Positions 1 to 64,000 of a stretch of DNA of 64,000 bases are shown in pieces. The DNA is taken from NCBI RefSeq assembly GCF_006210265.1, contig NZ_VCNC01000001.1, positions 754,843-818,842 of the forward strand, written 5' to 3'. Below the pieces are notes generated by a model. That model was not told the origin of the DNA and made no database searches. It saw only the letters and a program-made list of their open reading frames with translations. The stretch is from Desulfovibrio sp. UCD-KL4C (lineage in GTDB: Bacteria > Desulfobacterota > Desulfovibrionia > Desulfovibrionales > Desulfovibrionaceae). Position numbers and translations under genes: made by a program. The first letter of the stretch is position 1. Every line of letters begins with the position of its first letter.

Positions 1-2
1 CA

Positions 3-2258
3 ACGGTTGTAGCTTGTGTGTGGTGGGTAGCAGGTGATACTTATGATGCTGTTTTTAAAGAGCAACGAAAATCAATGCTCAGTATGGTTGAAGAATCAAT
101 GAGTGCCCTTGAAATGTACATGGGACAAAATTCTGATTTTGCACAGATTATAGCTAATAATCCAAGTTCTGTTGCCGCTTTAACTGGTGGTAGTATTGAG
201 GGAGCTGATAACCTTTTAAAATCTATGATGAGTGTATCAAAAGATTGTGTGTCAGCAATGATTTTCGATACGAAAGGTAAAATCATTACAGGATATACTT
301 CTACTGGTAAAAATCTGGCTGGTGGTGACAGGTCATCACGTGAATATGTAAAAGCAATCGCTTCAGGAACTGATCACTATATTTCGAAGAATATTTTAAA
401 ATCAATAAGCAGCGGTGGGGCATTAATTTTTGCCGTTGCCAATAGTATTCGTGATGCAAACGGAAAAGTTGTCGGCGGTGTGGGGATTTTTCCAAGGTGG
501 GAAAAGTTTACAAGTACTTTTGTGGATCCTTTCCGTGTCGGTGCAGATGGGTACTGCGTAATGATTGATGGCAAGGGAAGAATTATTGCTCATGCTGTGA
601 GTAAGGATTCGGTTTTGAAAGATTTTTCAAAATTAGATTTCATACAAGATATTTTGAAAACTAAGAACGGTAGCCTTTCCTACGATTGGAAAGGACACAA
701 AAAGTATATGGAATACAGAAATTTTCCACTTACAAATTGGACTTTTATCGTAAGCGCGTTTGAATCTGATTTAACTTCCGCAGCAACCCATCAGCGCAAC
801 GTTTTAATTGTTGCTGGAGTCATCGTTGTTCTTTTGCTCAGTGGAATAATGGTTGTACTTTTAAGATTTCTCATTGTTAAACCTGTTTCAAATATTCTTG
901 AATTTTCAAGTGAAGTTGCAGAGGGTAATCTTCAAGCAGAGCTTGAGGGAAATTATAGATATGAATTTGAAGTGCTGGCTGACAAAATCAGCCATATGGT
1001 TCACGAGCTGAAAGAGAAATTAGGGTTTTCCGAGGGAGTTCTCAAGGGGCTGGTTCTGCCATGCGGTCTTATAGGACCGGACGGTAATATTATGTGGACG
1101 AATAAAGAATTGTGTGAACTTGTTGATAGTCCGCATAGCCCTGAAGAGGCCGTTGGTCTTGCTGCCGGAGAATTTGTATTCGGCGATCCAAATAGAGAAA
1201 CCTTGGCTCAGGCTTCATTTAAAACACAGAGTAAGCAGGAAGGGGAGATTGAGCTTAAAACTTTTAAAGGCAATCTTAGAAATATCAAAATCACAACGAC
1301 TCCTTTCTACGACATGGATAAAAATTTGCTTGGCGCAGTAGCCATCTGGGTTGATATGACAGATATCAGACAGCAGGCTAAGAAAATCGCTGAGCAGAAC
1401 GAAAGAATGACTCGTGCTGCTGACGAAGCTGAATCTATTTCACAAAATCTTTCAAGCGCAGCCGAAGAGCTGTCTGCTCAGATTGAGCAGTCAAGCCGGG
1501 GCGCAGAGGATCAACGTGATAGAGTCGGCGAAACTTCTGCTGCAATGGAAGAGATGAATGCGACTGTCCTTGAAGTTGCGCGTAACGCAGGAACTGCTGC
1601 GGAAGATGCAGACAGCGCAAAAGATAAAGCTCAAAATGGTGCCGCAATAGTCCGTAATGTTATTGAGGCTGTGGAAGGAGTTAAGGGGCAGGCCGACTCC
1701 CTTAAGCTTTCAATGGAGCAGCTGGGCGTTGAAGCTGCGGAAATAGGTACTGTCTTAAAAGTGATTAACGATATCGCCGATCAGACTAATCTACTGGCTC
1801 TTAATGCTGCGATTGAAGCTGCCAGAGCTGGTGACGCAGGACGTGGATTTGCCGTAGTTGCGGATGAAGTCCGTAAACTTGCCGAAAACACTATGTCGGC
1901 AACTAGCGAAGTCGGCGGAGCTATTAATAAAATACAAGGTATGACGACTGAAAATATCAAGGCTACTGAAGATGCCGCTGAATCTGCTCACCGTAGCAGT
2001 GAATTGGCTAATGAGTCAGGTAAAACTCTTACCGAGATTGTTCAGCTTGTAGAAAATGCCGCTGACCAAGTCAGAGGTATAGCCACCGCCGCAGAACAAC
2101 AGTCCGCCACCAGTGATGAAATCAATAGAGCGACAGAAGATATCAGTAGAATCTCCATGGAAACATCGCAGGTTCTGGATGAAGCTGCTAAAGCTATTCA
2201 TGAAGTTGCTTCTATGGCTTCAAAACTTAATTCGGTGATTGAAGACATTAAGTCTTAG
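3..2258 (+). CDS. Methyl-accepting chemotaxis protein, 5'-truncated by window edge
   Basis: The reading frame is open from base 3. A GTG at 18 could be read as a start, but the preceding codons (T-V-V-A-C-V) continue a hydrophobic helix, so the first membrane segment and true start lie outside the window. Numbering from the GTG, residues ~15-260 look like a periplasmic double-Cache ligand-binding region. A membrane helix follows at ~264-288, then HAMP (~285-340) and a PAS domain (~343-460). The C-terminal methyl-accepting signalling domain is ~480-745, with the conserved hairpin tip near 585-625 ([15 protein letters not shown]). It is expected to act in the inner membrane, passing ligand occupancy to CheA/CheW. 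The PAS insertion after HAMP suggests a second, cytoplasmic input. The ligand cannot be told. Confidence 0.93.
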
Positions 2259-2294
2259 TAATAGTTCTTTAAGTGTAAATTGTTTTTAGGATGA

Positions 2295-2329
2295 GAAAAC
2301 CCTTCTGCTAATGCAGGAGGGTTTTCTTT
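2295..2329 (+). terminator. Rho-independent terminator after the chemoreceptor
   Basis: A 14-bp stem (arms start GAAAACCCTT and end AGGGTTTTC, one G-T wobble) with a TAAT loop is followed by a short T-rich run, 37 bases after the chemoreceptor stop. Confidence 0.85.
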
Positions 2330-2455
2330 ATATAAAAGCATTTCTTTCAACTATACTGTAGTATATATTAAAGTTAATAGAATCTGTATTTTGGGTTCTG
2401 GTTGATCTATTTGGACTGTTTAAAATATTTTCGGAAATATAATTCAGGAGTTCTT

Positions 2456-4453
2456 TTGGGAATCGCCTCTGATCTTGTAATATTGATTTTAGCCGGATTG
2501 CTCGGTGGTTTTTTGGCACGTTTATTACGTCAGCCATTACTGCTTGGGTACATTGTTGCCGGAGTTATTGTGGGTCCGCATACAGGAGGAGTAACTGTAT
2601 CGGATGTTCATGATATTGAAATGCTGGCTGAGATAGGGGTTGCATTGCTCCTGTTCACACTTGGTATTGAATTTTCAATTAAGGAACTCAGGCCTGTAAA
2701 AACTGTGGCTTTGCTAGGAACTCCTCTACAGATAATTTTAACGATGGTTTTCGGATGGGGAATCGGGTTGCTTATGGGGTGGGATTCACATCTGTCGCTA
2801 TGGTTCGGTGCTTTTATTTCCCTGTCCAGTACAATGGTTGTTTTAAAAACTCTTGAGAGTAAGGGACTGGTGGGAACTCTATCCAGTAGAGTTATGATTG
2901 GAATGCTTGTTGTTCAGGATTTGATTATGGTTCCTATGCTTATTCTTATGCCACAATTAGGTTCAGAGGCATTTGGGCTGGAGCAGATTGGTTTTGCAGC
3001 GTTTAAAACTGTTCTTTTTCTTGCTTCAATGTTTTTGCTGGGAACACGGATTATTCCTTCTGTCATGAAGGTTGTTGCAAGTTGGAATTCCCGTGAAACC
3101 TTTATGCTTACTTGCAGTGGAATAGGTCTTGGAATTGGCTATGTTACCCATATGCTGGGACTATCTTTCGCTTTTGGGGCTTTTGTAGCAGGCATGGTTC
3201 TTAGTGAATCTAAATATGCTTATCAGGCTTTAAGCGATATACTTCCACTCCGTGATGTCTTCAGTCTAATTTTTTTTGCATCAATAGGGATGCTTATAAA
3301 TCCTGTATTTATTTGGCATAATTTACCTACAATTCTTCTACTGACATTTTGTATTTTTGCCGGCAAGGGGTTCATTTTTGGATGCATATCGTTTTTATTT
3401 AATTATAAAAATGTAATACCGTTAGCTCTTGGATTCGGCATGTTTCAGGTCGGTGAACTGTCTTTTCTGTTGTTGCAGCAGGGAGCAGACTCAGGTTCAT
3501 TCCCAAAAGAATATTTTCCATTGTTTATGGGATGCGGAATCCTCACCATGATGCTTACTCCAATTCTTTCATCGTTCACTTCCCCGCTATATTCTTTTCT
3601 TAAAATGCGTAAGGGAGGTGATCCCTTACAAACAGTTCATATTCCAGAAGAAGGTTTGGATCAGCACGTAGTTATTTTAGGTGGCGGAAGATTCGGTGCT
3701 TATGTTGCGGATGTTTTGGGAAAAATTGATATACCATACGTAATTATTGAACTTAATTCTAATAAGGTCGAGCATATCGTTGATAGGGGACAGAATGTTA
3801 TTTACGGAGACGCGGCACAGGAAATAGTTTTAGAGGCTGCAGCGGTGTCTCGTGCACGCATGGTGCTTATGACAATACCATCTATTGAAGGGGCCAGTGC
3901 TATTTTTGAAAAGCTGCAAAAACTTTCTCCTGGAACGCCTGTTGTGTCTCTTTCTAGAAATTCAGAACAGTTAGAGGTCCTTAATAGTTTAGGAGTGCAT
4001 AATATTATTTTGCCTGAGTTTGAAACAAGTCTTGAAATGATTCGTCAGATACTGCGCCATTTCAGCTTGCCTGCAACAGAAGTTCAGAGTGTAATGGATT
4101 CTATGCGTAGAGATAGGTATACAACAGATGTTGAGCGGCAGAACCCAGAAAATGAGTTGTTGTCAACTTTACGAGCTGCATCTAACTCTATTGAGCTTAC
4201 TTGGGTGTACGTTGAAAATCTGGCGTACATTGCAGGGCGGACTCTGGCCGAAAGTAAGGTACGAACTCTTACAGGAGTTTCCGTTGTCGGTGTTCTAAGA
4301 GGCAAAAAATTCAATATTAATCCTGATGGATGTTTTGAGTTACAGGCTGGAGACTTTGTCGGAGTCATGGGATCAAACATGAATGTTGCGAAATTTAAAA
4401 AATTTGCAACTATTGAAAGATTAAGTACTGTTTCTAAAGAAACAGATATATGA
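2456..4453 (+). CDS. Kef-type (CPA2) potassium/cation:proton antiporter with RCK domains
   Basis: An inner-membrane monovalent cation:proton antiporter. Residues ~1-385 form a hydrophobic Na_H_Exchanger (CPA2) domain of about twelve helices. A Rossmann RCK-N (TrkA-N) domain begins near 402 with the nucleotide-binding motif GGGRFG, and a TrkA-C-like domain occupies ~580-660. In characterised Kef systems the RCK part gates transport in response to nucleotides or glutathione adducts; that role here is inferred. The frame is open from an upstream TTG at 2402, but AGGAG at 2446-2450 lies five bases before the TTG at 2456, and starting there gives the usual short N-terminus before the first helix. 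The protein is 665 residues. No KefF/KefG-like ancillary gene is adjacent. Cation selectivity (K+ or Na+) is undetermined. Confidence 0.88.
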
Positions 4454-4466
4454 TAAGGTGGTAAGT

Positions 4467-5255
4467 ATGTATTATTTCAGAAAGTTTTTTTTGACTTCAT
4501 TGATCGGGCTTAGCTTTTTAGTCTCTATTGGATGTGCTGGAGTAAATATACCTACCCCTTCAGGCATGACGGGAGGACTTGAAGCTGGAGATTCTGCTGA
4601 AAAAATTTTAGCTTTTTTCGACTCCATACCTTACCGCGAAGACGGAGCTATAAATAAAGATGGGGACTTTACTCTTTTTGCAGATCAGCAGGCCCGCTTT
4701 GAGACTCCGGGGCTTAATTGCAGCGGTTTTACAGTGGCTGCATCACGTTATTTTTTTAAGCGTGACTATGTACTAAGTGATGTTATGATTGACCGCCTTG
4801 CAGACAGTGGCGCTGATGCAGAATTGGGCGCAGACTGGGATTTCGGCTATGATGTTATCTTGAATTTGACCGAGGGTATGGATCGTAAGGCTATGCTTCC
4901 TTTTGGAGATACTGTGGACATTTCCAGCAGCAATGCAATGAGTCTTCGTGGTTTTGATTTGCATGATCTAAAGGCATGGGCTGACGTAATCTCTAAGATG
5001 AAAAAAGGTAAAGTTTATCTGTTTTCTATGAGTAAGCCTGTTAGCTTTAAGAATTACAAGGTACTTCATTACCATGTAGGAGTTATTGTTCCTGATGGTA
5101 AAGGGCATGTCTGGCTTTGCCATGCTACGCATAAAGGCGGCGTTAACAAAGTCGATATCAGTGCCATTCGAAATCTTAAACGAGTTGTTGATGCAAATCC
5201 TGACAGCAAGCTTGGCAAGCGTATGATCTTTATTGTTGAGGCTTCTTTGAAATAA
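4467..5255 (+). CDS. Putative NlpC/P60-like lipoprotein
   Basis: The 262-residue product begins with a lipoprotein-like signal (hydrophobic stretch ending SIGC, a slightly atypical lipobox), so it is probably membrane-anchored in the periplasm. A candidate catalytic Cys85 sits in the context LNCSGF. His203 lies in HYHVGV, followed by a D/G-rich turn. Cys at a helix start plus a distal His before a strand is the layout of NlpC/P60-type papain-fold amidases or endopeptidases. I do not recognise the exact family, so the activity is inferred. The start was set at ATG 4467 because AAGGTGG precedes it by six bases; a GTG at 4458 overlaps that ribosome-binding site. It follows the antiporter by 13 bases and is probably co-transcribed. 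Confidence 0.6.
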   Translation: MYYFRKFFLTSLIGLSFLVSIGCAGVNIPTPSGMTGGLEAGDSAEKILAFFDSIPYREDGAINKDGDFTLFADQQARFETPGLNCSGFTVAASRYFFKRDYVLSDVMIDRLADSGADAELGADWDFGYDVILNLTEGMDRKAMLPFGDTVDISSSNAMSLRGFDLHDLKAWADVISKMKKGKVYLFSMSKPVSFKNYKVLHYHVGVIVPDGKGHVWLCHATHKGGVNKVDISAIRNLKRVVDANPDSKLGKRMIFIVEASLK

Positions 5256-5307
5256 GAAATCTTTTTTATAACAATCAGTATTTGTCGTTTTGTGAGGAGT
5301 TGAAATT

Positions 5308-6126
5308 ATGTTTTCGGAAAATGTCAGCTTTGCATTGGGGCTCACTTTGTTTGCCGGGCTTTCTACGGGGATCGGTTCTGCGTTGGCATTTTTTGCCAAA
5401 AAGACAAACACCCGTTTTTTATCTATTTCATTAGGATTTTCCGCCGGAGTAATGATTTATGTCTCTTTTATGGAGATTATGAGTAAAGCTAAAATTGCTT
5501 TACAGGCAGATCTTGGTGACGTTGCAGGAACGTGGGCGTCCGTAGGTGCCTTTTTTGGTGGGATGTTGCTTATTGCCTTAATTGATAAATTAGTTCCAAG
5601 TTACGAGAATCCTCATGAAATGCATCGCATTGAAGAAATGAACGAGAACGACCCGTTTGCCGGAAAGAGTAAGAAAAAACTTTTACGCATGGGAATGATG
5701 TCTGCTCTTGCAATCGGTATCCATAATTTTCCGGAAGGCCTTGCCACATTTACAGCCGCTCTTAAAGACCCGCACCTTGGCGTGCCCATCGCCGTTGCAA
5801 TTGCGATCCATAATATTCCTGAAGGAATTGCTGTTTCCGTTCCCATCTATTATGCAACCGGCAGTAAGAAAAAAGCCTTTGCCTATTCATTTTTATCCGG
5901 TCTTGCAGAACCTGTAGGAGCTCTTGTCGGGTATGCGCTGCTAATGCCTTTCATGTCGGATACTGTTTTCGGGGTGATTTTTGCCGGAGTTGCCGGAATT
6001 ATGGTCTTTATTTCCTTTGATGAACTATTGCCTGCTGCTGCAGAATATGGGGAGCATCATCTTTCAATTTACGGTTTGATTTCCGGTATGGCGGTAATGG
6101 CAATCTCGTTGCTGTTGTTCTTGTAG
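5308..6126 (+). CDS. zupT: ZIP-family divalent metal transporter (ZupT-like)
   Basis: A 272-residue inner-membrane protein with about eight hydrophobic helices. It has the two metal-site motifs of ZIP/ZupT transporters, HNFPEG (His139, Glu143) in helix IV and HNIPEG (His168, Glu172) in helix V. Between the third and fourth helices is a charged loop (~residues 95-125). ZupT-type proteins import zinc and other divalent metals (Fe2+, Mn2+, Co2+). GAGG lies seven bases before the ATG. The gene stands 52 bases after the lipoprotein gene with no terminator visible between them. No Zur or Fur box was recognised. Confidence 0.9.
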
Positions 6127-6183
6127 TAGAGTCTGATTGAAGACTTTAAAGTAACAATAAATTTTTTGATAAATGGAGTCGTA

Positions 6184-6744
6184 ATGGGAAAAATAAATAT
6201 TGGAGTACAAGGTTTCACTATGCCCATGCCTCAGACTATTTTGGGGTGTCGACAAGGTGGGCGTAGTAATTTTATGGCTTTGGCATGGACTACAAGGGTG
6301 AACTACAATCCTGCGTTAATCATGGCCTCAGTGGGGAAAAAACATTTTTCTAATTCTGCCATTAAAGAAAGCGGTGAATTTAGTATCAATATTCCCTCCT
6401 CAGATATGATCGAAATTACCGATTTCGTAGGGCTTGTATCCGGGAGTCAGCTCGATAAGTCTGAATTGTTTACAATTCATGAAGGAACTCTTGAAAATGC
6501 TCCTATTATTGCTGAATGCCCTATGGGGCTGGAGTGCAAGGTTATCGATTCTATGGAATTGCCAAATGATACTCTTTTTGTGGGAGAAGTGATTGCAACA
6601 TGGTGCAATGAAGAGGTCCTTAGTGAAGGAATTCCTGATGTAAAAAAGGTAGATCCTTTCACTCTCACAATGCCTGACAATCGGTATTGGACGGTTGGTG
6701 AATGCATAGGGCGTGCGTGGCACGAAGGGAAGAAATTAAAGTAA
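6184..6744 (+). CDS. Flavin reductase-like (FMN-binding split barrel) protein
   Basis: A soluble 186-residue protein resembling the flavoredoxin/flavin-reductase-like family. It has an N-terminal proline-rich strand and the segment FMALAWTTRVNYNPA, where the FMN phosphate is bound in relatives, followed by SGEFSINIPS. Flavoredoxins in sulfate reducers carry electrons, and other members reduce flavins, so the exact role is inferred. The start is ATG 6184, preceded by GGAG at six bases; a TTG at 6166 has no ribosome-binding site. It ends the + strand run and faces the hemerythrin chemoreceptor gene convergently. Confidence 0.8.
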   Translation: MGKINIGVQGFTMPMPQTILGCRQGGRSNFMALAWTTRVNYNPALIMASVGKKHFSNSAIKESGEFSINIPSSDMIEITDFVGLVSGSQLDKSELFTIHEGTLENAPIIAECPMGLECKVIDSMELPNDTLFVGEVIATWCNEEVLSEGIPDVKKVDPFTLTMPDNRYWTVGECIGRAWHEGKKLK

Positions 6745-6786
6745 TAGTTTGCTGAATCTAGTTGTTAAAATAAATTCACTGCTAAT

Positions 6787-6824
6787 AATAAAGCCCATGA
6801 AATAATCATTTCAGGGGCTTTATT
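6787..6824. terminator. Bidirectional terminator between convergent genes
   Basis: A 10-bp stem (AATAAAGCCC with its complement GGGCTTTATT) extends through one mismatch into six more pairs. The A/T-rich flanks suit termination of both the flavoprotein gene and the opposing chemoreceptor gene. Confidence 0.85.
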
Positions 6825-6849
6825 ATATAGAACTTTATTTAGCTAATTT

Positions 6850-8574
6850 TTAGTGGATACCATGCTCGTTCATAAACTGAGAGTACTTATGATCGACAAT
6901 CATAATGTGTTTAACCAGCCAGTCTTTTAAGAATCTTATAACTTCGCTGGAAACAATTGCTTTACCTGAAGCAAGCCCATTACCGAATTCTTCAATCTTG
7001 CTTTCAAATGTGCGGTGAAGTTTTTTATGTGAATCTGTATCTGGGTACTTGTATTTGTCAAAAATCTTTTCTTCGTATCCGAAGTGATATTTGGTGTATT
7101 CAAGCAATTTATCCACAATTGCTTTGATTACAGAGCTTGTTTTGCGTTGGCGCATTGCCTGATATAGCTCGTTAATCATGTTGATCAAAGTCATGTGATG
7201 TTCATCGATGGTTCTGACATTAACAGAAAGGTCGTCTGACCATTCAACAATTTTACCTGAACTTGTGTCAACAATTTTACCAGTAGATATACCCTGAACA
7301 ATTGAGTCAAGCTCTTCAATTATACCTGAAATCTCCGCAAGAGCTCTGGCTGAATCGGTCATGCCTCCTGAGGTTTCCTGAGAAACTCTGGCAACATCAC
7401 TAATAGCCATATTGATTTCTTCTGAAGCTGCAGATTGCTCTTCACTGGCTGCCGCAATGGATTCTACCTGAGAATTGGTGTCATCTACCATTCCAACAAT
7501 AGCTTCCATGAGGCTGCCGGATTTAGCGGCTGATTCTGTGGAGTGAACAATCTCTTCAGCAGCTGAGTCAACCGCATTAATGTTCTCGCGTGCGTTGGCT
7601 TGAATTGTTGATACCGCGTCACCTACATCTTTTGTCGCACTCATGGTTTTTTCAGCCAGCTTTCGAACTTCGTCAGCAACAACAGCAAATCCACGTCCAG
7701 CTTCACCAGCTCTGGCTGCTTCGATAGCAGCGTTGAGAGCTAGTAGATTAGTCTGATCTGCAATGTCGGTAATTACAGTCATGATCTTGCCTATGTTGTC
7801 AGCCTGCTCGCCAAGAGAGCCCATGGTTATTTTTAAATTTAGGATTGTTTTTTTAATTTGTTCAAAAGATTTAATCGCATCAATTACACCGTCAGCTCCT
7901 TGCTGTGCATTTTCTTTAGACTGACTTGAGCTTTGGGCAGCCATGGCAGCATTTTGCGCAACTTCAAGTACCGTGCTGTTCATTTCTTCCATTGCAGTAG
8001 CTGTTTCAGTGACTCTGTCACGCTGTAGAATCATTCCTGTGCTGACTTGATTTATTTGTGCACTGAGTTCATCAATTCCGGAAAACAGTTTGCCGGAAAT
8101 GCCCTGAGCGTTGGCAGCTGACTTGATAATAGACTCCATCGCAGTCTTTAAATCTTTAAGCTCCGCTTGCGAAACTTTAAGTCTTTGTTCAAATTTTTCA
8201 GCTTTAACTTCAAGTTCTTTGTTCGTCTTATTGCTTTCCTCAGTTTTTAAAATGAGGGCTTCGAATGCCGCATATAAAATTTTTCCAACCTCAAGTACTT
8301 CATTATTAAGTCCTTGTGGAAGAGTCGATTTTGATGTTCCCTTTTTTACCTCTTTTGCATATTTGCTAAGTAAATCAAGCTCTCCAAAAATGCTTGAATT
8401 AATAGTAATAAATGAAAAAACAGCGCCGATTATGGCTATGATCAGGAACGAAGTCTGCCAAACAAGCATTGTTCCGCCTGTTCCGGCTGCCGGAGAAAAC
8501 GTTGAAGCGAATAATGCTGCAGTCATAATGAGAACAACTGTGACTGAGAGGCTAAGCCTCATTTTAGATGTCAT
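6850..8574 (-). CDS. Methyl-accepting chemotaxis protein with C-terminal hemerythrin domain
   Basis: A 574-residue chemoreceptor. Two closely spaced N-terminal membrane helices (~7-25 and ~33-55) leave almost no periplasmic domain. A HAMP-like/coiled-coil region and the signalling domain with the conserved tip ([15 protein letters not shown]) follow. At the C-terminus (~443-574) is a bacteriohemerythrin domain with all seven expected diiron ligands: His460, His497, Glu501, His516, His520, His556 and Asp561. Desulfovibrio DcrH is the known precedent for an O2-binding receptor of this kind, though with a large periplasmic domain. This protein is likely a cytoplasmic-facing oxygen or redox sensor for aerotaxis. 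AAGGAG precedes the ATG by five bases. Confidence 0.93.
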
Positions 8575-8708
8575 ATATACTCCTTGATAGTGGGGAAACT
8601 TTATATTTTGATTGCTTTGACAAAGCTATAAAAAATGTTCAAAATTAGCAAGTAATAAAATAGTAATAGCTATCATTATCTTGTTATACTCTTTAAATTA
8701 AAGGTATT

Positions 8709-9647
8709 TTAATATTTGTGTTTAGTAAGCTGTGGTAGAGAATCTGCAACATGTTTTAGTACCGATCTCATCCAAATATGCGCAGGGTCATTGTCATTGA
8801 CGGCATGCCAGTGTTGAAAAATTTCAAACTCAGTGTTTTGCAGTGGAAGACGAATGATTCGTAAGGGCATGATTTTAGTATAAATTTGAGCTAATCTTTC
8901 CGCCAAAGTCCCTACAAGATTTGATGAGCTCACAAGGGAAGGGATTACAGCTTCCTGCTGTACAACTACCTTTATCTTACGTTGAACTCCTTTGTGATAT
9001 AGGTAATCTTCCAGAAAGCCTAAACCTGATTCAGATAGAGATAAGGCTACAAACTCGGCATGTGACACTTCATCTTCGGTCATTACTTCTCCAGTAATGG
9101 GATGATCTTTCCGCAAAATACAAACTTCTCTGTCTTGAAATAGTTTTTCCTTAAATATCCCCGCTCCATAATCTCGTAAGCAACCGAGAAATAAATCCAA
9201 CTTGCCATTTTGCAGCATCGCAGTTCTTTGTTCATATGTTGCCTGAACTATTCTAAGCGTAACATTCGGAGCTTGAGTCTGGAGTATGGAAATTATTTCA
9301 GGCAGTAATAGGTTGCATAGGTAGTCGCTTAATCCCAGTCGAAATGTGCGTTTAGAAGATTCTGGAGAAAATTCACCTCTGTCATCAAGGGATTCAAGTA
9401 TCTTCTTCAAAGATGGAGAGAGTGACTCATGAAGCTCTTCACAAAGCGGCGTCGGGTCCATTTTATTACCGCGCCGGATAAAAAGGCGATCTTCGAAATG
9501 ATCCCTGAGCTTTGAAAGGGCATGACTGATTGCAGACTGAGTCATAAACAGTTTTTTCCCTGCAAGCGTAAGGCTTCTTTCTGAAAAAACAGTGTCTAAT
9601 ATTACAAGTAGGTTGAGATCTAGATTTGATAGATTCGTTTTGCTCAT
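8709..9647 (-). CDS. LysR-family transcriptional regulator
   Basis: The 312-residue product has an N-terminal winged helix-turn-helix (~8-67; motif SLTLAGKKLFMTQSAISHAL) and a periplasmic-binding-like effector domain (~95-300). The short HTH resembles the NodD/LeuO-type subgroup. The gene is divergent from the EamA-family membrane protein across a 101-base gap, the usual arrangement for a LysR protein controlling its neighbour. The effector is unknown. No strong Shine-Dalgarno sequence precedes the ATG. Confidence 0.9.
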   Translation of the reverse strand: MSKTNLSNLDLNLLVILDTVFSERSLTLAGKKLFMTQSAISHALSKLRDHFEDRLFIRRGNKMDPTPLCEELHESLSPSLKKILESLDDRGEFSPESSKRTFRLGLSDYLCNLLLPEIISILQTQAPNVTLRIVQATYEQRTAMLQNGKLDLFLGCLRDYGAGIFKEKLFQDREVCILRKDHPITGEVMTEDEVSHAEFVALSLSESGLGFLEDYLYHKGVQRKIKVVVQQEAVIPSLVSSSNLVGTLAERLAQIYTKIMPLRIIRLPLQNTEFEIFQHWHAVNDNDPAHIWMRSVLKHVADSLPQLTKHKY

Positions 9648-9748
9648 ACTGGGAATGAATACCTTTCAGTGGTCATATTAATTTTAGCAAGGTAGCTATT
9701 GATCTTCAAAGTTGCTGACATATTAACTTAATTTAAAAGGAAATTGTA

Positions 9749-10186
9749 ATGATAGCTGTTTATGGTTCAATCGCAATTGTCGTTGCCTCATCTGTTATAT
9801 ATCATCTTGCTCAGAAAAGTCTTTCTGGTGGCAGTTCCATGTTTGCCTCTCTGGCGTCTGCATATGGCATGGCTATGTTGCTCAGTCTTGCCGGCATGTA
9901 TTTTCAATCAGGACGTATAGAAATTACGGAAATATTGAGTACTCGAAATTGGCAGGTTTTACTTCTTGGTCTGGCCATTTTCGGGATCGAGGTTGGCGTT
10001 TTGCTTACCTACAGGGCGGGAGCTAATGTCAGTACTCTTCCTGTAATCGTAAACGGAGTGGTCATGGCCTGCCTTATACCGCTTGGGATGCTGCTTTATC
10101 GTGAACATGTCACAATTAATTCAGTGCTTGGTATTATGCTAGTTGCCTCCGGAATATGGGTTCTGTGCTCCTCTGGTCATGCATAA
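9749..10186 (+). CDS. Half-size EamA/DMT-superfamily membrane protein
   Basis: A 145-residue, almost entirely hydrophobic protein with four or five helices matching a single EamA repeat, whereas typical EamA transporters carry two. The last two helices contain the family pattern of a small-residue helix, a turn with R-E-H, then the final helix (VLGIMLVASGIWVL). Half-size members are expected to dimerise. The substrate may be a metabolite or drug and cannot be told. AAGGAAA precedes the ATG. The gene is probably regulated by the divergent LysR protein and ends 14 bases from the convergent binding-protein gene. Confidence 0.75.
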   Translation: MIAVYGSIAIVVASSVIYHLAQKSLSGGSSMFASLASAYGMAMLLSLAGMYFQSGRIEITEILSTRNWQVLLLGLAIFGIEVGVLLTYRAGANVSTLPVIVNGVVMACLIPLGMLLYREHVTINSVLGIMLVASGIWVLCSSGHA

Positions 10187-10200
10187 ATTTACATTTGTTT

Positions 10201-10953
10201 TTACTGGATGGAGCTTGCATTGAGTTCTGCTTTTTTAAATAATTTCTTAACAGCTTCCCTTTTTTTTATTTTTTGAAGAGCCTGACTGAATTTTTCTGCT
10301 AACTGCTCATTACCTGGTTTTTTGGAAAAGGCTAAAAATAAAGCGACGCGGTCAACAGGGTGTGAGTCGTAAGAAAATTGATCAATAAGGTTTAAGTTTT
10401 GCAATGTATGCAGAGCTATATTTTTGTAAGCAATTACAAAATCAATTCTTTTTGCTTCTAGCTTAAGGAAATTAAGTCTTAATGAGCTTACTTTTTCTTT
10501 TTTGAATAAGTTACTTCGATCGAATTCTTCTCCATATGAATATCCATATATGGTGCCAATTCGTTTACCGGACAATGAAGCAATACCATCAAATTTAAAA
10601 TTTTCATCTTTGCGTTGAAATAAGACTATATCAATTATTGAAATAGGTTCATTAGGAAAAATCAGAGATTGTTCCCTGTTTTTGGTTTTTACAGTACCTA
10701 GAATGCCATCTGATTTTTTAGTTTCAGCCATGCGCAATGCTCTTTCCCACGGAACAAAAGAAAGATTGTATGAAATATTCATTTCTTTGAAAACGAGATC
10801 TAATATTTCGCAGTATACACCTTTATTTTCACCGTTTACTTGATAATAGAGTGGAGGGAAAGGGTCGGTGATAAGGGTGAGCTTTTTTTGAGCCATTAAA
10901 GGATAAGGCGTGAATAAAGTTAATAGCATGATTGTTGCGATTAATATTTTCAT
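10201..10953 (-). CDS. Periplasmic solute-binding protein, family 3 (orphan)
   Basis: A 250-residue protein with a cleavable signal peptide (~1-21, ending LMA) and a family-3 bilobal amino-acid-binding-type fold. Recognisable features are ITDPFPPLYY, the C-E-I-L-D-L-V-F helix, and a lobe-2 entry at GKRIGTIYGYSYGEEF. No permease or ATPase gene is adjacent, so it may serve a remote ABC system or act as a sensory binding protein. It follows the phosphate acyltransferase by 42 bases on the same strand, with AGAGGA upstream of its ATG, so it may be the last gene of an ilvH-ptb-like-SBP unit. Confidence 0.8.
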   Translation of the reverse strand: MKILIATIMLLTLFTPYPLMAQKKLTLITDPFPPLYYQVNGENKGVYCEILDLVFKEMNISYNLSFVPWERALRMAETKKSDGILGTVKTKNREQSLIFPNEPISIIDIVLFQRKDENFKFDGIASLSGKRIGTIYGYSYGEEFDRSNLFKKEKVSSLRLNFLKLEAKRIDFVIAYKNIALHTLQNLNLIDQFSYDSHPVDRVALFLAFSKKPGNEQLAEKFSQALQKIKKREAVKKLFKKAELNASSIQ

Positions 10954-10995
10954 GCTTCTTTTCCTCTTAGTTGGCTCGATGCGTTTTTTGCAATT

Positions 10996-11907
10996 TTAAC
11001 AGCTTGTCAAGTAACTGGCTAAAGCGATAGATAAAAATTTAGACCTATCTGAATCTCCACGGGAAGGAACAACCACCGGGATATCACTTCCTACTACAAC
11101 GCTTGCCATACATTTTCCGGCGATTGTATTTAATGCCTTATAAAGAATGTTGCCACTTTCTATGTCTGGTGTGCAAAGTATATCGGCATGTCCTGCAACA
11201 GGATTTGTTACTCCTTTGCGAGCAGCAGCTGAGGGAGATAGAGCAATATCAAGAGCCAGTGGTCCGGCAACAAATGCATCACCGAAAGCTCCATCAATAG
11301 ACATTTTGGCAAGTATGTCTGCATCAAGCGTGGCAGGCATTGCCGGATAATTCACTTTTTCAATTGCAGCTAAGACTGCAACCTTAGTTTTTTTGATTCC
11401 AAGCTTACGGGCCACTTGCAGAGCATTACGGATAATATCAGCTTTTCGTTGTAAATTCGGTTTAATATTTACTCCTGCATCAGTTATTAAAATAAGCCTT
11501 TCAGATTCAGATGATTCAAATATGGCAACATGGCTGATAATACCTTTGGTAGGTACTCCGGTTTCCTTATTCAAGATTGCTTTTAGCACAACACTGGTGC
11601 TGACAAGTCCTTTCATAATAAGTGCAGCCTTGCCTTCTTTAAAGAGCTGAACAGCTTTTGCCACAGCTGCTACATCATCGTTTTCTTCATAAAAATCGAA
11701 TCCGTCTATGTTCAGATCGTATTGTTGTGACACCTCATCAGCTTTTTCACGATTTCCTATAAAAATAGGCTCGGCAATTCCTGCTTGGTAAGCTTCAATG
11801 GCAGATCTCATTACGAATTCTTCTGCGCAAGGAGCTATTGCAACTTTAGGCTTTCCGCCGCACCGACGTACTTTTTTTATGAGCTCATCTAGCGAAGTTA
11901 TAGTCAT
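10996..11907 (-). CDS. Phosphate acetyl/butyryltransferase family protein
   Basis: A cytoplasmic 303-residue enzyme, the usual length for phosphate butyryltransferase (about 300) and for the catalytic domain of phosphotransacetylase. Typical blocks are KVAIAPCAEEFVMRSA near the start, AALIMKGLVSTSVVLKAIL (~100-120), an ITDAGVNI turn, and the closing GSDIPVVVPSRGDSDRSK. It should exchange phosphate and CoA on an acyl group. Substrate choice (acetyl, propionyl, butyryl or branched) cannot be read from sequence. No acyl kinase gene is adjacent. It lies 54 bases after ilvH on the same strand, and AAAGG precedes the ATG. Confidence 0.82.
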   Translation of the reverse strand: MTITSLDELIKKVRRCGGKPKVAIAPCAEEFVMRSAIEAYQAGIAEPIFIGNREKADEVSQQYDLNIDGFDFYEENDDVAAVAKAVQLFKEGKAALIMKGLVSTSVVLKAILNKETGVPTKGIISHVAIFESSESERLILITDAGVNIKPNLQRKADIIRNALQVARKLGIKKTKVAVLAAIEKVNYPAMPATLDADILAKMSIDGAFGDAFVAGPLALDIALSPSAAARKGVTNPVAGHADILCTPDIESGNILYKALNTIAGKCMASVVVGSDIPVVVPSRGDSDRSKFLSIALASYLTSC

Positions 11908-11961
11908 GGACGCACCTTTATAAAATTATTCATGTGCCTGATATGTTACCTAGCGCAAAAG

Positions 11962-12441
11962 CTATTCATCGCCTCTTTTCAGCGCGATCATACCTGTGCG
12001 GCACATACTTTTGATTCCGATAGGCTGGAGCATTTTGATAAGACCTTCAACTCGTTCCTGATCCCCGCTGAGCTCAACCGTGATAGTTTTTTGTCCCATA
12101 CCTACGACGTCGGCTCTGAAAACTTCAAAAATCTGCATAAGCTGACACATGGAATCTTTTGTGACATCAACTTTGATTAAAACAAGTTCACGGTCTACAA
12201 AATCTTTACGGGCCAGATCATCTAATTTTATTACAAAATCCATTGCCTGTAGATCTTTTGTGACCTTGGCAATTTCTTCATCATTACCCTGTGCACATAT
12301 AACCATTCTTGATACATCCATATTTTCGGTTTCACCGCAGGATATGGATGTAATGTTAATACCGTTTTTTTGAAAAGCAGCTGAAGATTCTGCCAGAACT
12401 CCGGCTCTGTTTCTCACCAGCGCTGAGATCGTATGTTGCAT
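11962..12441 (-). CDS. ilvH: Acetolactate synthase small (regulatory) subunit
   Basis: A 159-residue protein with an N-terminal ACT domain (~3-75; ALVRNRAGVLAESSAAF and GINITSISCGETE) and the C-terminal ALS_ss domain. It should bind the catalytic subunit IlvB and confer valine feedback control on the first step of branched-chain amino-acid synthesis. The start has AAGGAG six bases upstream. Neither ilvB nor ilvC is nearby, which is unusual, since these genes are commonly clustered. A paralogue elsewhere in the genome is possible. Confidence 0.88.
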   Translation of the reverse strand: MQHTISALVRNRAGVLAESSAAFQKNGINITSISCGETENMDVSRMVICAQGNDEEIAKVTKDLQAMDFVIKLDDLARKDFVDRELVLIKVDVTKDSMCQLMQIFEVFRADVVGMGQKTITVELSGDQERVEGLIKMLQPIGIKSMCRTGMIALKRGDE

Positions 12442-12622
12442 TCGGAACTCCTTATGTTAGTGAACACTTGAAAGTTTTTTTGCTAGACAAATAATACACT
12501 CAATTCATTTTGCTAACAAGCTGCATAGTATCTTAAGCGTAATAAAAAAAAGGAGTCTTTATCCGTGGAAGGGCTGAATAATTAAAATTTATTCAGTGTA
12601 AAAGAGAGATGAAAAAACGGAG

Positions 12623-15600
12623 TTAAATAGACGTTAGGCCTGGCGGACAGAATCCGTCTGATCGCATTTTGATAAGTTGTAACGCAACTGCAGGAGGTTG
12701 CGGTTTGTCAAAATAGAATCCTTGCACACAGTCGCAACCTATTTCCTTAAGTAGAGTCAACTGTTGCTTGGTTTCAACTCCTTCTGCAATAACATCCATG
12801 CTGAGACTATGGCCCAGAGCATTTACTGCGCGGACAATTTCAAGTGATTCGTGATCTATTGCCATACGGCTGATGAATGATCTGTCAATTTTTACTGTTG
12901 AGGCAGGGAATCTTTGTAATTGCGACAGGGAGGAGTAGCCGGTACCGAAATCGTCTACCGCAAGTCTGATACCCATCTCAACGATTTTTTTAAGATTTAA
13001 AGAGGAAGCGGCGTTTCTTTCCATTATTGCGGATTCGGTGATTTCAAGTTTCAACATATCTGATGGGAAATTTGTTTCGTTGAGTGTTCTTGAAATTGAA
13101 TCAGCAAGATCGGGGCGCGAAAGTTGGCCCGAGGATAAATTGACAGTGAGGAACATGTCTCGTGATGAAGGATATTCAGATAGCCACGCAGCAAATTCCT
13201 GACAGGCTTTTTGCAGCATCAACCTGTCCAGTTTTACAATCAGCCCCGTTTCCTCTGCAATAGGAATTATTTGATCAGGGGTTATGAAACCTCTTTCAGG
13301 GTGATTCCAGCGTATAAGGGCTTCAAACCCGGCCAGCCTTTTAGTGTGCAGGCAGTAAATCGGCTGGAAATAAGGAATAAACTCATCTTCAGGGAGGCCT
13401 TGTCTGATTTCTGTTTCAATAAGCATATTTTCAAGTGCTTTTTCATGCATAGCTTTATTGAACACTTTGAATTTATTAACACCCTGTTTTTTAGCTTCAT
13501 ACATGCTGATGTCTGCATCGCGCAAGATGTACTCCGGGTGTTCATATGCAGCAGTTTTAAAGACAATGCCAATACTTGAACTGATAACAACTTCTCTATC
13601 GGAAACAGTTATGGGCTTGTGTATTTTGTTTCTGATGCTTCGGATTATTTGTATTACCTGCTGAGGTGTTTTGAAATATTCTATGAGTATTGCGTATTCG
13701 TCTCCGCCCATTCTGGCGATTGTATCTACAGGGCGAAGGCAGCTTTTAATTCTTTCACCGACTGTAATTAAAAGAGAGTCTCCTGCCTGATGGCCGAGAC
13801 TGTCGTTTATGCGTTTAAACATATCAATATCGAGCATAAGCACCGCAAAATTATGCTCAGGTTGTTTCTGAGATCGGAAAAGAGCCTGCTCAAGGCGTTC
13901 AAGGAATAGAGTTCGGTTAGGCAGACCTGTCAGAGAATCATGCAACGATTGGTGAGAAAGTTTGCGTTCAAATTCTTTGCGGTGTGAAATATCGTCATAG
14001 ATAATAAATGTTCCGGATATTGTATCATCATAAACAAAAGGGTATCCGAGTATAGATACTGGAATTAATCTGCCGTTTTTATGTTTGCGCAGATCTTCAG
14101 TCCTAAATGTCATGCCCGATAAAATTTTCTTAAAATTTTCTTTGATTGCACCTTCACCGCTAGGATTTAGATTCTCACAGCAAGGCTTCATCTGTTCGGT
14201 TTTGTATCCGAAAAGTTCGGTGAAGGCTTTATTGGTGGCCATTATATTTCCCTCTGAATCAGTCAGAGCAATGGCCTGCGGTGAACTTTCAAAAAGCTGC
14301 ATGAAGCGTGCTTTATGGGTGAAAGCATTTCTTTCTGCTATTATCCTCGGCGTAGAATCAAAGGCTGTTCCTGAGTATAGAATTGGCTTTCTTTCATCAT
14401 CATACGTCGTTGAAATATTGATGGAGCACCATTTTTCTAAGTTCTCTTTATGTTTGATGCGAATACGTTTTCCGCTGACAGCTCCTTTTTTAAGCAGCTC
14501 CTTTACCAGATTTAACCAGTCTCGTGTGTTATGGAAATAGTCAGAAGACTTGGGGCATTGTTCCAGCATTTGCGCGGCAGAATCATAGCCCATAATTCTT
14601 TCCATTGCGGGATTAGCCATAAGCATTTTCCCGTCAATTGATGTCTGAAAAATTGCAACAGTGGCATTTTCAAATATTGAGCGGAATTTTTTTTCGCTTG
14701 CCAGCAGTGCTCTTTCAGTCTGCCTGCGTTTAATGGCAGACGCTATCTGGTCGGAAATTGCGATCATTAAGTCAACATCATGCTCTGTATATGAATTATC
14801 CGACTTGTAAGATTGAATTGTCATTACGCCAACGACTTGATCGCCGTGGATGAGCGGCACGCCTAGCCAGGATTTTGCTGCTGAGCCGAGACTTTCTAAT
14901 TCCTGTTTGCGATATTGGTCTATATTTTTCTCTTCTAGCAGAAGAGGTTTTCGCTGTTTAATTACTTCTGCGCTGAGGCTGTTGATATTTTTAAGACTAA
15001 TCCGCTCGTTTGGTGAAATACTTTTTTTTTCATCAGAATAATAAGGAAATGAAATGGTTTCATCTTTGTCTTCATACAGAGCAACATAGAAATTTTCAGC
15101 TTCGATAAATGGCTTAAGAGTCTCATGTATAAATTGGAATAAACTGAAATTGTCGGTAGTTGATTTTGCGGCCGATGAAATTTTGTAAAGGATGAGATTA
15201 ATGTTTTCAGTTTGCTTACGGGCAGAAATATCTCGGAGCGTTTCGATTGCTCCTATTATTTCTCCCGTGTTATCCGTAATCGGTGCGACTTGGACCCAGA
15301 GGTGTGTGTTCTTTCTAAGCCCAATGTTTTTAGCTCTGATTTCAGCTGCTAAAGAGTTTCCGTGTCGCCTGATAGATTGATATTCAAGAAGGCTCGTTGC
15401 CTCGCAGCCTCTAACTACATCGATTAACCCTGATTTTCGGATGCCGTGGATAAGGTTTGTGTATTCAAAATCACCTTTACCTATAACTTTTTCTGCCGCT
15501 ATTCCGGTTAGTTTTTCAAGTGCCGGATTCCAAGCGATTATTATGCCATTTTTGTCAACAACAAATGAAGGGTCTGGCAGAAAATGAAGTGTTTTGATGA

Positions 15601-15748
15601 AGATAGAATCAGGAAAATCCATGCAGGATGCATCAAGGTTGGAATAAGTTTTGTCGACGAGCATCAGAAATGACTTCATTTCCTCAGGTGAGTCAGCAGT
15701 TGAGATTCCGATTGTCTCTTCTAATTGTTTTAGTAGTAACTTGTGCAT
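12623..15748 (-). CDS. Multi-sensor PAS/GAF GGDEF-EAL c-di-GMP protein
   Basis: A 1041-residue soluble signalling protein. The order is PAS (~45-165), GAF (~190-340), PAS (~345-470), PAS (~480-600), GGDEF (~605-775) and EAL (~795-1040). The GGDEF site reads RMGGDEYAIL. The EAL domain keeps EALIRWNH, DDFGTGYSSL, KIDRSFI and EGVE, so both cyclase and phosphodiesterase sites look intact. Which activity dominates cannot be decided. The frame is open from a TTG at 15787, but the ATG at 15748 gives the more usual start; neither has a strong ribosome-binding site. There are no membrane helices, so inputs are presumably cytosolic. A CTGAATAA/TTATTCAG inverted repeat lies at 12574-12596 behind the stop, without a T-tract. 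Confidence 0.92.
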   Translation of the reverse strand: MHKLLLKQLEETIGISTADSPEEMKSFLMLVDKTYSNLDASCMDFPDSIFIKTLHFLPDPSFVVDKNGIIIAWNPALEKLTGIAAEKVIGKGDFEYTNLIHGIRKSGLIDVVRGCEATSLLEYQSIRRHGNSLAAEIRAKNIGLRKNTHLWVQVAPITDNTGEIIGAIETLRDISARKQTENINLILYKISSAAKSTTDNFSLFQFIHETLKPFIEAENFYVALYEDKDETISFPYYSDEKKSISPNERISLKNINSLSAEVIKQRKPLLLEEKNIDQYRKQELESLGSAAKSWLGVPLIHGDQVVGVMTIQSYKSDNSYTEHDVDLMIAISDQIASAIKRRQTERALLASEKKFRSIFENATVAIFQTSIDGKMLMANPAMERIMGYDSAAQMLEQCPKSSDYFHNTRDWLNLVKELLKKGAVSGKRIRIKHKENLEKWCSINISTTYDDERKPILYSGTAFDSTPRIIAERNAFTHKARFMQLFESSPQAIALTDSEGNIMATNKAFTELFGYKTEQMKPCCENLNPSGEGAIKENFKKILSGMTFRTEDLRKHKNGRLIPVSILGYPFVYDDTISGTFIIYDDISHRKEFERKLSHQSLHDSLTGLPNRTLFLERLEQALFRSQKQPEHNFAVLMLDIDMFKRINDSLGHQAGDSLLITVGERIKSCLRPVDTIARMGGDEYAILIEYFKTPQQVIQIIRSIRNKIHKPITVSDREVVISSSIGIVFKTAAYEHPEYILRDADISMYEAKKQGVNKFKVFNKAMHEKALENMLIETEIRQGLPEDEFIPYFQPIYCLHTKRLAGFEALIRWNHPERGFITPDQIIPIAEETGLIVKLDRLMLQKACQEFAAWLSEYPSSRDMFLTVNLSSGQLSRPDLADSISRTLNETNFPSDMLKLEITESAIMERNAASSLNLKKIVEMGIRLAVDDFGTGYSSLSQLQRFPASTVKIDRSFISRMAIDHESLEIVRAVNALGHSLSMDVIAEGVETKQQLTLLKEIGCDCVQGFYFDKPQPPAVALQLIKMRSDGFCPPGLTSI

Positions 15749-15845
15749 CTGATTCTTTTTATTACTGTATAAATCTTTGCTGTGCAAGGTTTCTGTTTGT
15801 TTTGTTAGAGAATAATGTAGTTATTTAGGTGTATTATAAATAGTA

Positions 15846-18059
15846 TCATTGTGTTTTGTTTATGGGAATAATTGAAATAGTAGGTTCTCCATTAGCGTTG
15901 CGGTTTCCACTTATAAGGTAGTATTCGCCGTCAGGAATATTAATTTCCCATAAATTTTCAGTACATGATCCATAAATTGTTTTCTCAACAACTTGAAAAA
16001 AAGAATCATTTTGTAATTTGGAAATTGTGAAGTCTTTAAAATATTGAGGAGGTTTATTTATTTTGGGAAATCCATTTAAACTAAATTTGATAGTTCTCCA
16101 GTTTGAATAATAAGCTGTGCTTTCGGCCGTTGCATTTTTATCTCCTGTCATGGAATCGTTTTCAGGGTAATACGGAATCCATTTTTGTCCATTGAATAGT
16201 TCTATCCAGCCTTGCTCATCGAGATATCTGGCAGGGATGCCAGCTGAGCGCAGAGCTGCAACCGCAAAAATGTTTATCTCGTCATTATTTGATGCTTTTC
16301 TGGATGTGAAGACCCCAACAGGAGTCAAGCCGCATCCTAAAGGACCACGGGACACAGCTGTTAAAGTTTGAGCAAATCTGCTGACAGAGTTTATTTTGTC
16401 TGAAATTTTATATCCTTTTTTCAGTTTGAAAAAAGGATATAAACAGTTCCGCCACGGTTGAAGTTGCTCATACATGATCCGCGGACTTAAGACATATTGC
16501 GTGAATATTTTGTCATTATATTTCAGTCCGGCTTTACTGATTTCTTCTCTGGCTTTAAGAGCTAAGTCTGTATTGGATGTCAGTTCATCAGATTTTATTT
16601 TTGTGAGGTCAGCTGTTTCCATCTGGCGAATAGCTTCAACCATAAATGGTCTATCTTTTTCAGAACAGCTATTTAGAGCATTAAGTATTTGCGGAGTATT
16701 CAGTCCTGCTTTTGCAATGGAACCAGCCAAAGTTCTATCAAAGATTTCAGCACCTTTTTTCATTCCTTCAATTTTTGTAAGCCGACCTTTCTTCATGGTG
16801 TCAAATTCAATCTTTTTAGCTCCTTCTGAATTTTTTGCCGGAGCCGATTGCGCGAGTTTATCGGTGTAATTGAAGCGGAAAAGAATTGTTCCTTCAGGTT
16901 TATTGTTCGGAGAAAGTTTCAGTTGAATATTTCTACGTGATGCTTTTTCTCCTGGAATCCAAGTTGAGGCAGCATATGCGGTTGCATTATTATGAGCGGC
17001 AGAGACAAGGATAGACCCAGGGCCAAGGATAATACTTGTTTTTCCTTTTTCATCGGTTTGCTTGACCGCCACAGGGCGCAGTGATGCATAATTGAAAACT
17101 GAAAAATAAACAGTGACATTGTTAAGCGGTTTGTTTTCATTATCGGTTACAAGAATTTCAGTGCGGCTGGCTGGGGCGTACATGGAAGTCGTGTTTAAAA
17201 GAGTGCAACCTACTTTGTTTCCCAATACTGGAAACTTCGGTTGCTCCACATTGCCGTAGGCATAAGACTCAACCAGAGGAGCTTTGCGTACAGACCCGCT
17301 GAACCAAGCGTAATCAAGTCCGTAGTCAGGATTTGCAGATTCCAGATAATGCCATTTCCCGCCAATTAAAACTTCGGTCCATGTATGATTATCGTTTGAG
17401 TGCTGCCATGCAGGGACCATTGCCTGACGAGCCGGAATTCCGACACTTCTCAGGGCGCAGATAGTTAAAATTACAGCTTCTTCGCATCTGCCATAGGTCC
17501 TGTTGATAGTCATTAGAGGATTTTGATCCCAGCGCTGAGTGGATTTGAATCCCGTCTTTGAAAAGCACCACAGGTTTACCGCAAGAATTGCTTCACGCAT
17601 TGTTTTGCACTTCGAAACAATTGGCAAAAGCTCTTGATAGAAAATTTTCCGCCACTTAACAGCTTCTTCCTGACTGACCCGGTGCGGCAGAACGTAATTT
17701 AAAAAGTCTGCCCATGAAACATCCTTTCCCCATAGCGTGGATTCTCTGGCAAGAAATGCATAATCCAGATTTTCTATAAGTAAATCGCTTGAAAGCGTAG
17801 CACTGTCGCAAGGTGGAAGGTTGGCCGTAAGAAAGTCCGCAGCTTGCTTTTTTTCAGGATCATTACTGAATTTATTCAAAAATGTTTCTATCTGTGCGCG
17901 ATTTCCGCCAGCGGTATCAAGTACTGATTCAATGTTTTTTTGGTATGGGGAATACAGTGTTTTGCTTTGGTGGATGGTGGAGCACCCTGAAGTGAAAAGA
18001 ATCAGACTAAGGCAGAATGAGATAATAGCGGGGAGTGTTAATTTATTACAGTTTGGCAT
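15846..18059 (-). CDS. Lipoprotein with transglutaminase-like domain and a degenerate second copy
   Basis: A 737-residue secreted protein. A type II signal peptide ends TSGC, so it should be an envelope lipoprotein. A transglutaminase-like core occupies ~170-265, with Cys192 (GRCEE), His225 (NHTWTE) and an acidic third position (Glu in YLES or Asp245). A beta-rich Ig/CNA-like segment (~290-395) follows. A second stretch (~575-640) repeats the core (ALRSAGIPAR, then a GxKWxPYYPEND-like end) but has Asn/Asp where Cys belongs and lacks the His. Active relatives act as cysteine peptidases or amide transferases; the substrate is unknown. It stands alone between the GGDEF-EAL gene and the nitroreductase gene, with no clear Shine-Dalgarno sequence. 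Confidence 0.82.
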   Translation of the reverse strand: MPNCNKLTLPAIISFCLSLILFTSGCSTIHQSKTLYSPYQKNIESVLDTAGGNRAQIETFLNKFSNDPEKKQAADFLTANLPPCDSATLSSDLLIENLDYAFLARESTLWGKDVSWADFLNYVLPHRVSQEEAVKWRKIFYQELLPIVSKCKTMREAILAVNLWCFSKTGFKSTQRWDQNPLMTINRTYGRCEEAVILTICALRSVGIPARQAMVPAWQHSNDNHTWTEVLIGGKWHYLESANPDYGLDYAWFSGSVRKAPLVESYAYGNVEQPKFPVLGNKVGCTLLNTTSMYAPASRTEILVTDNENKPLNNVTVYFSVFNYASLRPVAVKQTDEKGKTSIILGPGSILVSAAHNNATAYAASTWIPGEKASRRNIQLKLSPNNKPEGTILFRFNYTDKLAQSAPAKNSEGAKKIEFDTMKKGRLTKIEGMKKGAEIFDRTLAGSIAKAGLNTPQILNALNSCSEKDRPFMVEAIRQMETADLTKIKSDELTSNTDLALKAREEISKAGLKYNDKIFTQYVLSPRIMYEQLQPWRNCLYPFFKLKKGYKISDKINSVSRFAQTLTAVSRGPLGCGLTPVGVFTSRKASNNDEINIFAVAALRSAGIPARYLDEQGWIELFNGQKWIPYYPENDSMTGDKNATAESTAYYSNWRTIKFSLNGFPKINKPPQYFKDFTISKLQNDSFFQVVEKTIYGSCTENLWEINIPDGEYYLISGNRNANGEPTISIIPINKTQ

Positions 18060-18145
18060 AGCTCAGGCGTAGCACAGAGGGCGTCGACATGTCATTGCGT
18101 AAACTTCTGCCAGTTTACTTGGAAATAGAATATAAAGTTGAAGTA

Positions 18146-18185
18146 AGATAAGGGTTTGCGACGTTTAAATCGTAAACCCTTATCT
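18146..18185 (-). terminator. Terminator after the nitroreductase gene
   Basis: A 16-bp stem (AGATAAGGGTTTGCGA with TCGTAAACCCTTATCT) and an 8-base loop lie 30 bases past the nitroreductase stop. One pair is G-T on the + strand and a mismatch on the - strand. A T-rich but broken tail follows on the - strand. Confidence 0.7.
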
Positions 18186-18215
18186 TTGAAATTGTAAATG
18201 CTTTTGAAAAAAGTG

Positions 18216-19052
18216 CTATTGCTTTTTAAGTTTTGGAAAGTTTACACGGTCAGAAGTGATTTGCACTGTGCGGTGGTAGGTTACAGTCGGTTCACCGAAA
18301 AGCATCATATATCCTACTTCGTGATCATCAGGTATACCCAGTTCTGTTATCAACTCTGGGGCAAATTCGTTTATAGCTGTTTTTGCTAAGCCGCACCATG
18401 TCGTTCCGAGTCCCATACTTGGAGCTTGCAGTTCTAAGTAACTGAGGGCGATGACACAGTCAGCTACTGGAGTGCCTATACCGCGCGGAGCCGAAGCTAT
18501 AATCATATGCGGTGCGGTACGATAGATATAGTCTGCTCCGTCCTGCCAGCCTTTAATATAGCCGATAATCCATTTTTGTGTTTCAGAAACAGGTTCATTG
18601 CTGTCAATTTTAGCCTGAATAGCTGAATATGTCCGCTGACGCAGTGTATTCATGGTCTCTATATCATTTACTACCGTCAGGGATACTTTCTGTCTGTTCA
18701 TACCTGTCGGTGCGTATGCAAGAATTTTAAGGAGTTTGTCCAGAGTTTCCCCATCAACATTTCCTTGGCGGTATTGCCTTGTTGATCGGCGGCTTTTTAT
18801 AAGGTTTTCCATTTGTATCGATGACGGGACATCTGCCGGAAGCTGTAGGCTGTCTTGAGGATCAAGACCCATGATACTTAGTGCCCCGGTGGGGCAGACT
18901 GCAAGACAGTGTTGACACTGGAGACAGTTATTTTCCCCACCTGAAATAATGAAGGGGATTCCGTCTGAAAGTTCTATAATTTTATGAACGCAGTCCGCTG
19001 CACAATCTCCGCATCCTATACACAGCTCTTCATTGATTTTGAGTTGGACCAT
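18216..19052 (-). CDS. Ferredoxin-nitroreductase fusion protein
   Basis: A 278-residue protein with two N-terminal 4Fe-4S clusters (Cys11, 14, 17, 21 and Cys43, 46, 49, 53), followed by an FMN-dependent nitroreductase domain (~80-278; SRRSTRQYR binds FMN phosphate in relatives). The fused clusters suggest electrons come from a ferredoxin-like donor rather than NAD(P)H, as in other anaerobe nitroreductases. The natural substrate is unknown. AAGGAG precedes the ATG by six bases. The gene is divergent from an HxlR regulator across a short region holding a clear dyad, and is therefore probably inducible by an electrophile or nitro/quinone compound (inferred). Confidence 0.9.
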   Translation of the reverse strand: MVQLKINEELCIGCGDCAADCVHKIIELSDGIPFIISGGENNCLQCQHCLAVCPTGALSIMGLDPQDSLQLPADVPSSIQMENLIKSRRSTRQYRQGNVDGETLDKLLKILAYAPTGMNRQKVSLTVVNDIETMNTLRQRTYSAIQAKIDSNEPVSETQKWIIGYIKGWQDGADYIYRTAPHMIIASAPRGIGTPVADCVIALSYLELQAPSMGLGTTWCGLAKTAINEFAPELITELGIPDDHEVGYMMLFGEPTVTYHRTVQITSDRVNFPKLKKQ

Positions 19053-19151
19053 TTTTTTCTCCTTGGCGTGTCATGATTATTAATTTTTTTAGTTTGAACC
19101 GCTTGAACAACATAGTTGTCTTCTTAGCATGCATGCAGTATAAAAAGAAAG

Positions 19152-19179
19152 TAGATACCTTTTTGTATTGTAGTATCTA
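19152..19179. promoter_or_regulatory. Candidate HxlR operator dyad
   Basis: A perfect 7-bp inverted repeat, TAGATAC and GTATCTA separated by 14 bases, lies in the intergenic region between the nitroreductase and HxlR genes. HxlR/MarR-type regulators bind such dyads. Assignment is by position and symmetry only. Confidence 0.5.
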
Positions 19180-19213
19180 AATAGAAACCATGAAGTTGAG
19201 ACTGGAGAAAAAT

Positions 19214-19588
19214 ATGGCTGAATGCCCGTCTAAAAAGAGCGGAAGGCATGAGTATCATTGCAGCATGGAACTGACAGTGCATGTCATCGGCGGTAAATGG
19301 AAAATGATTATTCTTCATCAGCTGGAGCGGAATGGAACATATCGTTTCGGGGAGCTTAAGCGGATTATCCCTAATATTACTCAGAAAATGCTGACTCAGC
19401 AATTGCGGGAACTTGAACATGACGGGCTTATTAATCGCGTTGTATACGCGGTCGTACCGCCTAAAGTGGAATATTCACTGACTGAGTTAGGTCAGACAGT
19501 TATTCCGGTGTTGCAGCATTTGACTAAATGGGGGCAGCAGTATGCCGAAATTCGCAAAGAAGATGAACTGCGCGAAGAGGCTGTATAG
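19214..19588 (+). CDS. HxlR-family winged-helix regulator
   Basis: A 124-residue winged-helix protein with the family's opening pattern: Cys-Pro near the start, then CSMELTVHVIGGKWKMIIL, followed by the helix-turn-helix over RFGELKRIIPNITQKMLTQQ and a wing ending EYSLTELG. Some HxlR proteins sense electrophiles through an N-terminal Cys, and two are present here (Cys4 and Cys19). ATG 19214 is chosen because GGAG lies six bases before it; the upstream ATG at 19190 lacks a ribosome-binding site. It probably controls the divergent nitroreductase and itself. Confidence 0.88.
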   Translation: MAECPSKKSGRHEYHCSMELTVHVIGGKWKMIILHQLERNGTYRFGELKRIIPNITQKMLTQQLRELEHDGLINRVVYAVVPPKVEYSLTELGQTVIPVLQHLTKWGQQYAEIRKEDELREEAV

Positions 19589-19604
19589 TTTTCAAATAAA
19601 AACA

Positions 19605-19634
19605 AAAGGCCGGAATGTTAACATTCCGGCCTTT
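19605..19634. terminator. Bidirectional terminator (30-bp perfect palindrome)
   Basis: Arms of 15 bp (AAAGGCCGGAATGTT and its complement) sit between the convergent HxlR and IscA-like genes, flanked by A-rich and T-rich sequence. Confidence 0.85.
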
Positions 19635-19686
19635 CATTATCTCTTAAAGCAATGAAGCAATCTCTTTTCAGAGGATTTTAAATCTA

Positions 19687-19998
19687 TTAACCGCAGCTTC
19701 CGCAGCTTCCGCAACAACCGCCATCGGATGTTTCAAAAACGAGAGAAGAAGAAATTTCGATACCCATAGGTGTCAGATTAATTTCCATTGGTTTTGCTTC
19801 TTCGAGCAGAGCTTTATCCACAACGAAATCATAACCTTCTAAAGTAATGGTTTCATCGCCTTCTTTTGCTGCGTCAAGGCCTAATGCAAGGCGACTTCCG
19901 CTACAAGCAGATGCAATATATATGCGGATAGGTTCTTTGTCTTTGCCATCAAAATGCTGGTCAAGAACTTCTTTCGCTTCGGTTGTAATTTTGAGCAT
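19687..19998 (-). CDS. IscA/HesB-like Fe-S protein with Cys-rich C-terminal tail
   Basis: A 103-residue A-type Fe-S carrier/HesB-like fold. The usual first ligand region reads IYIASACSGSRLALGLD. The end of the protein is GGCCGSCGSCG, giving four Cys within eleven residues instead of the canonical C-G-C pair. It could carry or store an Fe-S cluster or metal in the cytoplasm. HesB-like selenoproteins are known in related bacteria, but this copy uses ordinary Cys codons and ends in TAA. TAGGAG precedes the ATG by seven bases. No isc or suf neighbours are present. Confidence 0.75.
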   Translation of the reverse strand: MLKITTEAKEVLDQHFDGKDKEPIRIYIASACSGSRLALGLDAAKEGDETITLEGYDFVVDKALLEEAKPMEINLTPMGIEISSSLVFETSDGGCCGSCGSCG

Positions 19999-20366
19999 TT
20001 ATATTCTCCTAATTTGGTTTAGTTGTTTAAAATGATAGGCTTCATTTTGGGTATGTCAACAGGATAGGCAGAAAAAATATCATACTATTTGTGTATGCAA
20101 AGTTTTATGTGTCGACCTATCAGTAAAAACTATCGTTCATGGAGCTTTATGTCAGGTTTATTTTCAGAGATAAACCGTCTTGGATAGCAAATGTTTTCTA
20201 TAAAAAGTTTTGAAGTTGAAATGAGCTGATGCATACAATCTCGCTATGGGGTGTATGATAACGTGAAATAAAGTGGATTTTTATGAAGACGAATTAAGTA
20301 TGCGCAGAGGGAATTAGTAAGGAGGATGAGCTTTCGTACAACCTCCTATGAGTAAAAATAATGAAA
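19999..20366. other. Intergenic region, no gene recognised
   Basis: AT-rich spacer between two - strand genes. It should hold the promoter of the IscA-like gene and the 3' end of the OsmC-like transcript. A short AGGAGG/CCTCCT inverted repeat (20320-20347, 16-base loop) is the only structure seen. It lacks a T-tract, so termination there is doubtful. No credible ORF or RNA gene was found. Confidence 0.5.
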
Positions 20367-20762
20367 TTAGATTAATTCAAGTTCAAAATCCGGAGGGTTG
20401 ATCAAATGTTTTTTTACAGAGCAAAGATCAATGGCTCTCAACAAAGCTGCTTTATACTTTTCTGGAAAACCTTCCGGTAAAGTCAGCAGATAATTAACTT
20501 TTGAGATGTGAAATGTTTCAGGATCCTCAATGTATTCAACGTTAAGTGCAATTCCGTTCATTGTGAGTGCTTTAGACTCACAGAAATTGCGTGCATAGTA
20601 AGCTGCGCAGGTTGCAAGAGAAGTTATAAACAAATCAAGCGGACTTGGGGCTGATCCTTCCCCGCCTTTTTCAACCGGTAAGTCTGTACCGGCAGTAAAA
20701 CAGTCACCGGTTGCATTAAGTTTCTTTCCATCACCAAATTCTACTTTTATTTTTTTAAGCAT
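20367..20762 (-). CDS. OsmC-family peroxide-detoxification-type protein
   Basis: A 131-residue OsmC/Ohr-fold protein with the two conserved cysteines, Cys52 (SLATCAAYYA) and Cys114 (DLCSVKKHL), that in active relatives reduce peroxides. The segment GGEGSAPSPLDLF is a typical family block. It is closer to the general OsmC group than to Ohr. The physiological substrate is not established. AGGGG lies before the ATG, and the gene is probably monocistronic. Confidence 0.85.
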   Translation of the reverse strand: MLKKIKVEFGDGKKLNATGDCFTAGTDLPVEKGGEGSAPSPLDLFITSLATCAAYYARNFCESKALTMNGIALNVEYIEDPETFHISKVNYLLTLPEGFPEKYKAALLRAIDLCSVKKHLINPPDFELELI

Positions 20763-20891
20763 AATTACCCCTGATTAAGTTGCTTGGGTTTTGGAATGTG
20801 ATATTCGTGGGAAGAAATCTGCTTCACTTACAAATAAAAATCAATGGGTGAAACTGTTAAAAAAATATTTTATGTTAATTAATAGATGATT

Positions 20892-21350
20892 TTAAAAATC
20901 CTTTCTTTTGAATGTCTTAATAGAATCTTTTTTGTTGCATGTGTCTTCAAGGACCTTTTGAAAATCAATCTCAGTAGACATTCTGAATCCGCATCCTTCA
21001 GGAAGCTGTCCGTGCTGTAAAAAAATAGCAGGGGATGGAAAAGTTTTGCAAAGTGGTGGGCGATTAGCATAATCTGTGCACAGACCATCTTTTCCTAAAT
21101 TAGTGCAGGCAAACTTCAGCAACCCGTCTTCGGTTTTACCTATAATTTTAAAAATTTTGAGATGTGGGTTTTTAATTGATGCCTTGCGGGCTTGCTTTTT
21201 GCTGCATAGCCATTTGGAATCGATATAAAGGCAAAGCTCCTGACAACATTTTCCGCACATATTGCATGATCCGCGGATAACAACGACTTGTTTTCTTTTT
21301 TTTAGCCGCCATAGGCGAAATAGAGATGCAATATTGTGTAAGAAGGACAT
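20892..21350 (-). CDS. YkgJ-family Cys-cluster protein
   Basis: A ~152-residue protein with the clustered cysteines of the YkgJ (zinc/iron-chelating) family: CNMCGKCCQELC near residue 30, C at the TNLG segment, and RPPLCKTFPSP near 105. These cysteines are thought to bind metal or an Fe-S cluster. The function of the family is unknown. Start choice is uncertain: ATG at 21350 is used, while an in-frame TTG at 21359 is possible, and neither has a good ribosome-binding site. Confidence 0.75.
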   Translation of the reverse strand: MSFLHNIASLFRLWRLKKRKQVVVIRGSCNMCGKCCQELCLYIDSKWLCSKKQARKASIKNPHLKIFKIIGKTEDGLLKFACTNLGKDGLCTDYANRPPLCKTFPSPAIFLQHGQLPEGCGFRMSTEIDFQKVLEDTCNKKDSIKTFKRKDF

Positions 21351-21448
21351 TAGTATCAATCTGGTTGAAGGTCATTTGAATTAATGATTAATATTAGCAA
21401 AGAATTGTGATTGCAAGGATATGATAGCAGGAAATCAAGAATAAATGA

Positions 21449-21491
21449 AAACCCCGATGAAACGTGAGTGGAATCCGTATCATCGGGGTTT
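21449..21491 (-). terminator. Terminator downstream of the GNAT gene
   Basis: A 12-bp stem (AAACCCCGATGA with TCATCGGGGTTT) encloses a 19-base loop. On the - strand it is followed by a T-rich run, 92 bases past the GNAT stop. Confidence 0.75.
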
Positions 21492-21582
21492 GCAGGAGTG
21501 GAGACACGCGCCTGAGCCTCCGTCTGCTACAATCTTATTGTTCTGGGGAATGAACAATGGAGTGGAGGTAAGATCTATTGTA

Positions 21583-21981
21583 TTAAAGAGTACTTACAAA
21601 CATAGGGGCTTTATCTGCGTGATGAGTGAATCCGCAGTGTTTATAGAAATCGACTTTTTCATTCACGGAAATCAAAATCTTTCGGGGAATATCACTGTAT
21701 GTGTCCAGCATTGCGGCTACCAATTTTTTGCCAATGCCGTGGCCTTGATAAGCTGGATGCACCACTAAATATTGAAAATATACGGTGAGCACTGTGTCAG
21801 TCATTGAATTGATAATACCGATTAAAGTGCTGCCATCCCATGCCGAATTAACTTTATGTGAGTTGAACATGGCTTTTTGTAGCTTCTGCGGATAATTTCC
21901 TGATTCCCAGTTAACGGAAAGAAAGAGCTTTTCCAGTTCTTCGGGACTTAAATCTTTTGTCCAGCTGTAAGTAATAGCCAT
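21583..21981 (-). CDS. GNAT-family N-acetyltransferase
   Basis: A 132-residue protein with the GNAT core. Strand beta-4 leads into the acetyl-CoA pyrophosphate loop HPAYQGHGIGKKL (Gln79 to Gly84, pattern Q-x-x-G-x-G). The C-terminal part has FYKHCGF, the usual beta-6/beta-7 hinge. The acceptor substrate is unknown; free amino acids, peptides or antibiotics are all possible. AAAGGAG precedes the ATG by seven bases. No functional partner is evident nearby. Confidence 0.88.
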   Translation of the reverse strand: MAITYSWTKDLSPEELEKLFLSVNWESGNYPQKLQKAMFNSHKVNSAWDGSTLIGIINSMTDTVLTVYFQYLVVHPAYQGHGIGKKLVAAMLDTYSDIPRKILISVNEKVDFYKHCGFTHHADKAPMFVSTL

Positions 21982-22164
21982 GATTTTACTCCTTTCTTGT
22001 TGTCGTTAAGAAAAATGTAAATGAGCTTATATCTATATGTCTAATATATAATATGTTGCATATTGATACTTAATAAGTCTTGATGTGCTTAGGTGATGGT
22101 AATTAATTAGTGATAGCGGTGTTTTGAAATGATTTTTAGCAGCTAGTCCCGGCTGTGCTGAGTC

Positions 22165-22204
22165 TTCATAAATGGGATTAAGCTAGCTTAATCCCATTTA
22201 TGAA
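22165..22204. repeat. 40-bp perfect palindrome behind the 602-residue protein gene
   Basis: Two 20-base arms (TTCATAAATGGGATTAAGCT and its exact complement) meet without a spacer, nine bases past the stop at 22213. As RNA it would fold to an 18-bp stem with a CTAG loop. No T-tract follows on the - strand, so it may act as a 3' mRNA-stabilising hairpin or a protein site rather than a simple terminator. Confidence 0.8.
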
Positions 22205-22212
22205 ATATTAAA

Positions 22213-24021
22213 TTACATTTTTAAATATCTTTTGTAGCAGGCGATTGCATTCATAACGAACAGTGAAGTTGTCACTTCGCTACCGACAATTATACGGGTT
22301 GGATGGCGGACCATTGTCCATTCATATGCTTTATAAGGATGCTTCTTGCGTCCTTCCCCCAGATGGTCATGCAGAATACGGATTCCGCGTTCGATCAGTC
22401 CATCTCCGCGAGTTCCGTATTGCAGCAGACAAAGTGTTGCCACGGCAAGTGATGCGTCGAATGGATTGAGGGTAGCCCCAAGCATATCATATTTGCAGTA
22501 ATTTATGGCTAGCTGACGGATTACTTCAACTTTTCCGTCAGGATCAATGATTTGACGTTCCTTTTCTGGAATGGTCAGCCATGTATCGTATAATCTTCCT
22601 GCATAGCTTACATATATTTCAGGCAGATAAAATCTTACAGCACTGTCGTGTTTAAAATTTCCGCTTACAAATGCATTGTAATGGAATGTTAAAAACCTTT
22701 TCACAGTTTCCAGATTTTCTCCTTCAAGGGCTTTCCATTGCTTACGGTTGATCAGAATTGATTCAAGAATATCCATATTGTGACCGGGGCATACTTCGTT
22801 GCCGAGAGTTTCACGAATTATTCTTCCGTTTTCTTTTTCAAACGGTTTATCAAACCATAAAGGGACTGCTCCGTAATAATCAAGCGGACGGGTCATGGTG
22901 ATGGTCGGCAGGTTGGTTTTGTTTCCGCCGCCTATTTGGTACTCGCTGATAATTTCTACCCATGGAAAATCTAGAAATTCTTCGCAGTGCTTAAGAAGTT
23001 GTGCATCACAGCTAAGATTTTTTTCCGCTACCAGATCAAGCCACTTGCGGCTCATAGCAAGGGCAAGGAAGGTTGTATCCACATCCGGCACGTAATCATC
23101 AAAACCAAGCTCTTTTTTAGCCTTCCAGTCTTTAGGCTTGAGGTTGCAAAGCGGTTCCCCTTTTTCGTCTTTAGGAAGGCAGGTGATAGCCGGATGTTTA
23201 ATTCCTGAACTTGGACCCTTAAGCCATTCCATACTTGTGACGATAAGAAAATTCAGAATGGATTCAAGCATTTCCTTAAGCTTGGCCTGTTCATTTTGAG
23301 GCAGCTCTTCCAGAATATACAGGTTGTAAATCTGCTCAAAAAAGATGTCGTCATAAAAGGCGGTGCGGTGCGTAATCCATGAAGCAGGCATGCTGAGCGG
23401 TTCGGCAAGTCCTTTCCATGGACGGCGGAATATTTTCATAACAAGCGGGTTGGCGTGCAGGAAACAGCGCATTAATCCGAACAGCAGATTGATGTTTTGA
23501 AATTCAAAGGAGCCGAGCCCGTTCATTATGTTTATGAAGTTTTCGCCATCACAAACAGAATCACCGGGCATAATAACCTGTGCGGAAACAGGAAAATATG
23601 GATCATCTGGATTTTTGTCCCACACTTTATATATGTCACCCAGCACAGCCTTTAGAACTTCGTCTATGTCCGCATCCTTTATGCGCGGAGGTTTGGTGTC
23701 AGCCACATGACGGATTCTCCATTGCGGGTCATTTACTTTGTTTAGAAGTGCGGTCAACGGTGCGAAGGTTTTTTGGGTCCACTGCGGGTTTTGCCAGTCT
23801 TCGTAAGTTGCAATCATGGCTTGCGATATCATGTTGCGGTAGATTTCTACTTTTTGCATGGGAATATCAGGATGTGAACACCAGCGCAAAAGAAAGTGTT
23901 TAAGCAGAGGATTACCGAAAAGTTTGCGATAGAGTTTTTGCAAATTTTTCCCAGGTTCGCTGATGGTCTGGCTTTTAAGGATAGGACCATCACAGATATT
24001 ATATATAGTGGCGTGTTTCAC
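22213..24021 (-). CDS. Uncharacterised 602-residue protein, possible alpha/alpha-toroid fold
   Basis: I do not recognise a named family. The protein is soluble (no signal peptide, no membrane helix) and predicted largely helical. Near residue 310 the motif VPDVDTTFLALAM resembles the D-x-D-T-T and helix pattern of terpenoid-cyclase or prenyltransferase (alpha/alpha toroid) repeats. The C-terminus (~530-602) repeats that style: NPFDASLAVATLCLLQYG, a G-I-R-I-L helix, then SEVTTSLFVMNAIACY. An N-terminal half (~1-260) precedes the toroid-like part. The start is GTG 24021, with GGAG eight bases upstream. Whether it is an enzyme, and on what, is unknown. It is divergent from the EndoQ-UvrD gene. 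Confidence 0.7.
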   Translation of the reverse strand: MKHATIYNICDGPILKSQTISEPGKNLQKLYRKLFGNPLLKHFLLRWCSHPDIPMQKVEIYRNMISQAMIATYEDWQNPQWTQKTFAPLTALLNKVNDPQWRIRHVADTKPPRIKDADIDEVLKAVLGDIYKVWDKNPDDPYFPVSAQVIMPGDSVCDGENFINIMNGLGSFEFQNINLLFGLMRCFLHANPLVMKIFRRPWKGLAEPLSMPASWITHRTAFYDDIFFEQIYNLYILEELPQNEQAKLKEMLESILNFLIVTSMEWLKGPSSGIKHPAITCLPKDEKGEPLCNLKPKDWKAKKELGFDDYVPDVDTTFLALAMSRKWLDLVAEKNLSCDAQLLKHCEEFLDFPWVEIISEYQIGGGNKTNLPTITMTRPLDYYGAVPLWFDKPFEKENGRIIRETLGNEVCPGHNMDILESILINRKQWKALEGENLETVKRFLTFHYNAFVSGNFKHDSAVRFYLPEIYVSYAGRLYDTWLTIPEKERQIIDPDGKVEVIRQLAINYCKYDMLGATLNPFDASLAVATLCLLQYGTRGDGLIERGIRILHDHLGEGRKKHPYKAYEWTMVRHPTRIIVGSEVTTSLFVMNAIACYKRYLKM

Positions 24022-24118
24022 GCTGTGTTCTCCATGTTGTATTTCTAATTTTTATTGCAAAATCGGTGTAACAAAGCCGAGCTTGTCTTGCAATCCACCT
24101 TTGCAGAGGGTAGTGTCT

Positions 24119-24149
24119 CTGTGAATCTATAGAAGTAGTAGGTTCACAG
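24119..24149. promoter_or_regulatory. Inverted repeat between divergent genes
   Basis: A 7-bp perfect inverted repeat (CTGTGAA and TTCACAG, 17 bases apart) lies between the 602-residue protein gene and the EndoQ-UvrD gene. It is a possible operator; function is inferred from position only. Confidence 0.35.
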
Positions 24150-24197
24150 TATCTTTCATTGAAATTGTTATTAATTATTGGGACATTATGGTAGATT

Positions 24198-27100
24198 ATG
24201 GAACGATTTACAGCTGACCTTCACATACATTCCAGATTTTCCCGCGCTACAAGCAAAGGACTTACTCCGCGTCTGCTTGCAGCGTGGGCTCGTATTAAAG
24301 GAATAGATGTAATAGGAACAGGAGATTTCACTCATCCTGAATGGTTGCAGGAAATAGAAGAACTGCTTGTAGAGGACGGTTCAGGATTATTTTCACTTCG
24401 GTCTCCGCAAGGTCTTGAAAATGAAGTTGATTGGGTGAGTGGGCCACTTGCAGGGCAGACTCGTTTCATGTTGCAAACCGAAATCAGTTCCATATATAAA
24501 AAGTTTGGCAAAACCAGAAAAGTTCATAATCTAGTTTATATGCCAGACCTTGAATCTGTTCGAAAATTTAATGCTAAACTCGGTGCCATCGGCAATCTCA
24601 ACTCAGACGGTAGGCCTATCCTCGGCTTAGACAGTAAAGACCTCCTTGAAATTGTTCTTGAAACCAGCGATCGCGCTTTTCTTGTTCCAGCGCATATTTG
24701 GACTCCTTGGTTCTCGCTTTTTGGTTCTAAATCCGGTTTTGACAGTGTTGAAGAATGTTACGGAGACCTCTCTTCTGAAATTTTTGCTATGGAAACAGGG
24801 CTTTCTTCTGACCCTGAAATGAATTGGCTTATCTCCGCTCTTGATAAATATCGTCTTATCTCAAATTCTGATGCTCATTCCGGTGAAAATTTAGGTCGCG
24901 AAGTTAATATTTTTAGAGGTGATATATCGTATGAAGGCATTTATCGTGCTCTGCGCGGTGAAGGGCTGGGGCATAAATTCTTGGGGACTGTCGAATTCTT
25001 TCCTGAAGAAGGTAAATATCATATGGACGGACATCGCAATTGCGGAGTTATGCTAGACCCCCATGAATCAAAGATGCGTGGAGGAATCTGTCCCGTCTGC
25101 GGTAAACCTTTAACTATTGGTGTCTATTCCAGAGTTCTTGAACTTTCTGATCGTGAAAATCCAGTTCAGCCGAAGGGGCAGCCCGGCTTTTCTTCGCTTG
25201 TACCACTGCGCGAATTAATTTCAGAAGTCGTCGGGACAGGTCCCAAATCTAAAAAAGTATTGAATGTGTATTCCCCTTTGATCAAAGAATTCGGTTCAGA
25301 ATTTTCAGTCTTACAGCAGATCCCTTTGGAGGATTTGAAACACCATAATATTCATCTTGCTGAAGGCATTAGAAGGATGCGTGAAGGGCAGGTTATACGC
25401 AATCCCGGTTTTGACGGGCAGTATGGAACTATTTCTGTTTATTCCGCACATGAACGGGATGAGATTTTGAATGGCGCAACGCTTGTAGATGTTCCCAAAA
25501 AAATCAACAATCTTCATGACGGTGCGAACCTTGATGTTGCAAAAACTGATAAGCAGATCGAGACGCAGGTTGAAGAATCAACTGTTATAAAATTTAATGC
25601 TGCCCAGAAAAAAGCGATTGAAGCAGGGCCAGACCCCGTCCTTGTTATAGCTGGTCCCGGAACAGGAAAAACTCAAACTTTGATGGGGCGTATAGCTTAT
25701 CTGCTTGAACGGGGAACTCGAGCACGGCGTATTCTGGCCCTTACTTTCACACGTAAAGCCGCTCAGGAAATGAATGAGCGCATGAAAGTTATGCTTGGTG
25801 AAGATGAAGTTCTTCCACGAGCCGATACAATCCATGCTCTTGCTTTTGATTACTGGACTTCCATGTTTGAACTTTCCCCTATCATTCTTAATGAAGAAAC
25901 TGCTCGCAGGGTCTTTGCCAGAGCGAACCCTGAACTTACAGGATTACGACTTAAAGCAGCTTGGGATAGTTTATGTTTGCGTCGTGAAACTCTTGAACCG
26001 TTATCCGATGAACTAAAAAAATATAATTCGAATTATTCCAACCAGAAAGATCAATACAGTTTGGTTGATTATACCGATTTGCTTGAATTTTGGATGGGCG
26101 ATCTAAGTTGTGGAAAATATATCAGAACCTTTACACATTTTTTGGTAGATGAAGTTCAGGATCTTTCACCTCTACAGCTTGAAATTATTTATAGACTCGC
26201 TAATGCTGATGAGAAAAATAAATGTGAAGGTGACGGAGAAGGGCTTTTCGCAATAGGTGATCCTGATCAGTCGATTTATGGTTTTCGAGGAGCGGCAGGT
26301 AACATTGCCCAAAAATTTAAAACGTATTGGCCTAATCTTATTGAGATAACTCTTGAAGATAATTATCGCTCAGCACAGGCTGTGCTGGATGCTTCAGCGT
26401 CAATACTTAAAAATCCTCCAACGCTGATCTCTCATACGAATTATGAAGCTGATATGCATCTTTTTTCCGCTCCGGACAGTGTTCGCGAAGCGTCATGGAT
26501 TGCTGACCGCATAAAGCACCTCCTTGGATCAACAAGTCACAGTCTTGGTGACTCTTTTGGGCACGGTACGTTCAGTCCCGGAGATATTGCGATACTTGTG
26601 CGTTTTAAAGCTCTCATGGGGCCGATAGAGAGTGTGCTTAGGAGACAGGGAATTCCTTGTAGTGTGCCTGAAACTGAAATGTTCTGGCATGATCCTCGAG
26701 TAGAAATTTTACTTGGTGCTGCCCGCAGAATGCTCGGTTTTGCGGAATCCTCTGCCGATGAAGCTCCTGAAGTTCCTGAGAAAATTATAGCGCGCGGACC
26801 GCTGGGGCTTTCAGCTTATCTCAGTGAAATGCCACCATTTGATCAGCTGTTTTGGGAAAGTACACCATTTAGAAAAATGGTTAAGGGGTTTGACGAATGC
26901 GGTGGCTGGGCTGGGCTTATCAACTGGATTCATATGCAAAATGATCTTGATCAAGTTCGGAATAAAGCTGAAAAAGTGCGCATAATGTCCATGCATGCAG
27001 CGAAAGGTCTTGAGTTTGAAGCTGTATTTTTGGCAGGTCTCGATGACGGAATCGTTCCCTTTGTTGGAATAGATGTGCTGACCGGTAATTTTTCCGGCGG

Positions 27101-27338
27101 TGGTGGAACTGGTGTTGAGGATGTGGAAGAAGAACGCAGGCTGTTATACGTGGGTATGACTAGAGCTAAGAAAAATTTATATCTTTCGCATGCGGCAATG
27201 AGGCCGCTTTATGGTCGGACTCTGCGACTACCAAGCTCAAGATTTTTGAAGAGCATTCCTGAAAATTTGCTGAAAAAATCAGCAATGATTGCCAAGGTGA
27301 TGCAGAAAGAAAAAAAGATAAGCCTTTTGGATATGTAG
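24198..27338 (+). CDS. Endonuclease Q-like PHP nuclease fused to UvrD/PcrA helicase
   Basis: A 1046-residue two-part protein. Residues ~1-430 match endonuclease Q: PHP metal site DLHIHS (His9, His11), TGDFTHPEW, SNSDAHSGENLGRE, and a zinc-finger-like part with Cys282, Cys298 and Cys301 (CPVCGKPLTIG). Known EndoQ enzymes nick DNA 5' of deaminated or abasic bases. Residues ~465-1046 form a superfamily 1A helicase: Walker A AGPGTGKT (Lys491), LTFTRKAAQEM, DEVQD, GDPDQSIYGFRGA, NYRS, MHAAKGLEFE and YVGMTRAKK. The fusion suggests nicking of damaged DNA coupled to strand unwinding, which is inference. The ribosome-binding site before the ATG is weak. The linker is ~430-465. Confidence 0.93.
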   Translation: MERFTADLHIHSRFSRATSKGLTPRLLAAWARIKGIDVIGTGDFTHPEWLQEIEELLVEDGSGLFSLRSPQGLENEVDWVSGPLAGQTRFMLQTEISSIYKKFGKTRKVHNLVYMPDLESVRKFNAKLGAIGNLNSDGRPILGLDSKDLLEIVLETSDRAFLVPAHIWTPWFSLFGSKSGFDSVEECYGDLSSEIFAMETGLSSDPEMNWLISALDKYRLISNSDAHSGENLGREVNIFRGDISYEGIYRALRGEGLGHKFLGTVEFFPEEGKYHMDGHRNCGVMLDPHESKMRGGICPVCGKPLTIGVYSRVLELSDRENPVQPKGQPGFSSLVPLRELISEVVGTGPKSKKVLNVYSPLIKEFGSEFSVLQQIPLEDLKHHNIHLAEGIRRMREGQVIRNPGFDGQYGTISVYSAHERDEILNGATLVDVPKKINNLHDGANLDVAKTDKQIETQVEESTVIKFNAAQKKAIEAGPDPVLVIAGPGTGKTQTLMGRIAYLLERGTRARRILALTFTRKAAQEMNERMKVMLGEDEVLPRADTIHALAFDYWTSMFELSPIILNEETARRVFARANPELTGLRLKAAWDSLCLRRETLEPLSDELKKYNSNYSNQKDQYSLVDYTDLLEFWMGDLSCGKYIRTFTHFLVDEVQDLSPLQLEIIYRLANADEKNKCEGDGEGLFAIGDPDQSIYGFRGAAGNIAQKFKTYWPNLIEITLEDNYRSAQAVLDASASILKNPPTLISHTNYEADMHLFSAPDSVREASWIADRIKHLLGSTSHSLGDSFGHGTFSPGDIAILVRFKALMGPIESVLRRQGIPCSVPETEMFWHDPRVEILLGAARRMLGFAESSADEAPEVPEKIIARGPLGLSAYLSEMPPFDQLFWESTPFRKMVKGFDECGGWAGLINWIHMQNDLDQVRNKAEKVRIMSMHAAKGLEFEAVFLAGLDDGIVPFVGIDVLTGNFSGGGGTGVEDVEEERRLLYVGMTRAKKNLYLSHAAMRPLYGRTLRLPSSRFLKSIPENLLKKSAMIAKVMQKEKKISLLDM

Positions 27339-27607
27339 GCTGTAGTTTCTTCTTTTTCATCCTTTTATATGTTTGTCCGTTTTTTATCATGCTGTAGCCT
27401 ATTAGGGTTTTATAAAAGAAATATGCGATAAAGCAGTTTCTCATAAACGGTTGACATTCTTCTTGCTACGATGGCACTAAGCCCGACTTCCCGCAGCCTG
27501 CAGAATATATGCAGCGGGTTTAGATAGTGTTGAAAAAACATTCTACATCGTTTCATTTCAGTCTCCATGCGTAATAAATGGATTACGCCTAGTACGAAGC
27601 AAAATTT
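27339..27607. other. Leader region upstream of the cobamide/polA operon
   Basis: It should hold the promoter of the cbiR-cobU-DHH-polA unit. TTGACA at 27451-27456 is a fair -35 element, but no matching -10 is convincing. A GC-rich hairpin at 27490-27518 (CCCG...CGGG outer, CTGCA...TGCAG inner, 4-base bulge) may end the helicase transcript. I compared it with the cobalamin riboswitch core and found no match. Confidence 0.4.
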
Positions 27608-28480
27608 ATGCCTGATACTAAAAAAGTTTTAAGCCCTTGCTCTTGCAGAGCAACTACTTGCTCACATCTCAAAGCTGAAAAGAGTTGTCAGGAAAAAAGA
27701 TCCCTTTTTACTGATGGATTAAGTGTTTTTGATATCTTTAGTAACAATGACTTCCCTTATGTAATAGCGGCCCCGTCGTGGGTTATTCCGGGAACGGTTG
27801 CTGAAAATTGCAGATACCTTAAAGGACGGGTTCAAGAAGTTGGTCTATTGTTTTTTGATACAGCAGGTAGTCTTGCATATACAGAAAGGGATTTGCCGGC
27901 TGATCTGACAAAAACAGAATTATCCTTTCATATCCATCACCCCTTAGATCTACCGTGGCATGAGGGAGCTGATAAGGTTGCTCAAATAATGAGCCTCCTG
28001 TCAAAAAAAGTGACTCATTTAAATCCTGTTGCACATATTTTGCATCCTCCGAAAGCGGGGCCGCATGCGGAAGAACTTCTGATCGATGTAGCTGAAAAAT
28101 TGCGTGAAGTATCAATTGATCCTGAAAATGTTTTTATTGAAAACATAAAAGAAAATAGCCTTGAAAATAATATCGAGGTTATACGGGATTGCGGATTTAA
28201 TGTTTGTTTGGATCTAGGACATATGCAGGCATATAAGCAGCATAAATTGCTGGATAAAGAAGGACTGTGGGATCTGGTAAAGATGCTTCATTTAAACGGT
28301 CCAGGAAAAGGCGGTCGGCATGAAAGCCTTGAAAAACTAGATAAACAAGGTGTTAAACTGCTTGATTGCTTTTTTGAAAATTTTATCAAAGGCGGAACTG
28401 TTACGGTTGAAGTTTTTGATCAGGAAGGTTTCTTTAACTCTTTGCAATACTTAGCTTGTAGATACTGTGCTGTGTCTTAA
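27608..28480 (+). CDS. cbiR: CbiR-like cobamide-remodelling phosphodiesterase
   Basis: A 290-residue protein of the xylose isomerase-like/AP endonuclease 2 TIM-barrel superfamily. The start of the barrel, IAAPSWVIPGTVAENCRYL, and the later NPVAHILHPP, FIENIKEN and CLDLGHMQAY blocks look like CbiR. CbiR cleaves the nucleotide loop of cobamides to release cobinamide phosphate for rebuilding with a preferred lower ligand. The adjacent cobU supports this role. A ~50-residue N-terminal extension is Cys-rich (CSCRATTCSH and a later Cys) and may bind a metal. No alternative in-frame start lies between it and the barrel. The ribosome-binding site is weak. Confidence 0.72.
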   Translation: MPDTKKVLSPCSCRATTCSHLKAEKSCQEKRSLFTDGLSVFDIFSNNDFPYVIAAPSWVIPGTVAENCRYLKGRVQEVGLLFFDTAGSLAYTERDLPADLTKTELSFHIHHPLDLPWHEGADKVAQIMSLLSKKVTHLNPVAHILHPPKAGPHAEELLIDVAEKLREVSIDPENVFIENIKENSLENNIEVIRDCGFNVCLDLGHMQAYKQHKLLDKEGLWDLVKMLHLNGPGKGGRHESLEKLDKQGVKLLDCFFENFIKGGTVTVEVFDQEGFFNSLQYLACRYCAVS

Positions 28481-28583
28481 ATAGGATCTCGTATAATGTA
28501 GTCTTCTGGTTGCAGTTGATGGTAAAAGTAGAGTATGCAGAGTTAAGTCTGTATTAGATTCATTTAATAGTGTGAGGATGTTT

Positions 28584-29090
28584 TTGATTACATTTATACT
28601 TGGGGGCAATAAATCGGGTAAATCTGATTATGCACTTGAAATATTTTCAAAATATTCTGGAACCAAGTGTTTTATTGCTACCGGAAAAGCCCGTGATATG
28701 GCTTTCCGTGAACAAATTATGGTGCATAAGAAAGAACGTGATCCTTCTATTCCGGTTTTCGAATCGGGAACGGACTTGCATCAGGTTCTTGTTAAGGCTA
28801 GAAAAGACTATGAACATCTGCTGGTGGACAGTTTAGATTTCTGGTTGTTCTCCTGTAGCGAGCTTGCGAACGGGGAACAGATTGTCGGGGAGGTTGTTCG
28901 GCTTTTATCTGAATGGAAAGGGCCGGATCTTATTTTAGTGTCTTGCGAAGTTGGCCTCGGCCCGCTGGCAATGTCACGCGAAGTCCGTGAGTTTGTGAGA
29001 GGGCTCGGAGGACTTAACCGTAGAATCGCTGCAATTGCCGATGAGGCTTATCTTGTAGCAGCCGGGTTGCCTCTGACCCTGAAGAAATAA
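28584..29090 (+). CDS. cobU: Adenosylcobinamide kinase / adenosylcobinamide-phosphate guanylyltransferase
   Basis: A 168-residue cytosolic enzyme that phosphorylates adenosylcobinamide and then attaches GMP to make AdoCbi-GDP, the activated form for nucleotide-loop assembly. The P-loop GGNKSGKS lies at the N-terminus as in CobU, and the last third has E-V-G-L-G and the R-x-F-x-x-x-x-G-x-x-N-R block. The start is set at TTG 28584: GAGG lies six bases before it and the product opens MITFILGG, like other CobU proteins. An ATG at 28578 abuts the ribosome-binding site. The stop is two bases before the DHH gene. Confidence 0.9.
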   Translation: MITFILGGNKSGKSDYALEIFSKYSGTKCFIATGKARDMAFREQIMVHKKERDPSIPVFESGTDLHQVLVKARKDYEHLLVDSLDFWLFSCSELANGEQIVGEVVRLLSEWKGPDLILVSCEVGLGPLAMSREVREFVRGLGGLNRRIAAIADEAYLVAAGLPLTLKK

Positions 29091-29092
29091 TT

Positions 29093-30088
29093 ATGGCTTA
29101 TTTTAAAAAATTTGACGAAGAGCTTCATCAATTACTTTCTCTTTTTAAAAAAGATGAACGCTGGCTGATTGTGGTTAATGCTGACCCCGATTCGCTTGCT
29201 TCAGCTATGGCTCTTAAACGTATTATGGGGCGTAAAGTTCAGGGCGTTGGAATAGCACATATTAATGAAGTAAAACGGCTTGATAACCTTGCCATGATTC
29301 ATTATTTGCGTATTCCGGCTCAACGGCTTATTCCAACTGTAATTGCTCAGTATGATAAATTCGCAATTGTAGACTCACAGCCGCATCATCACCCTGATTT
29401 TGAAAAAATTAAATTTTCAGTGATTATTGATCACCATCCGCATGCTGAAGAACCTTATGCCGAGGCAGAATACACTGATATTCGTCCTGAATACGGTTCA
29501 AATAGCGCAATGCTGACTGAATATCTTTATAACCTTAAAATCCGTCCGGCAAAATTGCTTGCAACAGCTCTTGCCTACGGTATCAAAACAGATACTCAAA
29601 GCTTTGAACGTCCTTTCATCGATGCAGATATTAAGGCGTTTAGATATCTAACTAAATACGCTGATATGGATATTATCAAGCGTATTATGCGTAGTGAAAT
29701 TCATCCGGACTGGCTCAAATATTTCTCAAGAGCATTTTATAATTTGCGCAGAATTGGTACAGGGCTTTATTCTCATTTGGGTAAAGTGGAAAATCCTGAC
29801 ACTCTGGTTATTCTTGCAGACTTTTTTATGCGTGTTCATGATGTTTCGTGGGACGTTGTCTCAGGCGTGTATGAAGAAACTCTTGTAGTTATTTTCAGGG
29901 GAGATGCTTTGCGTAAAGATATGGGGAAGCTAGCCAGTAATTTGTTTAGCGATATAGGCTCAGCCGGAGGTCACAAAGCAGCCGCCAGAGCAGAAATACC
30001 CCTTGAAGCTCTTGAGGATGCTGATCCTGAAACATATGTTGTCAAAAAACTGACTAAAGGTAAGCGTAAGGGTATAAAACGCATTTAA
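29093..30088 (+). CDS. DHH/DHHA1-family phosphoesterase (NrnA-like)
   Basis: A 331-residue protein with the DHH motifs NADPDSLASA, a DSQPHHHPDF block, and DHHPHAE. A C-terminal DHHA1 domain ends in the GGHKAAARAEIP substrate-binding motif. Relatives (NrnA, GdpP catalytic domains, RecJ) hydrolyse short oligonucleotides, pAp or cyclic dinucleotides with Mn2+. An nanoRNase or pAp-phosphatase role is most likely from the length and lack of other domains. It starts two bases after cobU and is translationally coupled. polA follows by 48 bases, so it belongs to a mixed cofactor and DNA-metabolism operon. Confidence 0.85.
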   Translation: MAYFKKFDEELHQLLSLFKKDERWLIVVNADPDSLASAMALKRIMGRKVQGVGIAHINEVKRLDNLAMIHYLRIPAQRLIPTVIAQYDKFAIVDSQPHHHPDFEKIKFSVIIDHHPHAEEPYAEAEYTDIRPEYGSNSAMLTEYLYNLKIRPAKLLATALAYGIKTDTQSFERPFIDADIKAFRYLTKYADMDIIKRIMRSEIHPDWLKYFSRAFYNLRRIGTGLYSHLGKVENPDTLVILADFFMRVHDVSWDVVSGVYEETLVVIFRGDALRKDMGKLASNLFSDIGSAGGHKAAARAEIPLEALEDADPETYVVKKLTKGKRKGIKRI

Positions 30089-30136
30089 GTCCGCTTTTTT
30101 AAATAATATTCTTGAACAAATTCCCAAAGGCTATAA

Positions 30137-32824
30137 ATGTCACTCAGCAAAAAATTGAACTTTGAAAAAAGTCCTCTGTACCTTATAGACGGGTCCGCTT
30201 TTTTTTACCGCGGATTCCATGCATATCCTGACCTTAAGCGTTCGGACGGGTTTCCTACCAATGCTTTATATATTGTCCTGCGGGTACTGCTGAAAGTTCT
30301 CAAAGAAGAAAAACCAGAATATCTGGTTTTCATGCTTGATGGTAAAGGTAAAAATTTTAGACATGAACTTTTTGGTGACTATAAAGCTCAGCGTCCGCCC
30401 ATGCCTGATGACCTCAGAGTTCAGGTTGAACCGTTGAAGGAAGCAATCAGAGCGCTAGGCGTGCCTTTGATAGTTTCTGAAGGCGAAGAAGCAGACGATT
30501 GTATAGCTTCTCTTACTGCAAGGTTTAAGAGGGACCGCCCGGTCGTTATTCTCGGCGCTGATAAAGATCTTAAGCAGTGTTTAGATGATAACGTCTTTAT
30601 GTGGGACCCTGCCGGACGCGCTGAAAAAATAACTTCACTTGCAGATTTTAAAGAAGATACTGGGCTTAACCCTGGCCAGTGGGCTGATTTTCAAGCTTTA
30701 ATAGGTGACTCAGCCGATAATATTCCAGGGGTTCCAGGTATTGGTAAAGTCACGGCTTCCAAGATCATGGCTAAATATCCTACACTTGAAGAAATTCGCG
30801 ATAACTTTAAATTTCTTCAGCCGAACATTAAGAAAAAAATGGACGGTTATTTAGATACCATGTTTATGTACAGGGAGCTGACACGTCTAAGAACAAATAG
30901 CTGCAGTAGCCTTGAACTTGCTGATCTAAAAATTTCTCCGGTCGAAAAAGATGATGTTATCTCATACCTTAATGAGTATGAATTCCGTTCTATGATCAGA
31001 GACGTGAACGGCGCATTTCCGGATAGTAACGGTCCATCTACTGCAGAAAATGTTTCCAGCATGGCTTTGGATAAAAATACAGCTAAATCTACACCTACAT
31101 CCAAATCGAAGAAAGCAGCTTCCAACCAGTTTTCCCTGTTCGGGGATGTTGTTCCTGCTCCGGTTGCAAGTAAACTCGAATTTAAGAAAATTCAGTCTGT
31201 TTCTGAATTACCTGATCTTACAGGTAAAGATGTAGGGCTTGTACGTGACAATAAAGAATTTTATGTAGGTGTTGACGGTGACGAATGGCTCTGCAAAGTT
31301 ACTGCGTCAGATTTGGCGGAAAAGCTCCAGGCTGCAAAAAAAATTGCAACCGCGGATGTTAAGTCTATTCTCAGATCTGATCCATCGTGGCATAAAATTT
31401 CTCTTTCGCGCTGGTTCGGTCTGAGTTTATCAGCTTATCTACTTAATCCTGAAGATCGCAATTATCAGTGGGACAGGCTTAGGTCTATGCTTTTTGCCGG
31501 AGACGAACTTCCTGATGCAGTGGATGAAGTTCATCCTGATGCACAGGGGATGGCTGCTCTTGCTTTAATGCATGTTCTTGCGCCGCGTATTGAATCCGCA
31601 GGGCTTGAAACTCTGATTAATGAACTTGAAATTCCACTTATTCCCGTTCTTGCAGATATGGAAGAAGCTGGAATTTCGATTGATTTAGTTTCATTTGCGG
31701 AGTTTCTAAAAGAAGTCAGCAATCGTATTCAGGAGCTTACTAAAGTTATCCATGAAAGAGCTGAAGAACCTTTCAATATTCGGTCCAGCCAGCAGATGAG
31801 TAATATCCTTTTTGATAAACTCGGTCTCAAACCGAGTGGTAAAACTCCTAAAGGAGCTCTTTCTACTGCAAACTCGGTGCTAGAAAAATTGGTTGGACAG
31901 CACGAAATTATCACCGATATTTTAGAGTTCAGAAAAATGGAAAAGCTCAGGTCCACTTATCTTGAACCGCTTCCTAAACTTGTCGGTCCGGATGGCAGGA
32001 TTCATACGAATTTTAATCAACTTGCAACTGCTACAGGTCGGCTTTCAAGTTCCGGCCCTAATTTGCAGAATATTCCTATCCGAGGGGATATGGGCAAACG
32101 TATGAGGGCTTGTTTTACTGCCGGCGATGGATTGCGTTTGGCTGCGGCTGATTATTCTCAAGTTGAATTGAGAGTTCTTGCTCATTTTTCCGGTGATCCA
32201 ACTTTGATCTCCGCATTTGAAAATGATGAAGATATCCATTCACGAACTGCTGCGTTGCTTTTTGATAAAGAAACTTCAGAAATTAGCAGAGAAGAACGGA
32301 GTAATGCCAAAACAATTAATTTTGGTTTGATCTACGGCATGGGACCGCAAAAGTTGTCACGTGAGCTTGGGATTTCGTTAAATGAAGCTAAAGAATTTAT
32401 TGCTAAATATTTTGAAAAGCTTGGTGTGCTTAGAGAATTTTATGATTCTGTAGTCGAGCATGGACGTGAGAAAGGTTATGTAACAACTCTTTCCGGCCGA
32501 AGAAGACTTTTGCCGGAACTACACTCGACTAATCCGCAGGTCATATCTCAAGCCCGTAGACAGGCTATTAATACCGTTATTCAGGGTAGTGCTGCAGACA
32601 TTATAAAAATGGCAATGATCAAAGTTGCAGACAATTCAGCTATTGCACATTTAGGTGGCAGACTTATTTTACAGATACACGATGAATTGCTCGTAGAAGG
32701 ACCGGAAGATTCTATCGAAGAGATCGGTAGGTTGCTGCAGGAGGATATGCAGCTTGTAACTTCTTTGGCCGTTCCATTGAGAGTTGATTTGGGGTTGGGA
32801 AAGAATTGGGCGCAGGCACATTAA
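30137..32824 (+). CDS. polA: DNA polymerase I, proofreading domain degenerate
   Basis: An 895-residue family A polymerase. The 5'-3' exonuclease (~10-290) shows GADKDLKQCL and GDSADNIPGVPGIGKVTA. The middle domain (~325-480) aligns in position with the 3'-5' exonuclease but lacks the D-x-E of motif I, the motif II Asp and the Y-x-x-x-D of motif III. The polymerase domain has AADYSQVELRVLAHF (motif A), the O-helix RSNAKTINFGLIYGMG and QIHDELLVEG (motif C). It should fill gaps and remove Okazaki primers without proofreading, as in Taq or Bacillus Pol I. It sits in the cobU-DHH-polA-DUF1844 unit. Confidence 0.97.
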   Translation: MSLSKKLNFEKSPLYLIDGSAFFYRGFHAYPDLKRSDGFPTNALYIVLRVLLKVLKEEKPEYLVFMLDGKGKNFRHELFGDYKAQRPPMPDDLRVQVEPLKEAIRALGVPLIVSEGEEADDCIASLTARFKRDRPVVILGADKDLKQCLDDNVFMWDPAGRAEKITSLADFKEDTGLNPGQWADFQALIGDSADNIPGVPGIGKVTASKIMAKYPTLEEIRDNFKFLQPNIKKKMDGYLDTMFMYRELTRLRTNSCSSLELADLKISPVEKDDVISYLNEYEFRSMIRDVNGAFPDSNGPSTAENVSSMALDKNTAKSTPTSKSKKAASNQFSLFGDVVPAPVASKLEFKKIQSVSELPDLTGKDVGLVRDNKEFYVGVDGDEWLCKVTASDLAEKLQAAKKIATADVKSILRSDPSWHKISLSRWFGLSLSAYLLNPEDRNYQWDRLRSMLFAGDELPDAVDEVHPDAQGMAALALMHVLAPRIESAGLETLINELEIPLIPVLADMEEAGISIDLVSFAEFLKEVSNRIQELTKVIHERAEEPFNIRSSQQMSNILFDKLGLKPSGKTPKGALSTANSVLEKLVGQHEIITDILEFRKMEKLRSTYLEPLPKLVGPDGRIHTNFNQLATATGRLSSSGPNLQNIPIRGDMGKRMRACFTAGDGLRLAAADYSQVELRVLAHFSGDPTLISAFENDEDIHSRTAALLFDKETSEISREERSNAKTINFGLIYGMGPQKLSRELGISLNEAKEFIAKYFEKLGVLREFYDSVVEHGREKGYVTTLSGRRRLLPELHSTNPQVISQARRQAINTVIQGSAADIIKMAMIKVADNSAIAHLGGRLILQIHDELLVEGPEDSIEEIGRLLQEDMQLVTSLAVPLRVDLGLGKNWAQAH

Positions 32825-32837
32825 AAGGAGTTATGTT

Positions 32838-33134
32838 ATGTCTGATGATAAATGTAAGTGCGGATCAGGGTTTGCTAAAGATATGCCTCTTCCGGAGGTA
32901 AATTTCTCTACATTTGTAATGTCTCTTAGTTCTTCAGCTATGGTCCATCTTGGTGAAGTTGCTGACCCCTCAACGGGATCAGTTGAATTTTCTCCAGTTC
33001 TTGCGAAACATTCTATAGATATTTTAGCAATATTGCAGGATAAAATTAAGAATGGCGCAACTCCTGAGGAAGAAAAACTTCTTTGCGATTTGCTGTATAA
33101 TCTTCGCATGAAGTATGTTTCCAAAACTAAATAG
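32838..33134 (+). CDS. DUF1844-family small protein
   Basis: A 98-residue protein with the DUF1844 core, LPEVNFSTFVMSLSSSAMVHLG followed by a helical D-I-L-A-I-L-Q-D-K segment and a terminal LxxLLYNLRMKYV. The function of the family is unknown. An N-terminal CKCGSG could bind a metal. The start is ATG 32838 behind AAGGAG (eight bases). A longer in-frame reading inside polA has no ribosome-binding site. It is 13 bases from polA and probably the last gene of that operon. Confidence 0.82.
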   Translation: MSDDKCKCGSGFAKDMPLPEVNFSTFVMSLSSSAMVHLGEVADPSTGSVEFSPVLAKHSIDILAILQDKIKNGATPEEEKLLCDLLYNLRMKYVSKTK

Positions 33135-33180
33135 CCAGTAATCGTTTTTTTATTAGTTGTTCATAAAATTTTTATTATGC

Positions 33181-33202
33181 CTGCCCGCATTGTTGCGGGC
33201 AG
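33181..33202 (+). terminator. GC-rich hairpin before argC
   Basis: An 8-bp stem (CTGCCCGC with GCGGGCAG) and ATTGTT loop, followed by AATTATTT. It is a likely terminator of the polA-DUF1844 unit. The T-tract is imperfect, so some read-through into argC is possible. Confidence 0.6.
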
Positions 33203-33230
33203 AATTATTTAATTCAAAGGAAGGATTGAG

Positions 33231-34286
33231 ATGAGTACCGGAATACCCGTCGGATTAGTCGGAGTTACAGGATATACTGGAATGGAGTTAGCCCGTATTT
33301 TAAGTGGGCATGATGCTATGAATCTTGTACGTGTGACTTCCCGCGCAGAAGCCGGAAAAAAACTTTCAGAGATTTATCCTTTTATGACGGGACTGGAGCT
33401 TGGAGAACTTGCTATTACAGCTCCTGATGTCGACGATCTAGCTAAATCATGTAAACTTGTTTTTCTTGCTGTTCCTCACAAGACTGCCATGGATATCGGC
33501 GGGAAGCTTTATGACAAGGGGGTAAAGGTTGTTGACCTCAGCGCTGATTTTAGAATCAAAGATCGCGCGACATATGAAGAATGGTATAAAGTTGATCATA
33601 CCCGTGAAGACTTGTTACCTAAAGCAGTATACGGTTTGCCTGAATTTTATCGCGAGCAAATCAAAACTGCTTCATTGATCGCTAATCCAGGATGCTACCC
33701 AACTTCTTCGATTGTTGGATTAACTCCTGCTCTTTCGCAGAAACTTATTGATCCATCAGATATTGTTATTGATTCTAAATCCGGTACAACCGGTGCTGGA
33801 AGAAAAGCAGCTGTAGGATCATTGTTTTGCGAAGTTTCTGACTCTTTTAAGGCTTATGGTCTTGGAAAGCACAGGCATACTCCGGAAATTGAACAGGAGC
33901 TGTCAATTGTCGCTGATAAAAATATTACTGTTTCTTTTAACACTCACCTCCTCCCGATTAATCGCGGGATTCTGTCGACTATTTATACAAAACTAAGCCC
34001 AAACGTTACAGCTCAGGATGTTAGAACTGAATACGAGAAAGCTTACGGTTCTGAGAAATGGATTAGGGTTCTTCCTGAAGGTATGCTTCCAGAGACTCGC
34101 TGGGTGCGTGGCACGATGTTCTGCGATGTCGGTTTGGTTGTTGATTCAAGAACAGGCCGCCTGATTATTGTGACTGCTATCGATAACGTTTGTAGAGGTG
34201 CATCAGGTCAGGCTGTAGCAAATGCAAACTTGATGATGGGACTGGCCGAAGATCATGGACTGAATCTGGCTCCGCTTATGCCATAG
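33231..34286 (+). CDS. argC: N-acetyl-gamma-glutamyl-phosphate reductase
   Basis: A 351-residue arginine-biosynthesis enzyme that reduces N-acetylglutamyl phosphate with NADPH to the semialdehyde. The Rossmann loop GVTGYTGMELARIL is at residues 11-24, and the catalytic Cys155 lies in ANPGCYPTSS. The His of the KHRHTPEIEQE block and the C-terminal RGASGQAVANANLM are also typical. Length and motifs are complete. GGAAGGA precedes the ATG. No other arg gene is in the window. Confidence 0.96.
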   Translation: MSTGIPVGLVGVTGYTGMELARILSGHDAMNLVRVTSRAEAGKKLSEIYPFMTGLELGELAITAPDVDDLAKSCKLVFLAVPHKTAMDIGGKLYDKGVKVVDLSADFRIKDRATYEEWYKVDHTREDLLPKAVYGLPEFYREQIKTASLIANPGCYPTSSIVGLTPALSQKLIDPSDIVIDSKSGTTGAGRKAAVGSLFCEVSDSFKAYGLGKHRHTPEIEQELSIVADKNITVSFNTHLLPINRGILSTIYTKLSPNVTAQDVRTEYEKAYGSEKWIRVLPEGMLPETRWVRGTMFCDVGLVVDSRTGRLIIVTAIDNVCRGASGQAVANANLMMGLAEDHGLNLAPLMP

Positions 34287-34354
34287 GTGTTATTTTTTTT
34301 AAGATTTCTATATAAACTCATTGTTTTGACTGTTGATACATGTTTATCCTTGAG

Positions 34355-34371
34355 GTCCGTTAATAACGGAC
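34355..34371. repeat. 17-bp palindrome between argC and the HDOD gene
   Basis: GTCCGTTA and TAACGGAC flank a single A. There is no T-tract. It may be an operator for the HDOD gene or a small 3' hairpin of argC. Confidence 0.4.
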
Positions 34372-34420
34372 TATATTGAATCAGGTAAACGAGTGTATTG
34401 GATAACTACAGGATTCATGA

Positions 34421-35683
34421 ATGAGTAAATCTGAATTATTTCTGGACTCTTTTTTTGTCGCCAGACAGCCGGTTTTTACCCGAGAGCGTGCTGTCTGGGG
34501 ATATGAATTGCTTTTTCGCAATTCAGAATTCAGTACAACTGCTGAAATCGGAGCTGCCGTCGCAGATGACGATGCGGCTACGTCGCAGGTAATAGCAGAT
34601 GGCTTCGGCTTGATTCAGGAAGATCTCGCTAAAGGGCAAAGACTTTTAGTAAACTTCTCTCGCAATATGCTTCTTGAATATGCTGCAGATTTGCTACCTC
34701 CTGAAATTTGTGTTGTCGAAATACTCGAAACAGTCAATCCTGATCCAGATATCCTTGAAGCCTTGAAATCTTTAAAAGATCAGGGGTATACCCTTGCCCT
34801 AGATGATTATATCGGACAGGAAGGATTTGAGGCATTTATTAAGATTACAGATATTATTAAAGTTGATTGCTTAGGTCTTCCAATAGAAGAATTGAAAGAC
34901 CTTGTCCTGAATTTGAGACAATATGAGTGTATTCTTTTAGCTGAGAAAGTTGAAGATACAGAAATGTTTGATTTATGCATGGAATTAGGTTTTGACCTGT
35001 TTCAGGGGTTCTTTTTTAGTCGTCCTGAAACTGTTCTAGGAAAGAAGATGTCTTCCAATAATTTGAATCGTATGCAGCTTTTACGGTCCATTAGCGGCTC
35101 TGAGTTTAATGTGGAAGATCTGTCAACAGCTATTAATTCTGATGTTTCCATCAGCTACCGCCTCCTTAGGTTTATGAACTCTCCTTATTTCGGACTGCCC
35201 CACATGGTTAGTTCTATTCAGCAGGCTGTTGTCTTAATTGGTTATAAGAAACTGGCAAGCTGGCTGCGTGTAATTCTTTTATCTGATATGTGCAGTGGAA
35301 CTGCCTCAAGTGAACTCGCATTTCTTTCAATAAAGAGAGCTAAATTTCTTGAGCTGTTATCCCTTGAATTTGGAAGTGCAGGAATGTCGTCTGATTCGAT
35401 GTTTTTGCTTGGTTTATTCTCTCTTTTAGACGTCCTTCTTGGCAAACCTATGAAAAGTCTTTTGGAAGAATTACCTATTGAAGAAGATTTGATGGCGGCT
35501 CTTTGCGGAGAGTCCAGTATAGCATCCGTTTGGCTTGATCTTGTGGTTGCTTTTGAAAAGGCAAAATGGGAGTCAGTCAGTTCCATTATACTCTCGCAGA
35601 ACTTATCCCCTTCATCCGTTGCTCGTAATCATTTGGCCGCAATGCAGTGGGCGAATGAAATTTCCTTGCTAAGTAAGCAATAG
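34421..35683 (+). CDS. YuxH-type degenerate EAL-HDOD signalling protein
   Basis: A 420-residue cytosolic protein. The N-terminal EAL-like domain (~10-205) reads GYELLFRN instead of E-A-L and LALDDYIG instead of D-D-F-G, and lacks the EGVE motif. It therefore should not hydrolyse c-di-GMP but may bind it or a protein. The HDOD domain (~215-400; SDVSISYRLLRFMNSPYFGL, SIQQAVVLIGYKKL) is typical of regulatory scaffolds that lack HD catalytic residues. AGGA lies seven bases before the ATG. CheR and a response regulator lie just downstream, suggesting a motility or signalling module. Confidence 0.88.
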   Translation: MSKSELFLDSFFVARQPVFTRERAVWGYELLFRNSEFSTTAEIGAAVADDDAATSQVIADGFGLIQEDLAKGQRLLVNFSRNMLLEYAADLLPPEICVVEILETVNPDPDILEALKSLKDQGYTLALDDYIGQEGFEAFIKITDIIKVDCLGLPIEELKDLVLNLRQYECILLAEKVEDTEMFDLCMELGFDLFQGFFFSRPETVLGKKMSSNNLNRMQLLRSISGSEFNVEDLSTAINSDVSISYRLLRFMNSPYFGLPHMVSSIQQAVVLIGYKKLASWLRVILLSDMCSGTASSELAFLSIKRAKFLELLSLEFGSAGMSSDSMFLLGLFSLLDVLLGKPMKSLLEELPIEEDLMAALCGESSIASVWLDLVVAFEKAKWESVSSIILSQNLSPSSVARNHLAAMQWANEISLLSKQ

Positions 35684-35775
35684 AGTTTTACTTGGAATGA
35701 ACTTTTTAAATAGTATTCATTTTGAGTATTGTTACTTTTAGTTGATGTTTTCGATTAATTTGCTGGGGGAGGGGT

Positions 35776-36609
35776 ATGGAGCTCACTAAAACTGAATTTG
35801 ATCTTTTCCGTAAGTATATTTACAGCGTATGTGGGCTGATAATAGGAGACGGTAAAGAATATCTTATTGTGCATCGGCTTCTGCCTTTACTAAAAAAGTA
35901 CAGCTGTAAATCATGGATTGAGTTTTATAATCTTCTTAGCAATAAAAAAGGGTCGCTAAACGAAGATGTTATAACAGCTATTAATACCCACGAAACCAGT
36001 TTTTTCAGAGATCTTCATCCGTTTAATTTAATACGTGATAAGGTCTTGCCTAGCCTAATTAAAAACAAAAAAAAGAATAAAAAAATTCGTATCTGGTGCG
36101 CAGCAGCTTCTACAGGGCAGGAACCCTACACTCTCTCAATGATTATTCATGATCTGATTGAATCTACTACGCTTAAGACCGTGAAGCATGATGATTTTTC
36201 AATCTTAGCAACAGATATATCTGAGAAAACGATTGAACTGGCTAGAGATGGTCTATTCACTGATCTTGAGTTCTCGCGGGGTCTTCCGGCTAAGTATAAA
36301 AAGTATTTTAGTCAGGAGATAAACCAGTGGAAGGTTAGTCCGGCGATAAGTTCAATAGTAACTTTTAAAAAATTTAACTTACTTGAATCTTTTAGAGTTC
36401 TTGGACAGTTCGATTTTGTTTTGTGCAGAAACGTTCTGATATATTTTGATGATAAAACTAAATTAGACATAGTTCACAGGATTCATTCTTTATTGCCAGA
36501 AGACGGGTGTTTGCTTCTAGGGGCAACGGAATCCTTAGCTGGACAAACTGATAAATTTGCTTCTGAACATGAAGGTGTCGCTGTTATTTATCGAAAGCAA
36601 AATATTTGA
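35776..36609 (+). CDS. cheR: CheR-type protein-glutamate methyltransferase
   Basis: A 277-residue enzyme that methylates chemoreceptor glutamates using S-adenosylmethionine. The N-terminal helical domain (~1-80) contains NTHETSFFRD. The methyltransferase domain has the SAM motif IWCAAASTGQEPYTLSM, the LATDISEKTIELAR strand, and CRNVLIYF near residue 220. There is no cheB or other che gene beside it. With three chemoreceptor genes in this window it may serve one of them. GGGAGG precedes the ATG closely. Confidence 0.93.
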   Translation: MELTKTEFDLFRKYIYSVCGLIIGDGKEYLIVHRLLPLLKKYSCKSWIEFYNLLSNKKGSLNEDVITAINTHETSFFRDLHPFNLIRDKVLPSLIKNKKKNKKIRIWCAAASTGQEPYTLSMIIHDLIESTTLKTVKHDDFSILATDISEKTIELARDGLFTDLEFSRGLPAKYKKYFSQEINQWKVSPAISSIVTFKKFNLLESFRVLGQFDFVLCRNVLIYFDDKTKLDIVHRIHSLLPEDGCLLLGATESLAGQTDKFASEHEGVAVIYRKQNI

Positions 36610-36633
36610 TGTTGCTAAATAAAAAAACAGGTC

Positions 36634-36651
36634 TTTGAGGGTTTCCCCAAA
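36634..36651. terminator. Probable terminator between cheR and the response regulator
   Basis: A 7-bp stem (TTTGAGGG / CCCCAAA region) between convergent genes. A run of seven T residues follows on the - strand after six bases. It is modest in strength. Confidence 0.45.
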
Positions 36652-36687
36652 AACTGATATTTTAACTGCCCATTGATGTAAATAAAC

Positions 36688-37065
36688 TTAAAATTTATGT
36701 TTATTTCCAAATAGTGACTTGATTTTTTGGATGAAAATATTCATATCTGCAACAGGTTTGAGTAATACATTCTCAGATGATATTCCAAGGTCTCGTACAT
36801 CCGGCGGGACGGCATAGTCTACCGAGCCTGTATGAATAATGAAATCCATTTCCGGGCGTATTTTCTTTAGATTAATGATCAGATCGTTGCCGTGCATAAC
36901 CGGAAGCCGCATGTCCACTATTGCTACTTCGGCACTTTCAGTTTCCATAAGTTTCAATGCTTCTTCTGCGCTGCCAACAGATATGACATCTATTCCTTCA
37001 TCTTCGAGATAATCAACCAGATTTTCCCTGACCATCTGTTCATCATCGACTACTAAAATACGCAT
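36688..37065 (-). CDS. Single-domain response regulator
   Basis: A 125-residue receiver domain with acidic pocket Asp7/Asp8, phospho-acceptor Asp51 (AIVDMRLP), Thr79 and Lys103 (LLKPVAD). It has no output domain, so it probably works by protein contact, as CheY or Spo0F do. The start is ATG 37065, with GGAG six bases upstream; the GTG at 37077 overlaps that ribosome-binding site. It faces cheR convergently. The partner kinase is not in the window. Confidence 0.9.
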   Translation of the reverse strand: MRILVVDDEQMVRENLVDYLEDEGIDVISVGSAEEALKLMETESAEVAIVDMRLPVMHGNDLIINLKKIRPEMDFIIHTGSVDYAVPPDVRDLGISSENVLLKPVADMNIFIQKIKSLFGNKHKF

Positions 37066-37225
37066 ATAGCACTCCACTTTAAATCTACTTACGCTATGAC
37101 TTATAAAACTCAGTCTGTGCTGTTTAAATTAATTAAAGAATTGTCAAGATCATAAGTTATTGTATTTTTATACGCAATAAAAATGATTAGAAGATATAAG
37201 CATCTTCAAGAAAAATGGAAAAAAA

Positions 37226-37266
37226 GGATAATAAATCAGGAGTTGAAATATCCTGTTTTATTATCC
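37226..37266 (-). terminator. Terminator downstream of nrdG
   Basis: A 10-bp plus 5-bp stem (GGATAATAAA and CAGGA with complements, one T-T mismatch) with a 9-base loop. It is followed on the - strand by seven T. It lies 123 bases past the nrdG stop; the sequence between holds no ORF. Confidence 0.85.
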
Positions 37267-37389
37267 TACTAATATAATAGAAAAAGTTAAGAACAGTTTA
37301 ATGTGCTGTATTTCTGTCTTTCTTTATATTTTTCACCTGTATTTTAGCTAATCAGGCAACAACTAGGGCCGTCAGCCAGTACAACCTTC

Positions 37390-38070
37390 TCAGCTGACCA
37401 TGTTTTCAACTGGGCGTCCCGTTTCATTTTTTGCGTAGTCAAGTTCTCTTTTGGGAGGAATGTATTTCTGAATAGTTAAATCAAATTCACTTGGAAGATA
37501 TCCTTTGGCCGTTTCTACATCCGCGTCGGTAAGTATTGGTACTTTAGTAATGCGAAAATAGAATGCATCTGGGCTTACCGTTGCAAGTTCGAACACTCTT
37601 TCGAGGTTTTTACGAGCCGTTTCAGTCGTAACAGCTTGTCCGGTAAGCGCAGGATATTTTTCATATGGGCCTTTGACGTCAATAGCGAATTGTTCAACTA
37701 AACCTTCTTGAAGAAGAGCCTCAATAGTCTCAGGGGTCATTCCGTTGCTGTCCATTTTTATGGGTAGCTGGGAAGCTTTCCTAATTTCAAAAAGGATTTC
37801 TTCGAGGTTAGGAACTAACGTAGGTTCTCCGCCAGTAATGGTAACCCCATCAAGCCATTTTGCACGATTTTTAAGGAAAGACTGAATATCTTCTTTGGGA
37901 ATAACAGGCAGTTTTTCCATGTTCCATGCCATATCAAAGTTATGGCATGTTGGACAATTTAGGTTGCAACCTCCCATAAAAAAAACGCAGGTTGCTTTTC
38001 CGGGCCAATCACAAAGGCTAAGCGGTTCAATCCCGCGAAGATGGTTCCATCCATTAGAGTATATATTCAT
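37390..38070 (-). CDS. nrdG: Anaerobic ribonucleotide reductase activating protein (radical SAM)
   Basis: A 226-residue radical SAM protein with the cluster motif CNLNCPTC (Cys35, Cys39, Cys42), the GGEPTL motif (~80-85), and an opening PLSLCDWPGKATCVFFMGGC that is typical of NrdG-type activases. NrdG makes the glycyl radical on NrdD. nrdD is not adjacent: upstream is a long gene-free stretch. It could also activate another glycyl-radical protein, so the specific partner is inferred. No good ribosome-binding site is seen before the ATG. Confidence 0.82.
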   Translation of the reverse strand: MNIYSNGWNHLRGIEPLSLCDWPGKATCVFFMGGCNLNCPTCHNFDMAWNMEKLPVIPKEDIQSFLKNRAKWLDGVTITGGEPTLVPNLEEILFEIRKASQLPIKMDSNGMTPETIEALLQEGLVEQFAIDVKGPYEKYPALTGQAVTTETARKNLERVFELATVSPDAFYFRITKVPILTDADVETAKGYLPSEFDLTIQKYIPPKRELDYAKNETGRPVENMVS

Positions 38071-38586
38071 ATAATTAAAGTTTAGTAAGTATTAAGGTTG
38101 AGGGAAAATATTTTTTTGCTCAAGGAGACTGTGCATATCATGTCATGTACAGCTCATTTCGTTTACATGTTGGACAATAACTTAGCCTATAAGTTTTGTA
38201 CAGGACCTCTTGTAATCTATTGATATTACATCTCTATAAATGATTAAAAATGGCAATTGTACTTAATTATAGTAAAAGCAAAAAAGTTTTCCACAGGTCT
38301 TTTGTGAAATATATAGTCGAAAATACAGGGTTTTTTCTAAAGAAAGTTTAGAAAAAAAAGTTGTTTTAAGAGTCCTCAGAAGTTATATACAAGGAAGATT
38401 GAAGTGAAAAAGCGGACAACATGTAGATAGAGAGATCATCCCTTTTCGTACAGCTTTTCATACCGTGAAAGTCTCTTTTAGAATCTTGTTTTTTGGGCTG
38501 TTGAAATCTTAAATACTAATTTTGTCCAATTTGTGAAATAATTATAAGCGCTCATTGCCGGATTAGTTCGGCTTGCCTTGACCTTG
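38071..38586. other. Long intergenic region upstream of nrdG
   Basis: A very AT-rich stretch of over 500 bases between divergent genes. It should hold the nrdG promoter on the - strand and the promoter of the Cys-rich secreted protein on the + strand. I see no ORF with a ribosome-binding site, no tRNA and no recognisable riboswitch. Near its 3' end the base composition turns GC-richer, with three CCTTG repeats (38575-38605) that lead into the hairpin listed next. Confidence 0.45.
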
Positions 38587-38645
38587 CTCCGTAGCGTACC
38601 TTGCCCCTATTACTTATATGCAAATAACGATGGTATCTTACGGAG
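38587..38645 (+). promoter_or_regulatory. Candidate hairpin masking a ribosome-binding site
   Basis: CTCCGTA (38587-38593) pairs with TACGGAG (38639-38645), which contains the GGAG ribosome-binding site of the next gene. Across a 3x3 internal loop, TACC (38597-38600) pairs with GGTA (38632-38635). Folding would hide the start region at 38653. This suggests translational control by an RNA thermometer, ligand or leader effect; which is unknown. Confidence 0.5.
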
Positions 38646-38652
38646 TTAATAA

Positions 38653-39186
38653 ATGTGGGGATATATGAAAAATATAGTAAAATTGATTATACTGCTTGTT
38701 TTATTGTGTTCATTTCCAGCCTCTGGTTATGCCAGAAGCATGGAGGAAGAACGAGCGATGTGTATTGCTTTAAATGCTCTTGCAAGATCACAATGCAAGG
38801 AGCCTTCGTCTTACAGCTATGTTGGAAAGCAGGGAGCTTCAATTTATATTTATAATACTTTTTACGGGTCTAAATACAAAGATTTTTTTTGCAAAGTGAA
38901 TGACGGAGAGGTTACTATTCTTTCGCGGGATAGAACCTTCCATAGAAGTGTCGTGTACTATATTGATGAAAATGATTGCGGTGTTATAAATTATTCTTCT
39001 GCAGCTTGCACTGATAGACGCGTTGTTAAATGTTGTTTTGCAAAATCTGAAAAGGAAATTAAAGCAGATAAAGAGGTCGATTTCTGGCACAAGCCAATTC
39101 CTGAATTATTGCAGGAGGATCAAGAAAAGGCCTTGGAAAATCTGCAGAACAGGACTGTTAAATCTTCCGAAACCAAGCCAGAATAG
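38653..39186 (+). CDS. Cys-rich secreted protein of unknown function
   Basis: A 177-residue product with a signal peptide (hydrophobic run ~8-22, likely cleavage after GYA). The mature part has eight or so cysteines spaced through the domain (for example QCKE, FFCK, DCGV, ACTD and KCC), suggesting disulfides in the periplasm. A charged helical tail ends it. I recognise no family. GGAG lies seven bases before ATG 38653; ATG 38665 would give the more typical signal start MKNIVK. Its end overlaps the convergent zinc-ribbon gene by 29 bases. Confidence 0.68.
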   Translation: MWGYMKNIVKLIILLVLLCSFPASGYARSMEEERAMCIALNALARSQCKEPSSYSYVGKQGASIYIYNTFYGSKYKDFFCKVNDGEVTILSRDRTFHRSVVYYIDENDCGVINYSSAACTDRRVVKCCFAKSEKEIKADKEVDFWHKPIPELLQEDQEKALENLQNRTVKSSETKPE

Positions 39187-39463
39187 CGACTAGCGGGGTT
39201 AAGATATATAGCGGCCAGTAGACCTGCTGGTAGGTGAAGAAAACGACAGCAGCCAGAAGGAAAAGAGCATAAATCCATGCTTCGCTGTGTTTTGCAAAGA
39301 TGTCTGCATGTTCAAAGGTTATATTAAATTGGTCACTATTTTTTTTAGAGGACAAAGGGGACCCGTTAAATCTTGCAAACCCGGATTGCAGTTTATGCCC
39401 GCATTTTTCGCAGTTTTGTGAATCGTCACTATTTTTATTTCCGCATCTAGTACAAGTAATCAT
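39158..39463 (-). CDS. Zinc-ribbon membrane protein
   Basis: A 101-residue protein with an N-terminal zinc ribbon (CTRCGNKN...CEKCGHK: Cys4, Cys7, Cys18, Cys21), a ~40-residue linker, and two membrane helices (~62-80 and ~82-97). The ribbon presumably faces the cytoplasm. The function is unknown. The 3' end overlaps the convergent secreted-protein gene. The ribosome-binding site is weak. Confidence 0.65.
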   Translation of the reverse strand: MITCTRCGNKNSDDSQNCEKCGHKLQSGFARFNGSPLSSKKNSDQFNITFEHADIFAKHSEAWIYALFLLAAVVFFTYQQVYWPLYILTPLVAILAWFRKI

Positions 39464-39824
39464 TCTGGCGTCCGTATAAAATATTTAGTGTTAAATTAAG
39501 TAGGTCAGTTTTACTAATATATTGATCATGATAAAATAATCCAAAAACATTGCCAGTATTACAATTGTGTATTGCTACAGCTTTTAATAATTGAATGAAA
39601 TGTAAAAAAAAGCAATGTTTACTGTAAAGATTAAGTTAAAATTTGATGATAAGGTATTTAGATATTTTTAAACCATTTGATACAGTTTAAACTCAAATTG
39701 AGTTGTGCTAAAGTTTGATTGCGCTTAGCTCGCATACTGAGTTATTAAAGATAAGTTGTTTGACTAATATACTAATTTTGAGACATTTTTATGCAAGTAA
39801 GTTGTTATAAGTAACGGAGAATTC
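39464..39824. other. AT-rich intergenic region with a palindrome
   Basis: It separates the zinc-ribbon gene from the divergent 526-residue protein gene. A perfect palindrome AACTCAA-A-TTGAGTT lies at 39690-39704, a possible operator. TAAAGTTT at 39709-39716 matches a sigma-28 -35 element, but no fitting -10 follows at the right spacing. No ORF or RNA gene was recognised. Confidence 0.45.
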
Positions 39825-41405
39825 ATGAGTGGTGCTAATCAGGAGAACTCACAGGTTCCAGATAAAGATAAGCGTATTGATTTTTATCTGAAAATACTTG
39901 GAAAACTTAAAGAGCGAAGTACATTACGAGAAGTTCTTGAAAGAGAAGTTTTTTTAGAGTTTATCAAGTTTAATAATAATCGAATTAATGAATACCCTCT
40001 TCTCGAAAAGCAGCAGAGTGGGATTATTTCTTTGCTGTGTCGTCGGTCTCTTGATCTGCCTTCACATGAGTTTGTTAAAAAGACTCTTAGTGAATTTATT
40101 CTTATGCTCGGTAGATATAGCAAACTGCTAGGCGGTAAAGAACAGAATTCACTTGATACAATTAAGTCAAAAATAATCAATGCGGAAACATTGCTCATAA
40201 AAACAGTGCAGGGAGTTGTTTATGCTTCATGTCTAGTTTCTGATAATTTTGAAGAAGTAACTTTACGGCATTTCGGTGAATCCGCTCTGAAGAAATATAA
40301 TACACTGCTTGAACAATTTGAGATGAACACTGAATTCTGGCAGGAAATGATCGCGCAATTCATAACTCAGGAGGTTGATTCTTCTTTGACGGCTATGGTT
40401 GCGAGTGACAAATATGCGCTGACACGTGATAAAAGTTATCTTATTTTGCGTTTTCTTTTTGATGACGTTACTGGGCGTTTTAGCTCAGAATCTCCGGGAA
40501 TCGATAAAACCAGAATTCAAACTTCGTTTGAAGATGTCGGCTTAGACGAAGAATCTGCTGAAGCATTGAAGGTTACATTCAGATCTCTTCTGGAAGGTAG
40601 TGTCTTTATCAAGACTGAAGGCATGTCTCCTGAGAACATAGAGCATATTGCGCGCATCGTATGTATTGATCCAGCCACTATTCAATTCAGTAAAGATGTT
40701 AAAGTGGCAATGCATGAGATTCACGAAGGGGTTGGCGGTGATGCAGACAATGAAAAAGAGGAAGAACTCGCTCGCAATATTCAGTTTTCTCAAGATCAAA
40801 TAGGCGCATGTGCTATCGGAGTCAGTATGACTCTCGATATTGTTGTCAGAGAGTTTATGATTGCTTTGAAGACTTTTACAACTCAGGATGAGAAAATTAT
40901 TGAATCTTTTTTACGTAAGTTTGAAGTTGAATCATTGGATCGACTTTTCCTTTATTTGATTGAAATTAAATTTTCTGAGCTGCTTAAGAAAAAAATGGTT
41001 GGAGAAGAAAATAAGCTCCTTTTCAGGGTTCTTAAGCGCAGACGATCCTGTATCAAAGATATCGCTGAGCTTGAGGCTATTGGTATGACTAAAATTAGAA
41101 AATCAAGGCTTTGGCTGAGAGATTCAAGCAATGCAGACTGGCTGATATTTAAGCAGAAAAGTGCTAAAGAATTGCTTTCCGAGATGCAGTTGCTAGCTCT
41201 TGACCGAGACTTAATTACAGCTATTCTTAAGTTATATGAAAAGGGTGATTTTAAAGTAGAGTTTTTGGTGCTCATCAGTCTTCAGGCTATAGCTAAAGTA
41301 ACTAAAGATATACGTGGAAAGCTGAATGAACTTCTAATGTTGTTTGGAATTGGTGCACAGTCAGAAGAACAAATTCTTAATAAGTTAAAAAATCCGGCAG
41401 AATAA
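39825..41405 (+). CDS. Large helical cytoplasmic protein of unknown function
   Basis: I do not recognise a family for this 526-residue protein. It has no signal peptide or membrane helix, and is rich in Glu, Lys, Leu and Ile with a strongly helical pattern throughout. A short Asp/Glu-rich stretch lies near residue 300 (GGDADNEKEEE). The last 150 residues contain basic and amphipathic helices (KRRRSCIKDIAELEAIGMTK). CGGAGA precedes the ATG by four bases and a strong terminator follows, so it is a genuine single-gene unit. Confidence 0.72.
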   Translation: MSGANQENSQVPDKDKRIDFYLKILGKLKERSTLREVLEREVFLEFIKFNNNRINEYPLLEKQQSGIISLLCRRSLDLPSHEFVKKTLSEFILMLGRYSKLLGGKEQNSLDTIKSKIINAETLLIKTVQGVVYASCLVSDNFEEVTLRHFGESALKKYNTLLEQFEMNTEFWQEMIAQFITQEVDSSLTAMVASDKYALTRDKSYLILRFLFDDVTGRFSSESPGIDKTRIQTSFEDVGLDEESAEALKVTFRSLLEGSVFIKTEGMSPENIEHIARIVCIDPATIQFSKDVKVAMHEIHEGVGGDADNEKEEELARNIQFSQDQIGACAIGVSMTLDIVVREFMIALKTFTTQDEKIIESFLRKFEVESLDRLFLYLIEIKFSELLKKKMVGEENKLLFRVLKRRRSCIKDIAELEAIGMTKIRKSRLWLRDSSNADWLIFKQKSAKELLSEMQLLALDRDLITAILKLYEKGDFKVEFLVLISLQAIAKVTKDIRGKLNELLMLFGIGAQSEEQILNKLKNPAE

Positions 41406-41438
41406 ATAGTTAAAATCGTGTATTATACGTAATAAATG

Positions 41439-41481
41439 AAAAGGCTCTTTTTGCAGTTAAATTGCAAAAAGAGCCTTTTTT
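41439..41481. terminator. Bidirectional terminator, 17-bp stem
   Basis: AAAAGGCTCTTTTTGCA pairs with its exact complement around a GTTAAAT loop, followed by a T-run. It serves the 526-residue protein gene and the convergent purU. Confidence 0.92.
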
Positions 41482-41510
41482 ATAGCCTTTAAATTGAGTG
41501 TAAATGTTAA

Positions 41511-42380
41511 CTATACAAAAACAACCGTTTTATTCCCGTCAACAAGAATTCTTTGAGATAGATGCCATTTAACGGCGCGGCTAAGAACCTGACGTTCAAT
41601 GTCGCGGCCTAAAACTTTTAACTCTTCAATATCATGCCTGTGTGAAACTCGAATAACATCCTGTTCAATTATGGGGCCTTGATCTAGCTCTTCTGTTACG
41701 TAATGAGCGGTAGCTCCGATTAGCTTTACGCCTCTTTCTCCTGCGCGGCGGTAAGGATCCGCTCCGACAAAAGCAGGTAAGAAAGAATGGTGAATATTAA
41801 TTATTTTAAAAGGATAAGATTCAATAAGTTTGGAAGTGAGAATCTGCATATAACGAGCAAGAATAATTAAATCCACTTTACCATCGAGAAGTTCTAAGAT
41901 TTTCTTTTCAGATTCTTCTTTTTTGTCTTTTTCAACTGGAATGTGGTGGAAAGTAATTCCAAATGCTTCAACGGCTTCGCGCAGGTCCGGATGGTTACTT
42001 ATAACCATTGTGATATCAGTAAATAGTTCTCCGCGCTTAGCTCGCCATAGAAGGTCCATAAGTGCATGATCAAATTTTGAAACAAGAATAGCTGTTTTTG
42101 TTTTAATCCATGCAGGGGTCAGGGTCCAACTCATGTCAAATTTAGTGGCGACAGTTTTAGAGAATTCTTTCTTGAAATCTTCAAATTTGTTTTCAAAATT
42201 TTTCATGTGAAATTCCATCCGTAGGAAGAAACGCCCGCCGATTGGATCACTTGAGTGTTGATCTGAATGTATTATGTTGGCATTTTTAGAAAATAAAAAT
42301 CCGGAAACAGCCGCAACAATTCCAGGCTGGTCCTTACATGAAACTGTAAGATATGCTGTAGATGTTTTTGATGAAGTCAT
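41511..42380 (-). CDS. purU: Formyltetrahydrofolate deformylase
   Basis: A 289-residue enzyme that hydrolyses 10-formyl-THF to formate and THF. The N-terminal ACT domain (~7-90; SCKDQPGIVAAVSGFLF) and the formyltransferase-fold catalytic domain (~95-280; NIHHSFLPAFVGADPYRRA with the catalytic His, then GATAHYVTEELDQGPII) are both complete. In relatives it balances the one-carbon pool and supplies formate for purine synthesis. The ribosome-binding site before the ATG is weak. It is monocistronic between two hairpin terminators. Confidence 0.95.
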   Translation of the reverse strand: MTSSKTSTAYLTVSCKDQPGIVAAVSGFLFSKNANIIHSDQHSSDPIGGRFFLRMEFHMKNFENKFEDFKKEFSKTVATKFDMSWTLTPAWIKTKTAILVSKFDHALMDLLWRAKRGELFTDITMVISNHPDLREAVEAFGITFHHIPVEKDKKEESEKKILELLDGKVDLIILARYMQILTSKLIESYPFKIINIHHSFLPAFVGADPYRRAGERGVKLIGATAHYVTEELDQGPIIEQDVIRVSHRHDIEELKVLGRDIERQVLSRAVKWHLSQRILVDGNKTVVFV

Positions 42381-42540
42381 ATTTTATCTCGATGTATGTA
42401 TATTTTATCTCTCAAAATAGAGGACTGCTTTTTAGCAGTTGGAAGTCAGACAGGCAAGTGCTGTCTTTGCACATCTTTCAGCTGAGCTATTTCTTATTTT
42501 CTGTGTAGTAATATTTTTAGTGCATTATATAAGCTGGAGT

Positions 42541-42587
42541 ATAAAAACAAACAGACCGGAGATTCTCTCCGGTCTGTTTGTTTTTAT
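42541..42587. terminator. Terminator of the liv operon, 22-bp perfect stem
   Basis: ATAAAAACAAACAGACCGGA begins a 22-base arm exactly complemented after a 3-base TTC loop. The T-run on the - strand suits termination after livF, which stops 11 bases away. Confidence 0.93.
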
Positions 42588-42598
42588 ACTTGTGCAAG

Positions 42599-43333
42599 TT
42601 ATCCGCCCAAGTAGGCTTTTTTAACTTCAGGGTTTTCCATGAGTTCGGCTGAACTGCCCTGTGCAACAATTTCTCCTGTATCGAGAACATATCCTCTGTG
42701 CGCAAATTTAAGCGCAAGGTGAGCATTCTGTTCAATCAGCAGGATGGTAAGACCTTCTTGATTGAGCTGTTTCAGGGTGCGGAACATGTCGTACATAAGG
42801 AGCGGTGCAAGTCCCATTGATGGTTCATCAAGCATAATGAATGTGCACTTAGACATCAAAGCTCTTCCGACAGCCAGCATTTGCTGTTCACCACCGGAAA
42901 GTGATTCACTGCGCTGTTTTCTGCGCTCAGCAAGGCGTGGGAATAATGCAAAAACTCTATCATAATCCTCATTGATTTCGCTTGCTGAATCTTTGCGTGC
43001 ATATGTCGCAAGCTTAAGATTTTCTTCAACTGTCAGGTTGCCGAAAATATGCCTGCCTTCAGGAACAAGTGCCAAATGCAGATCGGAAATAATCGTGTGT
43101 GGAGGAGTTTCAAGAATGGATTCTCCTTTCCATGAAATATCACCACTGATCACTTTAGGTGCTTCCGGCGGTGGAAGGCGGCTTACTGATAGCAGTGTTG
43201 TTGTTTTACCTGCGCCGTTTGCACCGATAAGCGTAACAATTTCACCTTCATTAACATTAAAAGAAATGCCGTGAAGAGCCTCAATATTTCCGTATTTAAC
43301 GCGGAGATCTTTGACTTCAAGTAGAGTATTCAA
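42599..43333 (-). CDS. livF: Branched-chain amino-acid ABC transporter ATPase
   Basis: A 244-residue ATP-binding subunit with Walker A GANGAGKTTT, signature LSGGEQQM, Walker B FIMLDEPSMGLAP and the switch His (LLIEQNAH). It powers uptake with LivG. The start is a TTG whose TTGA overlaps the livG stop, with GGGAG about nine bases upstream, so translation is coupled. It is the last gene of livKHMGF. Confidence 0.95.
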   Translation of the reverse strand: MNTLLEVKDLRVKYGNIEALHGISFNVNEGEIVTLIGANGAGKTTTLLSVSRLPPPEAPKVISGDISWKGESILETPPHTIISDLHLALVPEGRHIFGNLTVEENLKLATYARKDSASEINEDYDRVFALFPRLAERRKQRSESLSGGEQQMLAVGRALMSKCTFIMLDEPSMGLAPLLMYDMFRTLKQLNQEGLTILLIEQNAHLALKFAHRGYVLDTGEIVAQGSSAELMENPEVKKAYLGG

Positions 43334-44097
43334 ATTGAATCATCTCCCAAATATGCTTTAATAACAGTCGCACTTGACTGAATTTGTTCAGGTGTTCCTT
43401 CGTCAATGGTTGTGCCGAAATCGATACATTTGATCCATGAACAAAGGGACATAACAACTTTCATTTGATGTTCAATCATCAGTATAGTGATGTCGAACTC
43501 ATCATGAATCCACTTAATGAGCGTGATCAGCCCTTCAACATCAGAAGAGTTAAGTCCTGCTGCCGGTTCATCCAAAAGGAGTAGTGACGGCTGAATTGAC
43601 ATGGCTCTGGCGATTTCTACTCTGCGTTGTAATCCGTAGGGTAGATTAGTAGGAAGTTCGTTTGCATACTGACGCAGGTCCATGAACTCTAACAGTTCGA
43701 TTGAGATCCTTTCAATTTCTTTTTCTCTAAGAAGGTAATTTTTACTACGTAAAATAGCCTCAAAAAAACCGTATCCCATGCGATAATGCTGGGCGATACG
43801 TATATTATCCAAAACGCTCATGTCATTCCAAAGCCGTATATTCTGGAAAGTGCGAGCTACCCCAAGAGTTGTAACTTGGTGCGGTTTCAATCCGCTGGTA
43901 GGGGTTCCGTTAAAAGTAATTTTACCTTCTGTCGGCTGATAAAATCCCGAGATAAGGTTGAAGATGGTTGTCTTGCCGGCTCCGTTCGGTCCGATAAGGC
44001 TTGTTAAAGAACCTTCTTCAAGTTCAATGTTAAAATCTGATACGGCTTGTAATCCACCGAATCTTTGAGTGAGACCATTTATGCTTAAGAGCGACAT
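43330..44097 (-). CDS. livG: Branched-chain amino-acid ABC transporter ATPase
   Basis: A 255-residue ATPase with Walker A GPNGAGKTTI. It has a LivG-type extended helical insert (~95-140), and its signature region (LPYGLQRRVEIARAM) is diverged in the LivG manner. Walker B is LLLLDEPAAGLN, followed by MIEHQM. It pairs with LivF on the cytoplasmic face. AAAAGGAG stands before the ATG. It overlaps livF by four bases. Confidence 0.95.
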   Translation of the reverse strand: MSLLSINGLTQRFGGLQAVSDFNIELEEGSLTSLIGPNGAGKTTIFNLISGFYQPTEGKITFNGTPTSGLKPHQVTTLGVARTFQNIRLWNDMSVLDNIRIAQHYRMGYGFFEAILRSKNYLLREKEIERISIELLEFMDLRQYANELPTNLPYGLQRRVEIARAMSIQPSLLLLDEPAAGLNSSDVEGLITLIKWIHDEFDITILMIEHQMKVVMSLCSWIKCIDFGTTIDEGTPEQIQSSATVIKAYLGDDSI

Positions 44098-44131
44098 ATA
44101 TTCTCCTTTTCGCGGGGTGTAATGATATTAT

Positions 44132-45208
44132 CTACTTAAATTTGTAGAATTTTTTCAGCCCCGGGAATAGGTCTGGCAGTTCTTTGTTCCCCATCAGTCC
44201 TTCCGGCCTGAACTGCATCAGCAGAATCAGAGTCAGCGGGATTAAAACCCACTTCCATACCTGACTTAAGTGGTAAGTTACCGGAAGAATATTAACTAAA
44301 TGCAGGCCGGTATCTATAGCCGGAATGATGAATCTGAGCAGTTCAAGCATAAGGGTAAATAGAATAGCTGAAAGAACAGATCCGCCGAGGGAGCCCATTC
44401 CGCCGAGATAGACCATGACCAGACATTCGGTTGATTTCATAATGTTGAAGGACTGTGGGTTAACATATCCCAGAACATGAGCAAACAGAGCTCCTGCAAC
44501 TCCGGCAAGACCAGATGAGAGCATAAAAGCCGCCATCTTCATCTTGTTAGTGTTAACACTCATAATCTCAGCTGCAACTTCATCCTGAGAAATGGCCATG
44601 ATGCCTTTTCCATAAGTTGAAGAAACAAATCTGCGAATCATCCAGATACTCATGAAAGTTCCGAGGATAACCCAGATCATCATCCATGGGATATTGACCA
44701 CATCAGTCATTGAGTTAACCACTCGTTTCATTCCCATAAAGCCGCGTGGTCCACCTATTACGTCAATATTTTCAATTGCAGAAATAACCATATAGTTAGC
44801 CGCAATTGTGATAATAGCGAGGTAGTCACCGCGTGTTTTAAACGAGGGGATTGCAACGATGAGTCCGGTTACACCTGCTACAAGACCTGAGATTATAACC
44901 ACGATAGGGAAGCCCACAATGGCTAAATGAGGAGGGAGAAGAGGTGCTCCGAAGATATTGTTTTGAGAGAATAAAATGACACTCAAAACAGATGAGACAT
45001 ATGCTCCGACACACATAAATCCGGCATGACCACATGAGAACTCGCCCATGTATCCGTTAACTACATTTAAACTAGACGACAATATTATATTTATGCCGAT
45101 GAACATAATCACCGACTGAATATAAAAATCAAGTGCGCCGATCTGTGAAAGGACCACTAAAATAAGGGCCATTCCCCATAATCCGATATTAAAACTATAC
45201 TTTTGCAT
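44132..45208 (-). CDS. livM: Branched-chain amino-acid ABC transporter permease
   Basis: A 358-residue inner-membrane permease with about ten helices and the family blocks NVVNGYMGEFSCGHAGFMCVGAYVS and GGMGSLGGSVLSA. ATG 45208 is the better start. A longer frame opens at a TTG (45253) inside livH, but it adds a charged segment with no ribosome-binding site. The gene begins 19 bases after livH. With LivH it forms the translocation pore. Confidence 0.93.
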   Translation of the reverse strand: MQKYSFNIGLWGMALILVVLSQIGALDFYIQSVIMFIGINIILSSSLNVVNGYMGEFSCGHAGFMCVGAYVSSVLSVILFSQNNIFGAPLLPPHLAIVGFPIVVIISGLVAGVTGLIVAIPSFKTRGDYLAIITIAANYMVISAIENIDVIGGPRGFMGMKRVVNSMTDVVNIPWMMIWVILGTFMSIWMIRRFVSSTYGKGIMAISQDEVAAEIMSVNTNKMKMAAFMLSSGLAGVAGALFAHVLGYVNPQSFNIMKSTECLVMVYLGGMGSLGGSVLSAILFTLMLELLRFIIPAIDTGLHLVNILPVTYHLSQVWKWVLIPLTLILLMQFRPEGLMGNKELPDLFPGLKKFYKFK

Positions 45209-45227
45209 TATTTCGATTCCGGTACTT

Positions 45228-46136
45228 CTAAATCTTGGTTGTCTTGGCAACACCGAAGATTCCTGTTGGTTTTATCCAAAGAATCATCAGCAAAATTGAG
45301 AATGCAAAAAGATCTCTGTATGTAGAGGGGAAAACCGCAACAACTCCTACCTCGATAAACCCAAGCAGGAACCCTCCCAGAAATGCTCCGCGAATATCTC
45401 CAATTCCTCCGACCACGGCGGCAATAAAGGCTTTCCAGCCGATCAGTGCACCCATATACGGTTCAAGGATAGGGTAAGACATGGCAAACAAAAGTCCGGC
45501 AAGACCTGCCATGGCTGATCCAAGAACAAAGGTAAAGACAATGACGCTGTCTATGGGAATGCCCATGAGCGGGATAGCGAATTTGTCATATGAAATACCG
45601 CGCATTGCCATCCCGATTTTGGTTCGGGTGACAATAAACTCAAGGAGAAAGAAGACCGCAATTGCGGCAAATATTACAATAATTTTTAGGTTGGTGACCG
45701 AAATATTTCCATATGTGTAAACTACTTTATCCAGCAGCTCAGGAAATTTCTTACGGCTTGCTCCAAGCAGAGCTAAGTTACCGTTTTCAAGTATCAGGCC
45801 GCACATCAAAGCTGTAATAACAACATATAATCTGTGAGCTCCTTTTCTTCTGAGAGGACGGTAGGCAATCCTTTCCAAAGTAACCCCCACTGCAGCAGTT
45901 AGCAGCATGGTGAGTGGAACTGTAAGAGCTAATGTTACCCATGGACTGAAGTCGACGATACCAAGAAAAAAAGTAGCTACAAAAAATGCGATGTACGCTC
46001 CGACCATGAAAATATCGCCGTGAGCGAAGTTAATCAGGAGCAGAACACCGTAAACCAGTGTGTATCCGAGAGCAATTAGGGCGTAAAAACTTCCCCATTG
46101 CAAAGCATTAAGCAGGTTCTGGATGAGGATATCCAC
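45228..46136 (-). CDS. livH: Branched-chain amino-acid ABC transporter permease
   Basis: A 302-residue permease with eight or more helices. Its typical N-terminus (LLNALQWGSFYALIALGYTL), the NFAHGDIFMVGAY block and the VVGGIGDIRGAFLGG cytoplasmic loop are present. The start is GTG 46136, with AAGAGGA about ten bases upstream. It is separated from livK by 204 bases that hold a strong stem-loop. Confidence 0.94.
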   Translation of the reverse strand: MDILIQNLLNALQWGSFYALIALGYTLVYGVLLLINFAHGDIFMVGAYIAFFVATFFLGIVDFSPWVTLALTVPLTMLLTAAVGVTLERIAYRPLRRKGAHRLYVVITALMCGLILENGNLALLGASRKKFPELLDKVVYTYGNISVTNLKIIVIFAAIAVFFLLEFIVTRTKIGMAMRGISYDKFAIPLMGIPIDSVIVFTFVLGSAMAGLAGLLFAMSYPILEPYMGALIGWKAFIAAVVGGIGDIRGAFLGGFLLGFIEVGVVAVFPSTYRDLFAFSILLMILWIKPTGIFGVAKTTKI

Positions 46137-46284
46137 AGTCGGTCATTCCTCTTCTTAGTTAGAAGTTCTGTTATTGAACTTTTAGATTAATTTTCGTCGC
46201 AGTAGGCATGTGCCTATAGCTTGGTTCTAGTTAAAAGCTGTGCTTATACGGAATAACACGATTAGTCGAGATAATATTCTGTAT

Positions 46285-46328
46285 AATCTTAAACAGCAGA
46301 AGAAAGTTCTCTTCTGCTGTTTAAGATT
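46285..46328 (-). terminator. livK-livH intercistronic stem-loop (partial terminator or mRNA stabiliser)
   Basis: A 19-bp perfect inverted repeat (AATCTTAAACAGCAGAAGA and complement, 6-base loop) lies 12 bases past the livK stop. Only a few T follow on the - strand. It probably lets livK mRNA outlast or outnumber the downstream permease and ATPase mRNA, as in other binding-protein operons. Confidence 0.75.
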
Positions 46329-46340
46329 TAATGGTTAGAT

Positions 46341-47522
46341 TTAAGGGCAGACTGATTCTGCGAATACAAACTGGCCATTTTCATCAATGCGAACAACAAC
46401 TGCGCATTTAATTGGATCACCCTGTTCGTCAAATTTCATTGAACCAGTGATTCCTGCAAACTCTTTTATGTTGCTGATAGCATCACGAATAGCTTTGCGT
46501 TCTACTTTTACATCAGTGCTATATGAACCTGCATCCTGAATTGCCTGTAGAACAAGACGTGTTGCGTCCCATGTGAGAGCTGCTACATCGTCAGGAGTTT
46601 CACCGAATTTATCATTATAACGGTCGATGAATTCCTTGGTAGCTCCCTTAGCACCGGCTGCTGCGTAGTGAGTTGAGAAGTACTGGCCTACGCAGTCTTT
46701 ACCGCAAAGAGTCATGAGCTCAGAAGATCCCCAGGCGTCAGAACCCATGAAAGGTCCGGTCCAGCCGAGGTCGTGAGCCTGTTTAACAATTAACGCTACC
46801 TGGTTGTAGTTGTCTGGGATAAAGATGAAATTAGGTTTGGAGTTAATAATTTTAGTGAGCTGAGCTGAGAAATCCTGATCTTTTGTACCGTGAGATTCAA
46901 AAGCAACAACGGTTCCAGCTCCGTTTTTCTTTTCCCATACATCTTTAAATATTTCAGCAAGACCTTTTGAATAGTCGTTTGAAATATCGAAGAGTACTGC
47001 AGCTGTTGTTGCCTTAAACTGCTTGGAAGCAAAGTTTACAGCAACAGGGCCCTGGAAAGGATCAAGGAATGCTGCACGGAAAACCCACGGACGGTTTTTA
47101 GTCGTATCAGGGTTTGTAGACCATGGAGAAACCATCGGTGTGCGGTTGTCATTACATGTTCCGCCAGCAGGGACAGCCTGCTTGGAAGAGTTAGGTCCTA
47201 TGATCGCAACAACTCCGTTCTGCTCAATAAGTTTAAGAGCAGAGTTTACGGCTGATTCAGCTTTGGATTCGTTGTCTTCATAATAAAATTCGAGAGGGAT
47301 CTTTTTACCACCGACTTCAAGGCCGCCCTGACTGTTGATTTCTTCCTTAAGCATTTCTGCTGCATTTCTGGAAGCTTCACCAACTTTAGGAATGTCTCCT
47401 GTAAGAGGGATATTGAAGCCAATTTTAATCTTCTCTTCCTCTTTAGAACAACCTGTCAGAATGATGAACGCAAGGGACATCACCATGACAACTAAAACCG
47501 TTCTTAAAATCATTTTACTCAT
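46341..47522 (-). CDS. livK: Branched-chain amino-acid binding lipoprotein
   Basis: A 393-residue periplasmic binding protein of the Leu/Ile/Val family with a lipoprotein signal ending LTGC. The N-lobe opens IKIGFNIPLTGDIP, and the hinge region includes VVAIIGPNSSKQAVPAG. The substrate is presumed to be branched-chain amino acids, but this family also binds aromatics and amides. AGGAGG lies five bases before the ATG. It is the first gene of livKHMGF and the likely promoter lies in the AT-rich region upstream (47530-47720). Confidence 0.93.
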   Translation of the reverse strand: MSKMILRTVLVVMVMSLAFIILTGCSKEEEKIKIGFNIPLTGDIPKVGEASRNAAEMLKEEINSQGGLEVGGKKIPLEFYYEDNESKAESAVNSALKLIEQNGVVAIIGPNSSKQAVPAGGTCNDNRTPMVSPWSTNPDTTKNRPWVFRAAFLDPFQGPVAVNFASKQFKATTAAVLFDISNDYSKGLAEIFKDVWEKKNGAGTVVAFESHGTKDQDFSAQLTKIINSKPNFIFIPDNYNQVALIVKQAHDLGWTGPFMGSDAWGSSELMTLCGKDCVGQYFSTHYAAAGAKGATKEFIDRYNDKFGETPDDVAALTWDATRLVLQAIQDAGSYSTDVKVERKAIRDAISNIKEFAGITGSMKFDEQGDPIKCAVVVRIDENGQFVFAESVCP

Positions 47523-47784
47523 TCTTTCCTCCTGAAAATTGTAGAAAAAACAAAATCATCACTTGTTGATGAAAATTATCGTAAATAGATGTTTTTAAAA
47601 AGACATTTTTGGAAAAAAGTCTATTTTTATTAAATTTATTAATTAAATTAGTATGTTATAGTCTTAAAGTGTTAATTTTATGATTATTTTTAATATACTA
47701 CAGATTTTTGTTTTAACATATCAAATTAAAAGGATTAAATTTATTTAATGACGTGCTTCATGAATTTTTAAAGGAGAAAATCTT

Positions 47785-47880
47785 TTGAATTGTGATATTT
47801 TTTTAAGAGATATTAAGAAGTATAATTACACAATGCTTAAAATAAAAGCTGCATATCCCGATATTGTAAAAAAAGCTTAA
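47785..47880 (+). CDS. Candidate 31-residue small ORF
   Basis: A TTG-initiated frame preceded by AAGGAG at eight bases and ending TAA. The peptide begins MNCDIFLRDIKKYNYT and is basic. It is too short for family assignment and has no known homologue that I recognise. It is immediately followed by a second ribosome-binding site and ORF, suggesting a two-peptide unit. It might instead be chance in AT-rich DNA. Confidence 0.4.
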   Translation: MNCDIFLRDIKKYNYTMLKIKAAYPDIVKKA

Positions 47881-47895
47881 AAGGAGGGTGCGAAA

Positions 47896-48009
47896 ATGTT
47901 AAAGGTGGAAAATTTAAATTTCCTAGACTTTTTGAAACTTATTTTTTTGGAGTTTTGTTTTTGTATATGCTTTAAATTGAAGAGTTTTAAAGGCTTAAGA
48001 GGTAAATAA
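47896..48009 (+). CDS. Candidate 37-residue hydrophobic small protein
   Basis: ATG 47896 has an ideal ribosome-binding site (AAGGAGGGTG, eight-base spacing). The frame runs to TAA 48007-48009, just at the foot of a hairpin. The peptide has a hydrophobic, Cys-containing core (FLKLIFLEFCFCICF) flanked by basic residues (KLKSFKGLRGK), as in single-helix membrane peptides or type I toxins. It lies 15 bases after the 31-residue ORF. Expression is unproven. Confidence 0.5.
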   Translation: MLKVENLNFLDFLKLIFLEFCFCICFKLKSFKGLRGK

Positions 48010-48040
48010 AAATCCGACAAGTTTTCACTTGCCGGATTTT
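48009..48040. terminator. Terminator between small ORFs and chemoreceptor
   Basis: A 14-bp stem with TTTC loop (AAAATCCGACAAGT / ACTTGCCGGATTTT). The odd pair is G-T only on the - strand, so it best fits the chemoreceptor gene, but it could also end the small-ORF transcript. Confidence 0.8.
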
Positions 48041-48074
48041 ACAATTTTAGTAAACAGTCGATTGGTTAATCAAT

Positions 48075-50144
48075 TTACTGAAGTTTAACACGGTCCATCA
48101 TTTCTTGGAGTGACTTTGCTTGAAGGTCTAAATCTCTTACAGCCATTTCAAGCTGTCTGGAACTTTCGAGATTTTGCTCTCCAGCCTGCTTAATGCTGCC
48201 GAGGGCGACTGCAACTTGATCAAGTCCGGCTAGTTGCTCCTGGCTTGAAGCAGCAATCTGTGCAGAGGACTGAGCAGACTGATTGATAACCGAGCTCAAG
48301 CTGAGAATGGATTCTCCCGTTTGAGATGACATATTTGCGCCTACTTCAACAGCCTTTCCGCCTTCTTCAGTAATCATAACGGCAGAACTTGTTGCCTTTT
48401 GAATATCGGCAAGTATAGATTGGATCTGAGCTACAGATTGTTTAGATTGATCAGAAAGGTTTCTAATTTCGCGAGCGACTACTGTGAATCCTTTTCCTTC
48501 TTCCCCCGCTTTAGAAGCTTCAATTGAAGCATTCACGGCGAGGATATTGGACTGGTCTGCAAGGTCATTAACTACATAGATAATGTCACCTATGTGTTGA
48601 GACTGCTCGGCAAGCTTTACAATGCTTGTAGCAATGGTATCCATTTGAAGCTTAATGTTCATCATGCCGGATGCAGCGTCTTCAGAAGCTTTTTGTCCCT
48701 GCTGAGAGGTTCTAATCGCTTTGCGTGCAACCTCAGCCACTTGCCTTGATTTCTCATTTGAAAGGTGGGCTGTTTGTTTAACTTCTTCAACTGTTGCATT
48801 TGTTTCAGCTACTGCGCTTGCTGTTTCGGCAGCACTTGCAGTCAGTTCTGCTGAAGCTGCTGAAATTTGGCTGAGAGAAGAAGATAGAATGCTGACAGTA
48901 TCATGAATTTTTCTGTTATCGTCTTTGAGATTTTCAACCATACGTGCAAGGGCTTTTCCTATGGTGTCAATATCTGAACGCGGCGTTACTTCCAAGGTCA
49001 GATCAGAGTCTGCAATTCTTTCCATGGCTACAGTCATTGTTTTCAGTGAAGTAGTCATTTTGTTAAAAGCTTTTGCCAGCAGACCAAGTTCATCCTTTCT
49101 GTTGGTTCCATCAATTTCTTCCGGCATGTCGCCTTCAGCAATTTTATATGCTGCATCAACAACTTTTTTTAGTGGAATCGTTATGTTTCGTCCTATTATT
49201 ATCGCAGATATACCACCGAGCAAAACTGCACATAATCCTGCAAAATAGACGTTTGTCGTGGCGCGATTGTTCTTATTTTGAAGCTCCGGTCCAAGTTTGT
49301 CCTGATCAATAATTACGGAGTCTTTGGCCTGCTTGATAGCGGTATCCATTTTAGGTCCGATCACATTCAACTCGGTCTCAATTAAATTATTTCGCTTTTC
49401 AGTAAGAGAGGTGAATTGTGTTAAAATTTGAACATATGATTTGCTGGTTTGAATTATTTCTCTCAGTTTTTTGCGATTCTTAGCCGATAAAATTTGTGAT
49501 AATTTTGTTGTGACAATATTAAGCTCAGCCATTTCTTTGAGTGATCTTTTAATATGTGTGTTATCACTGTCACCTAAGAATTTGGCTGCATAAAGACGCC
49601 CTAAAATAAGGTGCCTTATTCCTTTGGCACACCAGAAGAGAGCTTCTGAATTTTTTTCTGATTTACCCAGAGTATTAATGAGTTGCCCAAAATTATCTTC
49701 CATTTGATTCCCTTTAGGAATCAAATCTTTTTCTGCTAATGTAGAACGAAGAGACTGAGACCTTGCAACCTCAGTAAAACTTTCTTCGTATACATCGATC
49801 ATTTGTTTGACGTCTAAAAGATTAGATATTCTATCTTGATCCAAAAAACTTTTTTCAGCTGTAACAATGAGCTTGAGCAGTTTCTGAATACTGGCAAAAT
49901 GCTTTGCTTTATACTCATCTTTATCAGTAATGATATAATCCTTAACATTGGTAGTTGCTTCAAGCAGGGTCACTTGAATCTGACCGATCAAATTGGATTC
50001 TCGCGCGTAGTTTCGGTAAGTAGTGAATCCTTCGGATGAAGTGTTTAGAGCTTTAAGCGATTCTATGCTTACAAGCCCAAATAAGATGGCTACAATAACA
50101 AAACTGCAGAATATTTTTTGGCCTACTGTTAACCGTTTAAGCAT
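48075..50144 (-). CDS. Methyl-accepting chemotaxis protein
   Basis: A 689-residue chemoreceptor: a membrane helix (~11-29), a large helical periplasmic domain (~30-300, helical-bundle/HBM type), a second helix (~305-328), HAMP (~329-382) with a second HAMP-like segment, and a signalling domain with tip NILAVNASIEASKAGEEGKG. The tip differs from the usual [15 protein letters not shown] of the other two receptors here, so it may belong to a different CheA/CheW partner class. The ligand is unknown. AAAGGA lies about eleven bases before the ATG. Confidence 0.92.
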   Translation of the reverse strand: MLKRLTVGQKIFCSFVIVAILFGLVSIESLKALNTSSEGFTTYRNYARESNLIGQIQVTLLEATTNVKDYIITDKDEYKAKHFASIQKLLKLIVTAEKSFLDQDRISNLLDVKQMIDVYEESFTEVARSQSLRSTLAEKDLIPKGNQMEDNFGQLINTLGKSEKNSEALFWCAKGIRHLILGRLYAAKFLGDSDNTHIKRSLKEMAELNIVTTKLSQILSAKNRKKLREIIQTSKSYVQILTQFTSLTEKRNNLIETELNVIGPKMDTAIKQAKDSVIIDQDKLGPELQNKNNRATTNVYFAGLCAVLLGGISAIIIGRNITIPLKKVVDAAYKIAEGDMPEEIDGTNRKDELGLLAKAFNKMTTSLKTMTVAMERIADSDLTLEVTPRSDIDTIGKALARMVENLKDDNRKIHDTVSILSSSLSQISAASAELTASAAETASAVAETNATVEEVKQTAHLSNEKSRQVAEVARKAIRTSQQGQKASEDAASGMMNIKLQMDTIATSIVKLAEQSQHIGDIIYVVNDLADQSNILAVNASIEASKAGEEGKGFTVVAREIRNLSDQSKQSVAQIQSILADIQKATSSAVMITEEGGKAVEVGANMSSQTGESILSLSSVINQSAQSSAQIAASSQEQLAGLDQVAVALGSIKQAGEQNLESSRQLEMAVRDLDLQAKSLQEMMDRVKLQ

Positions 50145-50301
50145 GGTACGACTGTTCCTTTGAAAGTTTATTTTTTCATGTAATAAGATTGGTATCTTTT
50201 TGTCTGTTTATAATGAAAAATATTTGTTGAAATTAATTTTCTAACTACGACAGCGCGTTGTTACTTGCAAGACGTTAAGTTGAGTCTTCAGTATTTTTGC
50301 A

Positions 50302-50616
50302 TTATTCGTAATTGCCATCGCAGTATTCATTGCATTTGTCTCCGACAGTTTCAAAAATAGGAAGACAGTTTTGCAATCCCATCTGATTGTCATATTGTTT
50401 CTGAACGTCTTCACATCCAGCTCTACATTCTGCTGCGGAAGAGTATTCTTTCGAAATTACGACTAAGTATCGCTTGCAAAGCTCTCCTTGCACGTCACAA
50501 CTTGATTCCGTGGATAATGAGCGGCAATAGGAGCTTATATCCTGCATGGTCGGAGCATGAGCAGAGCATCCGGATAACAAACCTAAAATACATAAAGTCA
50601 AAATTGTTCTGTTCAT
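50302..50616 (-). CDS. Small Cys-rich lipoprotein
   Basis: A 104-residue protein with a clear lipobox (LLSGC). Nine further cysteines are spread over the mature part (YCRSL, SCDVQ, LCKRY, ECRAGC, NCLP, KCNEYC), so it is probably disulfide-rich in the periplasm. I recognise no family. It starts 12 bases after the HisC-like gene, with AAAGGA overlapping that stop codon, so the two are co-transcribed. Confidence 0.72.
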   Translation of the reverse strand: MNRTILTLCILGLLSGCSAHAPTMQDISSYCRSLSTESSCDVQGELCKRYLVVISKEYSSAAECRAGCEDVQKQYDNQMGLQNCLPIFETVGDKCNEYCDGNYE

Positions 50617-50628
50617 CTGCCATATCCT

Positions 50629-52230
50629 TTATTCAGCTAAAATATTACGCAGTGCGGCAAGGAACTTGCGATTGCGGGAGTTGTTACCGATTGAAACTGT
50701 GAGCAGGTCTTTAAGCCCGAATTCATTTAACAGCTTAATTTTGAATCCGTGATCCAGCATTTTATCATGCAATTCTTTCGCTGGAATGGGCCCGCTGAAC
50801 ATTACAAAGTTGCTTTGACTTGGGTAGACAGAACATCCTAGTTCCTGAAGGCCTTTTTGTACGCGTTCTCTACCTTTTATAATCAGAGCAATTGTTGAGT
50901 AATAAAATTCGCTATGGTTAAGAGCAGCAATACCTGCGCCGAGGTTTAATGGACTGATTGACAGTGGAAGTCTTGCATCTTCGATATGCTGAGCTCTTTC
51001 AGAGCTCATAAGTGCGTATCCCAGTCTGACTCCTTGCATACCGAATGACCATGAAAAGCTGCGTAGAATAATTAAATTGGGTATTTTACTTAAAAATGGC
51101 AGCATAGAGTAATCGTCTTCCGGCCATGCAAATTCTACTGATCTTTCATCGATTATCAGCAAAGTTCGTTCAGGGAGAAGTGTTGCCATAGTTGCAAGCT
51201 CTTCAGCCTGCATCCCATATCCTGAGGGAATATCGGGATTTGTTATGATTACCGCCGCAGTATTTTTGTTTGCAGTAGTAACGATTTGGTCAAGTGGCGG
51301 AGAAAAATTGCGTGATCGTGGTAGGCGAAGCAATTCGACCCCGCAAAGTGCTGCGACCCTGCTATATTCAGGAAGTCCGAATTCATAGCTGAGTACATGG
51401 TCAATGCCGGGTGTTACTGTGAGGCGAAGAGCCAGATCGAGAATCTCGGCAGCTCCGTTCGCAACAATTATATTGTCTTCGGAAACGTCATGACGCTGTA
51501 CCAGACCGAATTTAAGACTGTCGTCCATATTGTTTTCAAAGCCGCAACAATTATTAGCCATATTCATGATTGTATTGGAAACAGCTTTTGAAACTCCAAG
51601 TGGATTAGTATTAGATGAAAGGTCTATTTCTTTTTTAATATTAAACTTTTTTTTGAAATCATGGGCTGAAATATAAGATGATTTATTATGAATTGGTGGC
51701 TCTACATAGCTGGTTTCAGGTTTTTTTTCTTTCGCTTCTTCCACTTTTTCCACTTCTTCCGTTTGAGTAACAGTTGTAGGCTTTTCTTTTACTGGAGTCG
51801 GATTAGGTTTCTGCGGGGCAGCTGCTTGGTTCGATGCTATTGCCTCTTTTACCGATTCCTCCAGCGGAATTGTTATAGCCCGAATGTCGTAATCAGAACT
51901 TAGTGTTGTGTTACTGACCAGCTCGGTTAATTTGTCATAAATATCAATAATTATGTTTAAAAGGTCATTCGTAAACGGAATTTCATTTTTAAAAATACGG
52001 TCAAGAACAGACCCTATATTACTTGCAATGAGACTTATATTATCAAGATCAAGTAACGCGGCACTTTCTTTTAAAGAAAGTGTAATTGCGTAGATTTTTG
52101 CAACAGATGTTCCTGCTGGGGAATGTATTTTTTCAAGGTTTATAAGCTCTGCTTCAATTTGTTCTAGCTTTTCAAGTGATTGCTCTACAAACCGCTGTAA
52201 CGTAGGATCATTTTCAATTTCTTCAGTCAT
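50629..52230 (-). CDS. HisC-like aminotransferase pseudoenzyme with Hpt-like N-terminus
   Basis: A 533-residue protein. Residues ~13-115 resemble a CheA-P1/Hpt four-helix domain, but the phospho-His position holds Leu (SLKESAALL in place of HTLKGSA). A Pro/Glu/Lys-rich linker (~135-185) follows. Residues ~190-533 are a fold-type I aminotransferase of HisC type (NPLGVS, ANGAAEI, TNPDIPSG, IIDERSVEFAW). Where HisC has the PLP lysine (F-S-K-x-x-G) the sequence reads FSWSFG, Trp394, confirmed in the DNA (tgg at 51051-51049). The C-terminal substrate Arg is also missing (LTVSIGN). It should not be an active aminotransferase. The start is ATG 52230 behind GGAGG; the GTG at 52242 overlaps that site. 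Confidence 0.8.
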   Translation of the reverse strand: MTEEIENDPTLQRFVEQSLEKLEQIEAELINLEKIHSPAGTSVAKIYAITLSLKESAALLDLDNISLIASNIGSVLDRIFKNEIPFTNDLLNIIIDIYDKLTELVSNTTLSSDYDIRAITIPLEESVKEAIASNQAAAPQKPNPTPVKEKPTTVTQTEEVEKVEEAKEKKPETSYVEPPIHNKSSYISAHDFKKKFNIKKEIDLSSNTNPLGVSKAVSNTIMNMANNCCGFENNMDDSLKFGLVQRHDVSEDNIIVANGAAEILDLALRLTVTPGIDHVLSYEFGLPEYSRVAALCGVELLRLPRSRNFSPPLDQIVTTANKNTAAVIITNPDIPSGYGMQAEELATMATLLPERTLLIIDERSVEFAWPEDDYSMLPFLSKIPNLIILRSFSWSFGMQGVRLGYALMSSERAQHIEDARLPLSISPLNLGAGIAALNHSEFYYSTIALIIKGRERVQKGLQELGCSVYPSQSNFVMFSGPIPAKELHDKMLDHGFKIKLLNEFGLKDLLTVSIGNNSRNRKFLAALRNILAE

Positions 52231-52242
52231 AGAAACCTCCAC

Positions 52243-52694
52243 TTTGTGTAGTATATTTTTTAAAATTTGAGCCGAACAGAAGCTGTGTAGCTCTGTATTT
52301 TAAAAAAAAACAATTATAAAAGAAGATATGTATCAAGCATAATATATTAGGGTTTACATTTATAAATAAATTATATCTTTTTTATAACTCGAATTAAGAA
52401 AAAGTAAACATGATTTAACTGAATTAAACTTAGATCCTGTATGCTTAATATTCATAATTAATCTCTCTACGGTGCTAAAATGAATAATTAAAAGGCTTCA
52501 AGCCTATCGGTTTTTTGCTAAAGTTTACCTCAAGGAGAGGGTAATGCACAATATCTTTTAGTGTTTCAGGTTGCGCTTTTTTCAAGGGTGTTTCATATTA
52601 ATTTATCATGTACATACGGTGTTGCCGTAGTACTTATTAAATACGTGTCGAGTATAGTACCGTTTAAATTAATTTAATTCCATAAGGAGTTGAA
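52243..52694. other. Intergenic region with candidate operator
   Basis: A 450-base AT-rich region between the divergent HisC-like and ferritin-like genes. Near the ferritin-like gene, an inverted repeat (GTAC-A-TACGG, spacer TGTTG, CCGTA-GTAC; 52610-52633) is a possible operator. A GC-containing segment at 52491-52510 (AAGGCTTCAAGCCT) is a small hairpin. An AAGGAG at 52532 precedes only a 5-codon frame. No gene recognised. Confidence 0.45.
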
Positions 52695-53171
52695 ATGGTA
52701 GCTTTTTTTACAGCCAGTGAAGTCGTTGAGCTGGCAATGAGAATTGAACAGAAAGGGCAGGCATTCTACCTGCTTGCAGCTGATGAAGCTGAAGATCCCA
52801 GTGCAAAAGAATTTTTTGATTTTTTTGCTACTGAAGAATCAAAGCATGAAATGTTTTTCAGAGGAATGCGGGACAGAATCGGTCATCTTGAAATTCCGCC
52901 TGGAAGCGATTTTGAAGAATATACTCAATATGTTATGGCGTTAATAGATTCCCATGATGTTTTTAACTTTGATTATACTGCCGGGTTTAAAGCAGGTGAT
53001 TTCAGTTTTGAAGATGCGGTGAGAATTGCCATGAGATTTGAAAAAGATACAATTCTTCTTTTCAATGAACTTAAGAAAATGGTCCCAGAATCCGAACAGG
53101 GGTTTGTAGAGGAATGTATTGATGAAGAAAGAGGCCATCTGCGTCTTTTATCATCAAAACTAAAAGATTAA
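52695..53171 (+). CDS. Ferritin-like diiron (rubrerythrin-type) protein
   Basis: A 158-residue four-helix protein with two E-x-x-H-type motifs (Glu48-His51 in EESKHEM and Glu145-His148 in EERGHLR) plus Glu18 and Glu116 in the partner helices, the diiron set of the rubrerythrin/ferritin-like superfamily. There is no rubredoxin Cys4 site, so it differs from classical rubrerythrin. It may scavenge peroxide or hold iron in the cytoplasm. AAGGAG lies six bases before the ATG. Confidence 0.88.
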   Translation: MVAFFTASEVVELAMRIEQKGQAFYLLAADEAEDPSAKEFFDFFATEESKHEMFFRGMRDRIGHLEIPPGSDFEEYTQYVMALIDSHDVFNFDYTAGFKAGDFSFEDAVRIAMRFEKDTILLFNELKKMVPESEQGFVEECIDEERGHLRLLSSKLKD

Positions 53172-53214
53172 ACCTTTACAGATTTATTGATATATTTGAG
53201 TTAGTTTTTTTCTG

Positions 53215-53260
53215 AAAATATACCCCCTGCAATTCAAGTGAGCTGCCGGGGGTATATTTT
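53215..53260. terminator. Bidirectional terminator
   Basis: A 13-bp stem (AAAATATACCCCC with GGGGGTATATTTT) lies between the convergent ferritin-like and flgE genes, flanked by A/T runs. Confidence 0.9.
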
Positions 53261-53279
53261 TATAAATTATATACTGATA

Positions 53280-54878
53280 TTACTTTTTAACACCAAGTGT
53301 AATGTTTATAAGCTGATCTGATGTTGTGATCATTTTTGAGTTTGCCTGAAAACCTCTTTGCGTGAGAATCATTGTCCCAAATTCCTTTGCTAGATCAACG
53401 TTTGAGGTTTCCAGATTGTTTTCCATAATGGAGCCCATACCTTCTTTTTTGGCTATTCCTTCAATAGCAGCTCCAGATTCTGGTGTTTCAGCAAAATAGT
53501 TTGAGCCTTCACGTCGTAGTCCGAATTCACTGTTAAAATTGTACAAATTTATTTTATACAGGGCTTCACTCAGTCCGTTTGAATACAGTGCGGATAAGAC
53601 TCCATCACCATCTACGGAAACGTTTTGAAGGTATCCTTCACCAAAACCGTCTTGTGACTGGCTTATTGTTGAAGATGCTCCTTTATAGTTTGTTGTACTG
53701 AGAGCATTAATCTTACCGTCATTCATTCTTGGAAGACCTGATGCATTGCTGCCGACATCTGCGGCTGTCCCGCCTGAGGTATTCCATGAGCTTGAAGCTG
53801 ATTTTATACCTAAGTCTATTGAGATTTGTTGAGGATCACCTAAACCTTTTTCGCCTGTAAGCGTTGTAGAAAAAGTTGGTTTTCCTTCTGAGTCAAAGTT
53901 TGCAAGCGACCAGTTGTTTAAGTCTTTAGCATTTCCTGACGCATTACTGCTCAGGCTGTATGCAGTTTGATTGAGAAGATTTCCGTCACCGGAGAATGTG
54001 AGCGTTCCTGTCATTAGAAGACCGGCCGCTGAAGTCGTTGCTGTATAAGGGGTACCATCGTTTTGAGGTGGTATTGTTACAATGTATTCCCAGTATTCTT
54101 TATCAGAAGGGCCATCTTCTGAAGGAGTGACTTTATCATAGTATACAGTTAAATTTACTTTATTGCCATTCTTATCGTATACTTGAAGGGAAGAGTTGTA
54201 AGCGTATTTATCGGCTGAAAGAGGCGGTTCACTTGTTCCGTCCCATTCGTTAAGCAAAGAGAAAAATGGAGCGCCTGTATTTTGAGAGTTATCCACTGAC
54301 CCTGAATCTAGATTCGTTTTAAGTGAAACGGATGAAGTTGCTTTAGGATCAGATTTTACTACCATTATAGTCTCGCCGGCAGCATTTATTTCTTCCTTTA
54401 AAGGTAAGGCCACATTTGTAGATGTTGTTCCTAAGTTGCCATCGCTGTCATATGCGTAGCCTTGAAGTACATTATCATGCGCGTCAGTAAGAAGCCCATT
54501 TTTGTCAAAGAGAAAATTACCGGCACGAGTATAATGACTGACAGCTGATGTTTGTTCAGCAACTCTGAAGAACCCTTTTCCAGCTATCGCAAGGTCAGTA
54601 CTTGAGGACGTAGGCTCATACGAACCTTCTTTAAAATTGATTCTGGTTGAGGAAACTCTAACCCCCATACCTATCTGTCCAGCTGTACTTGCGCTGCCTC
54701 CTGAGACAACTCCTGATACTGTCCCGGTTGCATTCTGGCTGTGAAGATTTTCAAGAAAAGTTCTACCACTTTTGTAAGCAGTTGTATTGATATTAGCAAT
54801 GTTGTTGCCAGTTTGCTGAAGCAGCGTACTGTGCGCCTTAACTCCCGAAGCACCTGTATACATTGCACTGAAAGCCAT
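53280..54878 (-). CDS. flgE: Flagellar hook protein
   Basis: A 532-residue exported axial protein. The N-terminal rod/hook block (SAMYTGASGVKAHSTLLQQT, NIANINTTAYK) and the C-terminal coiled coil (NNLETSNVDLAKEFGTMI, FQANSKMI) are typical of FlgE, and the middle variable domain is Ser/Thr-rich. FlgD and FlgK genes are not adjacent. The start is ATG 54878, with AAGGAG six bases upstream; a longer frame adds an unlikely leader. A sigma-54-type promoter lies ~90 bases upstream, matching the class of late-middle flagellar genes. Confidence 0.95.
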   Translation of the reverse strand: MAFSAMYTGASGVKAHSTLLQQTGNNIANINTTAYKSGRTFLENLHSQNATGTVSGVVSGGSASTAGQIGMGVRVSSTRINFKEGSYEPTSSSTDLAIAGKGFFRVAEQTSAVSHYTRAGNFLFDKNGLLTDAHDNVLQGYAYDSDGNLGTTSTNVALPLKEEINAAGETIMVVKSDPKATSSVSLKTNLDSGSVDNSQNTGAPFFSLLNEWDGTSEPPLSADKYAYNSSLQVYDKNGNKVNLTVYYDKVTPSEDGPSDKEYWEYIVTIPPQNDGTPYTATTSAAGLLMTGTLTFSGDGNLLNQTAYSLSSNASGNAKDLNNWSLANFDSEGKPTFSTTLTGEKGLGDPQQISIDLGIKSASSSWNTSGGTAADVGSNASGLPRMNDGKINALSTTNYKGASSTISQSQDGFGEGYLQNVSVDGDGVLSALYSNGLSEALYKINLYNFNSEFGLRREGSNYFAETPESGAAIEGIAKKEGMGSIMENNLETSNVDLAKEFGTMILTQRGFQANSKMITTSDQLINITLGVKK

Positions 54879-54968
54879 GAGAAACTCCTTGCAAGGTGCG
54901 GCTATATTTGACTCCGCACGCACCTTTTTGCCTTATTGCCGGAAAATATCTCCGGTTAGCTCTTGTTA

Positions 54969-54984
54969 AGCAAGGGGTGTGCCT
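54969..54984 (-). promoter_or_regulatory. Sigma-54 promoter upstream of flgE
   Basis: On the - strand AGGCACACCCCTTGCT matches the -24/-12 consensus (GG-N10-GC, five bases between GGCAC and TTGC). It points at flgE about 90 bases away. No FlrC/NtrC-type activator gene is in the window. Confidence 0.8.
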
Positions 54985-55111
54985 AAAATATACGGGTTAT
55001 TAAATCAGGATGTTATGTGATTTAGTGGTAGTGAATAAGCGGAAAAATAATCCATACATATGGAAAATGTAGGATATTTTATTATAAATCTCAGGAAAGA
55101 GTTGTAAGCAG

Positions 55112-55867
55112 TTATTTTTTACTCAAAAAAGTTTTAAGTTTTTTGCCTTCAGTGAAGTCAGGATTTATAGCTAAGCATTTATTAAGATATTCGTATGCAT
55201 CATTTTTATTACCTAGTTCGGTTAGTGACCGGGCAATATTAAAAAAAAGATTTTCATCATCAGTACTATAGTTTAAGGCTTTGCTGTAAAAATCAACAGC
55301 TTCACTAAAGAGGTGGTTTTTTCTAAGCGATATGCCGAATGCATTAAAAAGGTGCTTATGCTTATCCTCAAAAGCTGCATCAAGGGATATTAGTCTTTTA
55401 AAAATATCCAGTGCTTTTGCTGCTTCATTACGTTTAAGGTAGCATAAACCTATTCCGAAATTAGCTCTGATACTGTTTTCGTCAAAAGCCAATGCTTCGT
55501 TGTATTTCATTTCAGCAGTGAAAACATTACCCAACTGACGCTGTCGCTCAGCTTTGGCAAGACTTTTACCCAGTTCTCTCATAGCTGGGAATACAGACTT
55601 TGTGTAAAGTTCCATTTCTGGTGTAAAAGATTCGAGAAGTTCATCTTTCGTTATAATTTGTTCAGGACCGGAGGGAACATGATTTTCGTTAAGCGTACGG
55701 AGGATTATGTCACCTATATCGTTCTCTTCAGCATAATACAGGAATGTTTGCACAACTCTGCGCTTTGTGGTTCCTGTCCCGATATCTTGCATCGATTTGG
55801 AAGAAAAAGCTCCGCGGATTTTTGGTGCGGTAAGTTGAGTAGAATCAATTGTGCTCATTTTATTCAT
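55112..55867 (-). CDS. TPR-repeat protein
   Basis: A ~251-residue cytoplasmic protein. Residues 1-105 are of unknown type and carry LxxTLNENH. Residues ~110-250 form about four tetratricopeptide repeats (KYNEALAFDENS, ALDIFKRLISLDAAF, AVDFYSKALNYSTD, AYEYLNKCLAINPDF). It should act as a protein-interaction scaffold; partners are unknown. The start is taken as ATG 55867, with AGGA at five bases. It lies between hslU and flgE but each is probably a separate unit. Confidence 0.82.
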   Translation of the reverse strand: MNKMSTIDSTQLTAPKIRGAFSSKSMQDIGTGTTKRRVVQTFLYYAEENDIGDIILRTLNENHVPSGPEQIITKDELLESFTPEMELYTKSVFPAMRELGKSLAKAERQRQLGNVFTAEMKYNEALAFDENSIRANFGIGLCYLKRNEAAKALDIFKRLISLDAAFEDKHKHLFNAFGISLRKNHLFSEAVDFYSKALNYSTDDENLFFNIARSLTELGNKNDAYEYLNKCLAINPDFTEGKKLKTFLSKK

Positions 55868-55978
55868 CATAATCCTGTAGTTTGCTATAGAATTCTCTCA
55901 GGCGAGTACTCATTCTTTGAATAACATGTTTGAAATTTAACATAGTTTCGTTTTGGCTACAAATTTAAAAAGTTAAAT

Positions 55979-56012
55979 AAAAACCGAGCTCCTGTTTTCA
56001 AGAGCTCGGTTT
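55979..56012 (-). terminator. Terminator of the hslV-hslU operon
   Basis: An 11-bp stem (AAACCGAGCTC with GAGCTCGGTTT, 10-base loop) lies 27 bases past hslU, with TTTTTATTT on the - strand. Confidence 0.92.
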
Positions 56013-56038
56013 AATAGAGAATGTTGTTTAAATTTTCG

Positions 56039-57421
56039 CTATAATATGTAGCGTGACAGATCTCGGTCTTCTATTACGTCACTTAGTTTCTCTTTTACGT
56101 AATCTTTATCAATAAGTATTGAGTCGCCTGATCTGTCAGGTGCTTCAAATGATAAGTCAGCAAGAATTTTTTCCATGATAGTATAAAGTCTTCTCGCTCC
56201 GATATTTTCGGTTTCTTCATTGATTTTTTGAGCTGTTGCAGCAACTTCTTCAAGTGCTTCCTTGCTGTAGTCAATTGTGATTTTTTCAGTTTCAAGTAAA
56301 GCCTTGTATTGGACAGTCAGCGCATTTTGCGGTTCGGTAAGAATCCTATAAAATTCATCTTTTCCTAGAGCTGAAAGCTCAACGCGTAGCGGGAAGCGGC
56401 CTTGCAGTTCTGGAATCAGATCGGAAGGTTTGGAGAAATGGAATGCTCCGGCTGAGATGAAGAGAATGTGATCAGTTTTAACCATGCCGTATTTGGTGTT
56501 AACCACACATCCTTCAACGATAGGAAGCAGGTCGCGCTGAACTCCTTCGCGAGAAACATCAGTGGAACCGCCATTTTGATGTCCACCTGCAATTTTATCA
56601 ATTTCATCAAGGAAAAGGATGCCGGATTGTTCAACACGCTCACGGGCAATTTCAGTAACATTATCCATGTCGATCAGCTTGTCTGATTCTTCCTGAATAA
56701 GGATTTCATATGCTTCACGAATGTGAACTTTGCGAGTCTTCTTTTTGTTGGGGAACATCTTGCCGATCATATCGTTGACCTGCATTCCCATGTCTTCCAT
56801 ACCGGGCATAGACATAATTTCAACGCCTGTTCCGCCCTGAACGGTGACTTCAATTTCTACTTCGCGAGCATCAAGTTTGCCGTCGCGCCACATTTGGCGG
56901 AATTTATCTCGCGTGGAGCTTTTATCTTCAGAAGGGTTTTCTTCAGTTAGAGGAATTGCTTCTTCGGAACCGTTGAAGAACCCCATGCTTGGAGCTTTAG
57001 CTTTTGACGCAGGAAGAAGGATGTCTAAAAGGCGTTCTTCAGCATTTTTTTCAGCTTTAACCTTAACTTTTTCAAGTTCTTCCTTGCGGACAAGGTTGAT
57101 TCCTATTTCCATCAGATCGCGGACCATTGATTCAACATCACGGCCAACATAACCAACTTCAGTAAATTTGGTGGCTTCAACTTTAAAAAAAGGGCAGCCT
57201 GAAAGTCTCGCCAGTCGGCGTGCAATTTCAGTTTTACCTACTCCGGTAGGGCCCATCATGATAATATTTTTAGGGGAAACTTCATCACGCAGCTCTGTTG
57301 GAAGTTGCTGTCTGCGCCAGCGGTTACGCATTGCAATGGCGACCATACGCTTTGCATCTGCCTGACCTATGATATACTTATCAAGCTCTGAAACGATTTC
57401 TCTAGGTGTAAGATTACTCAT
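56039..57421 (-). CDS. hslU: HslU ATPase subunit of the HslVU protease
   Basis: A 460-residue AAA+ unfoldase with Walker [16 protein letters not shown] (~60), Walker [10 protein letters not shown] and the sensor II region ([13 protein letters not shown]). The I domain (~110-235) is present, as in HslU. The C-terminus ends SRYIL, the tail that docks into HslV. AAAAGGT precedes the ATG. It starts 21 bases after hslV. Confidence 0.97.
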
Positions 57422-57442
57422 TTGAAGACCTTTTATATGAAA

Positions 57443-57982
57443 TTATTTTTCGATGGTTTTGATAACAAAGTGATCGTTGGTGTAAACGCAGATTTCACTG
57501 GCAATTTTCATTGATTTTTCTGCAATCTCAACAGCACTCATATCGGTGTTGCGAGAAAGTGCACGGGCTGCAGAAAGGGCGTATACACCGCCTGATCCGA
57601 TTGCAGCAAGACCGTCGTCAGGTTCGATGACGTCACCGTTACCGCTGATTATTAGAATATGTTCAGCGTCAGCAACAAGAATCATTGCTTCAAGTTTGCG
57701 AAGATATTTATCTTTACGCCAATCAGTTGCAAGCTCAACTGCGCTGCGGACAAGATTGCCGCCATGAGCTTCGAGTTTTTTCTCAAATCTTTCAAAAAGG
57801 GTGAAAGCATCAGCAGTAGCACCTGCAAAACCCGCAAGAACTTTATCATGATAAAGGGTTCTTACTTTGACTGCGGAATGCTTCATTACGACGGCCTGAC
57901 CCAAAGTTACCTGGCCGTCACCGGCCATGGCTGAACCTTTATCATCTTTCACGGCCAGAATGGTCGTTCCTCTGAGTTCCAT
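57443..57982 (-). CDS. hslV: HslV protease subunit of HslVU
   Basis: A 179-residue N-terminal-nucleophile peptidase of HslV type. The start is ATG 57982 (six bases after AGGAG), since the ATG at 57988 abuts the ribosome-binding site. It opens MELRGTTIL, so the catalytic Thr is exposed after removal of a 5-residue propeptide. The conserved DGQVTLG and [14 protein letters not shown] blocks are intact. It forms a dodecamer with HslU rings to degrade misfolded proteins. It is first in hslVU. Confidence 0.95.
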
Positions 57983-58063
57983 GTTCATCTCCTGATTAAG
58001 CTATGATTATTCGTTTTCAATATAACGATTGAATTTAAATATTTGTAGAACGTAAAATATCAA

Positions 58064-58345
58064 TCCGACACCCACTAACCGTGGGTCGGTTTTGGATTTT
58101 ATTTGAATTACCAAATGATAAGACCGCTTGGAAGGATGGCAAGGGGGGAGGGGGAGGAAAAATGAGATTTGCCTCCGCCAAAATTATCAGCTATAAAAGC
58201 CTTGGTCGACAGTTCACCTAGGCGTTGCCGCCCCTTTGGGGAGCTAAACCTGTCATTATTACTTTTCCATCGACACCTTATTTTTGTGCCGAGTCGGAAG
58301 CCGGCAACCACGACAGTCCATATATTTTGGGTAGGCGCGATAGTG
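58064..58345. ncRNA. Unassigned structured intergenic region upstream of hslV
   Basis: This 280-base stretch is GC-richer than its surroundings and shows several possible hairpins: CCGA/TCGG with CCCAC/GTGGG (58065-58089, followed by TTTTGGATTTT on the + strand), GGCG-TTGC-CGCC and CCCC-TTT-GGGG (58221-58241) inside a GACAG/CTGTC closing stem (58208-58254). A G-rich run lies at 58142-58157. It matched neither the signature motifs of 6S, RNase P, tmRNA or SRP RNA nor common riboswitches I could recall. Strand is unclear. Confidence 0.35.
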
Positions 58346-58355
58346 AGGATATGTC

Positions 58356-58889
58356 ATGTCTAAAACTGTTTTGCCCTTTGCTGTAGATGATATCTCTGCC
58401 TTTGCTCGGTCTCTTCGCCGTCAGCTGGATGGCCTTGAAGCTCTTCCTTCCCATGTTGAAATGTTGAACTTGCTCGTAAGAGCCAGCGGTTTCCGAAATT
58501 TTCAGCATTTTCGTGTTCAGCATGAGTCCATTAAAATTCTTGAAGCTCCCAAATCTCCATCACCTGAACTTAACCTTAAGCTGGTTAAGAGATTAGTTCG
58601 ATTTTTTGATGAAGACGGGCAGCTGATTCGCTGGCCTAAGAAATTTAGTGAGCGCATAGTTTGTTTGTGGGTAATGTGGTCACGTATTCCTGCTAAGCAG
58701 TCTTTTTCCGAAAAGGAAATAAGTGATCTTCTTGAAAAAGAGCACCTTTTCGGGGATTACGCTTTGCTTCGCCGTGAGTTGGTGGACAGAGGAATGGTCG
58801 TTCGTAATACGGACGGGAGCCAGTATAAAAGGCTTGAGGTTAGACCTCCTTTAGAGGCGTTAGAAGTGTTAAGTCATCTGCGTAGATAG
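58356..58889 (+). CDS. DUF2087-family protein
   Basis: A 177-residue protein whose C-terminal ~90 residues match DUF2087 (RWPKKFSERIVCLWVMWSRI, FSEKEISDLLEKE, DYALLRRELVDRGMVVR), a short helical domain of unknown role found in some regulators. The N-terminal ~75 residues (ASGFRNFQHFRVQ) are of unknown type. GAGG lies seven bases before the ATG, 10 bases after the structured region. It is convergent with the ClC gene. Confidence 0.75.
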   Translation: MSKTVLPFAVDDISAFARSLRRQLDGLEALPSHVEMLNLLVRASGFRNFQHFRVQHESIKILEAPKSPSPELNLKLVKRLVRFFDEDGQLIRWPKKFSERIVCLWVMWSRIPAKQSFSEKEISDLLEKEHLFGDYALLRRELVDRGMVVRNTDGSQYKRLEVRPPLEALEVLSHLRR

Positions 58890-58896
58890 CAATAAA

Positions 58897-58930
58897 AAAG
58901 CCTCTTGAAGTTTTGACTTCAAGAGGCTTT
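58897..58930. terminator. Bidirectional terminator, 15-bp stem
   Basis: AAAGCCTCTTGAAGT pairs with ACTTCAAGAGGCTTT around TTTG, between the convergent DUF2087 and ClC genes. Confidence 0.92.
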
Positions 58931-58953
58931 CAAATAATCTTGTGTGATACAGT

Positions 58954-60762
58954 CTAATCTTCGTGAAGTTCTTTAATTGATTTAGCGTAGGCTCTAAATA
59001 CATTTTCACGATTCAGCAGTCCGATTATGTGATTAGAGTCATCGTCAGATACGACTGGAATCTGTCCATAATCTGTGTCTACAAATTTTAGAAGAGCGGT
59101 ATACAGGTCATCATTTTTTTTCAGAGTGGCAGGTTTTGTTGCTAAATCCTTGGCAAGGACAAGGTCGAAAAGATCCTGATTGAATAGATGGTTTCTAACA
59201 TTTTGAATTGTCAAAATACCTGTGATTGAGCCTTCTTCATTTTTAACAGGGAAGTACAGCTCATTTGTGTTCGCGATGATATCTCTCAAGGCTATCAAAG
59301 TTGTACCTTCTTCAAGAGTAGTGACTCTGCCGGGTTTGAAATAGCTTTCAACCTGAAGCTGTTCAAGGATATTAATAGTTGAATCTTCAATATGCGCAGG
59401 TGATTCAAACTTGTTATCAACTTGATGCTCATATAGCGAGAAATTACGTCCTAGTACAATGCAGAGAGCAGAAGCTAGCATTAGCGGGGCGAGTAGTCCG
59501 TAACCCTGTGTAAGCTCGCAGACCATGATCAGCGGACCGATAGGTGCGTTTGCTACTCCTGCAAAAAACGCCGCCATGCCGACCAGTACATATCCGCCTG
59601 GCTGTGTGGCAATATCAGGGTAAAATCTGTTTGCAACCTGTCCGACGATGCCGCCGGTCATACCACCGACAAATAATGCCGGGGCAAACATACCACCGCT
59701 CATACCTGAACCGATGGTCATGGATGTTGCGACTGTTTTTCCCATGATGATTGCGAGCATCATCAAAATGGGGATTTCACCCATCATTGCCATCTCCAAC
59801 CAGCCGTAGCCGCCTGAAAGAACCTGAGGGAAAAACATACCCATAAGTCCCATCATAAGGCCACCGATTCCGGTTGCCCACATAAGGCCTAGGCGATCTT
59901 GAATTTTAGAGAAAAATGAATATTTAATAAAACGGAATGTGCGGATGTACATCCACCCTGCAAAGGTGCAGGCAAAAGCCAAAACTATGTAGAAGATCAT
60001 TTCACGAGGATCATGAAAAACAAATCGCGGAATTCCGAAGATTGGTTCTGATCCGTAAAACATTGTGAAAATAGAGTAAGAGACCACAGAAGAGAGAACA
60101 GATGGCAAGATTGCTTCTGATTCAAAATCTTCGCGGTAGATAACTTCTACTGCGGTTAATGCGCCGCCGAGCGGAGCACGGAAAATAGCTCCGAGTCCTC
60201 CGGCTGCTCCGGCAAGTAGCAATATTCTACGCTCTTTAGCAGAGAGGTTTAATTTCTTGGCAATCCATGACCCCATACCAGCACCCATTTGAGTGATAGG
60301 GCCTTCGCGACCAGCACTAGCACCGGTTGCAATTGTGAAGATAGAAGTAATACCCTTAATAAAGGGGATGAGGGGCCGCATTTTTCCGCTGCCCTGATGG
60401 AAACATTTAATAGTAGCGTCTGTTCCGTCTGTTCCGCCGGAGATAGTTTCAGGAATAAACCTGTTGACTAACCATCCAGTGATTAACCCTACTGTCATTG
60501 TACACACTGGGATAACCCATGTACGCAACTGTCCGGCTGGGCCGTGGAAAATTTCTTCGCCGGCCGGAGCAGGTAAAGTTACACCGGCAAGTTTGTGTAA
60601 GAAGAAGAACTTTCCGTATTCAACTGCCCAAAAAAATGCGACAGCTAAAATTCCTGAAAATAAACCGACCAAAACACCAAGTAAAAGCCACCTGAACGAG
60701 CTAATATTTTTGTATGATCGTGCAATTTCCTTCCAGATTCTAAAATTTAAAAGAGGACTCAT
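58954..60762 (-). CDS. ClC-family anion channel/transporter with CBS domains
   Basis: A 602-residue inner-membrane protein with about a dozen ClC helices (~25-440) and two C-terminal CBS domains (~465-595). The gating Glu is in GASAGREGP, and SGGMFAPALFVGG is present. The usual Ser-bearing G-S-G-I-P stretch is not recognisable; the corresponding region reads ETISGGTDGTD, so anion selectivity is uncertain. Its start codon overlaps the ribF stop (TAATG), giving coupled translation. Confidence 0.88.
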   Translation of the reverse strand: MSPLLNFRIWKEIARSYKNISSFRWLLLGVLVGLFSGILAVAFFWAVEYGKFFFLHKLAGVTLPAPAGEEIFHGPAGQLRTWVIPVCTMTVGLITGWLVNRFIPETISGGTDGTDATIKCFHQGSGKMRPLIPFIKGITSIFTIATGASAGREGPITQMGAGMGSWIAKKLNLSAKERRILLLAGAAGGLGAIFRAPLGGALTAVEVIYREDFESEAILPSVLSSVVSYSIFTMFYGSEPIFGIPRFVFHDPREMIFYIVLAFACTFAGWMYIRTFRFIKYSFFSKIQDRLGLMWATGIGGLMMGLMGMFFPQVLSGGYGWLEMAMMGEIPILMMLAIIMGKTVATSMTIGSGMSGGMFAPALFVGGMTGGIVGQVANRFYPDIATQPGGYVLVGMAAFFAGVANAPIGPLIMVCELTQGYGLLAPLMLASALCIVLGRNFSLYEHQVDNKFESPAHIEDSTINILEQLQVESYFKPGRVTTLEEGTTLIALRDIIANTNELYFPVKNEEGSITGILTIQNVRNHLFNQDLFDLVLAKDLATKPATLKKNDDLYTALLKFVDTDYGQIPVVSDDDSNHIIGLLNRENVFRAYAKSIKELHED

Positions 60763-61745
60763 TAACAGGCTCCAGTTCCTGACTCTGTCAGGTGCAGACC
60801 CGGTCTGACTTGTGATTCCGGATAGGAGAGAATTGATTTGGCAAGTTCAATATCTTTAGTAATGCGGATCTTTAATTCGCCCAAGCCGTCAAATTTGCGT
60901 TCCGCACGGATTCTCTGGATAAAGTGAACTCTGATATTTTTACCGTAGATGTCATCGGAAAAATTGAAAATATGAGCTTCAACGGATAGAGCGTCATTAC
61001 CGAAAGTAGGGTTTATACCTATATTAGCAACCCCGGCTTTGACCATTCCATCCACTTCGACCCGGATGGCATAAACTCCTGATTTTGGAAACAGCTCATC
61101 TTCAAGTTTAATATTAGCTGTCGGGAATCCTAGGAGGCGGCCTCCGCGGTTCATACCGTGTACTACTTCCCCGCGAACTTGGTAGAATCTGCCCAGTAAT
61201 GGGCGAACATCCCAAACGTTTCCTTCGCTTACAAGGTCTCTGATGCGTGAAGAACTAACGACCGCATCATTAATAATGATTGGATCAAGTCGTTCAATGC
61301 CGTAACCATACTTGCGGCCAAGAGAGACTAGTACTTCATAGTTTCCTGAACGACCTTTACCTAAAGCGTAGTCATACCCGACGACCATTTCTTTCATGGA
61401 AAGAGTATCAATAAGATATTTTTTGATGAATTCTTCAGGAGATAGAGCTGCCATTTCTTTAGTAAAATTCAGAGCCAAGAGAATATCAGGCTCATGCAGA
61501 GCAATAAGTTCCAGCTTTTGTTTGGTGAGAGTTATGAATGGCGGAGTTTTACTGTTGACAAGTATCCTGAGTGGATGCGGGTCAAAGGTTACAACGACGC
61601 TGACCAAGCCATTGGCTTTGGCTTTTCTGCATGTGCTGCCAATAAGTTTCTGGTGCCCCTTATGGACTCCATCGAAGTTACCTATTGTTACACATGATCC
61701 GTTTTCAATTTTTTGAATTTCTTCGATTGATCTGGCGATTATCAT
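60762..61745 (-). CDS. ribF: Bifunctional riboflavin kinase/FAD synthetase
   Basis: A 327-residue enzyme that makes FMN and FAD from riboflavin. The adenylyltransferase half (~1-185) has TIGNFDGVHKGHQ and SSSRIRDLVSEG. The kinase half (~190-310) has RGGRLLGFPTANI and VANIGINPTFG. A ~20-residue tail ends near GTGAC. GAAG precedes the ATG. It is co-transcribed with the ClC gene. Confidence 0.96.
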   Translation of the reverse strand: MIIARSIEEIQKIENGSCVTIGNFDGVHKGHQKLIGSTCRKAKANGLVSVVVTFDPHPLRILVNSKTPPFITLTKQKLELIALHEPDILLALNFTKEMAALSPEEFIKKYLIDTLSMKEMVVGYDYALGKGRSGNYEVLVSLGRKYGYGIERLDPIIINDAVVSSSRIRDLVSEGNVWDVRPLLGRFYQVRGEVVHGMNRGGRLLGFPTANIKLEDELFPKSGVYAIRVEVDGMVKAGVANIGINPTFGNDALSVEAHIFNFSDDIYGKNIRVHFIQRIRAERKFDGLGELKIRITKDIELAKSILSYPESQVRPGLHLTESGTGAC

Positions 61746-61924
61746 TTTCGCTTCACTTTTTGGCGATAGATTTTAGAAAGGGGATAACTACATTAAAAAG
61801 AAGCAGACTTCAAGTTACTGGTTATCTCAAAAAAAATGGTTTAAAAAATATTAATTAAGTGGAAAAATCGAATAAGGCATTGTAAATATGAGTTATACTT
61901 TCTTGAATAGTAGAAGGACGTAAA

Positions 61925-63379
61925 CTATTTTTTATCACCGTTGTCTTTTTCTACAGGATGTATAGTTTTTTCAAGAGTTCTAAGCTGTTCTTTTTGTTCT
62001 TTAGTTTTAGCAAGGCCTTCAGCTTTTTTGAGATGAAACAAAGCTTGTTTTTTATCTCTTCCATATAGTGCGGCGTAAGCAAGTTGCTCGTGCGCTCCAA
62101 AGTAATCTCCTGATTCTCCCAGCGAGCGGCCCAGATGGTAAAGGATTTCTTGATCATGTGGGACCATTTCAGCTACTTTACGCATTGTGGGGATTGCTTG
62201 TGCATAATCTTTACGCTCAGCCTGAATTCTTGCGATGAAAAATAAGGCCATCGCATCCGAAGGGTCACGTAAATAAGCTTCACGGAGTAGTGGGGATGCT
62301 TTGTCCATTTTACCTATGGTGAAATAAAAGCGTCCAGTTTCTCGAAGGATCAAAGGCTCATTCGGGCATTCAGTGTTAGCTTGCAGGAACGCTGCTTCCG
62401 CATCTTGGTCTTGCTTCATGCGGGAAAGAATTATGCCGAGGCCCAAATGATCAAGGCATGTTCTGTTGGCTTTTGGTATATTATTATAATGGGCCAGAGC
62501 TACTTTAGGATCGGTTCTTCTCGCCCGGATAAGTGTTTGGACTTTATGAAACAGCGCATCATCATCGACTCTTTTAAAGAACTCAGGCGGCATTCTTACA
62601 AAACGTTGCTTAAGATAGTCAATACGGTCGTTAAGTCCGGGGTGAGTGGAAAGATAAGTAGGGATATTGTTGTTACTTACATACCACTGACGTTGCTTCA
62701 TTTCTTTAAAGCTGTTCACCATACTCGTTGGATTAAAGCCGGACGCGACTAGAAAATTCATGCCTAAATGATCAGCTTCCCTTTCATTTTGCTGAGTGTA
62801 GCTTAGGTAAGCAGTTTGAGCCCCTGCCATGGAGCCCATTGATATGGCCTGTCCCAGTGAAGCTGTGTTCCCACCACCGGACATGCCAAGCATCATTCCT
62901 GCTAAGGTACCTATCATACTGGCAATGTTAACCAGTTTCATCTTTTCCATACGTCTTGCCACGTGTCTTAAAGCAACGTGTCCAAGCTCATGACCTATAA
63001 CTGCAGCGAGTTCTGATTCATGTTTAAGATTGAGAATAAGGCCTGTGAAAATATAAATATAACCGCCTGGGATAGCGAAAGCATTCATTGAGTTATTATC
63101 AATGACCGCTGAGGTTATGGGAAAAGGTTGGGGCGGCATTGCGTGCGCAACTCTGGCGACAAGATTTTTAATATAGTTGTCAATCTGCGGATCGAGGACA
63201 ATAGACATTCTTTGGTGAATCATTTTGTCAAATTCTTTACCGAGTTTAATCTCATCAGACACGGTAAATTCACCGAACATGGAAGCCTCAGTAGCTTGAG
63301 GAGTCAACCACATAAACGAAAATAAAAATATCAAGATTACTGATATTCGGCGATGGAAATTTTTTCTTTTTGTACTCAT
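61925..63379 (-). CDS. M48-family metalloprotease with C-terminal TPRs (BepA-like)
   Basis: A 484-residue secreted protein. The signal peptide (~12-31, ending TEA) is followed by an M48 zinc peptidase domain with HELGH (His130, Glu131, His134) and third-ligand Glu201 (NEREADHLG). A TPR region occupies ~300-470. This layout is that of BepA/YfgC, which in Escherichia coli assists LPS and outer-membrane protein quality control; a similar envelope role is inferred. The ribosome-binding site is weak. Confidence 0.9.
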   Translation of the reverse strand: MSTKRKNFHRRISVILIFLFSFMWLTPQATEASMFGEFTVSDEIKLGKEFDKMIHQRMSIVLDPQIDNYIKNLVARVAHAMPPQPFPITSAVIDNNSMNAFAIPGGYIYIFTGLILNLKHESELAAVIGHELGHVALRHVARRMEKMKLVNIASMIGTLAGMMLGMSGGGNTASLGQAISMGSMAGAQTAYLSYTQQNEREADHLGMNFLVASGFNPTSMVNSFKEMKQRQWYVSNNNIPTYLSTHPGLNDRIDYLKQRFVRMPPEFFKRVDDDALFHKVQTLIRARRTDPKVALAHYNNIPKANRTCLDHLGLGIILSRMKQDQDAEAAFLQANTECPNEPLILRETGRFYFTIGKMDKASPLLREAYLRDPSDAMALFFIARIQAERKDYAQAIPTMRKVAEMVPHDQEILYHLGRSLGESGDYFGAHEQLAYAALYGRDKKQALFHLKKAEGLAKTKEQKEQLRTLEKTIHPVEKDNGDKK

Positions 63380-63430
63380 TGCTGGTAACAGTAAGTTTAG
63401 ATTTATGACTTGTAAAGTTTTCTGAAAATA

Positions 63431-63462
63431 AAAAGCCTCATGAGAAGTGTCTCATGAGGCTT
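63431..63462 (-). terminator. Terminator downstream of rho
   Basis: A 13-bp stem (AAGCCTCATGAGA and its complement, AGTG loop) with TTTTATTTT on the - strand, 29 bases past rho. It also faces the M48 gene promoter. Confidence 0.9.
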
Positions 63463-63490
63463 AAATTTGATATTTAATGGGAGTAATAAA

Positions 63491-64000
63491 TTATTTGCCC
63501 ATCATTTCAAAGAAGTCTTCGTTCTTTTTTGTTCCCTTCATTTTATCGAGGAGAAATTCCATGGAATCAATGCTGTTCATAGGAGCAAGCAGTTTTCTGA
63601 GAATCCAGACCTTATTAAGAACTTCAGGTGAAAGAAGAAGTTCTTCTTTACGTGTTCCTGAACGGTTAATATCAATAGCAGGGAATACTCTCTTTTCTGC
63701 AAGTTTGCGGTCAAGATAGAGATCCATATTACCAGTTCCTTTGAATTCTTCAAAAATAACTTCATCCATTCTTGAGCCCGTATCTATCAAAGCTGTTGCA
63801 ATAATTGTCAGACTTCCGCCTTCTTCAATGTTACGCGCTGCTCCGAAAAATCTTTTAGGACGCTGCATTGCGTTCGCATCGAGACCACCGGAGAGGACTC
63901 TGCCGGAAGAAGGAGTTACTGCATTGTAAGCTCTGCCGAGGCGGGTGATTGAATCAAGAAGAATAACAACATCTCTCTTGCGTTCGACAAGACGTTTAGC
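63491..64000 (-). CDS. rho: Transcription termination factor Rho, 3' part
   Basis: The C-terminal 169 residues of Rho, running off the window's right edge. The frame reads [35 protein letters not shown] and ends FEMMGK, matching the RNA-dependent ATPase/R-loop region of Rho. An internal ATG at 63868 is not the start. The N-terminal RNA-binding domain and Walker A lie beyond base 64000. Confidence 0.95.

Follow-up and report, generated by a model that had tools for sequence, protein, structure and literature searches.

A conserved double pseudoenzyme joining a CheA-P1-like bundle without phospho-histidine to a HisC-like domain without its PLP lysine

The window, by which we mean the whole 64,000-nucleotide stretch of Desulfovibrio sp. 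UCD-KL4C analysed here (contig NZ_VCNC01000001.1, positions 754,843 to 818,842), contains a gene for a protein that fuses a CheA-P1-like bundle to a domain resembling histidinol-phosphate aminotransferase (HisC), with the catalytic residues of both domains gone. Our searches returned 17 genomes belonging to the genus (G000–G016), and each of them has a full-length orthologue. In the window's genus and in a second genus of the family, represented by genome G179, the residues of both catalytic sites have been replaced, though not by the same ones: Trp and mostly hydrophobic residues stand there in the first, Arg and Asp in the second. Two-component pseudoenzymes and PLP pseudoenzymes are each already known; one protein joining both was not found in the literature searched. 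That such a fusion is fixed across a genus beside a chemoreceptor suggests a recycling of dead enzymes into a signalling adaptor, and with this protein one could ask which functions a P1 domain can still serve once its histidine is gone, and by what route an enzyme of biosynthesis comes to work in signalling.

Coordinates are collected in Table 1. A sequence-only reading of this DNA had described the same boundaries, an intact frame and a good ribosome-binding site, and our re-reading agrees with it (533 aa, GGAGG). No signal peptide was seen by eye on the pseudoenzyme. By one motif-to-motif measure, the linker between its two domains ranges from 47 to 79 aa across the 17 sequences. Between the pseudoenzyme gene and a divergent rubrerythrin-like gene lies an inverted repeat, AGGCTTCAAGCCT, that resembles a terminator and has a T-rich tail (window 52493–52505).

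Table 1. Features of the pseudoenzyme gene and its downstream neighbours, in window coordinates
Feature	Position	Strand	Basis
Double pseudoenzyme gene, 533 aa (dead P1/Hpt, linker, dead HisC)	50629..52230	-	ORF, ATG at 52230 and stop ending at 50629; orthologues in 17/17 genus genomes
Ribosome-binding site GGAGG	52236..52240	-	Sequence reading; five bases ahead of the pseudoenzyme ATG
CheA-P1-like five-helix bundle without phospho-His, residues 9-134	51829..52206	-	Profile, model, Foldseek, His replacement
Linker, residues 136-195	51646..51825	-	Length varies among orthologues
HisC-like fold-type-I aminotransferase domain, residues 196-533	50632..51645	-	TIGR01141, PF00155
Trp394 (codon TGG), PLP-lysine site	51049..51051	-	W in 17/17 vs K in 32/32 HisCs
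Ile334, site of PLP-ring Asn	51229..51231	-	N in 32/32 HisCs
Thr511, site of substrate-carboxylate Arg	50698..50700	-	R in 31/32 HisCs
Cys-rich lipoprotein, 104 aa, lipobox LLSGC (by eye)	50302..50616	-	12 bases downstream of pseudoenzyme; 17/17
Methyl-accepting chemotaxis protein (HAMP + MCPsignal), 689 aa, third gene	48075..50144	-	Pfam; place and strand kept in 17/17

The HisC-like domain and its lost residues

By sequence, the C-terminal part shares the whole fold-type-I domain of HisC. TIGR01141 (HisC), scored on the window and G179 proteins, gave 209.5 bits (E 6.3e-62) and 225.5 bits, respectively, both below the cut-off of 276.55. PF00155 (class I/II aminotransferase) matched the window protein at 122.9 bits (E 2.3e-35; cut-off 19.7) and was found in all 17 orthologues. 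Identity to the same cell's own HisC is 35%. Unlike HisC, the pseudoenzyme lacks the PLP lysine, the ring Asn and the carboxylate Arg, carries a P1-like fusion and falls below the family cut-off.

The Lys of the F-S-K motif is replaced by Trp in 17 of 17 orthologues, with TGG as the codon in each, and is present in 32 of 32 aligned HisCs; these were chosen as best BLAST matches, one per genome from 32 genomes, 17 of them of the same genus. Another 13 HisC-like sequences beyond the 32 also carry the Lys. Trp394 (tgg) had been read from the window alone as the replacement of the PLP lysine in a pseudoenzyme derived from HisC, with the proviso that homologues might keep Lys; every orthologue has Trp and the G179 protein has Arg, and the family matches bear out the derivation.

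Other catalytic and pocket positions have changed as well. The ring Asn of NPxNPTG is lost in 17/17 (Ile in 11, Val in three, Met in two, Glu in one), as is the Tyr of the RYP motif (Phe in 13, Ser in two, Leu and Met in one each), and the DEAY Tyr is lost in 14 (Ser in 11, Ala in two, Cys in one) and retained in three. The Ala preceding the DEAY Tyr has become Arg in 15 and Lys in two. Loss of the C-terminal substrate Arg, also claimed from the window, extends to all orthologues, with Thr in 15 and Lys in two, against Arg in 31 of 32 HisCs; the remaining HisC sequence ends with its contig. The column equivalent to R322 is less clear (Arg in nine, Lys in six, Ser in two). The Asp184 equivalent is retained in 17/17 and the R222 equivalent in 15/17. 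N157 (ring Asn), Y187, Y55, R322 and R335 (the C-terminal carboxylate Arg) follow E. coli HisC numbering, Y55 being the Tyr lent across the HisC dimer. In the orthologues L022 and L026 (G011 and G015), the PLP-phosphate Arg is lost too (GVSLGY and GVGLGY), and Lys stands at the carboxylate Arg site.

Across the alignment of the 17 pseudoenzymes with 31 HisCs, one incomplete row of the 32 having been dropped, 20 residues invariant in the HisCs are missing from all pseudoenzymes, 22 columns are newly invariant in the pseudoenzymes with a residue never seen in the HisCs, and 29 are invariant and identical in both. A full-length AlphaFold model built from three sequences reached a pLDDT of 43.2, too poor for inspection of the pocket.

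The N-terminal bundle of the CheA-P1 type

Sequence profile, predicted fold and residue comparison all identify the N-terminus as an Hpt bundle of the CheA-P1 type that lacks the phospho-His. Pfam Hpt scored 12.4 bits on the window protein, under its cut-off of 24.6, and matched 10 of the 17 orthologues at E up to 0.1. Searched against the PDB, a 17-sequence profile returned CheA P1 first (2ld6, E 2.8e-7; 1tqg, 3.4e-7), with the repeat protein BRIC1 next and close behind (4.4e-7). Five models of residues 1–135 were obtained, the best with a pLDDT of 81.8 and the other four ranging from 70.0 to 45.1. In a Foldseek search with the best model, all four matches with E up to 0.001 were CheA P1, the top one being 3kyi (TM 0.81/0.85); designed four-helix bundles appeared from rank 10 on.

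For the residue comparison, five His-bearing P1/Hpt domains from this genome and two relatives served as reference. The phospho-His site holds Leu in seven orthologues, Val in seven, and Ile, Phe and Thr in one each. The His67 equivalent is Ser in five, Gly in six and Asp in six, the Glu70 equivalent is Gly in 16 and Ala in one, and the Lys51 equivalent is retained in 17/17 (Salmonella CheA numbering). An Hpt-like N-terminus without its phospho-His had been proposed for the window protein; the replacement runs through the genus, and profile and Foldseek both point to CheA P1. The bundle has the five-helix fold of CheA P1, to which its best PDB matches belong, and differs from it in lacking the phospho-His, His67 and Glu70 equivalents and in standing outside any kinase.

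Hpt proteins without the His occur in plants as pseudo-HPts, AHP6 for example. Among bacterial Hpt domains the His is missing in 90 of 10,312 (PMC12632262). Like these, the window protein has an Hpt domain without His; no aminotransferase-fold fusion is mentioned for them in the material searched. A search of titles and abstract beginnings, mostly without subscription papers, found no report of a fusion between a His-less Hpt and a dead aminotransferase.

The genome also carries two CheA-like ORFs with a His-bearing P1, named by eye. A stand-alone Hpt of 133–135 aa with its His intact was present in three of three genus genomes examined (L111:3860-4267 in G000:C3, L117 and L118), directly upstream of genes that by eye resemble DAHP synthase/chorismate mutase and dehydroquinate synthase. 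Outside the genus, a relative of this Hpt that is likewise stand-alone (L112:4492-4887, G020:C5) follows an ORF that by eye is CheV-like.

Spread, origin and gene neighbourhood

When 348 genomes of the order were searched with a profile, the matches listed included full-length members in 18, namely the 17 genomes of the window's genus together with G179; at most four candidates were scored per genome, so the search may have passed over divergent members. The matches listed when the G179 protein was searched against 288 genomes of the family give the same picture. In a phylum sample of 297 genomes, a full-length match occurred in the window's own genome only, G179 being absent from the matches listed. 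Loci L009 and L010 are not counted as extra species. A restriction to one genus was overturned by G179, whose 515-aa protein is the same fusion with a dead P1. A single-sequence search had matched it over 202–530 only; a profile including the G179 protein aligned it over 2–532. Two further sets of candidates were set aside: both HisC-like genes of G029 keep the Lys, and ORFs of G168 and G151 (matches starting at 135 and 139) are HisCs with Lys in which no P1 domain was seen.

In the G179 protein, Arg occupies the Lys site, Glu replaces the ring Asn and Leu stands in for Tyr187, whereas the RYP-type Tyr and both C-terminal arginines (R322 and R335 equivalents) are retained. The P1-like domain of this protein, which scores 19.9 bits with Pfam Hpt (cut-off 24.6), carries Asp in place of the phospho-His and Ala in place of Lys51, with the Glu70 equivalent retained. 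With the PLP lysine gone and substrate residues kept, this protein may represent an earlier stage. A second HisC-like gene of G179 keeps its Lys.

In the tree, the 17 pseudoenzymes form one clade (support 100/100) on a stem of 1.78, and G179 joins this Trp clade with 93/83 support, long branches meeting there. For a single origin of G179 and the Trp clade, homology of the N-terminal domains (hhalign probability 95.3%, E 2.2e-8) is a better argument than the tree. A recent duplication of hisC within the genus is disfavoured (p-AU 0.025), but a wider group that takes in four HisCs of the family is not rejected (p-AU 0.28), again with long branches in play.

Pseudoenzyme, lipoprotein and methyl-accepting chemotaxis protein (MCP) genes follow one another in this order on one strand in 17 of 17 genus genomes, a count that includes G005, where the lipoprotein is overlapped by another ORF. 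The order survives in G015 though flgE and hslUV no longer adjoin, and in G002 though the Liv genes are absent from the flank. Nevertheless, the linkage of the trio is weaker evidence than it appears, because most genomes of the genus have kept the outer genes (Liv operon, flgE, hslUV) in place as well. Nine columns of the lipoprotein alignment consist of Cys throughout, and the MCPs of the genus combine a variable sensor region with a conserved signalling region. The 12-base gap, shared strand and constant order make co-transcription of pseudoenzyme and lipoprotein plausible. The MCP gene, preceded by a gap of 157 bases in the window and of about 100–165 in the other genomes, may be transcribed separately, given this 5′ gap of its own. 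A consensus scan saw no terminator-like site on the minus strand between the three genes of the window, a promoter scan returned 9 sites against 8.7 by chance, and Rfam gave no match.

The sequence-only reading had linked the protein to chemotaxis just as an idea for a pull-down. In every genus genome the MCP gene lies two places downstream of the pseudoenzyme gene, and this conserved linkage to a chemotaxis gene makes the proposed connection stronger. Immediately downstream of the G179 fusion gene, on the same strand, is a hybrid histidine kinase gene (GAF-PAS-HisKA-HATPase-REC); no MCP was seen beside the fusion gene in the ORF list. Relatives of the lipoprotein occur in five genomes from other genera of the family and relatives of the MCP sensor region in three, none with a full-length pseudoenzyme among the matches listed. 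Stretches around lipoprotein relatives, one from each of four other-genus genomes, had no pseudoenzyme or MCP match at E 1e-4. In G025, a genome of the same family, three Cys-rich lipoprotein relatives follow one another (C3:160070-161262), and the surrounding 15 kb is without a pseudoenzyme or MCP match.

Proposed function and alternatives

We favour, at about even confidence, a role for the pseudoenzyme as a non-catalytic adaptor in (chemosensory) signalling, cytoplasmic as far as can be read from its sequence. The P1-like bundle would dock as a pseudo-substrate either on the kinase domain (P4) of CheA or on a receiver of the CheY type, and the HisC-fold domain, probably dimeric, would provide a protein- or ligand-binding platform in which Trp394 and Arg363 might fill the vacant cofactor site. 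The neighbouring MCP/lipoprotein sensor could thereby gain a dedicated means of modifying kinase output. For the G179 genus, the product of the adjacent hybrid histidine kinase gene would be the likely partner. There, with Lys changed to Arg and the substrate arginines still present, the HisC-fold domain may continue to bind, though not to convert, a phosphorylated amino compound. Somewhat more tentatively, we suggest that these proteins could form a new class of chemosensory adaptor, in which a dead CheA-P1 domain docks as a pseudo-substrate on the kinase or on the response regulator, with a dead aminotransferase as input or scaffold. Against the adaptor role, the bundle keeps Lys51 but has lost the other P1 active-site residues, and docking on P4 would be a guess; moreover, repeat and designed helical bundles score near CheA P1, and four of the five models are of lower confidence.

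A different use of the same architecture would be as a ligand sensor, an option that the sequence-only reading had raised beside that of a scaffold; the HisC-fold domain would bind a metabolite (histidinol phosphate, an aromatic amino acid or a phosphate ester) with no catalysis and report it through the P1-like bundle. Conservation of D361 (17/17), S393 (16/17, Thr in one) and R402 (15/17) is in keeping with such binding, as is the retention in G179 of both arginines and the RYP-type Tyr. The window's genus, however, has lost the carboxylate Arg, ring Asn and RYP Tyr throughout and the ring Tyr in 14, and Arg363 and Trp394 may occupy the site. We consider this reading unlikely.

Less probable again is a regulatory or stabilising pseudo-subunit of true HisC or another aminotransferase, a dead and live heterodimer after the manner of LCB1. 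That subunit of serine palmitoyltransferase is likewise evolutionarily kept without its PLP lysine and pairs with LCB2 (PMC3794620). All 17 genus genomes also encode a Lys-bearing HisC as a potential partner, and the 29 columns shared with HisCs would fit such a pairing. LCB1, however, works in an enzyme complex alongside a paralogue that is still live, whereas the window protein carries a second dead domain, one of signalling type. The Tyr lent to the partner's active site is lost in every pseudoenzyme of the genus, although kept in G179, hisC lies on another contig (G000:C8, the pseudoenzyme gene being on C1), and the P1 bundle and MCP neighbour would be left unexplained.

Catalysis by a PLP enzyme using another base or another lysine seems to us highly improbable. 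The fold is retained, and a base other than Lys has precedent among enzymes that share it, GDP-4-keto-6-deoxymannose-3-dehydratase using His. An aldimine is nonetheless impossible with Trp, and the ring and carboxylate residues are lost as described above. A substitute aldimine Lys is also unlikely, since the domain has a single invariant Lys, K382, at a column where 20 of 32 HisCs have Glu.

Selection was estimated from ten pairs, whole-protein dS being absent for three through saturation. In the three least saturated pairs (dS up to ~0.75), dN/dS was 0.10, 0.12 and 0.12 for the whole pseudoenzyme; its P1 part gave 0.07, 0.13 and 0.07, its HisC part 0.08, 0.03 and 0.11, and true HisC 0.08, 0.09 and 0.06. 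Both domains are under purifying selection, so neither decay nor sequencing error accounts for the gene. A decaying gene or an error, which two degraded active sites within one protein might suggest, retains next to no probability and is refuted by the 17 orthologues, with open frames and dN/dS of about 0.1; a recent mutation is likewise ruled out by Trp in 17 separate genomes, and the frame first described as intact proves to be a selected one.
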